IMG/VR virus record: IMGVR_UViG_3300035210_000044
Coordinates: 1 to 41,405 of that record
DNA: 41,405 nucleotides
Reading direction: 5' to 3' (one strand)
Source: a virus
Under the pieces are notes generated by a model that was given only the letters and a program-made list of their open reading frames with translations, was not told the DNA's origin and made no database searches. The position numbers were made by a program, and so were the translations under genes. This document shows positions 1-41,405 of the stretch, one piece after another (the stretch's first letter is position 1; each line of letters begins with the position of its first letter).

Positions 1-127
1 ACATTGCGGACCTTCCGCCAAGACCTGGGCGCGCTGTACCGGCGCCCGGGGCTTCTGGATACTCAGCTGGAAGATGTTGTTTTTGATGACACCTATTTCA
101 AGGTGGACACCCAAACCGGCGCCGAGG
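1..127. repeat. Terminal direct repeat, left copy (circular overlap)
   Basis: Bases 1-127 are identical to 41279-41405, the very end of the window. The same reading frame continues through both copies. A 127-base overlap is a common maximum k-mer size for de Bruijn assemblers, so I read it as an assembly overlap that marks a circular or circularly permuted molecule rather than a true phage terminal repeat. The unique genome would be 41,278 bp. Confidence 0.95.
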
Positions 128-312
128 TATCAAGCCAGCAGCCAGTGATGGGGGTCCGCACAGCATCACTTCCGCCGGGCAGGAATAACGCAAAGGACAC
201 TATCCTGATCACCCGCTTCGGCGTCGATTACGTTTTCACGATCACCGATGTTCAGCCAGACGGGGAAGCCGGCACAACGCTGTTTTTATCCAAGTCACCG
301 AGGCAACCTTAG
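1..312 (+). CDS. Head-tail connector, lambda gpFII-like (C-terminal part, gene split by the contig ends)
   Basis: This is the distal part of a 116-aa protein whose first 13 codons lie at the other end of the window (start ATG at 41240). The C-terminal half has the layout I know from lambda gpFII: a VFDD stretch, a central disordered loop, a DTILITRFG strand and a VxDVxPDGEAGTxLFL strand. gpFII-type proteins bind the portal/gpW neck and form the surface on which the tail docks. It follows the DUF2190 decoration gene and overlaps the tail terminator by one base (TAGTG), which fits a head-tail joining role. The family call rests on pattern memory and gene order. Confidence 0.75.
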   Translation, partial: TLRTFRQDLGALYRRPGLLDTQLEDVVFDDTYFKVDTQTGAEVSSQQPVMGVRTASLPPGRNNAKDTILITRFGVDYVFTITDVQPDGEAGTTLFLSKSPRQP

Positions 313-839
313 TGCACTCTCGAACGATTATCCGCCAGCAATTCAAAGCCCTCTTGCAGGGCTTTACCGATTGCGGTCAGAACGTTTTCACGCAGCGCTC
401 TCGCCCATTCGTTCAGGTGGAGGGATGGGCATCGGAACTACCCGCGATCATCATCTACACCAACGAGGATTCAAGCTCCGTATTCAATGTGGCGCCGGCC
501 GAGTGGGAGCGAGTCCCGAGCGTTGTGGTTGAGATCCACGCCGCAGCTGACGAAGACACGGACGACTTTCTCGATCACGTTGCGGAGCAGGTAGAGCAGG
601 CGATCTCCCGGTTCAACTGGGAAGATCAGGACATGAAGTTCGGTCTGGGTGATACCAAGATGTCGCTGGTAGAATCCGGATCTCAGATCAATGGGGCGCT
701 GGCCATCTCGTTCCCCATGACGTATTACACGGCGCTCCCAGATGCGGGCAAATCTGACGCGCTGGACGATTTCAAAACGGCCGCCAACACTTACAAAATT
801 GGCACAGCAACCAACGATCAAACGGTGGAAATTCCATGA
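312..839 (+). CDS. Tail terminator / minor tail protein U-like
   Basis: This 175-aa protein starts at GTG, overlapping the stop of the connector (TAGTG). It begins with a short helix (HSRTIIRQQFKALLQGF), followed by a PAIIIYTNED strand, a central VVVEIHAA strand and a C-terminal SFPMTYYT strand. This is the alpha/beta order of lambda gpU-like tail terminators, which cap the tail tube and join it to the head. It lies between the FII-like connector and the sheath module, where tail terminators usually sit. The C-terminal ~30 residues (DDFKTAANTYKI) also resemble the extension seen in Mu-type tail-completion proteins. The family call is inference; the gene itself is secure. Confidence 0.65.
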   Translation: MHSRTIIRQQFKALLQGFTDCGQNVFTQRSRPFVQVEGWASELPAIIIYTNEDSSSVFNVAPAEWERVPSVVVEIHAAADEDTDDFLDHVAEQVEQAISRFNWEDQDMKFGLGDTKMSLVESGSQINGALAISFPMTYYTALPDAGKSDALDDFKTAANTYKIGTATNDQTVEIP

Positions 840-1036
840 CAGGCACGGTACGCATCAAGCCAGTGGGCAAGCTCTACGTTCGCCACCCGGACAACGGGCA
901 CCGCCACCTTTCGCCGGAAGGCGAAGATGTCGTAATGAACGCTTGGTGGCATCGCCGCCTGGCTGACAAAGAAATCCAAATTGTCGAACCGGCCGAGGCT
1001 CCTGCCAGCTCGCCAACCACGAAGGAGCAAAAATAA
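836..1036 (+). CDS. DUF2635 protein (Mu gp38-like)
   Basis: This 66-aa protein starts in an ATGA overlap with the tail terminator gene. The N-terminus reads as a beta strand followed by a VRHPDNGHRHLSPEGE loop and a WWHRRLADKEI segment, the typical look of DUF2635 proteins. These sit immediately upstream of the sheath in Mu-like tail clusters. The C-terminal 15 residues are low-complexity and polar. Its function is unknown; position suggests an accessory role in tail assembly. Confidence 0.75.
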   Translation: MTGTVRIKPVGKLYVRHPDNGHRHLSPEGEDVVMNAWWHRRLADKEIQIVEPAEAPASSPTTKEQK

Positions 1037-2500
1037 ATGGCCATCTCTTTTGACCGAATCCCGGCCAACCTCCGGGTTCCTGGTGTCTATGCGGAGATCA
1101 ACAACTCCAACGCCTTGAGCGGTGCCCAGCGGCTGGCGTATCGCCGCCTGATTATTGCCACCATGCTCTCCGGCGGCACTGCTGTTGCAGGTGTTCCGGT
1201 GCAGTGCCTCAGCGAACCAGCTGCCTCCGGCTTGTTTGGCGCCGGCTCTGTTGCACACGGCATGGTTGCCGCGGCCATTGCAAACGATCCGTTCACCGAT
1301 CTGTATGTGTTGCCGATTGGAGACCCTGGCGCCGGTGTTGCTGCAACACAAACCCTTACCGTCACAGGCAATGCCACCGCCGCCAGCGTGTTGTCGCTCT
1401 ACGTTGCTGGACGCCTTGTGCAGGTATCGGTTGCGGCAGCTGACACCCCTACGCTGGTTGCCGGCAAGATCGTAACGGCCGTCACTGCCACTACCAGCCT
1501 GCCTGTTACCGCGACCGCTGCTGTCGGCGTCGTCACCTTCACCGCCAAGAACAAAGGCGCAACCGGCAACGACATCGATATCCGCGCAAACTACAACGGC
1601 GAGAAAACCCCCGCGGGTTTGACCTTGGTCTTCGTCGCGCCAACCAACGGCGCCGGCAACCCAGACATCACCGCCAACCTGGCAGCACTGGGTGATTCGT
1701 GGTTCCAGGCCTGGGCCACCGCCTACACCGACACCACCAACCTTGCAGCGATCGAGACAGATCAGTACAACCGCTGGGGCCCGCTGCGCGAATCTGAAGG
1801 CCATGTATTCGGAGCTCTTCGCGGCACCTACTCTGCAGTGGCCGCGATTGGCTTGGCCCGCAACAGTGAACACCTGACCTTGGTGCAGAGCATTAAGGAG
1901 CCGACCCCGGCTTACGAGAAGGCCGCCGAGACGATGTCGATCTATGCTCAGGCAGTCGCCAATGACCCTGCCCGACCAGTGCAGAACCTGCCTTATCTCT
2001 GGGCAAAACCTGCAATCGAGTCCGATCGCCTTACCATCACCGAGCGGAACGTCCTGCTGTTCGATGGTATCGCCACGACCAAAGTGTCGCCCGGCGGGGT
2101 AATGCAGGCAGAGCGCCTGATCACCACCTACAAGACCAATCCCGCAGGCGGTACCGACGTTTCTTTCCTGGACAGCGAAACCCAGGCGACACTGCTTTAT
2201 CTGCGCCATGACCTGAAAGATCGAATCCTTCGGAAGTTCCCGCGCAGCAAGCTGGGCGACGATGACAACCGATTCGGCCCAGGCCAGGATATCGTCACGC
2301 CGAAGAGCTTCAAGGCCGAGCTGGTTGCCTGGGCGATGGAAATGAACGAAATCGGTATTATCGAAAACATCGATTCCTTCAAAGCCCTGACAATCTCCGA
2401 ACGCGACGTCAGCGACCGCAACCGACTGAACAACTTGGTCGTTCCTGACCTGGTTAACCAGCTGCGAATCGTTGCCAACAAAATTCAATTCATTCTGTAA
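1037..2500 (+). CDS. Contractile tail sheath protein (Mu gpL-like)
   Basis: At 487 aa it is close to the length of Mu gpL. The N-terminus (SFDRIPANLRVPGVYAEINN) is the classic sheath opening, followed by a variable insertion domain with a Thr/Ala-rich TLTVTGNATAASVLS segment (about residues 110-200). The conserved C-terminal region carries ERNVLLFDGIATTKV and RDVSDRNRLNNLVVPD motifs. Sheath subunits polymerise around the tube and contract during injection. An AAGGAG-type ribosome site lies 10 bases before the ATG, consistent with strong expression. This gene shows that the phage has a contractile (myovirus) tail. Confidence 0.95.
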   Translation: MAISFDRIPANLRVPGVYAEINNSNALSGAQRLAYRRLIIATMLSGGTAVAGVPVQCLSEPAASGLFGAGSVAHGMVAAAIANDPFTDLYVLPIGDPGAGVAATQTLTVTGNATAASVLSLYVAGRLVQVSVAAADTPTLVAGKIVTAVTATTSLPVTATAAVGVVTFTAKNKGATGNDIDIRANYNGEKTPAGLTLVFVAPTNGAGNPDITANLAALGDSWFQAWATAYTDTTNLAAIETDQYNRWGPLRESEGHVFGALRGTYSAVAAIGLARNSEHLTLVQSIKEPTPAYEKAAETMSIYAQAVANDPARPVQNLPYLWAKPAIESDRLTITERNVLLFDGIATTKVSPGGVMQAERLITTYKTNPAGGTDVSFLDSETQATLLYLRHDLKDRILRKFPRSKLGDDDNRFGPGQDIVTPKSFKAELVAWAMEMNEIGIIENIDSFKALTISERDVSDRNRLNNLVVPDLVNQLRIVANKIQFIL

Positions 2501-2512
2501 GGAGCCGCAGAC

Positions 2513-2881
2513 ATGGCAGGTAATAGAGTTCGTGGCGGCCTCCTGGCCTTCAAGATTGACGGGGTGACTTACTCCGCCGTTGGCAACTTCACCTACAACA
2601 AAGGCGCCCCGCTCCGCACCACGCTGCTCGGCGCCACCGGTGTCGATGGCTACAGCGAAGCGCCACAGGCTGCATTCATTGCTGGCGAGATTCGCGACGG
2701 GTTCGACGTCGACACTGAGAAGCTTGTCGCGGCCACTGATGTGACCGCAACGCTCGAACTGGCCAACGGGAAAACCTTTGTTCTGGCTAATGGCTGGTTC
2801 GAGGGTGAAGGCACCGGCAACACACAGGAAGGCAACTTCGCCGTTCGTTTCGCAAGTGACAAACAAGGGACCTTTGTATGA
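2513..2881 (+). CDS. Tail tube protein (Mu gpM-like)
   Basis: This 122-aa protein is preceded by AAGGAG eight bases before the ATG. The sequence starts with NRVRGGLLAFKIDGVTYSAV and contains the GEIRDGFDVDTEKLVAATDVTATLELANGK-type centre (quoted here only in part) expected of the small Mu-type tail tube family. The tube forms the inner conduit inside the sheath. It directly follows the sheath gene, as in Mu, and overlaps the chaperone gene by ATGA. Confidence 0.9.
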   Translation: MAGNRVRGGLLAFKIDGVTYSAVGNFTYNKGAPLRTTLLGATGVDGYSEAPQAAFIAGEIRDGFDVDTEKLVAATDVTATLELANGKTFVLANGWFEGEGTGNTQEGNFAVRFASDKQGTFV

Positions 2882-3147
2882 CTGATAAAACGGCTGTAAC
2901 AATCCAGCTCGAGTACCCTCTGGAATTCGCAGAAGAAGAGATCACAGAGATCAAACTTCGGCGCGCAACTGGCAAGGACTTGAAGCTGGCGATGAAGGGC
3001 GTGAATGCGGTTCAAGATTCGATCGCCCTGGCTGTTCGCCTGTCTGGTCATCTTCCTGCGGTGTTCGACATGATGGACGCGTCAGACTTGACCGAGGTGC
3101 TCAGTCAAGTGGGAAACTTGTTGCAGAGTGGCCAGAAGACTGGCTAA
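2878..3147 (+). CDS. Tail assembly chaperone, short form (Mu gp41-like)
   Basis: This 89-aa protein starts in an ATGA overlap with the tube gene. It matches the Mu gp41 / P2 gpE chaperone type: an N-terminal beta strand (VTIQLEYPLEF), an ITEIKLRRATGKDL segment and a short helical end. Such chaperones wrap the tape-measure protein before tube growth. The last ten codons contain a G GGA AAC slippery heptamer at 3111-3117 in the correct phase, and the -1 frame after it is open to 3293. The gene therefore probably makes a second, extended product. Confidence 0.88.
   Translation: MTDKTAVTIQLEYPLEFAEEEITEIKLRRATGKDLKLAMKGVNAVQDSIALAVRLSGHLPAVFDMMDASDLTEVLSQVGNLLQSGQKTG
3111..3117 (+). promoter_or_regulatory. 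Programmed -1 ribosomal frameshift slippery site (GGGAAAC)
   Basis: The heptamer fits the X XXY YYZ rule in the frame of the chaperone gene: GTG GGA AAC at 3109-3117. A slip of one base backwards re-pairs the tRNAs on GGG and AAA and continues at CTT (3117). The position, just before the short-form stop and immediately upstream of the tape measure, is where lambda G/GT, P2 E/E' and Mu 41/42 shift. Confidence 0.85.
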
Positions 3148-3293
3148 CCGGTATGACGTTATTGCTCGGGGCGGTGCGAGTCGCCCCCAGCGAACTCGAC
3201 GCCATGGACGCGGACGACTTCGCTTTCTGGCTTGAGCGTGCGAAGGAGTGGGGCAGATGGCAGCAGCAGGCGCAGGAGGATCCTTTCCCCTAA
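3117..3293 (+). CDS. Frameshift extension of the tail assembly chaperone (T-like domain)
   Basis: After a -1 slip at GGGAAAC the open frame adds 58 residues, giving a fusion of about 138 aa (80 + 58). The extension is Trp-rich and acidic (EWPEDWLTGMTLLLGAVRV, then a helix with FWLERAKEWGRW), much like the gpE'/gpGT/Mu gp42 extensions that bind the tape measure. It overlaps the start of the tape-measure gene by about 37 bases. An independent start at ATG 3153 is possible but has no good ribosome site, so frameshifting is the better explanation. Confidence 0.8.
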   Translation, partial: LVAEWPEDWLTGMTLLLGAVRVAPSELDAMDADDFAFWLERAKEWGRWQQQAQEDPFP

Positions 3294-4888
3294 GTGTGGT
3301 GATCTCGGTGGTCGATAAGATCACCTCACCATTGAAAGGCATCACATCAGCAATTGGCCGCGTAGGCGGTTCACTCAAAGGCCTGGGCGATCGCTCGGGT
3401 TTTTCTGTTTTGACAAATGCATTTTCAAAAGTCGGATCAGCAGCAAAAGGTCTTGGCAATACTGTGATTGGTATAGGCAAGGCTTTTATAGGGCTTGCCG
3501 CTTCAATGGGTCTGAGTGTTGGTGCAGCTTATGCCGCGGCTCAGGCCTACGCCGACGCTACAGGAGCGATAGGCGATCTCGCAGAAAGGACTGGCGCGTC
3601 CAGAGAACGCATTCAAGAGCTTGGATACGCGGCCCAGCTGACCGGTTCTTCTGCTGAAGCATTGGGCGGTGCCCTGCAGAAGATGAACATCACCATCGGC
3701 AACGCAAAGGGCGGCTCAAAAGAACTGAAAGAAATGTTCAAAGGGCTGGACATCTCGTTCAAGAACGCCAACGGAAGCGCCAAAAGCACTGACGAGATCT
3801 TCGACACGGTGGTGAACCGGATATCCAGGATTAAGGATCCGGCTCTTCAGGCGAAAGCGGCTGTTACGATTTTCGGCAAGTCGGCTACGGAGCTGCTGCC
3901 ATTGCTCAAAGGTGGAACAAAAGGGCTCGCTGAGATGTCGGCAGAGGCCCGCCGTCTTGGCGTTGTGATCGACGAGAACGGAGTTCGCGCAGGTGAAGAG
4001 TTCGGCGATGTGCTGGACAAAATGAAGTACTCCTTCAAGGGTGTTGGCAACGTCATCGGCACAGCATTGGTGCCGACGCTGTCAGACCTGGCCACGCAAC
4101 TGACCGAGACCATCGTTAAATACCTGCCGAAAATCAAAGAATTCGCGCAGGAGTTCGCTAAGAACCTTCCCGGTTATATCGAGATTGCAAAGAACAAAGT
4201 TGTTGAGCTGTGGGAAAAGCTGAAGCCTTTCGGTGACAGGCTAATGTGGCTTTCTGAAAACATCGGAATATTCAAAACCGCGGCGATAATATTTGCAACA
4301 GTGGTCGGTGTTCAGCTGGTAACCAGTATCGTAACTCTGGCTGCGGCATTCTCTTCTCTCGGAATTGCGATCTCTCTTACCCCTATAGGCTGGTTCTTAT
4401 TGGCTGGCGCTGCAATCGTTGCCGTGGCCATCCTGATCTATAAAAACTGGGATAAATTCGCATCGTTCTTTACAGAGAAATTCGACAAGGTCAAATCGGC
4501 TTTTGCAGACGGATTCGTAAAAGGCTTGTGGAATGCCTGGAAAGAATTCAACCCGGTAACCCTGATCATTGAATCTATAAACGGGCTGGTGAAGTTCATT
4601 ACAGGCGTCGATATCGGAGGGATGATCAAGTCCAAGGTGGCCGGCCTGCTGCCTGGAGGTGGCGGAGAGGATGATCCATCCGCAAAAGCGAACCGACCAC
4701 TTGGCCCTGATCAGAATTACACGGCAGTACCTGAAGGAGGACCAATCGCCGCAGGCCTTGCCAGCGCTAAAGCGGCCATCACGGTAGACTTCAAAAACCT
4801 TCCAACAGGCGCCAGCGTCGACACCAAAGCCACTACCGGCGCGGATGTCAAAACGAACATGGGATATTCGATGATGCCAATCCAATGA
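3257..4888 (+). CDS. Tail tape measure protein
   Basis: This 543-aa protein uses ATG 3257, with AAGGAG eight bases upstream at 3243-3248; an in-frame GTG at 3248 has no such site. The N-terminus is Gly/Ala-rich and helical, the middle contains repeated KxxGxxxKGLG-type amphipathic helices, and two hydrophobic stretches lie near residues 340-385 (IIFATVVGVQLVTSIVTLAA and ISLTPIGWFLLAGAAIVAVA), as in other tape measures. Tape-measure length sets tail length at about 0.15 nm per residue, so a tail near 80 nm is expected. It is short for a myovirus tape measure. Confidence 0.93.
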   Translation: MAAAGAGGSFPLSVVISVVDKITSPLKGITSAIGRVGGSLKGLGDRSGFSVLTNAFSKVGSAAKGLGNTVIGIGKAFIGLAASMGLSVGAAYAAAQAYADATGAIGDLAERTGASRERIQELGYAAQLTGSSAEALGGALQKMNITIGNAKGGSKELKEMFKGLDISFKNANGSAKSTDEIFDTVVNRISRIKDPALQAKAAVTIFGKSATELLPLLKGGTKGLAEMSAEARRLGVVIDENGVRAGEEFGDVLDKMKYSFKGVGNVIGTALVPTLSDLATQLTETIVKYLPKIKEFAQEFAKNLPGYIEIAKNKVVELWEKLKPFGDRLMWLSENIGIFKTAAIIFATVVGVQLVTSIVTLAAAFSSLGIAISLTPIGWFLLAGAAIVAVAILIYKNWDKFASFFTEKFDKVKSAFADGFVKGLWNAWKEFNPVTLIIESINGLVKFITGVDIGGMIKSKVAGLLPGGGGEDDPSAKANRPLGPDQNYTAVPEGGPIAAGLASAKAAITVDFKNLPTGASVDTKATTGADVKTNMGYSMMPIQ

Positions 4889-6216
4889 GCTGGCTCGAAA
4901 GGCTTCAACCTGCCTCCTTTCGTGGCGTGCCTTTCTTCGTCGCAACAGATGACGCAGAGTTTGGCCGCCGGCAAGTAACGCACACAGCCGCCCTTGTGGA
5001 TGTCCCGACGCTTGAAGACTTAGGCCGGGCCGCCGACATCTTTCAGGTCGAGGGATACCTTGTCGGGGATGATTACGACCTGACGCTCGCCGAACTGATC
5101 AAGGCTATCCGCGACACGCCGGGCGAAGGCCGCTTGGTTCACCCTCGCTACGGGGAGAAGTCAGTCGGAGCGTCTGGCTTCAGGGTCAGACACGACAACA
5201 AAGAGGGGAGGATGTGCCGCTTCACCGTGACGTTTGGGGAGGCCGGCGAGCTTAGCCAGCCGACGCAAGCCACGGATGCGCCAAACGCCTTGGCCGAGCG
5301 CGCGGGAGCCATCAGCGAAGTGGCAGAGGAAAGCTTTGTAGATAAGTTCGTCGCTAACGGCTTCCCTCAATACGTCCGCGACAGCGCCACAAGCACGCTG
5401 ACGAGCATCGGCGAATATCTTGCAGAGCCTGCTTCATTCCTCAGCTCAACTTATAACGATGCCTCAGGGGTTTTCGCCAAAGTGAATGGGTACGCAGCCG
5501 GCGCGGTGGACTTCGTGTCTGAAAATGTTTCTGCTTACAGCCAGTCGGTGAGTGATTTCCTCGGAGACATCAGCGAACTGATAGAAGCTCCTTCTGATCT
5601 CGCATCCAGAATCACCGACATCATCGGCGGCGTGCGAGGAACCTTCGGTTTAAGCTCTGGATCGATCTTGTCCGGCCTTCTTTCGATTTTCCCAAGGTCG
5701 AATACGGGCGGATCTTCTGGAGACACAACCGGAGGTTCTAACGTGATCGGTGGAGGAAACTACGTGGCACCAGTTCCGGCCACCTACACCACGCCAAGCC
5801 GTGAGCAAGTGGCGATTAACCAAGAGGCTATTGTTCAGATAGTCCGCCAGACCGTGGCGGCGCAGCTCGGCGTTGTAGCCGTAAGCCAAGAATATGAAAC
5901 CCTTGACGATGCGATCGATGTGAGAGATGTGGTTGCCGAGGTCATAGACGGAGAGGCTTTAGCGTCGACAAGCGATGCCGTATACCAGCAGCTGGTTCTG
6001 GAGCGTGCGGAGGTGATCGCCAATATCCCGTCCCCAGACCAGTCCCAAGCGAGGGCTGTTGCCTATGTCCCGCCAGCCGTGCTTCCTGCGCTGCTGATCG
6101 CCCAGACGCTTTACGACGATGCAACGCGCGAGGCCCAGATCGTCACGCGCAACGTTGTGCGCCACCCCGGGTTTGTGCCTGGTGGGCAACCACTCGAGGT
6201 GCTGACCGATGCTTGA
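4885..6216 (+). CDS. DNA circularisation / tail protein N (Mu gp43-like)
   Basis: This 443-aa protein overlaps the tape-measure stop by ATGA. The N-terminal ~110 residues (SWLERLQPASFRGVPFFVAT, then GRRxxTHxxPL-like and DVPTLEDLGR segments) are typical of the DNA_circ_N domain of Mu gpN. The rest is Ser/Ala-rich and helical. In Mu, gpN is a baseplate hub component. The older name refers to DNA injected by Mu with a circularising protein, and there is no evidence of that activity here. Gene order (tape measure, N, P) matches Mu. Confidence 0.9.
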   Translation: MSWLERLQPASFRGVPFFVATDDAEFGRRQVTHTAALVDVPTLEDLGRAADIFQVEGYLVGDDYDLTLAELIKAIRDTPGEGRLVHPRYGEKSVGASGFRVRHDNKEGRMCRFTVTFGEAGELSQPTQATDAPNALAERAGAISEVAEESFVDKFVANGFPQYVRDSATSTLTSIGEYLAEPASFLSSTYNDASGVFAKVNGYAAGAVDFVSENVSAYSQSVSDFLGDISELIEAPSDLASRITDIIGGVRGTFGLSSGSILSGLLSIFPRSNTGGSSGDTTGGSNVIGGGNYVAPVPATYTTPSREQVAINQEAIVQIVRQTVAAQLGVVAVSQEYETLDDAIDVRDVVAEVIDGEALASTSDAVYQQLVLERAEVIANIPSPDQSQARAVAYVPPAVLPALLIAQTLYDDATREAQIVTRNVVRHPGFVPGGQPLEVLTDA

Positions 6217-7336
6217 TCAACTTGAGCTTCTGGTAAATGGCAAGAAGTACCGCGGCTGGTCTGAAATCCAAGTCACTCGCGCAATGGATGCTATCGCCGG
6301 TGCCTTCAACATCTCGCTAACTGAACGCTGGGCTGGTGATGGGGAAACACCTTCGCAGATTGAGGCGTGGCCAATCCTCAATGGCGACCGTTGCCAGGTA
6401 ACAATCAACGGCGAGGCGCTGATCGACGGCTACATCGACCAGTTCCGCCCATCTTTCTCCGCCACCGACCACACGATCGAGGTTCAGGGGCGGGACAAGA
6501 CCTGCGACCTGATCGACTGCACCGCCTTTCACCAGCCCGATCAGTGGAAAAACCTGGACCTGCTTCAGATCGCCAAGATCCTGTGCGACCCGTTCGGCGT
6601 CTCGGTGCGTGCGGATGTTGACGTCGGCGAGAAGTTCGATGTGATCAAGCTTCAGCAGGGAGAGACGGTGTTCGCCGCGCTCGATCGTCTGGCCAGGTTC
6701 CGCAAGGTGATTCTGTCGCCTGACGTTGCCGGCGGCGTGCTCATTACTCGGGCCGGGCGGACTCGATCCGAAGTCCGTCTTCAGCAGGGCGTGAACATCA
6801 AGAGTGCCGGCGGCGTGCTGGACACTTCCCAGCGGTACAGCAACTACATCGTTAAGGGTCAGAACACCTCGTCCAAGACCGAAGACGCGGAGCTCGAGGC
6901 GCACGCAGAAGCCAGGGTCACCGACAGCGCCATCACTCGTTACCGACCGCTCGTTGTAATGGCTGAGACCGGCGCAACAAACGGCAGCGCCGGCGAGCGT
7001 GCGACCTGGGAGGCAAACGTCAGGCTCGGCCGTTCGGCCACCGCATCGCTGGTGCTTAAGGGCTGGCGGCAAAAGCCAGGCGGCGCCCTGTGGCATCCCA
7101 ACTTATTGGTTCCCGTAACATCGTCCTTTCTGCGTATGGATGGTGATATGTTGATCCGACAGGTAACCTACCGGCGTACAAGCTCCGGAGGCACTGAGGT
7201 CGAGCTTTCGATAATTAGCCCTCAGGCTTTCAGTCCAGAGCCACCGGATACCAAAAAACAGAAGAGTGGGGTCGCCAAAAAAGGTGGCCGCAACATTTGG
7301 CGGGAGGCATTGGGCGATGACGAGCCGAGCACTTAA
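6209..7336 (+). CDS. Baseplate hub protein (Mu gpP / gp44-like)
   Basis: This 375-aa protein starts eight bases inside the end of gene N. It opens with ELLVNGKKYRGWSEIQVTRA, followed by FNISLTERW and a GDRCQVTINGEALIDGYID stretch, the hallmarks of the T4 gp27-like hub in Mu-type phages. The hub trimer connects the tail tube to the spike. The C-terminal 30 residues are basic and polar, as expected for the junction with the spike protein. Confidence 0.92.
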   Translation: MLDQLELLVNGKKYRGWSEIQVTRAMDAIAGAFNISLTERWAGDGETPSQIEAWPILNGDRCQVTINGEALIDGYIDQFRPSFSATDHTIEVQGRDKTCDLIDCTAFHQPDQWKNLDLLQIAKILCDPFGVSVRADVDVGEKFDVIKLQQGETVFAALDRLARFRKVILSPDVAGGVLITRAGRTRSEVRLQQGVNIKSAGGVLDTSQRYSNYIVKGQNTSSKTEDAELEAHAEARVTDSAITRYRPLVVMAETGATNGSAGERATWEANVRLGRSATASLVLKGWRQKPGGALWHPNLLVPVTSSFLRMDGDMLIRQVTYRRTSSGGTEVELSIISPQAFSPEPPDTKKQKSGVAKKGGRNIWREALGDDEPST

Positions 7337-7847
7337 CATGCTTGCGAAAGCAGTCACTAAAATGGTGATCGATACCCTCGGCCGCCAGAAAGCTCAGGTT
7401 GAAGTGACGAAGGGCGAACTGATCGACGACGTCGAGCGCATGCAAGACTACGGCTTCACAAGCAACCCGCCGGTCTCTGGTACCGATGCCTTGGTCGCTT
7501 TCTTTGGTGGTGACCGGTCCCAAGGGATCATCATACGCATGGAGAATCGAAGCTTTCGCCTGAAGTCTCTGGAGTCTGGTGAGGTGGCCATGTTCGACGA
7601 CCTTGGCAACGTGTTCAAACTGGGTCGAGAACAGATCGATATCGTGGGCCTGACCAAGGTTGTCGTCACGTCCCCAGAGGTTGAGGTGGTTGCGGCTACA
7701 TCGGCGACCATTCAGTCTGGTGATTCATCGATCACCATCACCCCGGCCGCGGTGGCCATCGTTTCAACGATACTCACCCACAACGGGAAGAACATCGGGG
7801 ACACGCATTACCACGTCGGCAGCCCTTCCACGGCGGTTCCTGTATGA
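7317..7847 (+). CDS. Baseplate spike protein (Mu gp45-like)
   Basis: This 176-aa product uses ATG 7317, with GGGAGG nine bases upstream; it overlaps the hub gene by 20 bases. The N-terminal part (RALNMLAKAVTKMVIDTLGR) and the OB-fold-like centre match Mu gp45. The C-terminal 60 residues form a repetitive beta-strand stretch (VVVTSPEVEVVAATSATIQS) ending in DTHYHVG. The HxH pair fits the metal-binding apex seen in needle-like membrane-piercing spikes of P2 gpV and Mu gp45. It is likely the trimeric tip that punctures the outer membrane. Confidence 0.9.
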   Translation: MTSRALNMLAKAVTKMVIDTLGRQKAQVEVTKGELIDDVERMQDYGFTSNPPVSGTDALVAFFGGDRSQGIIIRMENRSFRLKSLESGEVAMFDDLGNVFKLGREQIDIVGLTKVVVTSPEVEVVAATSATIQSGDSSITITPAAVAIVSTILTHNGKNIGDTHYHVGSPSTAVPV

Positions 7848-8314
7848 GCGACTTCGGACTTTTTACAGACACGGGGATCATCGACATTTCCTTTGTCCCT
7901 GGCGATGTAGCGCCAGACGAAGGGCTTGAAACGGCTGTTCTCATCAGCCTTTTCGCGGACGCCCGCGCTACTCCGGAAATGCTCGACGCCATCGACAACG
8001 ACGGCGACCTTCGCGGGTTCTGGGGTGACGTTACCAACCCTGTCGACTCTACCGGCTCATTGCTCTGGACACTCAAGCGCCAGAAGCAGCTGACCAGCAC
8101 CTTGGCCAAGGCTCGAGGTTTTGCGCGTTCGGCGCTGCAATGGCTGATCGACGACAAGATCGCCACGCGGGTAGACGTTGAAACCAGTTACGAACGCCCG
8201 GCTGGCGGGGTGATGTTCATCGCGATTGACATTTACCGGCCAGGATCGGCGAACCCTGTTCAGTACCAATATAATTACGAGTGGGCCGCGCAGCTGCTCA
8301 AGGTGAGAATCTAA
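7844..8314 (+). CDS. Baseplate wedge protein (Mu gp46-like)
   Basis: This 156-aa protein overlaps the spike gene by ATGA. It shows the GP46 family pattern: an acidic N-terminus, LETAVLISLFADARA, a GFWGD motif, then GSLLWTLKRQKQ and a C-terminal region ending in WAAQLLKVRI. Mu gp46 is the counterpart of T4 gp25/P2 gpW and forms part of the wedge around the hub. Confidence 0.9.
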   Translation: MSDFGLFTDTGIIDISFVPGDVAPDEGLETAVLISLFADARATPEMLDAIDNDGDLRGFWGDVTNPVDSTGSLLWTLKRQKQLTSTLAKARGFARSALQWLIDDKIATRVDVETSYERPAGGVMFIAIDIYRPGSANPVQYQYNYEWAAQLLKVRI

Positions 8315-9387
8315 TGCCATTCGCCAGACCTACGCTTGATGAACTCATTGACCGGGTTGCCACCGACATAGCCAGCCGCCTGCCCGGCACAAACTTCGCT
8401 CTTCTCCGGCGCAGTCTTGCCGGTGCACTAGCGCGCGCAGAGGCTGGCGCCGTTCACTCGCTCTATGGGTATCTGGACTTCATCGCGAAGCAGGCGATCC
8501 CTGACACTGCCGAGGACGAGTATCTGTTGCGGTGGGTAGCCATCTGGTTGCCTGATGGGCGCAAGCCGGCGACCTACGCAACCGGCGTTAACGCGGTTCA
8601 GGTGACCGGCGCAATCGGCACACCAGTCCCTGAAGGAACCATGTTCGTTCGTCGTGACGGCCAGCAATACCGGTCGACTGCTGACGTGTTCCTCGCTGGG
8701 ACCACGGGCCTGATCAGCGTGATAGCCGTAAGCGCCACTTCGAAAGCCAACACTACGGCTGGCGTAGAGCTCTCTCTTTTCCAGCCTGTTCCAGGATTGT
8801 CTAGCGGCGCGCTGGTTGTCTCGCCAGGCATCACAGGGGGTAACGACCAAGAGTCGATCACAGCCCTACGAGCGCGGCTCATCCGCCGCATCCAGCAGCC
8901 ACCGCAAGGTGGTAGCGAGGCGGATTATGAGACGTGGGCTCTCGAAGTTCCCGGGATCACAAGAGCATGGGTTAAGCCAATGTATTTGGGCCCGGGCACG
9001 GTAGCCGTCTTCGTGGCTTCAGACACCTCGGGTACAGCTCCAATACCTGATGCTGGAACAGTGGCCGCCGCGCAAGCCTATATCGAAGAGCGAGCCCCAG
9101 TTACAGCCATTGTTTACGTGATGGCTCCTACGGCGTTCACTGTAAACATCGTGGCAAAACTTTCGCCCAATACCATAGCCACGCAGGCAGCGGCGCGCGC
9201 TGAGCTGGCTGATCTTTTCCTTCGCGAAGCAGAGCCTGGGGGCACGATCCCAATCAGCAAAATCAGGGAAGCCATAAGCATCGCGAGCGGGGTTAACGAC
9301 AGCCAAGTAACAAGCCCGGCTGTTGACGTTGTTGCAGGCGCAGGGGCTATTCCAATCCTCGGAACCACAACGTGGAGCGCTCTTTGA
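8314..9387 (+). CDS. Baseplate J-like protein (Mu gp47)
   Basis: At 357 aa it is very close to the length of Mu gp47. The start at ATG 8314 overlaps the previous stop (TAATG). The N-terminus (FARPTLDELIDRVATDIASR), the central DEYLLRWVAIWLPDGRKPAT and the VTGNNGTxIPxGT-like GAIGTPVPEGTMFVRRDG are typical of the baseplate J family. The protein is the T4 gp6-like wedge subunit that drives the baseplate change during contraction. Confidence 0.93.
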   Translation: MPFARPTLDELIDRVATDIASRLPGTNFALLRRSLAGALARAEAGAVHSLYGYLDFIAKQAIPDTAEDEYLLRWVAIWLPDGRKPATYATGVNAVQVTGAIGTPVPEGTMFVRRDGQQYRSTADVFLAGTTGLISVIAVSATSKANTTAGVELSLFQPVPGLSSGALVVSPGITGGNDQESITALRARLIRRIQQPPQGGSEADYETWALEVPGITRAWVKPMYLGPGTVAVFVASDTSGTAPIPDAGTVAAAQAYIEERAPVTAIVYVMAPTAFTVNIVAKLSPNTIATQAAARAELADLFLREAEPGGTIPISKIREAISIASGVNDSQVTSPAVDVVAGAGAIPILGTTTWSAL

Positions 9388-10064
9388 TGGCGCACACGCC
9401 AGGGCAATATAAGGACTTGTTGTTAAACCTGCTCCCGCCCGGCGCAGCATTTCCGCGCGAGCCGGGAACAAATTTGGAGCGCGTCCTTCTCGGGTGCGCT
9501 GAGGAGTTTTCTCGCTTAGAGTCGCGCGCCGACACTCTGGCCATTGATGTTAACCCGCTGGACACAAGCGAATTGCTATCCGACTGGGAGCGCGCCGCAG
9601 GACTTCCGGACAAATGCGCTGGCACGCTCGAGACTACGATTCAAGGAAGACGGAACGCTTTGGCGGCTAAGCTCGCAAGCGTTGGCGGCCAGTCAAAGGC
9701 CTATTTCATTGAGGTCGCCAGGCAGCTCGGATACGAGATAACGATCACAGAATTCAGGCCGTTTCGTGCTGGAATATCCCGAGCGGGGGATCCTCTGACA
9801 AACGGTGACTGGATTTATACATGGCAGGTAAATGCAAGAGAAACAACGATTATTGATTTCAGGGCCGGGCTGTCGGCCGCTGGAGAGCCTTTGCGGGCAT
9901 GGGGAAATGACTCTCTAGAGTGCAAGATAAACCAGCTTAAACCGGCTCATACATTCGCCCTATTCGGTTATGGGGCGATTGAAGCCGAAGAAATATACCT
10001 CGCCGCTGACCGACTGTTTTACGTGGCAAACTACGTGATGCCTGATGATTTGGAGATCCTATGA
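9387..10064 (+). CDS. Baseplate/tail protein (Mu gp48-like, DUF2313)
   Basis: This 225-aa protein starts at ATG 9387, overlapping the previous stop (TGATG). It begins YKDLLLNLLPPGAAFPREPG and continues with a helical region and SDWERAAGLPDKC, matching the YmfQ/Mu gp48 family. Members link the baseplate wedge to the tail fibres. The C-terminal half (RAGISRAGDPL and RAGLSAAGEPLRAWG) contains two copies of a short RAGxSxAGxPL unit. Confidence 0.88.
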   Translation: MAHTPGQYKDLLLNLLPPGAAFPREPGTNLERVLLGCAEEFSRLESRADTLAIDVNPLDTSELLSDWERAAGLPDKCAGTLETTIQGRRNALAAKLASVGGQSKAYFIEVARQLGYEITITEFRPFRAGISRAGDPLTNGDWIYTWQVNARETTIIDFRAGLSAAGEPLRAWGNDSLECKINQLKPAHTFALFGYGAIEAEEIYLAADRLFYVANYVMPDDLEIL

Positions 10065-11965
10065 GTATTGATGATCGGCTGAACGCGGCTGCTACCAAGG
10101 CAGAGAACGCAAGCGAGATAATGCACCGGTTCAGCAATGACCCGGTCGGAACTACAATCCCAACAGAATCAGGCGGCGTTCCTTCGCTGGCTGAATGGCT
10201 GAGTGAAAACGCCGAGGCTCTCGGCGGCCTTCCGGCCGTAAAACAGTTTCAGATGGATTTGCAGAACCTTACCGACGCCAGCAAGGGCGCCCATCTAGTT
10301 GCCTATAAAGGCTTATGGCTGGACAAGATCCTAAACGTTTTCCCGGAGCAGTTCGGCGCGCTCGGTAACGGAATTGCCGACGACACAATAGCCTGCCAGG
10401 CTTGGCTGAATAGCCTTCCTGAAGGCTCTACAGTGTCCGGCCTACCCGGTTCAAAGTACAAGCTCACCAGCGGCGTGGCTCTGAATGTGAGGGGTACAAC
10501 AATTAAGGGTATGCAGTGCGTATACCCCAAGACAACAGCAACCTATTTCCATTGCATTCGAATGGCGGCAAACGACTGCAATCTGTTCTACGTAACAGTT
10601 GAAAGTCCGGCCGGCCTGGTCAGAGACGACACAGGTTTCGGGATATCGATCGGCGCTGTTGATAACACTCAGCTGATCGGCTGCACCGTCTCCCGCGTTG
10701 CTTCTGCTGGCATATGGGCTGTTGGCGCTACAAACTTTCGAATTGCGAACTGCAATGTAAAATACCCGCTTGCTGACGGCATTCATGTATCTGACGCTTG
10801 CCGGAACGGCATTATTAGTACCAATCTTGTTACTGGGTCACACGATGACGCTCTGGCCGTGGTCGGTGATACGCCGTCGGCAGCCGCTCCGCAAAACATA
10901 CAAGTATTTTCGAACATTGTTGACGGTACTGTTGCTGGTCATGGTTTGGTTCTTATCGCCTGCAACACGGTAAACGCCAGTCACAATATTCTGCGCGGGA
11001 CGGCATTCGCAGGCATCGGTTCATATTTCTGGAACCTCACTGGCGCCCCTGTTGCAAAGGACTGGGCAAACAACTGCATACTCGACACCAACCTTATCGT
11101 ATCTCCCGGCGTGGCTCCGCTTAACGCGAACAACTCGACAGGCATTTTCTCGGGTGCTTTCCGAAATAGTCGCGCCACTAAAAACAGCATTGCTGCCCCT
11201 TCTAGCGAGGCGCTTACCCCGGCGTCATGCATTAGAATGCTTGCATGCCAAGGACTGAAGCTTGACGAGAACTGTCTTACAGACAGCGTCAGTTATGGCA
11301 TTTACTCACCTGAAAGCAACGTAAACGGCGCCGCCTCATTCTTTGATCTCGAAATGCAACACAACCACTTCAAGAATATTGCAAAAGAAGTTGTTTTAAT
11401 AAACCCAACCTCGGCCACTATTGGCCGAATTGATATGAGCGACAACAAGCTTGTTGACTGCGCCTATAACGCTGGCACAACTCGCGCTTCCTACATTGCG
11501 AAAACAGGTTCTGCCCAGCTCACAATCAGCGGGAACAAAAACCTAAGCAACAACAAAAACTTCCTTTTTGATGCGGCTACATGCACCAACGTGTTTGCTG
11601 CCGATAACGTCCCAGAGTCTTTGCTTGCCTGGACTCCTGTTGCCGCCCCTGTCCAAAACTCATGGACTGCATCCACGTCTACCGGGATCATGTATCAGAA
11701 AGGCCGAGAAATTACGTGTCGCGGTACCACCACAGTAACCACGAAAGGAACAGGCCTTGGATTTAAGGTGGCGCTGCCAAAGGCGCCTCGAGCGGGTAAC
11801 TGCCCATTGATTGCCGTTGGCCGAGAAAATACCAATGGAGCCCCAGTCATCGGATACCAGTCGAGCTCTACAGAGGTTGCTTTTGTCACTGGTGCGAACG
11901 GGGATCCGGTAGTCGGAAACGGGTCTGTAATCCAGTACAGCATCACTTACCTGACAGATTTTTAA
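10061..11965 (+). CDS. Tailspike / tail fibre with right-handed beta-helix (pectate-lyase-3-like)
   Basis: This 634-aa protein starts in an ATGA overlap with the gp48-like gene. Residues 1-80 form the predicted baseplate-binding part. Residues 96-115 (PEQFGALGNGIADDT) carry the usual entry motif of pectate-lyase-3 beta-helices. Residues 120-510 are rich in short strands with Asn/Ser/Gly turns (NCNVKYPLADGIHVSD, for example), as expected of a solenoid. The last 110 residues look like a separate beta-sandwich tip. It probably binds or cleaves a host surface polysaccharide. Composition is more AT-rich than the neighbouring structural genes, which fits exchange of a host-range module. Confidence 0.85.
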   Translation: MSIDDRLNAAATKAENASEIMHRFSNDPVGTTIPTESGGVPSLAEWLSENAEALGGLPAVKQFQMDLQNLTDASKGAHLVAYKGLWLDKILNVFPEQFGALGNGIADDTIACQAWLNSLPEGSTVSGLPGSKYKLTSGVALNVRGTTIKGMQCVYPKTTATYFHCIRMAANDCNLFYVTVESPAGLVRDDTGFGISIGAVDNTQLIGCTVSRVASAGIWAVGATNFRIANCNVKYPLADGIHVSDACRNGIISTNLVTGSHDDALAVVGDTPSAAAPQNIQVFSNIVDGTVAGHGLVLIACNTVNASHNILRGTAFAGIGSYFWNLTGAPVAKDWANNCILDTNLIVSPGVAPLNANNSTGIFSGAFRNSRATKNSIAAPSSEALTPASCIRMLACQGLKLDENCLTDSVSYGIYSPESNVNGAASFFDLEMQHNHFKNIAKEVVLINPTSATIGRIDMSDNKLVDCAYNAGTTRASYIAKTGSAQLTISGNKNLSNNKNFLFDAATCTNVFAADNVPESLLAWTPVAAPVQNSWTASTSTGIMYQKGREITCRGTTTVTTKGTGLGFKVALPKAPRAGNCPLIAVGRENTNGAPVIGYQSSSTEVAFVTGANGDPVVGNGSVIQYSITYLTDF

Positions 11966-11975
11966 GGGGAATATA

Positions 11976-12503
11976 ATGTTTAGAATCGACGTTCCATCGG
12001 CAACGGTAGATAACAAGTTCACTGAGGGTTCCCCAACTGCTGGCGTGCAGGCCACAATTGTTACGGCTGACTGGCTGAACAGCATCCAGGAGGAGCTGAT
12101 GAGCGTTTTGTCAGCAGCCTCTGTTGCACCCGTGAAAGGTCTAAACACCCAGGTATTGACGTCGATTTATCTGCTCATGACTGGTACTGGCGGTGTCGGC
12201 ATTAACGATTATGTAAAAATCCCTTTCCGGGATAAAACATCTGGCGTAAGGCGAGAAATTATTATCCAGTGGGGGCTCACCAACGGTACTGACGCAAGTG
12301 GTCTTTCTACTACGACGCTGCCTATCGTCTTCCCTAACTCCCAGCTATCTGCCGTAATTATCAAACAAGCAGGCTCAAGACAGAACATTGTTTCTGAACT
12401 GGCATCGCTGGACACCACAAGTATCCAATGGTTTGCATCGGTAGGATCTACCGGTGCACCCATCAGCGGTGTTACTGCAAAGTACATTTCACTCGGGTTC
12501 TAA
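11976..12503 (+). CDS. Second tail fibre / receptor-binding protein with gp53-like C-terminus
   Basis: This 175-aa protein starts at ATG 11976 after AGGGGA. The N-terminus (FTEGSPTAGVQATIVTADWL, then NSIQEEL) is a module often found at the head of Pseudomonas phage fibres. The C-terminal 90 residues (IIQWGLTNG, then PIVFPNSQLSAVII and SVGSTG) look like the gp53-like fibre tip domain. It is short, so it may attach to the tailspike or form a small separate fibre. This follows the tailspike without a visible terminator. Confidence 0.75.
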   Translation: MFRIDVPSATVDNKFTEGSPTAGVQATIVTADWLNSIQEELMSVLSAASVAPVKGLNTQVLTSIYLLMTGTGGVGINDYVKIPFRDKTSGVRREIIIQWGLTNGTDASGLSTTTLPIVFPNSQLSAVIIKQAGSRQNIVSELASLDTTSIQWFASVGSTGAPISGVTAKYISLGF

Positions 12504-12518
12504 TTGGAGGGATTCATC

Positions 12519-12872
12519 ATGTTTTACAGTCCATCAACCGGGGGTTTTTATGACGAGCCGGAAAACTATAAAAACTTCCCAAGTGACGCCGTCCAGGTTA
12601 CCGAAGATAAATACGACGAGGTCGTGAGGAAAAGGGCGCCTGGTAAGGTAATTGTTCCTGATGTCGACGGGCAGCCGACTCTTGTTGACGCGCCAGCGAT
12701 GGCCCCAATCACCGACGAGCAGGTTGCAGAGCAAAGACGATCAGCCTTTCGTATGGAATCTGACCCTTTGTATATGGAGTGGCAGTATGATCTTCTTCCA
12801 GAATCGGAAGCCAAATGGCGCGCCAAGGTTCTGGAAATAAAAGACCGGTTTCCTTTCGGGTCTGAATCCTGA
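12519..12872 (+). CDS. Tail fibre assembly chaperone-like protein
   Basis: This 117-aa product starts at ATG 12519, with TTGGAGG eight bases upstream; an earlier in-frame TTG is part of that ribosome site. The opening FYSPSTGGFYDEPENYKNFP and the middle GKVIVPDVDGQPTLVDAP fit the phage tail-assembly family that follows fibre genes. The C-terminal half is helical and charged (DEQVAEQRRSAFRMESDP). It probably assists folding or attachment of the fibre encoded just upstream. Confidence 0.75.
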   Translation: MFYSPSTGGFYDEPENYKNFPSDAVQVTEDKYDEVVRKRAPGKVIVPDVDGQPTLVDAPAMAPITDEQVAEQRRSAFRMESDPLYMEWQYDLLPESEAKWRAKVLEIKDRFPFGSES

Positions 12873-12902
12873 GCCAATTTAGAAATAAAAGGACAACGGT
12901 CG

Positions 12903-13301
12903 ATGAATGAGCCCAGCGTTTCCGCAATGACCACATACTTCGGCTGGGTGATCGTTTCGGTTCTTCAGGGATTGCATCCGGGAGCTGCATGCGGGGCGGC
13001 TTTTGGATGCTTCTTTTTCCTGTCGTTCCCGGATCCGGACAAGCGACCTGTTTTGCGTAAAACCGCACTTTTAGCCTTTTCTTGGGGTTGGGGATATTCA
13101 GTAGGCGATGCAGTGTCGAAGACCGAACATTGGTCAAACTGGACGATGGTTTCTGCGGTCACCGCTGCTGCAATGGCGGCCACTGTATTCGGCGTTATTA
13201 ACCTGATGGTTGCGAATAATGGCCCAGTGCCTTTTTGGGTTGAGTGGATAGTAGACCGGGTGCCCTTCCTTAAATCGAGGAACTCCGATGAACCTAAATG
13301 A
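12903..13301 (+). CDS. Holin-like membrane protein 1
   Basis: This 132-aa protein has an AAAGGA site upstream of ATG 12903. It shows about three hydrophobic segments: residues 9-50 (TYFGWVIVSVLQGL and AACGAAFGCFFFLSF), 58-72 (LLAFSWGWGYSV) and 82-105 (SAVTAAAMAATVFGVINLMV), with a basic C-terminus (KSRNSDEPK). It sits at the start of the lysis cassette and overlaps the next membrane protein gene by 14 bases. It is either the holin or an antiholin partner. Confidence 0.65.
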   Translation: MNEPSVSAMTTYFGWVIVSVLQGLHPGAACGAAFGCFFFLSFPDPDKRPVLRKTALLAFSWGWGYSVGDAVSKTEHWSNWTMVSAVTAAAMAATVFGVINLMVANNGPVPFWVEWIVDRVPFLKSRNSDEPK

Positions 13302-13593
13302 CTGGACCTTCTACGGCGAGGTTATTCTAGGGACTCGCCTGACCCTTCACATTGTGACGATTTGGTCCATCGTCGCCTACACAAGCGGGCACCGTTCGCG
13401 CCTTATGCCTACGGTGCTGGCGATCATCATAGGCGGGTGCTCAGGCGCTGCCGCTTTTCAGGTGGTCACCGAGTGGCGCAGCATGGTATTCACAACCCAA
13501 CCCTGGGTAATGGGCCTGGTCTTCTCGCTGGCGGTTATATGCGTCTACAGCAAGGGAAACATGTCCCGCCCTCTCAGATTCTTCTACAGGTGA
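13288..13593 (+). CDS. Holin-like membrane protein 2 (3-TM)
   Basis: This 101-aa protein has three hydrophobic segments near residues 20-32, 40-58 and 73-88, with a basic tail (RPLRFFYR). Size, topology and position directly before the endolysin are typical of class I holins. It overlaps the preceding membrane gene. Which of the two forms the lethal holes cannot be decided from sequence. Confidence 0.65.
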   Translation: MNLNDWTFYGEVILGTRLTLHIVTIWSIVAYTSGHRSRLMPTVLAIIIGGCSGAAAFQVVTEWRSMVFTTQPWVMGLVFSLAVICVYSKGNMSRPLRFFYR

Positions 13594-13599
13594 TCTGCT

Positions 13600-14055
13600 A
13601 TGCCTACTCCTTCGCGCGGTGTGCGCAATAACAACCCCGGAAACATCGACTACAACAAGCGCAACGACTGGCAAGGACAGCTCGGCCTCGAAGACAAGGT
13701 CGGAAGCTCGACACCTCGGTTCGCCAAGTTCGATACGCCAGAGAATGGAATCCGCGCGCTGGGCAAACTGCTGATTAACTACCGCGGCAAGGATGGGATG
13801 CCTGGCGTAGGACGACCCGGAATCGACACCGTGGTGGAGGTCATAAATCGCTGGGCACCAAGCGTCGAGAACAACACCAGCGCTTACGCGAAGGCAGTGG
13901 CAAAGGCCCTCGGCGTTGATACCTTCCAGCCTATCGAGATCAAGGACCAGAAAACACTGACCGCCCTGGTCACCGCCATAATCCAGCACGAAAACGGATA
14001 TGCGCCTTACGCGCCGGCGGTGATTGCCGAAGGCGTCCGCAGAGCCCTGCAATGA
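13600..14055 (+). CDS. Endolysin (P5-like muramidase / transglycosylase type)
   Basis: This 151-aa protein has no signal peptide. It begins with TPSRGVRNNNPGNIDYNKRN, a signature of the PRD1 P5-like/phage muramidase family, followed by FDTPENGIRALGKLLINY and VVEVINRWAPS. It should cut peptidoglycan after release by the holin. Gene order holin, holin, endolysin, spanins supports this. The exact bond cleaved is not determined by the sequence. Confidence 0.82.
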   Translation: MPTPSRGVRNNNPGNIDYNKRNDWQGQLGLEDKVGSSTPRFAKFDTPENGIRALGKLLINYRGKDGMPGVGRPGIDTVVEVINRWAPSVENNTSAYAKAVAKALGVDTFQPIEIKDQKTLTALVTAIIQHENGYAPYAPAVIAEGVRRALQ

Positions 14056-14561
14056 TCTTCGACCTGAAGTCGACCCTTCTGCTCGGCGGTGTTGCGTTGG
14101 CCATCGGCGTTTTGATCGGCGCCACAGGTGCCTGGACTGCTCGAGGCTGGCAGGCTGACGCCGATCTATCCGGACTACGCTCTACCTACGATCGCGCCTA
14201 CGCCGAATCAAGCGAGCAGGCACGCGCCAAAGAATCCGAACTTCAATCAATCGCCGACGAGCTCCGCGCAAGGGTGCCAGATGAAGACGCAAAAACTCAT
14301 GCTGATCTTGCTTCCGCTGACGTTTCTGCTGTCAGCTTGCGCGACACAGCAACCGCCTACGCCGCTGCAGCCAGTTGCGATACCTCCGCTGAACAGCGAG
14401 GCCAGACAGCTACCAAGGCCGCCATGGTGCTTACCGACTTGTTTGAAGAGTGCAGAGCAGCAAAACAACAAGTGGAGGCAGCGGCTGATGATTCCTATAA
14501 CCGGGCCCTCCGGTGTGAAGCTCAATACGACCGGGTCCGGGATGCAACCTTGAAACAATAG
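14052..14561 (+). CDS. Rz: Inner-membrane spanin Rz-like (DUF2514)
   Basis: This 169-aa protein overlaps the endolysin by ATGA. It has one N-terminal transmembrane helix (residues 9-27, LLLGGVALAIGVLIGATGA) and a long helical periplasmic part with several Glu/Ala/Gln-rich heptads and three Cys residues, typical of DUF2514/Rz i-spanins. It acts with the Rz1 lipoprotein encoded inside it to fuse inner and outer membranes at lysis. It is the last gene before a strong terminator. Confidence 0.85.
   Translation: MIFDLKSTLLLGGVALAIGVLIGATGAWTARGWQADADLSGLRSTYDRAYAESSEQARAKESELQSIADELRARVPDEDAKTHADLASADVSAVSLRDTATAYAAAASCDTSAEQRGQTATKAAMVLTDLFEECRAAKQQVEAAADDSYNRALRCEAQYDRVRDATLKQ
14281..14553 (+). 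CDS. Rz1: Outer-membrane spanin lipoprotein Rz1 (nested in Rz, +1 frame)
   Basis: This 90-aa ORF lies wholly inside the Rz gene in the +1 frame. It starts at ATG 14281 after AAGGG-like bases. A lipoprotein signal is clear: KTQK n-region, LMLILLPLTFLL core and LSAC lipobox with Cys20. The mature protein begins ATQQPPTPLQPVAIPP, the proline-rich segment expected of Rz1. Embedded Rz1 is the lambda arrangement. The C-terminal part past residue 45 is less conserved in type. Confidence 0.85.
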   Translation: MKTQKLMLILLPLTFLLSACATQQPPTPLQPVAIPPLNSEARQLPRPPWCLPTCLKSAEQQNNKWRQRLMIPITGPSGVKLNTTGSGMQP

Positions 14562-14588
14562 GGGTTGATGATTCAGGAAGGAAAAGCG

Positions 14589-14613
14589 AAGGCCCCATTG
14601 CGGGGCCTTTTTT
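14589..14613. terminator. Rho-independent terminator between convergent operons
   Basis: AAGGCCCC (14589-14596), a 5-base loop, GGGGCCTT (14602-14609) and a run of T to 14613. It ends the + strand late operon just after Rz. Read from the other strand it has a weaker T-rich end, so it may also stop the leftward operon, whose last stop codon is at 14612. Confidence 0.92.
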
Positions 14614-15283
14614 ATTGCGTTGGTTTTTCATTCAGCGCAGCGGTGGCGTCTATGACTGCAATAGCTGCGAATTCGGCAGCCGTGAAGTAATTGGCGCCGG
14701 ATGTGAGATCGGCCTGTCGAGCTGCTTTAGAAATCAGAACCTGCAGTTCTTGCGGGGAAGGCAGCACAACCGCGACCGGCGCTGGCGGGGCGGTGAACAG
14801 CGGCGTGCTTGCAACCAGTAGCATGCCTGTGCCGTCTTTCATCATTTTTTCAGATTTTTCTGTTTGTGCCGCCGGACTTTCAATTGTCACGAAATCACAA
14901 GAATCACCGTTTATCTCTATCCCAAAACAGCCATAAGCCACCGGCTCCCCCCGGCCACTCTCCAGCTCGGCGATCCGCGCCTGTAGCTGCTCAATCGTTT
15001 CGCGCCGCTGGAAGTCCAGGTCTATCGCCTTGTTCAGCTTGTCTTCGAGCTGGGCGATGGTGGATTGCAGGGCGGCTACTTCTGGCGATTCAATGCGAGT
15101 ATTCCATACGGCTTCGTGGCATTTAGGATCTTCGCGGAAGCCCATGCTTATCGGGCCAAGTACAGAGCAGCGATGCATGAAGCTGTAGCTCTCGTCGCGG
15201 AAATGCTTTGTTAACTCTGGCGCTTTGCCGCAGAACGGACATGGCAGCAGCGACACGCCATCAATCGTTGGGTTATTGGTCAT
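14612..15283 (-). CDS. Phage hypothetical with Lar-type zinc motif and coiled coil
   Basis: This 223-aa protein is the last gene of the leftward operon. Residues 12-60 carry LLPCPFCGKAPEL, a further Cys pair region and HEAVWNTR, the look of the Lar restriction-alleviation family N-terminus. Residues 68-105 form a coiled coil (LQSTIAQLEDKLNKA). The C-terminal part (PLFTAPPAPV, then a helical end) is a common tail on phage Lar/DUF-type proteins. Anti-restriction is a guess from the motif only. Confidence 0.7.
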   Translation of the reverse strand: MTNNPTIDGVSLLPCPFCGKAPELTKHFRDESYSFMHRCSVLGPISMGFREDPKCHEAVWNTRIESPEVAALQSTIAQLEDKLNKAIDLDFQRRETIEQLQARIAELESGRGEPVAYGCFGIEINGDSCDFVTIESPAAQTEKSEKMMKDGTGMLLVASTPLFTAPPAPVAVVLPSPQELQVLISKAARQADLTSGANYFTAAEFAAIAVIDATAALNEKPTQ

Positions 15284-15285
15284 GG

Positions 15286-15468
15286 TCAGTCCTCGATCAT
15301 TTCGTGTGCCAGGCTGATAAGCCGTTGGTTTTCAGCGCGGATTTTGTCGATTTCTTTCTTGATCTCGTCGCGCTCTTTCTCGGCCTTGTTCGCCCGATGC
15401 CAATAATGCGCAGCAAGCTGTCGACATTCGGAGTCGGTTTTCTCCTTGAGAAACGCGGTCTTACTCAT
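15286..15468 (-). CDS. Small coiled-coil hypothetical protein
   Basis: This 60-aa protein is highly charged and helical (KANKAEKERDEIKKEIDKIR), with heptad-like spacing over most of its length. Its start overlaps the end of the upstream 153-aa gene by eight bases and its stop is two bases before the next ATG, so it is translated as part of a tight operon. I do not recognise the family. Confidence 0.75.
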   Translation of the reverse strand: MSKTAFLKEKTDSECRQLAAHYWHRANKAEKERDEIKKEIDKIRAENQRLISLAHEMIED

Positions 15469-15922
15469 GACTTTCTGCCTCGGGGTTGGGGTTGAGGGCG
15501 GCGGATTTCAGATAGCGATCAACCTTCGCGCGCGCCTTTGTGAGCAAACCTTCAAGTCGATGTGACATTGGCTGATTTGCCTGATGATGAAGAATCGCTT
15601 TCGATGTTTCGGCGAGGAGCTGGAGTGCGTCCGCAATGCGCTGCTCGGCGGCGGCAAGCCGCAAATCCTTTTCGCCGTCCGACGCGATGTAAGCGCTAGC
15701 AATGCCTTTCAACTGGTCGCGGTCTTTGCATACGGCGTCAAAAACTTCTTCCTTAACGCTCGTGTGCAGAAGTTGTTTCAGATCAGCCTCAGCCGTATCG
15801 GCGCGCAGGCGTTGGGCGTCGAGTTCTTTGCGCCAGCCCATATCTGGATCGCAGATAGGGCAGTGAGCCTCACGCGGCAAACTTACGCACGCGTGGCAGA
15901 CATCTCGTTTCACTTCACTCAT
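15461..15922 (-). CDS. Hypothetical with N-terminal Cys motif and coiled coil
   Basis: This 153-aa product starts at ATG 15922, with AAGGG about nine bases upstream; a much longer open frame continues upstream but overlaps other genes. Residues 7-26 contain CHACVSLPREAHCPIC, a four-Cys zinc-ribbon-like pattern, followed by a long helix (RLRADTAEADLKQLL). Function is unknown. The Cys-plus-helix design matches other phage early proteins in this operon. Confidence 0.75.
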   Translation of the reverse strand: MSEVKRDVCHACVSLPREAHCPICDPDMGWRKELDAQRLRADTAEADLKQLLHTSVKEEVFDAVCKDRDQLKGIASAYIASDGEKDLRLAAAEQRIADALQLLAETSKAILHHQANQPMSHRLEGLLTKARAKVDRYLKSAALNPNPEAESHE

Positions 15923-15999
15923 GACATGCACCCTTGAATAAGTTGCGGCCAGCCGGTGTGGAGCGCTAGGCCGAGGATAGCGAAGAGGTAGGTGGCCAT
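15919..15999 (-). CDS. Possible 26-aa membrane peptide
   Basis: The frame encodes MATYLFAILGLALHTGW followed by nine residues, one hydrophobic segment. Its stop overlaps the ATG of the next gene (ATGTCATGA), the coupling used throughout this operon, and it fills an otherwise empty gap. No clear ribosome site is visible, and its first half lies inside the end of the upstream gene, so it may be chance. Confidence 0.4.
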   Translation of the reverse strand: MATYLFAILGLALHTGWPQLIQGCMS

Positions 16000-16172
16000 T
16001 CGTGATCACCCGCGACGGGGCCGAGCGCATCAGTGATGGCCTCGTCGATGGTAAAGCCGTGACCGACGTACAGCGGGCTTTCGCAGTCGTCGTAGACCTC
16101 GGCAGTCCAGCCGGCGTCATACTCAGGAGTCAGCGCGATGCGCCGGGATTGGATCAGTTCGATAAGGTTCAT
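15966..16172 (-). CDS. Small hypothetical protein
   Basis: This 68-aa acidic protein (TPEYDAGWTAEVYDDCESP) starts in an ATGA overlap with the upstream 46-aa membrane protein gene. The central pattern, two strands then a short helix (FTIDEAITDAL), resembles HicB-like small folds, but too little is present to claim it. Function unknown. Confidence 0.75.
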   Translation of the reverse strand: MNLIELIQSRRIALTPEYDAGWTAEVYDDCESPLYVGHGFTIDEAITDALGPVAGDHEWPPTSSLSSA

Positions 16173-16309
16173 GCGGTCATGCTCCAGTTAACCCCGTCCG
16201 CTGCCCGCTGATCGCGAAGCTTGGCCAGGTGTGCGCCGTAAAGACTGATGCCGTAGATGGCGAGGGTGATGATTGCCAGCCAGGTTATGGCGGCGTAGAG
16301 GGCGCTCAT
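16169..16309 (-). CDS. 46-aa single-pass membrane protein
   Basis: This small gene encodes a transmembrane helix at residues 3-24 (ALYAAITWLAIITLAIYGIS) followed by a basic stretch (HLAKLRDQR). Both ends are ATGA overlaps: its start overlaps the upstream gene's stop at 16306-16309 and its stop overlaps the next ATG at 16169-16172. This double coupling strongly supports it as a real gene despite its size. No family was recognised. Confidence 0.75.
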   Translation of the reverse strand: MSALYAAITWLAIITLAIYGISLYGAHLAKLRDQRAADGVNWSMTA

Positions 16310-16488
16310 GAGTTGAGCGCCTGAACCGAGAGATCTTCGAGATGCTGAGCCTCAGCCAAAAAGTGATCCTCGCTGTACATCACCGAGTCACCTTGAACAG
16401 CGCGCTGCAGGTTGGCTGCCTGCATGCCGAACACCCGAGCATTTGCCGCCATGATCAGTGCAAGAATTTGGAGCTGCTTGTTGTCCAT
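16306..16488 (-). CDS. Small hypothetical helical protein
   Basis: This 60-aa product starts at ATG 16488, with AGAGGA eight bases upstream; an upstream in-frame TTG is inside the spacer. It is Gln/Ala-rich and helical (QLQILALIMAANARVFGMQA). It follows the 59-aa zinc-finger gene with a two-base gap. Function unknown. Confidence 0.7.
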   Translation of the reverse strand: MDNKQLQILALIMAANARVFGMQAANLQRAVQGDSVMYSEDHFLAEAQHLEDLSVQALNS

Positions 16489-16490
16489 GT

Positions 16491-16670
16491 TCAATCCTCT
16501 TCAGTAATCCCGGCCGCGTCTTCTTCGTGACAGCCGGGGCAGTGCCAGTGGTTTACGATCCATTCACGGCGCTCGCTTGCTTTCTTGCAGCGCTTGCATG
16601 GAATAAGCGGGTCTTCGTCCGGCGGATCAAGTGGCGGGCCGCCGGGGTATACAGGGTTTCGGGGTTTCAC
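16491..16670 (-). CDS. 59-aa zinc-finger-like protein
   Basis: The gene starts at GTG 16670, overlapping the stop of the Arc-like gene (GTGA), and ends two bases before the next start. The N-terminal half is Pro/Asp-rich (YPGGPPLDPPDEDP). Residues 25-47 give CKRC ... HWHCPGCHEE, two CxxC pairs separated by 15 residues, a plausible zinc ribbon. Such small phage proteins often bind nucleic acid or other proteins. No function is assigned. Confidence 0.75.
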   Translation of the reverse strand: MKPRNPVYPGGPPLDPPDEDPLIPCKRCKKASERREWIVNHWHCPGCHEEDAAGITEED

Positions 16671-16870
16671 GGCTCGACCATTCGCTGATGGGCAATCTCG
16701 ATGACAAGGTCCATCGCCGCGCCACGGGCCAGCTTTTCGTCAATGGCCTGGCAGATGAACGAGTTGATTGCGATGTGCTTGTCTTCTGCGGCGGCGGCTA
16801 CAGCGTCGCGCTGCTCAGGGCTGGCGTAGCGGACAACGAACTTCGGGGCGGTGCGGGAATCATGGGCCAT
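16667..16870 (-). CDS. Arc-like ribbon-helix-helix DNA-binding protein
   Basis: This 67-aa product starts at ATG 16870 after AGGAAAAA. It shows the Arc/MetJ pattern: a strand KFVVRYASPEQR, helix AVAAAAEDKHIAIN, the SxNxFI-like turn NSFICQAIDEKL, and a C-terminal helix. Such proteins dimerise and insert the strand in the DNA major groove. It probably regulates phage or host promoters. A perfect 6-bp hairpin (16889-16906) lies just upstream of its ribosome site. Confidence 0.8.
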   Translation of the reverse strand: MAHDSRTAPKFVVRYASPEQRDAVAAAAEDKHIAINSFICQAIDEKLARGAAMDLVIEIAHQRMVEP

Positions 16871-16888
16871 GGTCTTTTTCCTGTCTGT

Positions 16889-16906
16889 TGCCGCTCGATT
16901 GCGGCA
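16889..16906 (-). promoter_or_regulatory. Hairpin upstream of the Arc-like gene
   Basis: TGCCGC, a 6-base loop, then GCGGCA. It ends 18 bases before the start codon and has no T-run after it on the transcribed strand, so it is not an ordinary terminator. Two other leftward gaps hold similar hairpins. Confidence 0.6.
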
Positions 16907-16911
16907 CCGGT

Positions 16912-17205
16912 TTAATTTTTGACGATCTGCAGCGCTTTCCCATCCGCGATAATGTTCAGGCGGAAAGCGTCGAAGGATGGTGATTTGAGAACGGTTGCGA
17001 TCAATTCGGGAAGCGCCTGCAAAAGCTCGGGGCGCATCTGGTTGTAGTCCACACAATGGAGCGTGGACAAAATAGCCATGGCCTCCCGGTCTGGCTTGAT
17101 GTCGAGCATCTGGACAATCGTTTGGATCGTGCAAATGTTGAAGCAGGAGCCTTGCGCCATCTTCTGCAGAGCCGCTTCCGCTGCAAGGATTTTCAGTTCT
17201 GACAT
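16912..17205 (-). CDS. Hypothetical protein, helical
   Basis: This 97-aa protein uses ATG 17205 with AAGGAA five bases upstream. It is mostly helical with a Cys-containing centre (GSCFNICTIQTIVQMLDIKP) and a C-terminal mixed region (IADGKALQIVKN). I do not recognise the family. A CCGCC-GACT-GGCGG hairpin lies 13 bases upstream of its start. Confidence 0.75.
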   Translation of the reverse strand: MSELKILAAEAALQKMAQGSCFNICTIQTIVQMLDIKPDREAMAILSTLHCVDYNQMRPELLQALPELIATVLKSPSFDAFRLNIIADGKALQIVKN

Positions 17206-17218
17206 GGGGATTCCTTGC

Positions 17219-17232
17219 CCGCCGACTGGCGG
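17219..17232 (-). promoter_or_regulatory. Hairpin upstream of the 97-aa gene
   Basis: CCGCC, 4-base loop, GGCGG in the 38-base gap after the methyltransferase gene, ending 13 bases before the next ATG. There is no following T-run. It may insulate or modulate translation of the next gene. Confidence 0.5.
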
Positions 17233-17243
17233 CGGACTTCTGG

Positions 17244-18248
17244 TTATTCGTGGGTTTTTATTTCTAGATAAGCAGCTACGAACTCTTTCGCCGCTTCAGC
17301 GTTGATGGCGTTTCCGTAGGCGCGCAGTCGTCCCACTCTTGAGGGATCCCCATTAGCCAGCGGGAATGTGCCGGGTTCAACTGGCCGCCACTTGTCATCC
17401 CTGCATCCAAGCCAGTCAGCAGTTCGCCAGAATCCGTTAACCGGGCCGGGCTGCATAAGATCACCTGCTTGCGCAGCTCCACCCGCTTGCAGTCCGGCTC
17501 CGGCTCGTAAGCGCTCCCCTTCCCGTCGCACGCCTTGGGTGTCGCCCAGCCCGACCAATTCACTACTTCCACTGTCTTCCGACTGCTGTCGTTGTTGCCC
17601 GCTGCGTTGTTTCCGTTCTGCGCCGGAGTTCCGGCCATTGGCGTTGGCCAACCCGCCAGCGCCACGATTTGATTGAGCGGTCGCCCTGTATCCCACGGCC
17701 TTGCGTCCTTCGCTCCTCGGTTCGCATCCGCCGCCGTGACTGTCGGCCACCCAGAACAGGCGGTCTCTGATATGCGGCGCACCGACGCCCGCAGACGGAA
17801 ACGGGATGGCCCCGAAGGCGTATTCCATGGCTTCCATGTCAGCGTGTACAAGGTCGACCCAAGGCTCGACAGCCTTGCTCGCAACCTGCTCTCCAAAGAT
17901 GACTGGAGGCCTGCACTGCTTGATGAGCCAGGCAAAAGTTGGCCAAAGGTGTCTTGGGTCCGCAAACCCAGCTCCAGCGCCTGCCGCGCTGAAAGGCTGG
18001 CATGGGCAACTTCCTGTCCAGACTGGTCGATCGTCCGGCCATCCTGCGCGACGAAGAGCGAGGGACCAAACTCCAACTCCAGCGAAGAAGTGGCACTGTG
18101 TGAAATCTTTAAGGTCGCTCGGGATGACATCTTCAATACTCCTTTCGTCGACGACGCCGGGCGCGATATGCCCGGCATCTATCAGGTTGCGCAGCCACTG
18201 GGCGGCGTAGGGGTCAAACTCGTTGTAGTACGCCGTCACAGTTGGCAC
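17244..18248 (-). CDS. DNA C5-cytosine methyltransferase
   Basis: This 334-aa protein starts at GTG 18248, six bases after the ATPase stop, without a clear ribosome site. Motif I is [12 protein letters not shown] (residues 54-65), motif IV is SCPCQPFS with catalytic Cys83, motif VI reads GEQV in place of ENV, motif VIII is IRDRLFWV, and the C-terminus has the [13 protein letters not shown] motif X. Between VIII and X lies a variable target-recognition stretch with repeated LAN/LGDTQG-like units. It likely methylates phage DNA to evade host restriction. A second open frame of 284 codons with an ideal ribosome site lies inside it. Confidence 0.92.
17276..18130 (-). CDS. Candidate overprinted gene inside the methyltransferase gene
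   Basis: In a different frame of the same strand, a 284-codon frame runs from ATG 18130 to a stop at 17276. AAAGGAG lies at 18139-18145, eight bases before this ATG, a better ribosome site than that of the methyltransferase itself. The product ([20 protein letters not shown] at the start; [21 protein letters not shown] and [12 protein letters not shown] repeats; [16 protein letters not shown] near the end) resembles, as I recall, a protein often annotated as hypothetical or methylase-associated in phages and Proteobacteria. The repeats equal the other frame's LADTNG-like units, so conservation may be passive. Real translation is plausible, not shown. Confidence 0.45.
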
Positions 18249-18253
18249 CTTGG

Positions 18254-19999
18254 TTATTGAGGGTTGGTTTCGGCGATGGCCTTGGCGATCCAGACACCGG
18301 TGACTTCCGGCCCAAGAGCTTTCGGTGACGGCATCTCCTTCATAGTCCCGCAGACGATCATGGTTTCCATGGCGCCGAGCCTGGCCAGATCTTTCAACAT
18401 GTCGAGCATCTGCGGTCGACTTCTGCTGTCGAGCACGTCGAAGCGGTCGAGGACGATCAGCTTAAGTTCACTGATCTGAGCGATTGCCAGCGCCAGCAGG
18501 CAGTCAGCCCGCCACTTCGCCGACTCACTGCATAGGCCGTATAGGCGATCGCCATAGACGATTTCCATGTCCTCGCGAATTACCACCGACTTCCAGCCGG
18601 ACAAGCGCGAAAGGATGGCTAGCGCATCATTCACCGGCGCCAATGCGGAGCCGAGGATTTCCGCGGGGATCCCGTTTGGTGACAGCGCTTCAGCGATAAC
18701 CTGCCAAGCCTTGACGTCTTCGTGGTTCTGGGCGGCTTTCTTCTCGGCCTCCGCTGCGCCATCAACCAGCTTTTGCCGTTCGGTAAGCGCCTCGATCTGG
18801 GCGCGGTAGGCGGCGGCGTTCTGGCGGAGCTTGATCAAGGCTTCATTGGCGGCCTCGATTTGTTCGTCCGTGACCGGCTCTACTTCACTTTGCAGGATGC
18901 CCAGCTCGTTGTTTGCGTTTTCGGCTGCGGCGATGGCCCGCTGGTCGTTCGCGAGGGTGCTCTTGTATAGCGTTACGGCTTCTTCAGCCTTGCGAAGCTC
19001 CTGCGCGATCTGAGCGGCTTTGGCCGGGTCGGCCTTGGCGCCTTCAAACTTCGAAAGCGTGTTGCCGCTGATGACCAGATCTGCCTGGCAGCAAGGGCAC
19101 GCGACCGGAACAGAACCGGTCTTCGCGATCTTCAGCTCGCCGGTAAGGCGCTCGACAACCGGAAGCCACTTGTTCAGGTCGGCTTCCGTTGCTGTGCGCT
19201 TAGCCGTTGCGCGCTTCAGAGTTGCGGCCAAAGCCTCAAGCTCTTGGCGCTTGGCCGCGATAGACACCGCATCCGCGCGGCGCTGCTCAAGGTTGCCGAT
19301 GTGGCGGTTTCCGTTTTCGATATCGGCCTGGGTCTTGGCAAGCTTTTCTTCGGCGGTCTTGATAGCCGCCGGGTCGGCCGCTGGGCCGTTCGGAATTTCC
19401 TGTTTCCATCCCTCTGCCTGATTGGCGCCCCAGTTCATCCCGGTCACAGCGCGGAAGGCGCCTTTGGCTTGCGTAGCGCGCTCGGCTGCGTCCTTCTGCG
19501 CCGCGACAAAACCACCGGCCAATGACGGCTTGATCGCCGCGGCCATCTCCGGCGAGGCGCCGCACTTGATAAGCATTGCTTCAGTGTTGTCGGCGCTGAC
19601 CTTGCAACCCGTCAGGCTGAACAGCATCTTGCGGCGGTCGGCCTGGGAGATCTGAGCAAAAAGCGCAGGCTCCAAAACATACGGCAGGTATTGCGCGCCC
19701 TTGATTTCGTTCGAAACCAGATGATCGCCTTTCGGCAACTTGAAGTCGCCCAGCGGTTCGCCGGCGCCATCGGTGATGGTTACCCGACCTTTAGCCGCGC
19801 CGTCGTGCAGCAGCTGGCCCAGGTCTTTCTTGAGGTCGACCCGGCGAGGCTTGCCAAGGATGGCCATGCTGATGGCGTCGGCGATCGATGACTTTCCGGC
19901 TTCGTTCGGTCCTGAGATAACCATGATCGGCGTGGTGAACAGGAGGTCGGCCCGAGCAAGGCCAAGAACGTTGCTGATCTGAATCGTCTTGATGTGCAT
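18254..19999 (-). CDS. SbcC/RecF-like ABC ATPase with zinc motif
   Basis: This 581-aa protein has Walker A GPNEAGKSS (residues 30-38), a coiled-coil arm with a CPCC motif at 301-304, an ABC signature-like CSESAKWRAD (490-499) and Walker B LKLIVLDRFDVLD (512-524). The order head, coiled coil, Cys hook, coiled coil, head is that of Rad50/SbcC, but the arms are short. The usual nuclease partner may be the DnaQ-like exonuclease encoded just upstream. It probably works in recombination or DNA end processing with RecT and the YqaJ-type exonuclease of the same operon. Confidence 0.88.
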   Translation of the reverse strand: MHIKTIQISNVLGLARADLLFTTPIMVISGPNEAGKSSIADAISMAILGKPRRVDLKKDLGQLLHDGAAKGRVTITDGAGEPLGDFKLPKGDHLVSNEIKGAQYLPYVLEPALFAQISQADRRKMLFSLTGCKVSADNTEAMLIKCGASPEMAAAIKPSLAGGFVAAQKDAAERATQAKGAFRAVTGMNWGANQAEGWKQEIPNGPAADPAAIKTAEEKLAKTQADIENGNRHIGNLEQRRADAVSIAAKRQELEALAATLKRATAKRTATEADLNKWLPVVERLTGELKIAKTGSVPVACPCCQADLVISGNTLSKFEGAKADPAKAAQIAQELRKAEEAVTLYKSTLANDQRAIAAAENANNELGILQSEVEPVTDEQIEAANEALIKLRQNAAAYRAQIEALTERQKLVDGAAEAEKKAAQNHEDVKAWQVIAEALSPNGIPAEILGSALAPVNDALAILSRLSGWKSVVIREDMEIVYGDRLYGLCSESAKWRADCLLALAIAQISELKLIVLDRFDVLDSRSRPQMLDMLKDLARLGAMETMIVCGTMKEMPSPKALGPEVTGVWIAKAIAETNPQ

Positions 20000-20023
20000 A
20001 ACAGGTCCTTTCGTGGTGGTCGA

Positions 20024-20743
20024 TTAGAAGCCGGCGCGCTTGAAGGCTTCGAGGTAATAGGGATCGGTCTCGGCTTGACCGCGGTACCAGCGAACGTAAG
20101 ACGATGGAACGTCTTGGATCGCATCGCCTTTGTGCTTGCCGAAGCCCATCACCGTAGGGATGCGAGCGATCTCGCTGAGCTTGTGAACTTCGTCCCATGT
20201 CCCGACAGGAATGCCGCGGGTCGCCGCTTCAGTGAGCAGGAATCGCAGCAGGATCGAGCAGTTTCGAACGTCGTCAAGCGCCGCGTGGGCACCGCGGAGA
20301 AGGTCGCGGATGCGTGACTCTTTGGCGCTGCGCCGGCCTATCAGGTAGAGCATGGCTGACTGGGTGTGACTGTCCTTGTCGGGGAACAGATAGCGGCTCA
20401 TGGCAAGCGTGCAAATAAGGTCAACCTTTGGCTCGCCAGCCATGAGATGGTCGAAGTAGATTTTGTGGCCAACCATAAAATCAACCGTCTTCGGGATCTT
20501 GAACGTCTTGCTGTCCGGGCAGCCAGCCAAGTCTTGGTGGAGGATGTGGTGCACCGCCTGAGCGCCCAAACCGATAGAGCAGCTCGGCTTAAATCGCTGG
20601 TGGTAGAACGGAAATGCCTTGGCGTTCGGGACATCGTGGAACTCGCCAGGCGTTGGCGGAAGCTCGAGCCAGGCCGCCTCAATGATTTGATCGACCTCTG
20701 GGTCTGTGCCGGTGGTCTCGGTATCGAAGAGAATTACTTGCAT
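20024..20743 (-). CDS. DEDD exonuclease (DnaQ / ExoX-like)
   Basis: This 239-aa protein shows Exo I FDTETTG (D7, E9), Exo II around VGHKIYFDH (D98) and Exo III HAALDDV (H153, D157/D158), all four acidic residues of the DEDDh class. The C-terminal ~45 residues (VMGFGKHKGDAIQDVPSSYV, then WYRGQ) match the ExoX-type C-terminal module that binds DNA. It should act as a 3'-5' exonuclease in recombination or repair. Confidence 0.9.
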   Translation of the reverse strand: MQVILFDTETTGTDPEVDQIIEAAWLELPPTPGEFHDVPNAKAFPFYHQRFKPSCSIGLGAQAVHHILHQDLAGCPDSKTFKIPKTVDFMVGHKIYFDHLMAGEPKVDLICTLAMSRYLFPDKDSHTQSAMLYLIGRRSAKESRIRDLLRGAHAALDDVRNCSILLRFLLTEAATRGIPVGTWDEVHKLSEIARIPTVMGFGKHKGDAIQDVPSSYVRWYRGQAETDPYYLEAFKRAGF

Positions 20744-20760
20744 GTCAGGTCCTTGCAGAA

Positions 20761-20783
20761 GCGGCGCCGGGTCAGGGCGCCGC
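20761..20783 (-). promoter_or_regulatory. 8-bp GC hairpin upstream of the DnaQ-like gene
   Basis: GCGGCGCC (20761-20768), 7-base loop, GGCGCCGC (20776-20783), perfect over 8 bp. It fills most of the 55-base gap and ends 17 bases before the exonuclease start. On the transcribed strand it is followed by TTCTGC, too weak for a normal terminator, so attenuation or RNA processing is more likely. Confidence 0.65.
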
Positions 20784-20798
20784 GTGGTTGGTTTGTCG

Positions 20799-21797
20799 TT
20801 ACTCAGCCGCGGCAGGGATCAGAACTTGGCGACCGCCCATGTCGTCTTCAGGGCTTACCACTTCGTCCAGCTCAAGGCGCTCGATGGCGTCGAGCACTGT
20901 TTCTTCCGGCAAGGCGTGATCAACCATCAGCACGCCGACCGAAACCGACTGGCGTTTAACGACTGTTTCGCGAATTGCGAAATAGATCTCGTCGGTCAGC
21001 GCGACGGGGGTGTCTTCACCGCTGAGCTCTTTGCCAGAAGATTCGCCGGCGGTGCTGCCTTCGACGTCGAGGTCATTGCCGCTACCCGTGCGAATCAGCT
21101 GACGCATGCCGCTTGCGTCCTTGGCGGTAAGCACGCCTTCTTCTTCCATCAGCGAGTGAATGTGCTCAGCCTTGGTACGGTCGCAGTGCAGGTAATTCTG
21201 CAAGCCGGCCACCGTGGTGTTCTGCTGAAGAATGATGAACTCGCGCGCATCGATCAGCATCTTTGGCGCAACCTCGATTTTATTTTCAGGCTTATCGGCT
21301 TTGCCCTTACCGGATCCGGCCTTCTTGCCCTGCGAAGTTGTGCCATCCAGGTCGAGCGGCTTCTGATCCTTGTCCGACTGGATGTTGTCCAGACCGCCGA
21401 AGTAGTCCATATCCTGCAGCAAGACAACCACTTTTGCTTTTAAGTGCGCTTTGTCCATCAGCTGCAATCGGCCTGGGTGGTCGCTTTCGATAACGCCTGT
21501 GATCTGGATTTCTTTCTTGGCAGTGAACCCGGTAAGGATCATCGGGACCTGGATCACTTCGGCGCCCAGCAGAATTTGCGCAGCAGTAAAGACTGTTTTT
21601 TTCAATGTGCTTTGCAGCGTGGAAATCACAGCGTCCTGTTGTTGCTGGCCCAGGTCGTTGTAAGGCTTGGTCTGCTGGCGAAGACTATCGATGCAGGCCT
21701 GTACCAAATCGTGAAGCATGAACTCGGCAGACTGCTCCATCGGGGTAAGGCCGTTGGCTTTTGCCGCGTCAAGTACCGCTTTTTGTGCAAGGTTCAT
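20799..21797 (-). CDS. Phage protein with two FtsK-gamma-like winged-helix domains
   Basis: This 332-aa product starts at ATG 21797 (AAGGA ten bases upstream; an in-frame TTG lies earlier). Residues 1-150 form a unique domain (LLGAEVIQVPMILTGFTAKK). After a Lys/Gly-rich linker, residues 185-245 read DAREFIILQQNTTVAGLQNY ... IHSLMEEEGVL, close to the FtsK gamma domain (EKRKASISGVQRQF ... IEQMEAQGIV). Residues 268-328 repeat the fold (IYFAIRETVVKRQSVSVGVL). FtsK gamma binds KOPS DNA and XerD. No motor domain is present. It may be a sequence-specific DNA-binding adaptor in replication or recombination. Confidence 0.8.
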   Translation of the reverse strand: MNLAQKAVLDAAKANGLTPMEQSAEFMLHDLVQACIDSLRQQTKPYNDLGQQQQDAVISTLQSTLKKTVFTAAQILLGAEVIQVPMILTGFTAKKEIQITGVIESDHPGRLQLMDKAHLKAKVVVLLQDMDYFGGLDNIQSDKDQKPLDLDGTTSQGKKAGSGKGKADKPENKIEVAPKMLIDAREFIILQQNTTVAGLQNYLHCDRTKAEHIHSLMEEEGVLTAKDASGMRQLIRTGSGNDLDVEGSTAGESSGKELSGEDTPVALTDEIYFAIRETVVKRQSVSVGVLMVDHALPEETVLDAIERLELDEVVSPEDDMGGRQVLIPAAAE

Positions 21798-22015
21798 ATG
21801 GTCCAATTCCTTCGAGAAATGCCGGCTATCCGGCGTAGGGTGGTTTGTTGCAACGTGGTCATGACAAGTCGATCGCCTTCAATTTCGAAGCGATTGCGCA
21901 TGTCGTTGGTGAAGTCGATTTCCCATTGGTTGCCGGCGTTTAACTCGGCAAGCGCCAGGGTTGAGAGGAACAGCGCGCGGCCGGTGAGGGTCGCGCCTAT
22001 GTCGTCAACGGCCAC
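21794..22015 (-). CDS. Small hypothetical protein
   Basis: This 73-aa protein starts at GTG 22015, six bases after the recT stop, and overlaps the next gene by ATGA. The N-terminus (DDIGATLTGRALFLSTLALA) is moderately hydrophobic and the C-terminus is basic. It sits between recT and the FtsK-gamma-like gene and is probably co-translated. No family recognised. Confidence 0.65.
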   Translation of the reverse strand: MAVDDIGATLTGRALFLSTLALAELNAGNQWEIDFTNDMRNRFEIEGDRLVMTTLQQTTLRRIAGISRRNWTI

Positions 22016-22021
22016 GCCGGG

Positions 22022-22894
22022 TCAGTCCATGTTTACTTCAAAGTCTCCGCCGGCCTTTTCGGCTTCGGGCTCCTTGTCGGTGATCTCGCCGGTCTGCTTG
22101 TTTACCTCCTTGGCTTCTGTGGCCGCTTGTTCGTGGACGCCAGAATCGTTCGGCTCCAGGTCAATCACAAAACCGTTTTCGATAATGGCGCCGCGGCCTT
22201 CCTCGGCGGCGTTGCTGACCTGAATGGCGGCGTTGACTTCGACAGAGCACGGCATGTACTTCAGAACCTGAAGCAACGGGATTTTCCGGCAGTACATCTC
22301 CCAGTTACTGAAGCTGTAATGCTTCTGGCCCTGCTTGTTGTACTTGTCACGGTGCTTGCGAATCTTGGTCACCCGCCAGAGCTCGATGATCGGCATCGAA
22401 GCGCCCTGCACCCAGCCGATCGCAAAAGCGTGGGTGATCTCGTTCGGGTCCTCGAGGTCGGTTTCGTTGTGGATGACCAGATCCCGCTTTGCGCCGTCCG
22501 TGAAGGTGTACTTCTGATCGCTGAAGATCACGCCGGTGTACACGGTGCCGCGACCGCTGCGCGATACCAGATCGACCAGACCCTTCCAGCCAGGAACGAA
22601 GGTGCAGGTGTCCTTGTACGGGATCAGGTAGCCGGCACCGTTTACGCCAGGCTCAAGACCGAGCTGGGCGGCGGTCATGATCGAAGCGGCAATGCTCTTG
22701 TGAGTGCACCGCTGCATCTGGGTCGAACTGCTGAACGCCGTCAGCGCAAGCCGGGCCATGCGGTCGGCTGTCAGGTGCTTGGGCAAGGCCAGAGCCAGCT
22801 GACCCTTGAGCGAGTCCATGAAGTTGCTGAACTGGGTGGTGGGTGAAAGTTGCTTGCCGCCGGATGCGGCTTCGCGGAGTTGGTTGGTCGACAT
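22022..22894 (-). CDS. recT: RecT-family single-strand annealing protein
   Basis: This 290-aa protein has the RecT core: LKGQLALALPKHLTADRMAR, SIMTAAQLGLEPGVNG, GYLIPYKDTCTFVPGWKGLV and SNWEMYCRKIPLLQVLKYMP. The C-terminal 50 residues are acidic and disordered, a region that in other annealases contacts partners such as SSB. With the YqaJ exonuclease encoded 11 bases upstream it forms a two-component recombinase (exonuclease plus annealase). Confidence 0.95.
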   Translation of the reverse strand: MSTNQLREAASGGKQLSPTTQFSNFMDSLKGQLALALPKHLTADRMARLALTAFSSSTQMQRCTHKSIAASIMTAAQLGLEPGVNGAGYLIPYKDTCTFVPGWKGLVDLVSRSGRGTVYTGVIFSDQKYTFTDGAKRDLVIHNETDLEDPNEITHAFAIGWVQGASMPIIELWRVTKIRKHRDKYNKQGQKHYSFSNWEMYCRKIPLLQVLKYMPCSVEVNAAIQVSNAAEEGRGAIIENGFVIDLEPNDSGVHEQAATEAKEVNKQTGEITDKEPEAEKAGGDFEVNMD

Positions 22895-22905
22895 GGTCTT
22901 CCTCG

Positions 22906-23811
22906 CTATTTAATCCGAAGCACCCGCTGGGTGCCGCGCTTGGTGAATTTCTCGCAGATGGCCGGGTGCTTGTCGCGGAAGGCATCAATCATAAAACTTG
23001 AATTGCCTTGCGACTTCCACGAAGCCAGCTGCCTGCCCTTGTGCGTCATAACCTGATGTTCCATGAAAACCAGCTTCAGCTTTTCTTCAAGATCATCAAG
23101 GTCTGACTTCTTCAGCTTCAGCTGAGATTTCAGGAACTTCACTTTTTTGACCAGATCAGCGATGTCATCGCCAACCTCGATCGATGTTCCTTGGTCGCGC
23201 TCGAACAGGCGGAAGATGTCGCTGACCTTAGTGGCCGGCGGCGGGTCGCGGCGCTGGATGCGATCCCAGAACTCGACCTCTTTGGCCTGGATCTTTTCGA
23301 TCAGCTCGTCATCGCGCTGGACTTCGTAAATGCGGAAGTCATCGATCCCGAGCATCACCGGCAACAGGCAGGAAGGCGCCGGCTTGATCATCATCCCGTG
23401 CATGCATTGGGCGGTGTAGTAAACCGGAATGCTGTCGGTGTGCTCTTCGCCCCACTGTGCACGGTCGTAAAAGTCTGCCGTCGTCTTGGCTTCGACGTTG
23501 CGCCCGTCGCTGGTCTCGGCATCGATCTCGGCGGCAAGAAAGCCATGCACGCCGTGGGTGTAACGATTGTTTCGACCGATTAGCTCGATCTTCTTTTCCT
23601 CGCAAAGCATGTCGAGGACGTAAGGTTCGAGGCGCTTGCCGCGCTCCAGGATCTTCAGCTTGCCCGGGTCGGTGATTGGCTTGCTGCCTTCGACTTTATC
23701 GAAGTAGACATCAAGCGCCGTTCGCCATGGGCTGATGCCGAGGATCGCGGCGACATCGGATCCGCCGAGGTACGTTGCGCGATCTGGTTGGGTTCCTGTT
23801 TGAAGGATCAT
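22906..23811 (-). CDS. YqaJ-type phage exonuclease
   Basis: This 301-aa protein matches the lambda-exonuclease-like YqaJ fold. YLGGSDVAAILGISPWRTAL is the typical start, HGFLAAEIDAETSDGRNVEAKT holds the catalytic D...ExK motif, and YYTAQCMHGMM follows. The C-terminal third is a charged coiled coil (KKVKFLKSQLKLKKSDLDD). It degrades one strand of double-stranded ends to supply single strands for RecT. Confidence 0.93.
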   Translation of the reverse strand: MILQTGTQPDRATYLGGSDVAAILGISPWRTALDVYFDKVEGSKPITDPGKLKILERGKRLEPYVLDMLCEEKKIELIGRNNRYTHGVHGFLAAEIDAETSDGRNVEAKTTADFYDRAQWGEEHTDSIPVYYTAQCMHGMMIKPAPSCLLPVMLGIDDFRIYEVQRDDELIEKIQAKEVEFWDRIQRRDPPPATKVSDIFRLFERDQGTSIEVGDDIADLVKKVKFLKSQLKLKKSDLDDLEEKLKLVFMEHQVMTHKGRQLASWKSQGNSSFMIDAFRDKHPAICEKFTKRGTQRVLRIK

Positions 23812-24212
23812 TAATCACCTCTTGAATTGGCGATGGCAGCATCTAATTCAGCCAATGCGCACTTTGCGAACGGCGATTTATCTCCGACAGCAATAACGAA
23901 AGCTTCGCGAAACCGGGCAAGAGATTCGAAAAAATCTGGATCCGATTCAGTTTCTACGGGTGGCGGTGGAAGTGCCATCCAGTGCGTTGGCTCGACCGGG
24001 CAGCGTGGCTCTTGCGTCGTGTCCATGTAGCACATCCACGCGCCTTTGCCGCCATCACCATCAGGCTCGTCCGACCACCACTGCGCCACATACGTGTTGT
24101 GATCGTTGCAGGTTTCGGCTCGACCGCTTTGGGTGCCGGGCCAGATGTCCCGCATTACGAGAACTGCCCTTCCGTCCCTTGGCGCGATTTCGATAGGTTG
24201 CCATTTGATCAT
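23811..24212 (-). CDS. DUF551-like phage protein
   Basis: This 133-aa protein starts IKWQPIEIAPRDGRAVLVM and contains WWSDEPDGDGGKGAWMCYMD and PTHWMALPPPP. The combination W.P....PRDG ... PTHWMPLP is typical of DUF551. The C-terminal 40 residues are helical. Function unknown; such genes are common in phage early regions. It overlaps the next start by one base (TAATG). Confidence 0.85.
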   Translation of the reverse strand: MIKWQPIEIAPRDGRAVLVMRDIWPGTQSGRAETCNDHNTYVAQWWSDEPDGDGGKGAWMCYMDTTQEPRCPVEPTHWMALPPPPVETESDPDFFESLARFREAFVIAVGDKSPFAKCALAELDAAIANSRGD

Positions 24213-24219
24213 TGCTTGG

Positions 24220-24519
24220 TCACTCCGTCGGTGGTTGATACGGTGGCTTTGGCGGGATCCAGTTCGCCAACATGGTCACCGTGTAGGACTTGCCCTTCTT
24301 GCGGCGCATCGGGATAACGAACTTCTCCGCATCCATCAGCGCGTGTAGGTCTTCCGGCCGGCAGTAGCCGACGCGGGCCGGAACCATGGATTGAACCGCC
24401 AGAAGCTCCTGCGCCTTGGATACGAGCGACTGAACATCATCGACGTGCAAGGTCACCATCTTTCGGTTGCTTTGGCGGGCGTGGCATAACTCGGCCTGAA
24501 TATCGGTCAGGTCTTTCAT
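24220..24519 (-). CDS. Hypothetical protein
   Basis: This 99-aa protein has an N-terminal helical region (TDIQAELCHARQSNRKMVTL), a second helix (QSLVSKAQELLAVQ), then an RPEDLHALMDAEKFVIPMRR segment and a proline-rich end. Its start overlaps the upstream gene by ATGA. No family recognised. Confidence 0.75.
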   Translation of the reverse strand: MKDLTDIQAELCHARQSNRKMVTLHVDDVQSLVSKAQELLAVQSMVPARVGYCRPEDLHALMDAEKFVIPMRRKKGKSYTVTMLANWIPPKPPYQPPTE

Positions 24520-24749
24520 GACCGCGGCCAGTGAACAAGGGTCGGCGCGCGCATCGCTTGCTGAACAAGCGTCTCCTGCATCTGCTCATTCTGTTGGGCA
24601 AGTGTCACGACCAGAAGCTCAAGCATTTCGACGTATTCAACGCGGTTATACCGGTGAAGGTCTAAACCGCGCCGAACAGTGGGATTGGTATTGCCGATCT
24701 GCAAGAGCTGTTCCTTCACCGGACCAAGTCTTTCGTTTGCTGTTTCCAT
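24516..24749 (-). CDS. Hypothetical helical protein
   Basis: This 77-aa product is taken from ATG 24749 because the upstream 30-aa frame ends in a TGATG overlap there; an in-frame GTG at 24758 is also possible. It is charged and helical (METANERLGPVKEQLLQIGN, then YVEMLELLVVTLAQQNEQMQ). No family recognised. Confidence 0.7.
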   Translation of the reverse strand: METANERLGPVKEQLLQIGNTNPTVRRGLDLHRYNRVEYVEMLELLVVTLAQQNEQMQETLVQQAMRAPTLVHWPRS

Positions 24750-24841
24750 CACCACCACCCCATCCAGGTTCCGAAGATAATCGCGGCAATAGCGAGCCCG
24801 GTAAGCGCCAGGTCTTCGCGACGTGCCCGCCGGCTACGCAC
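24749..24841 (-). CDS. Possible 30-aa basic membrane peptide
   Basis: A GTG start at 24841 lies within the last codons of the upstream gene, and the stop overlaps the next ATG (TGATG). The product has a basic N-terminus (RSRRARRED) and one hydrophobic helix (LALTGLAIAAIIFGTW). This coupling and the membrane-protein character favour a real gene, but it is very short and lacks an obvious ribosome site. Confidence 0.5.
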   Translation of the reverse strand: MRSRRARREDLALTGLAIAAIIFGTWMGWW

Positions 24842-25601
24842 GGTCCACCTTCTGCCAGCCCTTATCGATCAGGCTTAGGTAGTGCTCTTGGCGTGCGGCC
24901 GGGAGCGATTTGAAGGATGTGCCGCTGTGATCCATGACGGCGCCGTAAAGCTCGATAGCTTTGTTTAGGCGCTGCTCTGCGGCGATCTGATCATCCGACT
25001 TGATCGGTTTAAAACATTCAGCAATTGCCTGTTTAGCTTTACGTGCACCCGTCAAAGGCACATAAACCGCAACCATTTTTTCACCAGCGTCGAAGTGGGC
25101 GATTATTTCCACTTTGAATCCGAGGCTTGCACCAATCGGGGTAAAAATGCAATGAGTGCCAGCCGGTGGAAGTCCTTCACCATTCCATGCTGGCGATGAT
25201 GGGACGCTGACCTGCCGAAGGCGCGCGCGGCCGGAAAAACCAAGGCGGTGGTGAAAATCAATAACACCAAAGAGATATCCGAAAGCCTCAATATTTTTTC
25301 CAGTTGAGGCGAAATTTTTTATGGAACTGATCAAGCCTTCGTGGCAGGTAATCAAATCGAAGCCTGCCGACGACGCCGAAAGTTGACCATAGTGAGCCAT
25401 AAGAATTGGCGGCCTGAGTACCGATCCGACAGGGAAATCTTTGCGGCCGCCCATCCAGGTCCAAGTGTTGATGCCTGCGGCCGGGCAAATCTGTTCAACC
25501 AGCCCAGCAGTATCTTTTCGGAACCAAGCCGGGAAAAGACCTTCTCCACCCGGGTGGCCCGCTTCTGCGCCTTGTGGCGCTTCATCCCAATCGACATTCA
25601 T
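24834..25601 (-). CDS. Hypothetical phage protein (WDEAPxGAEA type)
   Basis: This 255-aa product uses ATG 25601, with GGAGG seven bases upstream; the frame also opens earlier. Residues 1-40 (NVDWDEAPQGAEAGHP, then FPAWFRKD) and WTWMGGRKDF are typical of a widespread phage hypothetical family. The C-terminal 80 residues are helical with a LSLIDKGW end. The N-terminal and middle regions look like two separate globular parts. Function unknown. Confidence 0.75.
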   Translation of the reverse strand: MNVDWDEAPQGAEAGHPGGEGLFPAWFRKDTAGLVEQICPAAGINTWTWMGGRKDFPVGSVLRPPILMAHYGQLSASSAGFDLITCHEGLISSIKNFASTGKNIEAFGYLFGVIDFHHRLGFSGRARLRQVSVPSSPAWNGEGLPPAGTHCIFTPIGASLGFKVEIIAHFDAGEKMVAVYVPLTGARKAKQAIAECFKPIKSDDQIAAEQRLNKAIELYGAVMDHSGTSFKSLPAARQEHYLSLIDKGWQKVDRA

Positions 25602-25741
25602 ACCGAAACCTCCGCACGCCATACGCCGTTAATTCGAACCGGTGAGCGCAGCCAGACGACTTGGCTCATGTCCCGGAAACCCATGTTCTGCAGCGCCGTG
25701 ATGATCCCGGCTATCTGCCTTTTGATGATTTGCACTTTCAT
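25598..25741 (-). CDS. 47-aa hypothetical protein
   Basis: This small gene starts at ATG 25741, one base after the upstream stop region, and overlaps the next ATG by ATGA. It encodes KVQIIKRQIAGIITALQNMG followed by a strand-rich C-terminus (VVWLRSPVRINGVWRAEVSV). The pattern, helix then strands ending in INGVWRAEVSV, is a plausible small fold. It fills a gap that would otherwise break this compact operon. Confidence 0.7.
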   Translation of the reverse strand: MKVQIIKRQIAGIITALQNMGFRDMSQVVWLRSPVRINGVWRAEVSV

Positions 25742-25742
25742 G

Positions 25743-25979
25743 CTAAGACCTGCTGAAGTTTTGAATCAGGGTCGAAAACCGATTCTGGCGGGCCGCTGCA
25801 ACTTCAGCGATCAGGCCGTCATATTCGGAAATGGTGATCTGCTCGGCGAGATACGGGTACTTCACCAGCCCAGTCGCCTCGGCAAAGCTAATCTCTGCCA
25901 GCTCGGCCTGCTGGGATTGCATCCCGACCTTGAGCAGGAAGTCGAAGTGCTTACGGGCCTCCCCGCTGAACCCGGTCAC
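25743..25979 (-). CDS. Small hypothetical protein
   Basis: This 78-aa helical protein starts at GTG 25979, overlapping the upstream stop (GTGA). It contains EARKHFDFLLKVGMQSQQAE and YDGLIAEVAAARQNRFSTLI. No family recognised. Confidence 0.7.
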   Translation of the reverse strand: MTGFSGEARKHFDFLLKVGMQSQQAELAEISFAEATGLVKYPYLAEQITISEYDGLIAEVAAARQNRFSTLIQNFSRS

Positions 25980-26314
25980 ATCTGCCTCCGTTCCGCTTCA
26001 GCATTGACGGTGTGCATGCAACCAGTCAGCAGGCCTTCGCGAACTTGAGCCGGGGCCAATTCCGAGTGCTTGTAAGCCATGCCGGCGGCGATGTTGTAGG
26101 CGTCCAAAATGTTGTTGGCGTAGCGCTCGGCGTTGTGTTCCTTGATTTCCTTGAGCGGCATGCCCAGATCCCGCATCTCTGCAACATCTTGGGCGTAGTC
26201 GGCGAGCATCACGCAGCGCTGGGCTGCGGTGGCTTTCACGGCGTCGGCTTGGCTGGCCAACAGCGGTGCCGAGCAGGAAGCCAGGCACAGCATCAAAGCG
26301 AGTTTCAATTTCAT
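25976..26314 (-). CDS. Exported protein (signal peptide or lipoprotein)
   Basis: This 112-aa product starts at ATG 26314 with TGGAGA five bases upstream; an in-frame ATG at 26326 lacks a site. The N-terminus (KLKLALMLCLASCSAPLLA) is a secretion signal. LASC at residues 11-14 could be a lipobox, or cleavage may follow LLA at residue 20. The mature part is helical with two Cys residues (RCVMLADYAQDVAEM and LLTGCMH). A secreted protein in an early operon suggests a role in the envelope, such as superinfection exclusion, but this is a guess. Confidence 0.7.
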   Translation of the reverse strand: MKLKLALMLCLASCSAPLLASQADAVKATAAQRCVMLADYAQDVAEMRDLGMPLKEIKEHNAERYANNILDAYNIAAGMAYKHSELAPAQVREGLLTGCMHTVNAEAERRQM

Positions 26315-26519
26315 GTCAGTCTCCATCTGTTGGTGTGGTCACTCCGATGACCGCTCAACCTCGAACGGCCATCAGTAGTGTTGATTTAGCAACACGGGTC
26401 ACATACAAACCTCCCCGTTATCCAGCCTCGGCTCCGTGGTTCATACGATGTCCCCGGTGTGGTTATCTGCCACCCCCGAAGCATCAAGACCATTCCGACC
26501 TTGGCTTCAAACGTCTGAT

Positions 26520-26531
26520 TGTTAAAGAGCG
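26520..26531 (-). promoter_or_regulatory. boxA antitermination element in the leftward leader
   Basis: On the minus strand this reads CGCTCTTTAACA followed by ATCAGAC. It equals the ribosomal RNA boxA (TGCTCTTTAACA) in 11 of 12 bases. boxA RNA binds NusB/NusE and makes RNA polymerase resist termination. It lies in a 278-base untranslated stretch between the first and second leftward genes, about 200 bases upstream of the exported-protein gene. Confidence 0.75.
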
Positions 26532-26557
26532 AGCCGGGCAAAGCCTGGTACTGGCAA

Positions 26558-26575
26558 AGCCCCAGTTAAGGGGCT
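26558..26575 (-). terminator. Weak hairpin terminator after the first leftward gene
   Basis: AGCCCC, a 6-base loop, GGGGCT, then CTTTG on the transcribed strand, 18 bases after the stop of the 65-aa gene. The T-run is only three bases, so readthrough is likely. Its position just before boxA suggests an attenuation point between the first leftward gene and the rest. Confidence 0.45.
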
Positions 26576-26592
26576 GACTTCATCGATACAGC

Positions 26593-26790
26593 CTAGTGAA
26601 GGGAGTGGTCTGGCTCTATTGCGTAGACTTGCACCACCTGTACCCCGTCGCGAATCAAGGCATGCATGAAAGCCTTCGTATTAGGGGTTGAGTTCAATTT
26701 TTTGAATTCATCAGTAAGGGCCTCAATTTTTTCTTGTGCATCCCATGGGTTGATGATGGCTTCAAAACAGGCGACAAATCTTGATCTCAT
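26593..26790 (-). CDS. First leftward gene, hypothetical protein
   Basis: This 65-aa protein is preceded by GGAGC nine bases before ATG 26790 and is the first gene after the leftward promoter. It is helical and charged (NPWDAQEKIEALTDEFKKLN), ending in a strand (VQVVQVYAIEPDHS). In lambda this position holds N, but this protein lacks the Arg-rich motif of N. Function unknown. Confidence 0.7.
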   Translation of the reverse strand: MRSRFVACFEAIINPWDAQEKIEALTDEFKKLNSTPNTKAFMHALIRDGVQVVQVYAIEPDHSLH

Positions 26791-26814
26791 CTCGTCTTGC
26801 TCCGTTGTTCGTTT

Positions 26815-26831
26815 TGCGGCGTATCGCCATC
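26815..26831. promoter_or_regulatory. Operator-like palindrome 1
   Basis: TGCGGCG-TAT-CGCCATC, an imperfect 17-bp palindrome. It lies just downstream of the predicted leftward start (about 26836), so a bound protein would block transcription. The right half (GATGGCG on the other strand) matches the GAYGGYG half-sites of operator 2, 38 bp away centre to centre. Confidence 0.6.
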
Positions 26832-26842
26832 AAGTGAGACGA

Positions 26843-26871
26843 ACTATAGGATGATGGTGAATCGCCGTCAA
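26843..26871 (-). promoter_or_regulatory. Leftward early promoter
   Basis: Minus strand TTGACG (26866-26871), 17-base spacer, TATAGT (26843-26848), close to the sigma-70 consensus. Predicted start near 26836, 46 bases before the first leftward ATG. It overlaps operator 2. Confidence 0.85.
26853..26869. promoter_or_regulatory. Operator-like palindrome 2
   Basis: GATGGTG-AAT-CGCCGTC, a 17-bp palindrome with two transitions between halves (half-site GAYGGYG). It covers the spacer and -35 of the leftward promoter, the usual place for a repressor. The Cro-like protein encoded at 26956 is the obvious candidate binder. Confidence 0.65.
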
Positions 26872-26894
26872 CACCTGATAGCAAATATTTTAAG

Positions 26895-26923
26895 TTGACG
26901 ATGCAAACGCGAGCGGATACATT
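26895..26923 (+). promoter_or_regulatory. Rightward early promoter
   Basis: TTGACG (26895-26900), 17-base spacer, TACATT (26918-26923). Predicted start near 26930, 26 bases before the ATG of the Cro-like gene. It diverges from the leftward promoter, and no copy of the palindrome overlaps it. Confidence 0.78.
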
Positions 26924-26955
26924 CAGCGCAAATCAACGGACACAAGGTTCAGCGC

Positions 26956-27156
26956 ATGAACGTAGGTAAAAGCATCAAGGTTGCCCTAGCGAAGCGCGGC
27001 GTTACGCAGGTCGATATGGCAAAGAAAATGGGCTGCGGCCGGGTCTGGCTGAGCCGCTTGGCGAACAGCCGAAGCGCGTCGATGAACACGGTTGAGGAAC
27101 TGGCCGCAGCTTTCGACATGAAGGTCAGTGAGTTCGTGGCGCTAGGGGAAGACTGA
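26956..27156 (+). CDS. Cro-like helix-turn-helix regulator (XRE family)
   Basis: This 66-aa protein is a single HTH_XRE domain: KSIKVALAKRGVTQVDMAKK, GCGRVWLSRLANSRSA recognition helix region, then NTVEELAAAFDMKVSEFVAL. It has no cleavage domain and is Cro-sized. It is the first gene of the rightward operon, so it probably binds the palindromes at 26815-26869 and shuts down the leftward promoter. It overlaps the next gene by TGATG. No CI-like partner is present. Confidence 0.85.
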   Translation: MNVGKSIKVALAKRGVTQVDMAKKMGCGRVWLSRLANSRSASMNTVEELAAAFDMKVSEFVALGED

Positions 27157-27923
27157 TGAGCAACTGGGTGAAGCTCTCTCGCAAGCTGGCCACCAGCGCG
27201 ATCGCGGCGAAGCCTGAGTACCTTGCTGTTTGGGTTCATCTGCTCATGGCAGCGTCGTACAAGGAAGGGGAAATTCTCGTAGGAAGGCAGGTAGTCAGGT
27301 TATTACCCGGACAATTGGTATTCGGGCGCCATAAATTCTCTGAGAAAACAGGTGTTAGCGAGAATATTGTCCGAAGCGCTCTAAAGGTGCTTGAAAAACT
27401 CCAGCAAATCACCATCAAATCCGAGTCGAAATTCTCAATAATTACAATAACTAAGTGGGATCACTACCAAACTGAAACACCAGCAAAGAACCAGCAAGTA
27501 ACCAGCAGTGCACCAGCAACGCACCACAATAAAGAAGTACAAGAAATACAAGAAGAAGATCAAAAGCATATGTCACCGGACGGAGCCGATGACGGTGTTC
27601 CGGATAGTCCTGAAAGGAAGCCACGAAAAGCAGACGAAACGCCTTACGCCGAGATCATGTCGGCCTATCAGGAAGTTTGCGGTGGTGTGTTTAAGGGCGC
27701 TGAGGTCTTGAGTACAAAACGTAAAACCCATATTCGGAAGTGCTACGAACTTAAGGTCAGGAACGGATTCCCTTTCCGTGACAGAGGCATCGAATTCTGG
27801 AAAACGTATTTTGCTGAGTGCAAGAAAAACGCTCACTGGCGTGGAGAGAACGATCGAGGCTGGAAAGCAGACCTTGAATTTGTAACCCGTGAAGAAAACG
27901 TACTGCGTGTTTTGGGAGTGTGA
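27156..27923 (+). CDS. Replication initiator / organiser (lambda O-like)
   Basis: This 255-aa protein opens with a winged-helix domain (SNWVKLSRKLATSAIAAKPE; LLPGQLVFGRHKFSEKTGVS; NIVRSALKVLEKLQQI). A low-complexity linker (residues 105-150) and a helical C-terminus follow. This is the layout of phage replication organisers that bind the origin with the N-terminal domain and load helicase with the C-terminal part. The DNA of the linker carries 11-bp iterons and AT-rich tracts (27479-27570), so it probably contains the origin, as lambda O does. The DnaB gene follows after three bases. Confidence 0.82.
   Translation: MSNWVKLSRKLATSAIAAKPEYLAVWVHLLMAASYKEGEILVGRQVVRLLPGQLVFGRHKFSEKTGVSENIVRSALKVLEKLQQITIKSESKFSIITITKWDHYQTETPAKNQQVTSSAPATHHNKEVQEIQEEDQKHMSPDGADDGVPDSPERKPRKADETPYAEIMSAYQEVCGGVFKGAEVLSTKRKTHIRKCYELKVRNGFPFRDRGIEFWKTYFAECKKNAHWRGENDRGWKADLEFVTREENVLRVLGV
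27479..27527 (+). repeat. ACCAGCA iterons with 11-bp period (candidate replication origin)
   Basis: ACCAGCA occurs at 27479, 27490, 27501 and 27512, with a partial ACCAC at 27523, exactly 11 bp apart. AT-rich DNA follows immediately (27526-27570) and also precedes (27429-27453). Because 11 is not a multiple of three, the copies lie in three reading frames, so the repeat is kept at the DNA level and not as a protein repeat. The spacing is about one helical turn, good for cooperative binding on one DNA face. Confidence 0.75.
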
Positions 27924-27926
27924 TTT

Positions 27927-29309
27927 GTGAGTGACCAAGCGTATCGAAAAGAGCCCTACAGCCAGGAAGCCGAGCAAGCCGTCTTGGGTGCCATGCTGAT
28001 CAAGCCTGAGCTGATCGACATCCTGTCAGCTGATCTGAAGGAAACCGATTTCTTCTTCGCCGACAACCGCGCCGTGTTCAAGGCGATCATGGCATTGCGT
28101 GGCCGTAACCGGGACATCGACTTCCTGACTGTTGGCGAGTACATCGGCCAGCTGCTTGATGGATCGCCGGCCTTTGCCTACACCGCCGAGCTGCACAAGA
28201 ACACCCCGAGCGCCGCGAATGCCAAGTCCTACGCCCAGACCGTGATCGCCCGGAGCATTGATCGCGCACTGGTCGCCGCCTGCTACACCATCAGCGAGAT
28301 CGTCGACGGTGACGGCAGTGCCGAAGACAAGATCGCCCAGGCACAGGCCGAGGTCAGCGCCATCAACACCGGTTCGGACGCGGCCGAGACCGTCCATATC
28401 AGCAAAGCACTCGGGGCTTACCTCGAAGAGCTTGAGCGTCGTGAAGCGCTTGGCAAGACCATCGACGGCCTGAGCACAGGGATCGATGCGCTAGACGCCA
28501 AGATCGGCGGCTTGAAAAGGTGCGGCTTTTACATCGTTGCCGGCCGTCCGAAGATGGGTAAGACCACCCTAGCGATGAACTGGGCAGACCATCAGGCGGT
28601 TAAGCAGAAAAAGCAGGTATTGGTTTTCAGCCAGGAAATGACCCAGAAACAGCTGATCGACAAGTCTCTGGCCTCGCTTGGCGGGATCCCTCTGAATCTT
28701 CTCAAAGACGGATCAGCGCTGAAGAGTCACCCGAAAGAGCTGGTCGACACCATGGCCGAGCTGAACACTTCAGGGCTGGAGCTCTACGACCGCCGCGGTG
28801 TGACAATCAACCGTATTCGCTCTGTTTCTCGCCGGCACAAGATGAAGCACGGGCTTGATGCAATTTACGTCGATCACATTGGCCTGGTCGATGTAGAAGA
28901 TGCTCGAGCAAGCACTGTGCAACGGATAAGCGAGATCACCCGAGCGCTCAAGCTCTTGGCGATGGAGCTGGATGTGCCGGTGATCGCGCTTTCACAGCTG
29001 AACAGGGAGCTCGAGCGCAGACCGGACAAGCGACCTATCACCTCCGACCTTCGAGACTCCGGAAGCATCGAGCAGGACGCCGACGCGATCTTCTTTGTCT
29101 ACCGCGACGAGGTGTACAACAAGAACACCGAGTTTCGCGGCGTGGCCGAATTCATCTGCAGTGATGCGCGAGACTTCGAGGCCTTTAACCAAAAGGTCAG
29201 GTACCAAGGTAAGTACAGCCTCTTCAGCGACCTGTCCAAGGACTACGAAGAGCCAGAGCCGCAACCAGAGCGCAGCTATTCGGCCAGCTCGCTACTCGAC
29301 GAGATATGA
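27927..29309 (+). CDS. dnaB: Replicative DNA helicase, DnaB-like
   Basis: This 460-aa protein begins at GTG 27927. The N-terminal domain (YSQEAEQAVLGAMLIKPELI) and the RecA-like core are complete. Walker A is GRPKMGKTT (about 206-214), Walker B lies in GLDAIYVDHIGLVD, and the C-terminal LSQLNRELERRPDKRP and SDLRDSGSIEQDAD motifs are typical DnaB. It unwinds DNA at the fork, probably loaded by the preceding protein. A short acidic tail (EEPEPQPERSYSASSLLDEI) follows the core. Confidence 0.95.
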   Translation: MSDQAYRKEPYSQEAEQAVLGAMLIKPELIDILSADLKETDFFFADNRAVFKAIMALRGRNRDIDFLTVGEYIGQLLDGSPAFAYTAELHKNTPSAANAKSYAQTVIARSIDRALVAACYTISEIVDGDGSAEDKIAQAQAEVSAINTGSDAAETVHISKALGAYLEELERREALGKTIDGLSTGIDALDAKIGGLKRCGFYIVAGRPKMGKTTLAMNWADHQAVKQKKQVLVFSQEMTQKQLIDKSLASLGGIPLNLLKDGSALKSHPKELVDTMAELNTSGLELYDRRGVTINRIRSVSRRHKMKHGLDAIYVDHIGLVDVEDARASTVQRISEITRALKLLAMELDVPVIALSQLNRELERRPDKRPITSDLRDSGSIEQDADAIFFVYRDEVYNKNTEFRGVAEFICSDARDFEAFNQKVRYQGKYSLFSDLSKDYEEPEPQPERSYSASSLLDEI

Positions 29310-29311
29310 CC

Positions 29312-29470
29312 ATGAAACCAAGAATTCGACCTAAGAGGCGATCAGGCTTCACCAGCCTATGGTTTGAGTGCCAAGGCTTCATCCCCGGAACGCAGCTCGA
29401 GGGCTGGGGGTATGGATTAACCATCGAGCAGGCTTATGAAAACTGGCTATCCGAGCCAATCCCGTTTTGA
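29312..29470 (+). CDS. 52-aa hypothetical protein
   Basis: This small gene starts two bases after the helicase stop. It encodes a basic N-terminus (KPRIRPKRRSGF), a WFECQGF strand and GYGLTIEQAYENWLSEP. The final G.G.T...AY..WL pattern is shared by many short phage proteins of unknown function. It is supported by position and composition. Confidence 0.65.
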   Translation: MKPRIRPKRRSGFTSLWFECQGFIPGTQLEGWGYGLTIEQAYENWLSEPIPF

Positions 29471-29490
29471 CCAACGAAAGGACCTGTGAA

Positions 29491-30168
29491 ATGACCAGTA
29501 AAACCGAAGAAACCTGCCGCGCCCTGTACGAATGCGTCAGCCGCATCCGGAAGGCAGGCAAGCACCGCAAGTTAACCGCAGAACTCCAAGAGCGTCTTGG
29601 TGAGCACCTGTACCAACTGGAAAACGTAAATAAGTATCTTCAGGCAAGGGTTGAAGATGCAGAGGGTCGCGTTGAAATCTACGGCGACGCGCACCGCTAT
29701 CAGGTCAAGTTGACCCACGAAGCCTGCTGCCGTGAACGCGTGCTCTTCGACGAACTTTTCGAGGCCAATCGCAAGTTGGCCATGGCCGATAGTGATTGTG
29801 CCCGGGCCCAAGAAATCGTCGACCAGCAGAAAGAACGAATCAGCATCCAGAAAGTGCTGATTGCCAACCAGCGCCAGGCCATCGGGCAAATGCACATGCT
29901 CAAGTCCACCATGTCGCGCCAGATCACCGGACTCCTGGAAGAGAACGATGTCCTCAAGATGGCCAACAAGGCATCAGGGGATTTGTTGCGGAGCTTGTCA
30001 AAAACAGGCTACGGCGATGCGTTTTACCGGGTAGCAGAAAAGCTTGGCGTCACTGGTGCTCGACCTGCTTCCCCGATGCAGGTTTTCAAAAGCGAGATCC
30101 TTCCGGCGCTGGATTCGGCGATAAAGGACGCCAATCGCTACCGGTGGATTTGTGACGGGAACGGTTAA
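29491..30168 (+). CDS. Hypothetical coiled-coil protein
   Basis: This 225-aa product starts at ATG 29491 with AAAGGA nine bases upstream; an earlier TTG in frame is not needed. It is mostly helical with a long heptad region (YLQARVEDAEGRVEIYGDAH; AQEIVDQQKERISIQKVLIA). The C-terminus (PASPMQVFKSEILPALDSAI; NRYRWICDGNG) is globular. The final RYRWIRDGNG-like motif occurs in many phage proteins of unknown role. Confidence 0.75.
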   Translation: MTSKTEETCRALYECVSRIRKAGKHRKLTAELQERLGEHLYQLENVNKYLQARVEDAEGRVEIYGDAHRYQVKLTHEACCRERVLFDELFEANRKLAMADSDCARAQEIVDQQKERISIQKVLIANQRQAIGQMHMLKSTMSRQITGLLEENDVLKMANKASGDLLRSLSKTGYGDAFYRVAEKLGVTGARPASPMQVFKSEILPALDSAIKDANRYRWICDGNG

Positions 30169-30248
30169 TTCCTGGAAGAGGCCGGTATTTGTGGCCACTC
30201 GAATCAAAAAGAACAAGCCGACGAAGCCATTGATGCGGAGATACAGCC

Positions 30249-30587
30249 ATGACCTCACAAGAATTTCACCAGATCTTTCCGTCTGACCGCCAGATCGCTT
30301 TTGAACAAAACTGGGCCGAGCGCCACGACGTTCCAGCGGAAACGCTTGCCCAGTACCGGCACGCAACCGCGGAGGGTTATCGCCTGCCAGACCTGGCCAC
30401 GAACTTCCGCACCTTCTGCGCGGCGTTGGAATGGTCAGCAAAAATCGAAGAAGCCAATCCGGTAGTGGTTCATCTGCCGCCGATGAACCCGCAGGCCGGC
30501 CGACTGGTAACGACCCTGGCCAAGTCCATGCACAACACCTACGTTAAAGCGATCGAGGCCGCCGGCGCAAAAGTGGTGATCCAATGA
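30249..30587 (+). CDS. Hypothetical protein
   Basis: This 112-aa protein (EFHQIFPSDRQIAFEQNWAE; YRLPDLATNFRTFCAALEWS) is helical with a Trp-containing centre. The frame overlaps the next gene by ATGA. The FPSDRQxxFEQNWAER start is a common phage pattern of unknown function. Confidence 0.75.
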   Translation: MTSQEFHQIFPSDRQIAFEQNWAERHDVPAETLAQYRHATAEGYRLPDLATNFRTFCAALEWSAKIEEANPVVVHLPPMNPQAGRLVTTLAKSMHNTYVKAIEAAGAKVVIQ

Positions 30588-31051
30588 AGACTTTCGCCGA
30601 AAGGGTAATCGCCGCGCTTGCCCGGCATGAGCGCGCCGCCGCCGAACTGGGCCAGATCAAAAAGGGAATCGTGGCGGAACTCGAGAAATGCCCGATCACG
30701 ATTGAGGCCTACAAAAAATGCTCCGTTGGGACTTTTTCTGATGGCTACACAAGCCAAGAGGACTACAACCGGCTCTGGGAAGAGTCACGCGTTCGGCATC
30801 ACCTTCACCAGGTCCTTCAGTTGACTTGGAACGACGGCGGCGAATATGACCGGGAGCGCAAGCTTGATGCGTGGGAAATACGGGCTGAGCTTGAAGGCAA
30901 TGGTGAGCACGTTGAAGATATCTACCAGTGCCCGCACTGCCTGGCTGCCTGGGCGCTGATTGAGCGCCGAAAGGAAGTTCGCAGCGAATTCGGCATCGCC
31001 AAGCGCGCCTTGCGTGCGCTCGGCAAAACGGCCTTGAAGGTGGCGCCATGA
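30584..31051 (+). CDS. Hypothetical protein with CPHC motif
   Basis: This 155-aa protein is helical and charged. Residues 115-125 contain YQCPHCLAAW, a single CxxC that could bind zinc with the nearby His residues, and RLWEESRVRHHLHQVLQL lies before it. It overlaps both neighbours by ATGA-type junctions. No family recognised. Confidence 0.72.
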   Translation: MKTFAERVIAALARHERAAAELGQIKKGIVAELEKCPITIEAYKKCSVGTFSDGYTSQEDYNRLWEESRVRHHLHQVLQLTWNDGGEYDRERKLDAWEIRAELEGNGEHVEDIYQCPHCLAAWALIERRKEVRSEFGIAKRALRALGKTALKVAP

Positions 31052-31206
31052 GCCTGTTCAGGATGTTCGTTGATTTCACCGATAAGGCATTGCCGCTGAT
31101 CGCCAGCGGCATTGGATACACGATTATCACCGCAGCGCTGCTGACTTCAATCGTCAGCGCCTGCGTGAAGATCGCGGCCTTTTTCATGGGAGTGTGCACG
31201 CCATGA
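31048..31206 (+). CDS. 52-aa membrane protein
   Basis: This small gene overlaps the upstream stop (ATGA) and the next start (ATGA at 31203-31206). It encodes a hydrophobic helix (LPLIASGIGYTIITAALLTS) with a second weakly hydrophobic stretch (ACVKIAAFFMGV). Tight coupling on both sides supports it as real. Function unknown. Confidence 0.72.
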   Translation: MSLFRMFVDFTDKALPLIASGIGYTIITAALLTSIVSACVKIAAFFMGVCTP

Positions 31207-31556
31207 CAGCCAAACAACCTCAGATCAAGCCAGAAAACGCAATCCGGCCTCCAGCACCAGCTGCGCCACCTTACCCACAAAATTCAAAACGCTGGGATGA
31301 TCCAATGATGATCGAATTCTGCTGCGGTCATTGCGGCCATGTGAAGCTTGAGCCTTCCGAGCTGCACGAAAACCCGAGGAATCCGCGGACCTGCACCGCC
31401 TGCGCTGTTCGGCTTTGCAAGCCTCTTGCACCACCGCCAACCGTCGAGTGGATCCGGCCGAGCAAGGCCGAGCGCCGGTTGCTTCAGGTCCTTTGCTGGA
31501 TGGGCTTGGCGGCCTTCTGGTTCGCCATGGGCTTCTTTGTGAGAGGTGGGGCATGA
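31203..31556 (+). CDS. Zinc-ribbon plus membrane-helix protein
   Basis: This 117-aa product uses ATG 31203. Residues 38-75 contain FCCGHCGHVKLEPSEL and CTACAVRLC, a four-Cys zinc ribbon. The C-terminus is a hydrophobic helix (LLQVLCWMGLAAFWFAMGFF), which would anchor the ribbon at the membrane. The N-terminal 30 residues are proline-rich. Function unknown. Confidence 0.75.
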   Translation: MTAKQPQIKPENAIRPPAPAAPPYPQNSKRWDDPMMIEFCCGHCGHVKLEPSELHENPRNPRTCTACAVRLCKPLAPPPTVEWIRPSKAERRLLQVLCWMGLAAFWFAMGFFVRGGA

Positions 31557-31813
31557 GCAATTTAAAACCTGGAGATCCGGCGCTAACTTTGGTCGATCTT
31601 GGCGAAGTGCCTGTTATGTCGTGCGTTGAGGTCATAGAAATTAATCTTGCAGGCACGCCAGTTCTGATCAAGGGCGAGATCAAAAAATTCAAACAGTCTT
31701 TTTACGTTGCCGACTACCAGGGGAAGCTTTACGGGTATTCGATAAAAAGTCTGATGCCACTCCGGGGCGATGCCCAGCCAGAGCAGCAGAAGTCGCGGGA
31801 GGTTGTCGAGTGA
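31553..31813 (+). CDS. Small hypothetical protein
   Basis: This 86-aa product uses ATG 31553, overlapping the previous stop (ATGA). It is strand-rich (ALTLVDLGEVPVMSCVEVIE; KKFKQSFYVADYQGKLYGYS), suggesting a small beta-barrel fold. No family recognised. Confidence 0.75.
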   Translation: MSNLKPGDPALTLVDLGEVPVMSCVEVIEINLAGTPVLIKGEIKKFKQSFYVADYQGKLYGYSIKSLMPLRGDAQPEQQKSREVVE

Positions 31814-32274
31814 GCGAGATCTTCATCCTGATTCCCGGCGACCCGTTCGGAAAGCAATCGGTTCGAGTGGCAAAGCGTGGTAAGCACGCGGTGAAGTACA
31901 TGCCGCAGGAAACCCGCGATTACGAGGGCAAGTGTACTTTTGAAGCGATGCTGACTGTACGGAATGGAGACTTTCATTTTTGCGGGCCTATTCCACCGAT
32001 GCGCGGCCCCGTCGAGATGAACGTCCAGATGTTTTATCCTATCCCCGAGTCATGGAGCAAAAAGAAAAAGGAGATGGCCAGGCTTGGGCAGATCGTCCCT
32101 GACAAAAAACCGGATAGCTCAAACGTGCTCAAATCGGTGGAAGACGGGTTCACCCGTGTCGTGTGGGTTGATGACTGCCAGGTCGTTGACCACCACATAA
32201 CCAAGCGGTTTTCCGATTCGCCTTGCGTGATCGCGATCGTCAAGAAGCTTGACTTGGGGAGTTGCCGGCCATAA
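31810..32274 (+). CDS. rusA: RusA-like Holliday junction resolvase
   Basis: This 154-aa protein starts at GTG 31810 (GTGA overlap). It carries the RusA pattern: IPGDPFGKQSVRVAK at the start, VEMNVQMFYPIP, then PDKKPDSSNVLKSVEDGF and VVWVDDCQVVDHHITKRFSD with the catalytic Asp residues. RusA cuts branched DNA made during recombination and late replication. It follows the replication genes and precedes the tRNAs. Confidence 0.9.
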   Translation: MSEIFILIPGDPFGKQSVRVAKRGKHAVKYMPQETRDYEGKCTFEAMLTVRNGDFHFCGPIPPMRGPVEMNVQMFYPIPESWSKKKKEMARLGQIVPDKKPDSSNVLKSVEDGFTRVVWVDDCQVVDHHITKRFSDSPCVIAIVKKLDLGSCRP

Positions 32275-32361
32275 TCTCCGACGCAGCAGACCTTGAAGCG
32301 CTTGGTCACGCCTCTTACAGGTCCGGTCTGCCGATCGCCCCACGATACGGGGCCACGAATT

Positions 32362-32437
32362 GGCGGGGTAGCTCAGTTGGTAGAGCGTCGGGTTCATACC
32401 CCGAATGTCGGTGGTTCGACTCCACCTCCCGCAACCA
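32362..32437 (+). tRNA. tRNA-Met(CAT) with initiator-like features
   Basis: A 76-nt tRNA with all arms: acceptor GGCGGGG / TCCCGCA, D-stem GCTC/GAGC, anticodon stem TCGGG/CCCGA with loop TTCATAC (CAT at 32395-32397), T-stem GGTGG/CCACC, and encoded CCA (32435-32437). The anticodon stem has three G:C pairs next to the loop, and the 1:72 position is an unpaired G/A, both hallmarks of initiator tRNA. The D-stem is elongator-like (C11:G24). It may read AUG in elongation, in initiation, or both. Confidence 0.92.
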
Positions 32438-32443
32438 CACAGA

Positions 32444-32518
32444 AAGACCTTGTTGTAACGGCAGCATGCGGGATTCCAAATCCTTGCGGTCAGGGTTCGA
32501 ATCCTTTGGGTCTTGCCA
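32444..32518 (+). tRNA. tRNA-Trp(CCA)
   Basis: A 75-nt tRNA follows six bases after the first. Acceptor AAGACCT / GGGTCTT pairs 7 of 7 (one G-T), discriminator G, encoded CCA (32516-32518). Anticodon loop TTCCAAA (CCA at 32476-32478) and T-loop TTCGAAT are canonical. The outer pair of the D, anticodon and T stems is mismatched, so it is unusually loose but should fold. Confidence 0.8.
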
Positions 32519-32829
32519 GTCCAACCAACGCCAAGGGCCCGCACATGCGGAACGTCTTCATCGGAAAGAAACCTCGCAATGGAAACCAGCCAGCAGCACA
32601 GGGGTAGTGGTTCAACTCCACACTGACAGAGGTGTCGCCCCGCCGTGTTGGTTGCCTCGTTCGAATCGAGGGAGGTTTTTTTGCCGATGCAGATGAATGC
32701 GCAGGCTGATGCGCTGACCGCAGGACGACTGACCCGCAGTTGAATTGCGCGAGACCGCCGACGTGGTGAGCGGAACAAGCCGGAGATAAGCGCCGGCCAT
32801 CTGCACAAGAGCAACAGCTGTCAGGCATT
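32519..32829 (+). other. Gap after the tRNAs with no clear protein gene
   Basis: Apart from the tRNA-like element I see no protein gene here. A very short frame (ATG 32689, 18 codons) and open frames running through the tRNAs lack ribosome sites and are not called. Confidence 0.5.
32569..32682 (+). other. Possible degenerate or interrupted third tRNA
   Basis: A perfect T-arm (CCTCG-TTCGAAT-CGAGG, 32655-32671) is followed by GAGGTTT, which pairs 7 of 7 with AAACCTC at 32569-32575. The span is 114 nt, too long for a normal tRNA, and no convincing D or anticodon arm is present between. It may be a decayed tRNA or a structure ending in the T-run at 32676-32682 that works as a terminator. Confidence 0.35.
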
Positions 32830-32864
32830 GCCCCAACCCTTAAGCAAGGCTGGGGCTTTTTTTT
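32830..32864 (+). terminator. Strong Rho-independent terminator after the tRNA cluster
   Basis: GCCCCA...TGGGGC with an inner CCTT/AAGG stem and eight T residues (32857-32864). It ends transcripts of the rightward early genes and tRNAs. Confidence 0.92.
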
Positions 32865-32875
32865 GCTCGTTGATC

Positions 32876-32881
32876 TATGAT
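32876..32881 (+). promoter_or_regulatory. Possible -10 element before the small exported gene
   Basis: TATGAT lies 42 bases before ATG 32924, directly after the terminator. A matching -35 is not clear, so this is only a candidate promoter for the isolated gene that follows. Confidence 0.35.
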
Positions 32882-32923
32882 CAGGTCTCTTTCGTGAAAA
32901 ACCAAAAACCAACGGAGCACCAC

Positions 32924-33217
32924 ATGATGAAACGATTGTCGATTTACATCGGTCTGGCCCTCGCGGCCTGCATGTCCTGTTTCTCGATCAGCGCGATCGC
33001 CTCAGGCCCTGGTTACTACATCGCCCGCACCATGAGGTCTATCGGCGAAATGCCGATGGCCTCCATTCAGAAGATGGAACTGACCCTCGCCCATTGGCGA
33101 ATGCAGGATCAGACCATTACGGGCAACCAACTGACTGATATGCGCTCTGCAAGCAATGGCTTCGTGTTCAACAGCATTCCGGTTCCCGGTTTGATGCCTG
33201 AGCCCTTGAACACCTGA
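32924..33217 (+). CDS. Small exported protein, isolated gene (moron-like)
   Basis: This 97-aa product uses ATG 32924 after GGAG. It has a signal peptide (KRLSIYIGLALAACMSCFSI, cut near ASG) and a mature part of about 70 residues (YYIARTMRSIGEMPMASIQK). It lies between two strong terminators, so it is expected to be transcribed on its own, as phage moron genes are. No family recognised. A role in the host envelope is a guess from the signal peptide. Confidence 0.72.
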   Translation: MMKRLSIYIGLALAACMSCFSISAIASGPGYYIARTMRSIGEMPMASIQKMELTLAHWRMQDQTITGNQLTDMRSASNGFVFNSIPVPGLMPEPLNT

Positions 33218-33237
33218 TCAAGTCAAAGCGTTGAGAA

Positions 33238-33267
33238 AAGCCCGGCCATTGAACTGGGCTTTTTTTT
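33238..33267 (+). terminator. Rho-independent terminator after the exported-protein gene
   Basis: AAGCCCGG (33238-33245), 8-base loop, CTGGGCTT (33254-33261), then T to 33267. It closes the single-gene unit before the packaging operon. Confidence 0.92.
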
Positions 33268-33308
33268 GTCCGCGAGTACCATGGCCGAAACCGCAGAGGA
33301 TTCGAGCC

Positions 33309-34058
33309 ATGATCGAAGTGAAGGCCAGCAGCAACATCGAACAGCTCAGCAGGGCGTTGCGGGAACTGGGAGAGAAGCAACTTCCAAAGACGCTGGCCCG
33401 CGCGGCGACGATCACCGCCTACCAGATCAGGGGCAACATCGTCGACCATGTGACCAAGGACTTTGACCGAGTCACCCAGACCACCCTCAAATCCCTGTAT
33501 GTGAAGAGCGCCAATGCCAAGAACCAAGCGGCCAGGGTCTGGTTCAAGGACGCCTTCACCAGTGGCATACCGGCGGACAAGTACCTTCAACCCCAGGTGC
33601 AGGGTGGCCCGCGTGGACACAAGCGTTTCGAAAAGGCGCTCATTGCCCGCGGCCTGATGGACTCAGGCGAATACGCCATCCCAACCAAAGACGTGTTGGA
33701 CGCCTTCGGCAACGTCAAGGGCGGGCTGTCCCTCAAGATCCTTTCCGGCCTCGGTGCAGCTGAAACGGTATCGGGCACCACCGCCAACGCAACATCCTCC
33801 CGGCGTTCCAAGAAGAAAGGCAACGCCAGGCGCTTCTTCATCGCCAAGATCGCCAACACCCGGGGGATATGGGAGCGGAAGGGGACAGTGTTTGGCGTCG
33901 GCATCAGGCCTGTGTTCGTCTTCGTCACCAAAGCCCCTTCCTACCAGAGCCGCCTGAAGTTCTTCGACATAGCCACACAGACCATGGAACAGAACTATCA
34001 GGCAAACTTCGGCAGAGCCATTGACGAGGCTATCAAGTGGGCAAAGGAGAAGAAGTGA
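33309..34058 (+). CDS. Phage virion-associated / tail-component-like protein
   Basis: This 249-aa product uses ATG 33309. The N-terminus IEVKASSNIEQLSRALRELG, the centre LKSLYVKSANAKNQAARVWF and the C-terminal RPVFVFVTKAPSYQSRLKFF match a common phage family found next to terminase genes. The basic character and KK-rich end fit a minor structural role. Some members are annotated as tail-completion or HK97 gp10-like; I cannot choose. It is the first gene of the packaging operon. Confidence 0.65.
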   Translation: MIEVKASSNIEQLSRALRELGEKQLPKTLARAATITAYQIRGNIVDHVTKDFDRVTQTTLKSLYVKSANAKNQAARVWFKDAFTSGIPADKYLQPQVQGGPRGHKRFEKALIARGLMDSGEYAIPTKDVLDAFGNVKGGLSLKILSGLGAAETVSGTTANATSSRRSKKKGNARRFFIAKIANTRGIWERKGTVFGVGIRPVFVFVTKAPSYQSRLKFFDIATQTMEQNYQANFGRAIDEAIKWAKEKK

Positions 34059-34236
34059 GCAAGCAAAGCCGGGCGGGCACAGGCAGGCGCACCAATAGGG
34101 GGCGTGTTAGGTTCTTCTGGGGGTGGGTGGGTGCCACGGGTTATTCGCGCCGCGCAGTTTTTATAGATATTCGAGAAATTAACAGTTAACTGATTTGAGG
34201 TATGCTGGCGGCACTGACCAGTTAACGGTGTTCGAT
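34059..34236 (+). promoter_or_regulatory. Terminase upstream region: candidate cos and late promoter
   Basis: This 178-base stretch has a G-rich block (34093-34135), then an AT-rich block with a perfect palindrome CAGTTAACTG (34183-34192) and a near copy CAGTTAACGG (34219-34228), 36 bp apart. A promoter-like TTAACA-16-TATGCT lies between. Lambda-type phages with GpA terminase have cos just here, upstream of the small terminase. A GTG frame of 44 codons (34055-34189) overlaps the upstream stop but is not called. The cos assignment is inference. Confidence 0.4.
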
Positions 34237-34986
34237 ATGGGATGGATCACGCAAAAGCAATTCGCTGCAATCGTCGGTGTTTCGGCGCCGGCGGTGTGCA
34301 ACTCGCTGAAGCGTGGAAGGCTGGCGGGGGCGACACGAACGACCGACACCGGCCGCGTCGAGATTGATCAGGAGTTGGGCGAAAAGCTTTGGCACCAGAA
34401 CAACGGGAGGCCGGATCTTGCCGGACAGAAGACCGGAGCTCGCGGGCCGGCACCAATTCCGCAAGAGTTCGCTCCCACAGAGAAGCCGCATAAGACAAAG
34501 GCCGCGACGGCGAAAAATGGAAAGCTCGCTCCCGCGCGCACCAAGCCGCTGAAAGCGCAGCCAGGTACAAAGGAAAAGGCGAAGGCGCAGAGTGCAAAGG
34601 GAGAATTACCCCCGCCTAAGAAAGCACTGCCCGGCGCCGATGTTGCCGAATACGACTTGCCTGATCCGTTTGTTTCACGCCGCCGCGCCGAACACTTCAA
34701 AGCGTTACAGGCGGAACTGGATTACCGCGTCGAGGCGAAGGAGTACGTCCTTGTCGAGGACGTGGCCAAACAGGTCGAAGAGGAATACACCGCAATTTCT
34801 AAACGCCTGCGCGCGATCAAGATCACTTTGGGCCCGGAGCTTTGCGACCTGTTCGGCGACGCCGACATGGTTCAGGTCCAAGAGCTGATAGATCAGCACA
34901 TAAATGAAGCCCTGACCGAGTTATCAGACCCCCATGCTCTTACAGCGACTACGGCAATCACGTCAGGTTCTACGGCCACCGCCTGA
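34237..34986 (+). CDS. Terminase small subunit (Nu1-like)
   Basis: This 249-aa product uses ATG 34237. The N-terminal WITQKQFAAIVGVSAPAVCN helix-turn-helix with KRGRL is the Nu1-type DNA-binding domain that marks the packaging site. The middle is Lys/Ala/Pro-rich (AATAKNGKLAPARTKPLKAQ), and the C-terminal part (FKALQAELDYRVEAKEYVLV; YTAISKRLRAIKITLGPELC) matches the oligomerisation region. It overlaps the large subunit gene by 53 bases. Confidence 0.88.
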   Translation: MGWITQKQFAAIVGVSAPAVCNSLKRGRLAGATRTTDTGRVEIDQELGEKLWHQNNGRPDLAGQKTGARGPAPIPQEFAPTEKPHKTKAATAKNGKLAPARTKPLKAQPGTKEKAKAQSAKGELPPPKKALPGADVAEYDLPDPFVSRRRAEHFKALQAELDYRVEAKEYVLVEDVAKQVEEEYTAISKRLRAIKITLGPELCDLFGDADMVQVQELIDQHINEALTELSDPHALTATTAITSGSTATA

Positions 34987-36862
34987 CCTGAATCTGCCTG
35001 ACTGGGCAGACGACCACCGGCACCTATCGCCGGAAGCATCCAGTACGCCGGGCAAATGGCGAACCTCTCGAGTCGAAGCGGCGCGCGGGCCGATGGAAGC
35101 GATCACGGATCCTCGGGTCCATATCGTTACCGTGATGTGCTGCACACAGTTCATGAAGACCGAGCTGATCCTAAACACGATCGGATTCTTCACACACCAA
35201 GATCCGGCGCCAATGATCGTGATGCAGCCGACCGTCAAGATCGCCGAGGCCTTTAGCAAGGACCGTGTGGCCAAGATGTTTCGTGACAGCCCAGTCTTGA
35301 AGGGCATCTTGTCGGCGAACAAGTCACGCGAAGGCGGAAACACCATTCTGCACAAGCAATTCCCCGGAGGTCACTTGACCATGGTGGGCGCCAACGCCCC
35401 CGGAGATCTGGCAATGCGACCGGTGCGTATCGTGCTTTGCGACGAGGTCGATAAGTACCCAGGCAGCGCAGGCGACGAAGGTGATCCGATCTCGGTGCTC
35501 GGCGAGCGGGCCGCGACCTTCTGGAACTGGAAGCAAATCCGAACTTGTTCTCCAACGCTCGAGCCGGACGAAGACGGCAACGGAAGCCGGATCGCCATGT
35601 CCTACGAAGAGAGCGACAAGCGGGTCTTCTGCCCGCAGTGCCCTCATTGTGGGGAGCGTGCCGAGATGCTTTGGCATGACGTCCAGTGGCCGAAGGGGCG
35701 CCCAGATCTTGCGCTCTACCATTGCCCGGCTTGCTCGAAACCTTGGTCTGAGACCGAGAGAAAGCGCGCAATCAAGGCCACCCGCTTCCTGCCAAACAGA
35801 GGATGGATCGCAACAGCGCCGTTCGCGGGTCACGCAGGATTCAAAGTCAACAAGCTGGCCAGCCCATGGGAAACAGTAAGCAAGCTTGCAGTTAAGTTTG
35901 TCGCCGCCCAGCGTTCGCCCGAGCTTCTTAAGGTGTTTTTGAATACCCAGCTGGCCGAGACCTGGAAGGAGCAAGGCGAGTCCCCGGAATGGGAAAAGCT
36001 TTACGACCGCCGCGAGGACTACCCGCTCGGCGTTATTCCACGGCGCGGCCTTGTAGTAACCGCGGCGGCGGATGTTCAGCGTGGACCCGGCGGCGGCGAG
36101 AATGGTTGGATTGAAGTGGTTGTCTATGCATGGGGGCGCAACCTCGAGCGCTGGGTTATCGATCACCAGCAGTTCCACGGCGACACCAGCGACAACAGCA
36201 AGCCCGGCGGACCGTGGGAAAAGCTTAAGGCTTTGCGGGAATCCTTCTACCCTCATGAAAGTTCTGGCGTAGCTGTCCCCGTGACGCTCATGGCGGTCGA
36301 CTCTGGCGACCAGACCCAGACCGTTTACGACTGGTGCGCCTCGCAACCGGCCGGCACGGTGATGGCTGTAAAGGGGAAGCCCAACGGTTCAATCCTTGTG
36401 AGTAGCGCCACGACGATCCAGATCAAAGGAAACGGCAAGCGAGCCGCGCGACAAGGGAAGCTGTGGACTATCTCGACGAACGTTGCAAAGGCAGAGCTGT
36501 ATCAGCAGCTTAAATACACTTTCGATCCTGAACATCCGGAGGCGCCACTGGGCCGGGGCTTCATTCACTTTCCTGAACTTGATCAAGAATTCTTTGAGCA
36601 GATGTGCGCCGAACAGATGGTCACCAAGCGGGAAAAGGGAAGGCAGGTTCAGGTCTGGATGAAAATCAGGGCGCGAAATGAGGTCCTTGACTGTACGATT
36701 TACAACAGAGCAGCTGCGAACCTGCTCGGAATTGACACATGGTCCGAAGAAAACTGGCGAAACATCGAAGATTCACTAGGGATAGACGACCGCCAGGAAT
36801 CGGAAGAAAGTGTCGAAAAGCCCACTAGACGTAAGTCTGACTACTGGAAAAGGCGCAGATAA
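34934..36862 (+). CDS. Terminase large subunit (lambda GpA-like)
   Basis: This 642-aa protein is the GpA type, close to lambda A in length. The N-terminus has LPDWADDHRHLSPEASSTPG, the ATPase has a CCTQFMKTE Walker A-like region (about 69-77) and RIVLCDEVDKY Walker B (165-175), and a zinc cluster CPQCPHCGE (about residue 232) and CPACSKPW follow. The C-terminal half holds the nuclease (AAADVQRGPGGGENGWIEVV; VKGKPNGS). It pumps DNA into the prohead and cuts at cos. Confidence 0.95.
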   Translation: MLLQRLRQSRQVLRPPPDLNLPDWADDHRHLSPEASSTPGKWRTSRVEAARGPMEAITDPRVHIVTVMCCTQFMKTELILNTIGFFTHQDPAPMIVMQPTVKIAEAFSKDRVAKMFRDSPVLKGILSANKSREGGNTILHKQFPGGHLTMVGANAPGDLAMRPVRIVLCDEVDKYPGSAGDEGDPISVLGERAATFWNWKQIRTCSPTLEPDEDGNGSRIAMSYEESDKRVFCPQCPHCGERAEMLWHDVQWPKGRPDLALYHCPACSKPWSETERKRAIKATRFLPNRGWIATAPFAGHAGFKVNKLASPWETVSKLAVKFVAAQRSPELLKVFLNTQLAETWKEQGESPEWEKLYDRREDYPLGVIPRRGLVVTAAADVQRGPGGGENGWIEVVVYAWGRNLERWVIDHQQFHGDTSDNSKPGGPWEKLKALRESFYPHESSGVAVPVTLMAVDSGDQTQTVYDWCASQPAGTVMAVKGKPNGSILVSSATTIQIKGNGKRAARQGKLWTISTNVAKAELYQQLKYTFDPEHPEAPLGRGFIHFPELDQEFFEQMCAEQMVTKREKGRQVQVWMKIRARNEVLDCTIYNRAAANLLGIDTWSEENWRNIEDSLGIDDRQESEESVEKPTRRKSDYWKRRR

Positions 36863-37170
36863 TGGCGATTACTGACTATCAACCCATCACAATGGAAAAC
36901 TACCTTGAGCTGCGCGCCGCCATCATGGAAGGGGCGCAGTCGGTCAGTTACTCCCATCCAGGCGGGAATAAGTCCGTCACCTACCGGAGCCTTGACGACA
37001 TGTGGAGAATTCTCCGGTTTTTGGCCACCGAACTGGGGCTAAATGCCCGTGGACGCAGTCGGACTTACGCCTCTGTTTCGAAGGGATACGGCCCGCGCGG
37101 CTGCAATAACGTGACCGAAGGCGGCGAATGTCACGACAATTTCGGCGTTGACGGGCGGTGCTGCCCATGA
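36862..37170 (+). CDS. Head-tail joining protein gpW-like
   Basis: This 102-aa protein starts right at the terminase stop (TAATG). The first 65 residues (LELRAAIMEGAQSVSYSHPG, NKSVTYRSLDDMWRILRFLA) match the gpW neck protein fold. The C-terminal 35 residues form a Cys-rich extension (CNNVTEGGECHDNFGVDGRC) not found in lambda gpW. gpW lies between terminase and portal, as in lambda. Confidence 0.8.
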   Translation: MAITDYQPITMENYLELRAAIMEGAQSVSYSHPGGNKSVTYRSLDDMWRILRFLATELGLNARGRSRTYASVSKGYGPRGCNNVTEGGECHDNFGVDGRCCP

Positions 37171-38651
37171 ATCTCGCCGACTCGATCGTCTCCGCGTTCA
37201 ATCCTGTCGCCGGATTGAGGCGAGCAGCAGCAAGAAAGGCCCTTCGCAGCTTCGAAGCCGCCAGCAAGGGGCGCCGCACGGACGGCTGGCGAACATCCGG
37301 CAGCGATGCGAACACGGAAGTTGGCAAGGGTCAGATGCTTCTGCGTGACCGTGCGCGCGACATGCGCCGCAACAACCCTTATGCCGAGCGAGGGATATCG
37401 GCCATCGCATCAAACACGGTCGGCTATGGCATCGTTCCCGATCCGAAGGGCCGCGCCCGGCAGAAGAAGAAAGCGTTGGCGCTCTGGGCGCAGTGGGCAG
37501 AGACGACCGCCTGCGATGCCACCGGCATGAGCGACTTCTACGGGATTCAGAATTTGGCGATGCAGAGCATCCCGGAAAGCGGCGAGGTGTTGGTCCGCCG
37601 AATCTGGACGCCAGGCAAGAACGTCGTTAACTTTCAAATCCAGATACTCGAAGCCGACCACCTCGACGACAGCAAGAACTATGCGCTTGGTGACGGCGGT
37701 TACATCGAGCAGGGGATCGAATACAACGCATCAGGCGAGCGAACCCACTTCTGGCTTTTCCCGCAGCACCCGGGCGGCTCTATCAAATCCCTGAAAGCAA
37801 GCCTTGTCAGCGAGCAGGTACCAGCGGAAGACGTCGCGCACATCTTCATGCGGAAACGCCCAGGCCAGACCCGCGGCTATTCGTGGCTGGCACCGGTCAT
37901 GCTCCGCATGCGCAACTTCGACGAGATGGAAGACGCCGTCATCGAGGCGGCCAAGGTGGCTGCATGCTTTGCGGCAATCGTGACCAACGACGACACAGGG
38001 CTGGGAGGACAGGCACCGGCCGGCAAGCTCAACCTGCTCGATCGTCTTGAGCCTGGAATAATCGAGCACATCCCTACGGGCAGCAACATCACCTTCGGGA
38101 CGCCGCCCACGTTCAACGGGTATGAGTCCTACAGTAAGCAGGTTCTTCGCGCCTACTCGGTTGGCTTGGGCCTGCCTTACGAAGTTATCACCGGCGACCT
38201 GAACGGCGTCAGCTTCACCAGCGGCCGCATGGGGTGGCTTGAGTTCGGTCGAAACATCGATGTATGGCGCTGGCAGATGCTGGTCCCCCAGCTGTGCGCT
38301 CGCGTCTGGTCTTGGTTCAACGAAGCGGCCAACCTGAGCGCCAACGGATGGGACGAATTTATCCCGGCCGGATGGGTAGCGCCGCGCCGTGACCTGATCG
38401 ATCCGACCAAAGAGCTGGATGCTCTCGAGAAAGAAATGCGGATTGGTGCGCTGAGCTTCAGCGGCATGCTGAAGGAGCGAGGCATTAACGACACCCAGGC
38501 GCATGTTGACCAGATCGTTGACGATAACAGGGTCATCGATGCGGCAAACCTTACGTTCGATTCTGATCCGCGCAAGGTTGCCAAGGCCGGGGCTGGTGTT
38601 GCGCCAGCCGTTGCAACTGATACACTCCCCGAAACCGCAGGGGCCTCCTAA
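37167..38651 (+). CDS. Portal protein (lambda gpB type)
   Basis: This 494-aa product uses ATG 37167 in an ATGA overlap; an earlier GTG is possible. NLADSIVSAFNPVAGLRRAA and GQMLLRDRARDMRRNNPYAE, then GISAIASNTVGYGI, are typical of lambda-family portals. MLRMRNFDEMEDAVIEAAKV and GLPYEVITGDLNGVSFTSGR are further core motifs. Twelve copies form the DNA gate at one vertex. Confidence 0.95.
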   Translation: MNLADSIVSAFNPVAGLRRAAARKALRSFEAASKGRRTDGWRTSGSDANTEVGKGQMLLRDRARDMRRNNPYAERGISAIASNTVGYGIVPDPKGRARQKKKALALWAQWAETTACDATGMSDFYGIQNLAMQSIPESGEVLVRRIWTPGKNVVNFQIQILEADHLDDSKNYALGDGGYIEQGIEYNASGERTHFWLFPQHPGGSIKSLKASLVSEQVPAEDVAHIFMRKRPGQTRGYSWLAPVMLRMRNFDEMEDAVIEAAKVAACFAAIVTNDDTGLGGQAPAGKLNLLDRLEPGIIEHIPTGSNITFGTPPTFNGYESYSKQVLRAYSVGLGLPYEVITGDLNGVSFTSGRMGWLEFGRNIDVWRWQMLVPQLCARVWSWFNEAANLSANGWDEFIPAGWVAPRRDLIDPTKELDALEKEMRIGALSFSGMLKERGINDTQAHVDQIVDDNRVIDAANLTFDSDPRKVAKAGAGVAPAVATDTLPETAGAS

Positions 38652-40813
38652 TGGGAAAGCAACGGAAAAGCAAGATCAATTTGCCGCAGCGTTCTACGCG
38701 TGCGGCTTTCGTCCCTTCAACGATTGACACCGATGCGCGGACAGTCCAGATCGTTTGGACTACCGGCGCCGAGGGTGAACGTTGCGAATGGGATGGGGAG
38801 GTCTATCTTGAATCTCTCCGGGTCGATGACAAGAGTATTCGAATGGGGCGCCTTAACTCTGGCGCCCCAGTTCTTGACGCCCACCAATCCTACGAGCTTC
38901 GGAACCAGATCGGCGTTGTCGAAAAAGCATGGATCGAAGGCGGCGAAGGCCATGCCATCGTTCGCTTTGCGGACACGCCCGAAGTCGAATCAACCTGGAT
39001 CAAAGTCCGTGACGGCATCTGCCGGAACATCTCAGTTGGCTATGTCGTCTATCACTACGAGCGCGTTGCAGGTCAGGACGGCGCCCCGGATCAGATGATT
39101 GCTGTTGACTGGGAACCACTCGAAATCAGTTTTGTCCCGGTGCCTTTTGACGCCGGCGCACAAGTCCGCGGCGGCGTGACGCCCCGCACGTTCACCGCTG
39201 ATGTCACCTATCGAACCAAGGGGAAACCTAAAATGGCACGTTCTGTAAAAGTCATTCGCACCGCTATTTCCGCGGCGCGCTCCAACCTGGTTAAGTTCCG
39301 CGAAGTTGCGGACGAAACCAAAATTGCCGAAGCGCAGGCAGAGCTTGAAGCCCTGTCCGCTGAACTCGACGAAGCGCTCGACGTGCTCGACGTCGGCACC
39401 GGTGACGATCTTGAAGGGGGCGACGGCACAACCCAGCCTGGCGCACCGCCTGCCAATGAGACCGAAGAAGATCGTAAGGCTCGCGAAGCCCGCGAGGCCG
39501 AGGAAGGCACTCCCGAAGAGCGCGGTGCAAAAGCGGAACGTATGCGCTCCGCAGCAATCCGCGAGTTCGGCAACCGCTTCAAGGTCGACACCAAGGTGAC
39601 TGACGCGCTTGTTGCGCGCGGCCTTACCATCGAGCAAGCAAAGCTGGAACTGCTCACCACGCTGGCAACCCGCCAAGTAGCAATCAATCCAAACGCAGGC
39701 GGCACCATGCCGGACAAAAAAATCATCGAAGTCGCGCGCAACATGGAAGCGGCAATCCTGCACCGCGCCGCACCGAGCAAGCACAAGCTCCCAGAAAACG
39801 CTCGCGAGTTCCGCGGTCTGAGCATGCTCGACATGGCGCGCCACTCCATCGAGATGGCAGGCGGTAACACCCGCGGCATGGATCGTGACGCCATCGCGCG
39901 TATGGCGCTGAACGTCACCAGCTTCAGCCAACAGCGCGCCGCCGGCATGCACAGCACCAGTGACTTCCCGCTGATCCTGGGCAACACCATCAACCGTTCG
40001 CTTCGTGCTGCGTATGAGGCGATCGAACAAACCTGGATGCCTCTCGGCCGCCAAGCAAACTTCCCCGACTTCCGCGAACGCACTTCGGTAGCGCTGGGCG
40101 AAGCTTCCCGCCTGGAGAAAGTCCTCGAGGGTGGTGAATACAAATACGGCACGATCCCGGAAGAGGGCACCAAGATCAAGGTAACCAAGTTCGGCAAGAT
40201 CATTGCTCTGACTTGGGAAGCAATCGTAAACGACGATCTGAACGCCTTCGACAAGATCCCTACAGCCCTGGCCAACAGCGCACGCGAAACCGAATCCGAT
40301 TTGATCTGGAACTTGTTCCTTGTCGATCGCAAGTATTCGGATGGCGTAAACATCTTCGCCGCAGGTCACGGCAACATTGCCGGTACCGCCGGACCGCTGA
40401 ACATCGCCAACCTGCAGGCTGCTCGCACCGCTCTGCGCAATCAAAAGGGCATTGATAAAAAGACCTTTGTTCGCGTTAACCCGCGCTTCCTGGTAGTCGG
40501 CCCGCTGAACGAGATGGCGGCCTACCAGCTGACCAGCACCAACTACGTTCCGGTCACCACTGGCACAATCAACCCGTCCTATAACCAGAACCTGATTGTC
40601 ATCGTAGAGCCACGAATCACTGATTACCGCTGGTTCCTGGTCGGCGAGAACGTTGACACCTTTGAATGGGGTTACCTCGATGGTGAAGGCGGCTTGACCA
40701 CTGACACCCGCGAAGGCTTCGAAGTCGACGGTGTTGAAGTAAAAGCCCGCCTGGTGTTCGGTGGCGATTGGGTCGACTACCGCGGCGCCTTCAGCAACGC
40801 CGGTACTGCGTAA
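38651..40813 (+). CDS. Prohead protease / scaffold / major capsid fusion protein
   Basis: This 720-aa protein joins three functions. Residues 10-185 form an HK97-type (S78) prohead protease with LDAHQSYELRN (His78), RNISVGYVV (Ser128) and WEPLEISFVPVPFD. Residues 195-345 are an acidic, helical scaffold-like segment (AEAQAELEALSAELDEALDV; PGAPPANETEEDRKAREARE). Residues 350-720 are the major capsid protein (HSTSDFPLILGN at 434, GRQANFPDFRERTSVALGEA). Cutting by the protease should free the capsid part. An internal ATG at 39233 with AAGGGGA nine bases upstream could start a scaffold-capsid form without protease. Confidence 0.93.
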   Translation: MGKQRKSKINLPQRSTRAAFVPSTIDTDARTVQIVWTTGAEGERCEWDGEVYLESLRVDDKSIRMGRLNSGAPVLDAHQSYELRNQIGVVEKAWIEGGEGHAIVRFADTPEVESTWIKVRDGICRNISVGYVVYHYERVAGQDGAPDQMIAVDWEPLEISFVPVPFDAGAQVRGGVTPRTFTADVTYRTKGKPKMARSVKVIRTAISAARSNLVKFREVADETKIAEAQAELEALSAELDEALDVLDVGTGDDLEGGDGTTQPGAPPANETEEDRKAREAREAEEGTPEERGAKAERMRSAAIREFGNRFKVDTKVTDALVARGLTIEQAKLELLTTLATRQVAINPNAGGTMPDKKIIEVARNMEAAILHRAAPSKHKLPENAREFRGLSMLDMARHSIEMAGGNTRGMDRDAIARMALNVTSFSQQRAAGMHSTSDFPLILGNTINRSLRAAYEAIEQTWMPLGRQANFPDFRERTSVALGEASRLEKVLEGGEYKYGTIPEEGTKIKVTKFGKIIALTWEAIVNDDLNAFDKIPTALANSARETESDLIWNLFLVDRKYSDGVNIFAAGHGNIAGTAGPLNIANLQAARTALRNQKGIDKKTFVRVNPRFLVVGPLNEMAAYQLTSTNYVPVTTGTINPSYNQNLIVIVEPRITDYRWFLVGENVDTFEWGYLDGEGGLTTDTREGFEVDGVEVKARLVFGGDWVDYRGAFSNAGTA
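39218..39235 (+). promoter_or_regulatory. Internal ribosome site and start within the capsid fusion gene
   Basis: AAGGGGA (39218-39224) precedes ATG 39233 by nine bases, at the boundary of the protease and scaffold parts (residue 195). An in-frame start here would make a 526-aa scaffold-capsid protein and let capsid outnumber protease. Confidence 0.6.
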
Positions 40814-40859
40814 CAACCTTCCCGCCGCAAGGACGCGGCAATACTCTGGAGATTCAACC

Positions 40860-41240
40860 ATGCGTTCTTTTTCGCAACCTGGGTCGATCCTCGACCTTAC
40901 CGTTCCAGCCGGCGGCGTTGTCTCCGGCACGCCGATCAAGATTGGCGTCTTCCTGGTTATCCCTCAGTGCACAGTCACCGCCGCTGAAGTTACTGCTGCT
41001 GGTGCGGGTGTTCTTGAGTTCGCCGGCAAGATTGACGGTGTGTTCGAACAATCCAAAATCAGCGCACAGGCCTGGGCCGAAGGCGATCTGATCTACTGGA
41101 ACAACTCCACCGGGCTGTTCACCAACGTATCCGCTACCGGCGTGTTCCTCGCTGGCGCGGCCACCGCTGCTGCTGTCAACCCATCAGCTACTGGTTTCGT
41201 TCGTCTCAATGGTGTCACCCTGCCAACGGCGCAGCCGTAA
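40860..41240 (+). CDS. Capsid decoration / cement protein (DUF2190)
   Basis: This 126-aa product uses ATG 40860; an upstream frame is open but unnecessary. FSQPGSILDLTVPAGGVVSG, GVFLVIPQCTVTAAEV and WAEGDLIYWNNSTGLFTNVS are DUF2190 features. Such small beta-rich proteins often bind the capsid outside. It ends TAATG, overlapping the connector start. Confidence 0.88.
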   Translation: MRSFSQPGSILDLTVPAGGVVSGTPIKIGVFLVIPQCTVTAAEVTAAGAGVLEFAGKIDGVFEQSKISAQAWAEGDLIYWNNSTGLFTNVSATGVFLAGAATAAAVNPSATGFVRLNGVTLPTAQP

Positions 41241-41405
41241 TGGGCTGGTCCTCGATGGCAGACCGCACGCTGCGGAAAACATTGCGGACCTTCCGCCAAG
41301 ACCTGGGCGCGCTGTACCGGCGCCCGGGGCTTCTGGATACTCAGCTGGAAGATGTTGTTTTTGATGACACCTATTTCAAGGTGGACACCCAAACCGGCGC
41401 CGAGG
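41240..41405 (+). CDS. Head-tail connector, gpFII-like (N-terminal part)
   Basis: ATG 41240 overlaps the stop of the DUF2190 gene (TAATG). The frame encodes GWSSMADRTLRK and continues into the terminal repeat, joining the 1-312 fragment exactly. Full length is 116 aa. It is cut here only because the contig was opened inside the gene. Confidence 0.85.
   Translation, partial: MGWSSMADRTLRKTLRTFRQDLGALYRRPGLLDTQLEDVVFDDTYFKVDTQTGAE
41279..41405. repeat. Terminal direct repeat, right copy
   Basis: Identical to bases 1-127. Removing one copy gives a continuous circular map with an unbroken connector gene. Confidence 0.95.

Follow-up and report, generated by a model that had tools for sequence, protein, structure and literature searches.

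The window analysed here is the whole stretch of 41,405 nucleotides of the viral record IMGVR_UViG_3300035210_000044. Its minus strand carries the open reading frame of a cytosine methyltransferase, here named alpha, which runs from GTG 18248 or GTG 18239 to a stop at 17244. A second open reading frame, beta, lies on the same strand in the +1 frame and is entirely nested in alpha (Table 1). Since beta is in the +1 frame, the third codon position of alpha is the second position of beta. An earlier note on this DNA had described this second frame on the same strand, with its ATG at 18130, AAAGGAG eight bases 5', 284 codons and an end 32 bases short of the alpha stop, and all of these were found as described. 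Along beta, an N-terminal part over alpha motifs I-VIII is followed by a putative target-recognition region and then by a putative motif IX. Motif X of alpha comes immediately 3' of this motif IX on the DNA. Upstream on the same strand (18254-23811) are genes for an SbcC-like protein and for lookalikes of a DNA polymerase exonuclease subunit, RecT and RecE, which places the methyltransferase within a recombination/replication cluster.

Table 1. Features of the alpha/beta locus, numbered by position in the window.
Feature	Position	Strand	Remarks
Alpha, C5-cytosine methyltransferase large chain	17244..18239	-	331 aa; probable GTG start 18239; motifs I-VIII and X
Beta, nested +1-frame ORF	17276..18130	-	284 aa; PHROG matches, stop depletion, purifying selection
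AAAGGAG, Shine-Dalgarno site of beta	18139..18145	-	8 nt before ATG 18130
AAGGTG, probable Shine-Dalgarno site of alpha	18246..18251	-	6 nt before GTG 18239; sequence reading
Alpha motif IV, catalytic Pro-Cys-Gln	17997..18005	-	C80 and Q81 invariant, P79 nearly so
Alpha motif VIII (HIRDRLFWV)	17748..17774	-	invariant R158 and R160; selection shifts to the beta frame afterwards
Beta, putative target-recognition region, GWPTP / GWATP repeats	17450..17752	-	region-wise substitution analysis; the alpha frame here has LANANG repeats and is nearly unconstrained
Beta, putative motif IX	17333..17380	-	W258, L259, M260, P263 and W266 nearly invariant; family profile matches
Alpha motif X	17289..17330	-	invariant G309, N310 and A311; confident C-terminal helix 314-330 (model)

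The true start of alpha is probably GTG 18239, judging from the alignment: the corresponding column holds ATG, GTG or TTG in 85 of 125 aligned relatives, and Shine-Dalgarno-like sites were found upstream of 40 of 84 homologous alpha starts. The GTG taken as the start in the earlier note is thus three codons too far upstream, and its statement that the GTG has no visible ribosome site does not clearly hold for GTG 18239, where the relatives align and which AAGGTG precedes.

The start region of beta is conserved in spite of codon usage. The conserved alpha aspartate that gives the beta ATG is encoded by GAT in 94/120 sequences, and nearby aspartate columns prefer GAC. Alpha Arg36, which builds AGGAG, is encoded by AGG in 48/123 sequences, as against 270/4062 in all genes. 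AGGA, GGAG or a better site was detected upstream of 64 of 92 homologous beta ATGs (background: 6.8%), so the ribosome site whose conservation the earlier note had proposed to check is retained. The conserved ATG and Shine-Dalgarno site are indirect signs that beta may be translated. Of 124 relatives, 32 have a different codon in place of the ATG itself, each with another in-frame start nearby. By a strict regular expression, 113 of 124 relatives keep beta open to the end of its C-terminal motif (IX), and most of the remaining 11 fail the expression only.

Alpha matches PHROG_363 (E=2.6e-90) and, over motifs IV-VIII, PF00145 (E=2.7e-10). It possesses motifs I, IV (PCQ), VI, VIII and X of the C5-cytosine methyltransferases on a Rossmann large domain, with EQV rather than ENV as motif VI; in a further alignment P79, C80 and Q81 were all invariant. 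In its structure model residues 1-170 and 310-330 are mostly confident, and the best PDB matches were M.HhaI and M.HaeIII over about 170 columns. Residues 171-274 are mostly below pLDDT 50 and are predicted to form a mostly disordered linker. No recognisable motif IX was found in alpha between motifs VIII and X. Alpha therefore does not appear to be a complete single-chain enzyme, in which the target-recognition region and motif IX would be found in the same chain.

Beta matches PHROG_1008 (E=2.3e-39) and PHROG_31772 (E=5.1e-42), both of which, like PHROG_363, carry the label DNA methyltransferase. Single-chain Pseudomonas methyltransferases match PHROG_1008 solely at their IX-X end. Together with the split relatives described below, this suggests that the beta motif LNPxxxxWLMGxP occupies the place of motif IX, an assignment made from the PHROG profiles and from position. 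Searches with other tools gave little: Pfam detected nothing in beta or in relatives bearing IX-X, a profile search of beta against PDB sequences returned chance matches only, in a small hhalign comparison eight IX-X tails and five canonical methyltransferases could be aligned in the motif X region only, and hmmsearch found a weak match in one split relative (L356) spanning the end of IX and X. Modelled alone, beta had a mean pLDDT of 56.6 and a pTM of 0.25, and a Foldseek search of this model against the PDB gave no match below E=0.8. A poor model is expected, as beta may fold on its partner chain. Residues 70-117, in the conserved N-terminal part, are predicted to form a helix and a hairpin and matched no known domain.

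Interior stop codons are strongly depleted in the +1 frame. The window gene contains none, against an expectation of 5.2, and its synonymous shuffles were stop-free in only 0.5% of cases. In 125 distinct alpha genes, 32 interior +1 stops were observed vs 394 expected from synonymous shuffling; frequent stops among homologues, which the earlier note had said would speak against the gene, are thus not seen. The +2 frame of the same 125 genes served as a control and showed no depletion (1457 stops vs 1281 expected), and general stop avoidance can therefore be set aside. The pattern was repeated in an independent clade (WVEW type), in which 173 loci contain 82 +1 stops vs 638 expected. The earlier note had offered passive opening as its alternative, in which high GC and conserved alpha residues keep a meaningless +1 frame stop-free. 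The genes are indeed GC-rich (about 0.6), and conserved alpha residues do entail some +1 conservation. However, in WVEW-type loci below 48% GC the depletion is equally strong (6 stops vs 65.9 expected), which shows that GC is not the cause, and a passive explanation accounts neither for the lack of depletion in the +2 frame nor for start and Shine-Dalgarno codons that go against codon usage. Leucine, valine and isoleucine codons preceding an A, where a final G would create TGA, end in G in 8/520 cases in the 125-gene set and in 16/999 in the WVEW-type set; in neighbouring genes of the same loci the count is 54/142.

Substitutions were then divided into classes by their effect in the two frames (first letter alpha, second letter beta; N, residue changed; S, silent) in 45 independent pairs. 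Over whole genes dSN/dSS was 0.40 (0.29-0.53), so substitutions that are silent in alpha but change beta are held back; the earlier note had suggested such a test of constraint in both frames. Neighbouring genes gave 0.83 (0.44-1.68), an interval that comes from few genes and overlaps that of the whole-gene ratio. As these controls are few and wide, the part of the same genes that precedes the beta start was used as the control instead. There, dNN/dNS is 1.04 and dSN is 0.59, and the +1 frame is unconstrained. Constraint falls on both frames across motifs I-VIII (dNN/dNS = 0.57, dSN = 0.26). Past motif VIII, in the variable region, selection changes frame: dNS is 0.89 vs a dSN of 0.37, d(SN)/d(NS) is 0.42 (0.35-0.52), and dNN/dSN is 0.94 (0.87-1.02), meaning that alpha is almost unconstrained given beta. 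At the C-terminus alpha and beta are again both constrained. The same switch of frame was found in the other, independent clade (32 pairs). Since selection in the variable region acts on beta and hardly on alpha, the GWPTP repeats of beta are the selected ones and the LADT-type repeats of alpha a by-product, the reverse of the origin that the earlier note had proposed for the beta repeats.

The second frame thus shows purifying selection beyond that of the first, with a within-gene control, as is characteristic of a genuine overlapping gene. By these sequence comparisons the beta frame is real and under selection, and its openness is no passive effect of GC. Passive opening was rejected by the +2-frame and pre-start controls; with dSN at 0.59 ahead of the beta start and down to 0.26 beyond it, this explanation is extremely improbable. 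The stop depletion, the choice of start and Shine-Dalgarno codons, and the substitution classes all bear out the suggestion of a long-lived overlapping pair.

The nested arrangement is widespread among phages. A phage search with beta returned 195 records, N15, epsilon15 and BcepC6B among them. Loci collected by alpha alone, regardless of beta (L001-L080), all match beta in TBLASTN. By direct reading, open nested or partly nested frames were found in Escherichia phages N15, HdK5, Bas77 and K1H, Salmonella phages epsilon15 and SAP012, Klebsiella phage SBP, Xanthomonas phage XAP3, Komagataeibacter phage phiKX2, Acinetobacter phage ABMM1, and phages of Tunturiibacter, Paenibacillus, Lactobacillus and Synechococcus. 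Homologues without beta were sought as controls, but the candidates (HdK5, Bas77, XAP3, SBP and SAP012) all contain an open beta frame. The layout of N15 gene 58, the epsilon15 cytosine methylase and K1H ORF29/ORF28 is like that of the window, with alpha and beta nested and both frames open. The annotations of N15 and epsilon15 list alpha alone, while K1H has both, with beta under the uninformative name "Mte8-like" ORF28. The statement in the earlier note that both frames are widely annotated as proteins is correct for some records (K1H ORF29/ORF28 and Pagassa 59/60). In Pseudomonas phage LPPA33 (L238, 1156-2700) only beta is annotated, and the alpha frame, short of the roughly 47 residues that normally make up its N-terminal part, directly follows a ParB-like ORF. 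In Salmonella phage SAP012 (L239, 1820-2640) both frames are open and neither is annotated in the public record. Beta is open far 5' of its usual start and past the alpha start in three loci (L041, L146 and L147), possibly as a longer or fused beta.

Other relatives divide the motifs differently. Viral contigs were scanned for the C-terminal motif of beta, and in three of the split relatives found (L276, L287 and L288) alpha stops shortly past motif VIII, and it is only the beta frame that encodes a WPTP region, a LNPDWVEWLMGWP-type motif and then motif X. In L356 the LNPDWVEWLMGWP-type motif and motif X are spaced almost as in ordinary methyltransferases. In L327 motif X lies in a third ORF 3' of beta; this may reflect an enzyme in three pieces or a faulty assembly. 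The two genes of Mycobacterium phage Wile belong to the same families, gp75 to that of alpha (PHROG_363, 2.5e-72) and gp74 to that of beta (PHROG_1008, 5.2e-76), but they are adjacent with an 11-base overlap, and alpha ends after motif VIII while beta has motif X. On the single-chain family PHROG_116, gp75 covers positions 206-375 and gp74 positions 424-489 (gp74: 4.7e-8). In a clade related to L276, only 4 nt separate the start of alpha from that of beta (e.g. ATGAATG), and ATG, GTG or TTG is found four bases upstream of the beta ATG in 61 of 78 sequences. Start codons of alpha and beta four bases apart were observed in L372-L451, where a single Shine-Dalgarno site could serve both.

Relatives like L276, with an alpha stop right after motif VIII and the remainder in the other frame, could also be explained by programmed frameshifting, as could the collinear motifs on the DNA: ribosomes would slip from alpha to beta after motif VIII and produce one fused enzyme, and beta would never be started by itself. 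This is unlikely, as any useful slip would come only after motifs I-VIII, over the whole of which beta is already open and under purifying selection, and as beta has its own start and Shine-Dalgarno site, both of them conserved. In addition, motif X of the window gene would require a second slip back, the start codons of another clade lie 4 nt apart, and the Wile genes are annotated separately. Among 80 loci, none was found that reads motif VIII together with the beta motif in a single frame, as a single-chain fusion with the same beta sequence would; this counts against the two-chain enzyme proposed below.

If beta is translated separately, it could still be an overprinted protein with a role of its own, as a regulator, an inhibitor or an anti-defence factor, next to an alpha that is complete alone. 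The conserved N-terminal part of beta, with no known domain match, and the motif X kept by alpha would fit such a role. It is nevertheless quite improbable, since alpha lacks both motif IX and a constrained recognition region: its VIII-X stretch has no recognisable motif IX, is predicted to be disordered and is under almost no selection. The beta family, for its part, matches the IX-X end of single-chain methyltransferases, and in some relatives beta itself carries motif X. The idea of beta as a partner of the methyltransferase therefore stands, not as an extra unknown partner but as what the evidence suggests is the recognition and motif IX half of the enzyme.

The small-chain gene of the methyltransferase M.EcoHK31I lies in another frame of its large-chain gene. 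M.EcoHK31I (YGGCCR; Lee, Kam and Shaw 1995) is a two-polypeptide C5-methyltransferase and the nearest characterised enzyme, compared here by its description in PMC3404938. Its large chain contains motifs I-VIII and X and a predicted target-recognition domain, and its small chain only motif IX (PMC3404938). By this description the window pair shares the motif layout (I-VIII and X / IX), although the direct profile match of motif IX is weak. The pair differs in that its recognition region, as judged by selection, tracks beta and is not in the large chain, the published placement being itself a prediction. In M.AquI (CYCGRG) the catalytic chain has motifs I-VIII, and the second chain has the distal variable region and IX-X (PMC3404938). 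Wile and the L276 relatives resemble it in having a second chain with IX and X. The window pair departs from it: the catalytic chain keeps motif X, and the second gene lies wholly within the first in a different frame. The literature searched, which leaves out most subscription journals, yielded no account of such a nested phage family; this does not prove novelty.

The best explanation of the locus, with a probability of about 0.87, is a two-chain C5-methyltransferase encoded by nested, frame-shifted genes, in which alpha would supply catalysis and beta target recognition and motif IX. On the DNA the motifs would follow the usual order (I-VIII, target-recognition region, IX, X) with alternating reading frames: motifs I-VIII and X would come from the alpha frame, and the target-recognition region and motif IX from the beta frame, which starts at an ATG with a Shine-Dalgarno site of its own. 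Alpha would fold as the catalytic large domain with a mostly disordered linker in its middle, and beta would form the small domain responsible for recognising the target sequence. Translated separately, the two chains would assemble into one enzyme. Marking of phage DNA is the general use of such methyltransferases, and this enzyme presumably does the same, for example against host restriction.

For the wider group the picture is more tentative, with roughly even chances that it is right as a whole. The locus would represent a family of methyltransferases in phages of proteobacteria, acidobacteria, firmicutes, actinobacteria and cyanobacteria, with the recognition half encoded in the other frame and mostly nested. 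Because the single-chain motif order is kept on the DNA, frameshifts in a single ancestral gene may have given rise to the family. The N-terminal part of beta would then be newly made over motifs I-VIII, and the linker of alpha would be largely filler derived from the beta repeats. With nested, adjacent and motif-swapped arrangements together, the family is a test bed for the origin of overlapping genes. What could have been suspected as an annotation artefact is clearly an old and long pair of genes that overlap on the same strand, each frame with a likely function. Database records omit one frame or name both "DNA methyltransferase", and anyone looking for the recognition specificity would then turn to the wrong frame. 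The annotated product is under little selection between motifs VIII and X, and cloning, assays or specificity predictions based on it alone would deal with half an enzyme.
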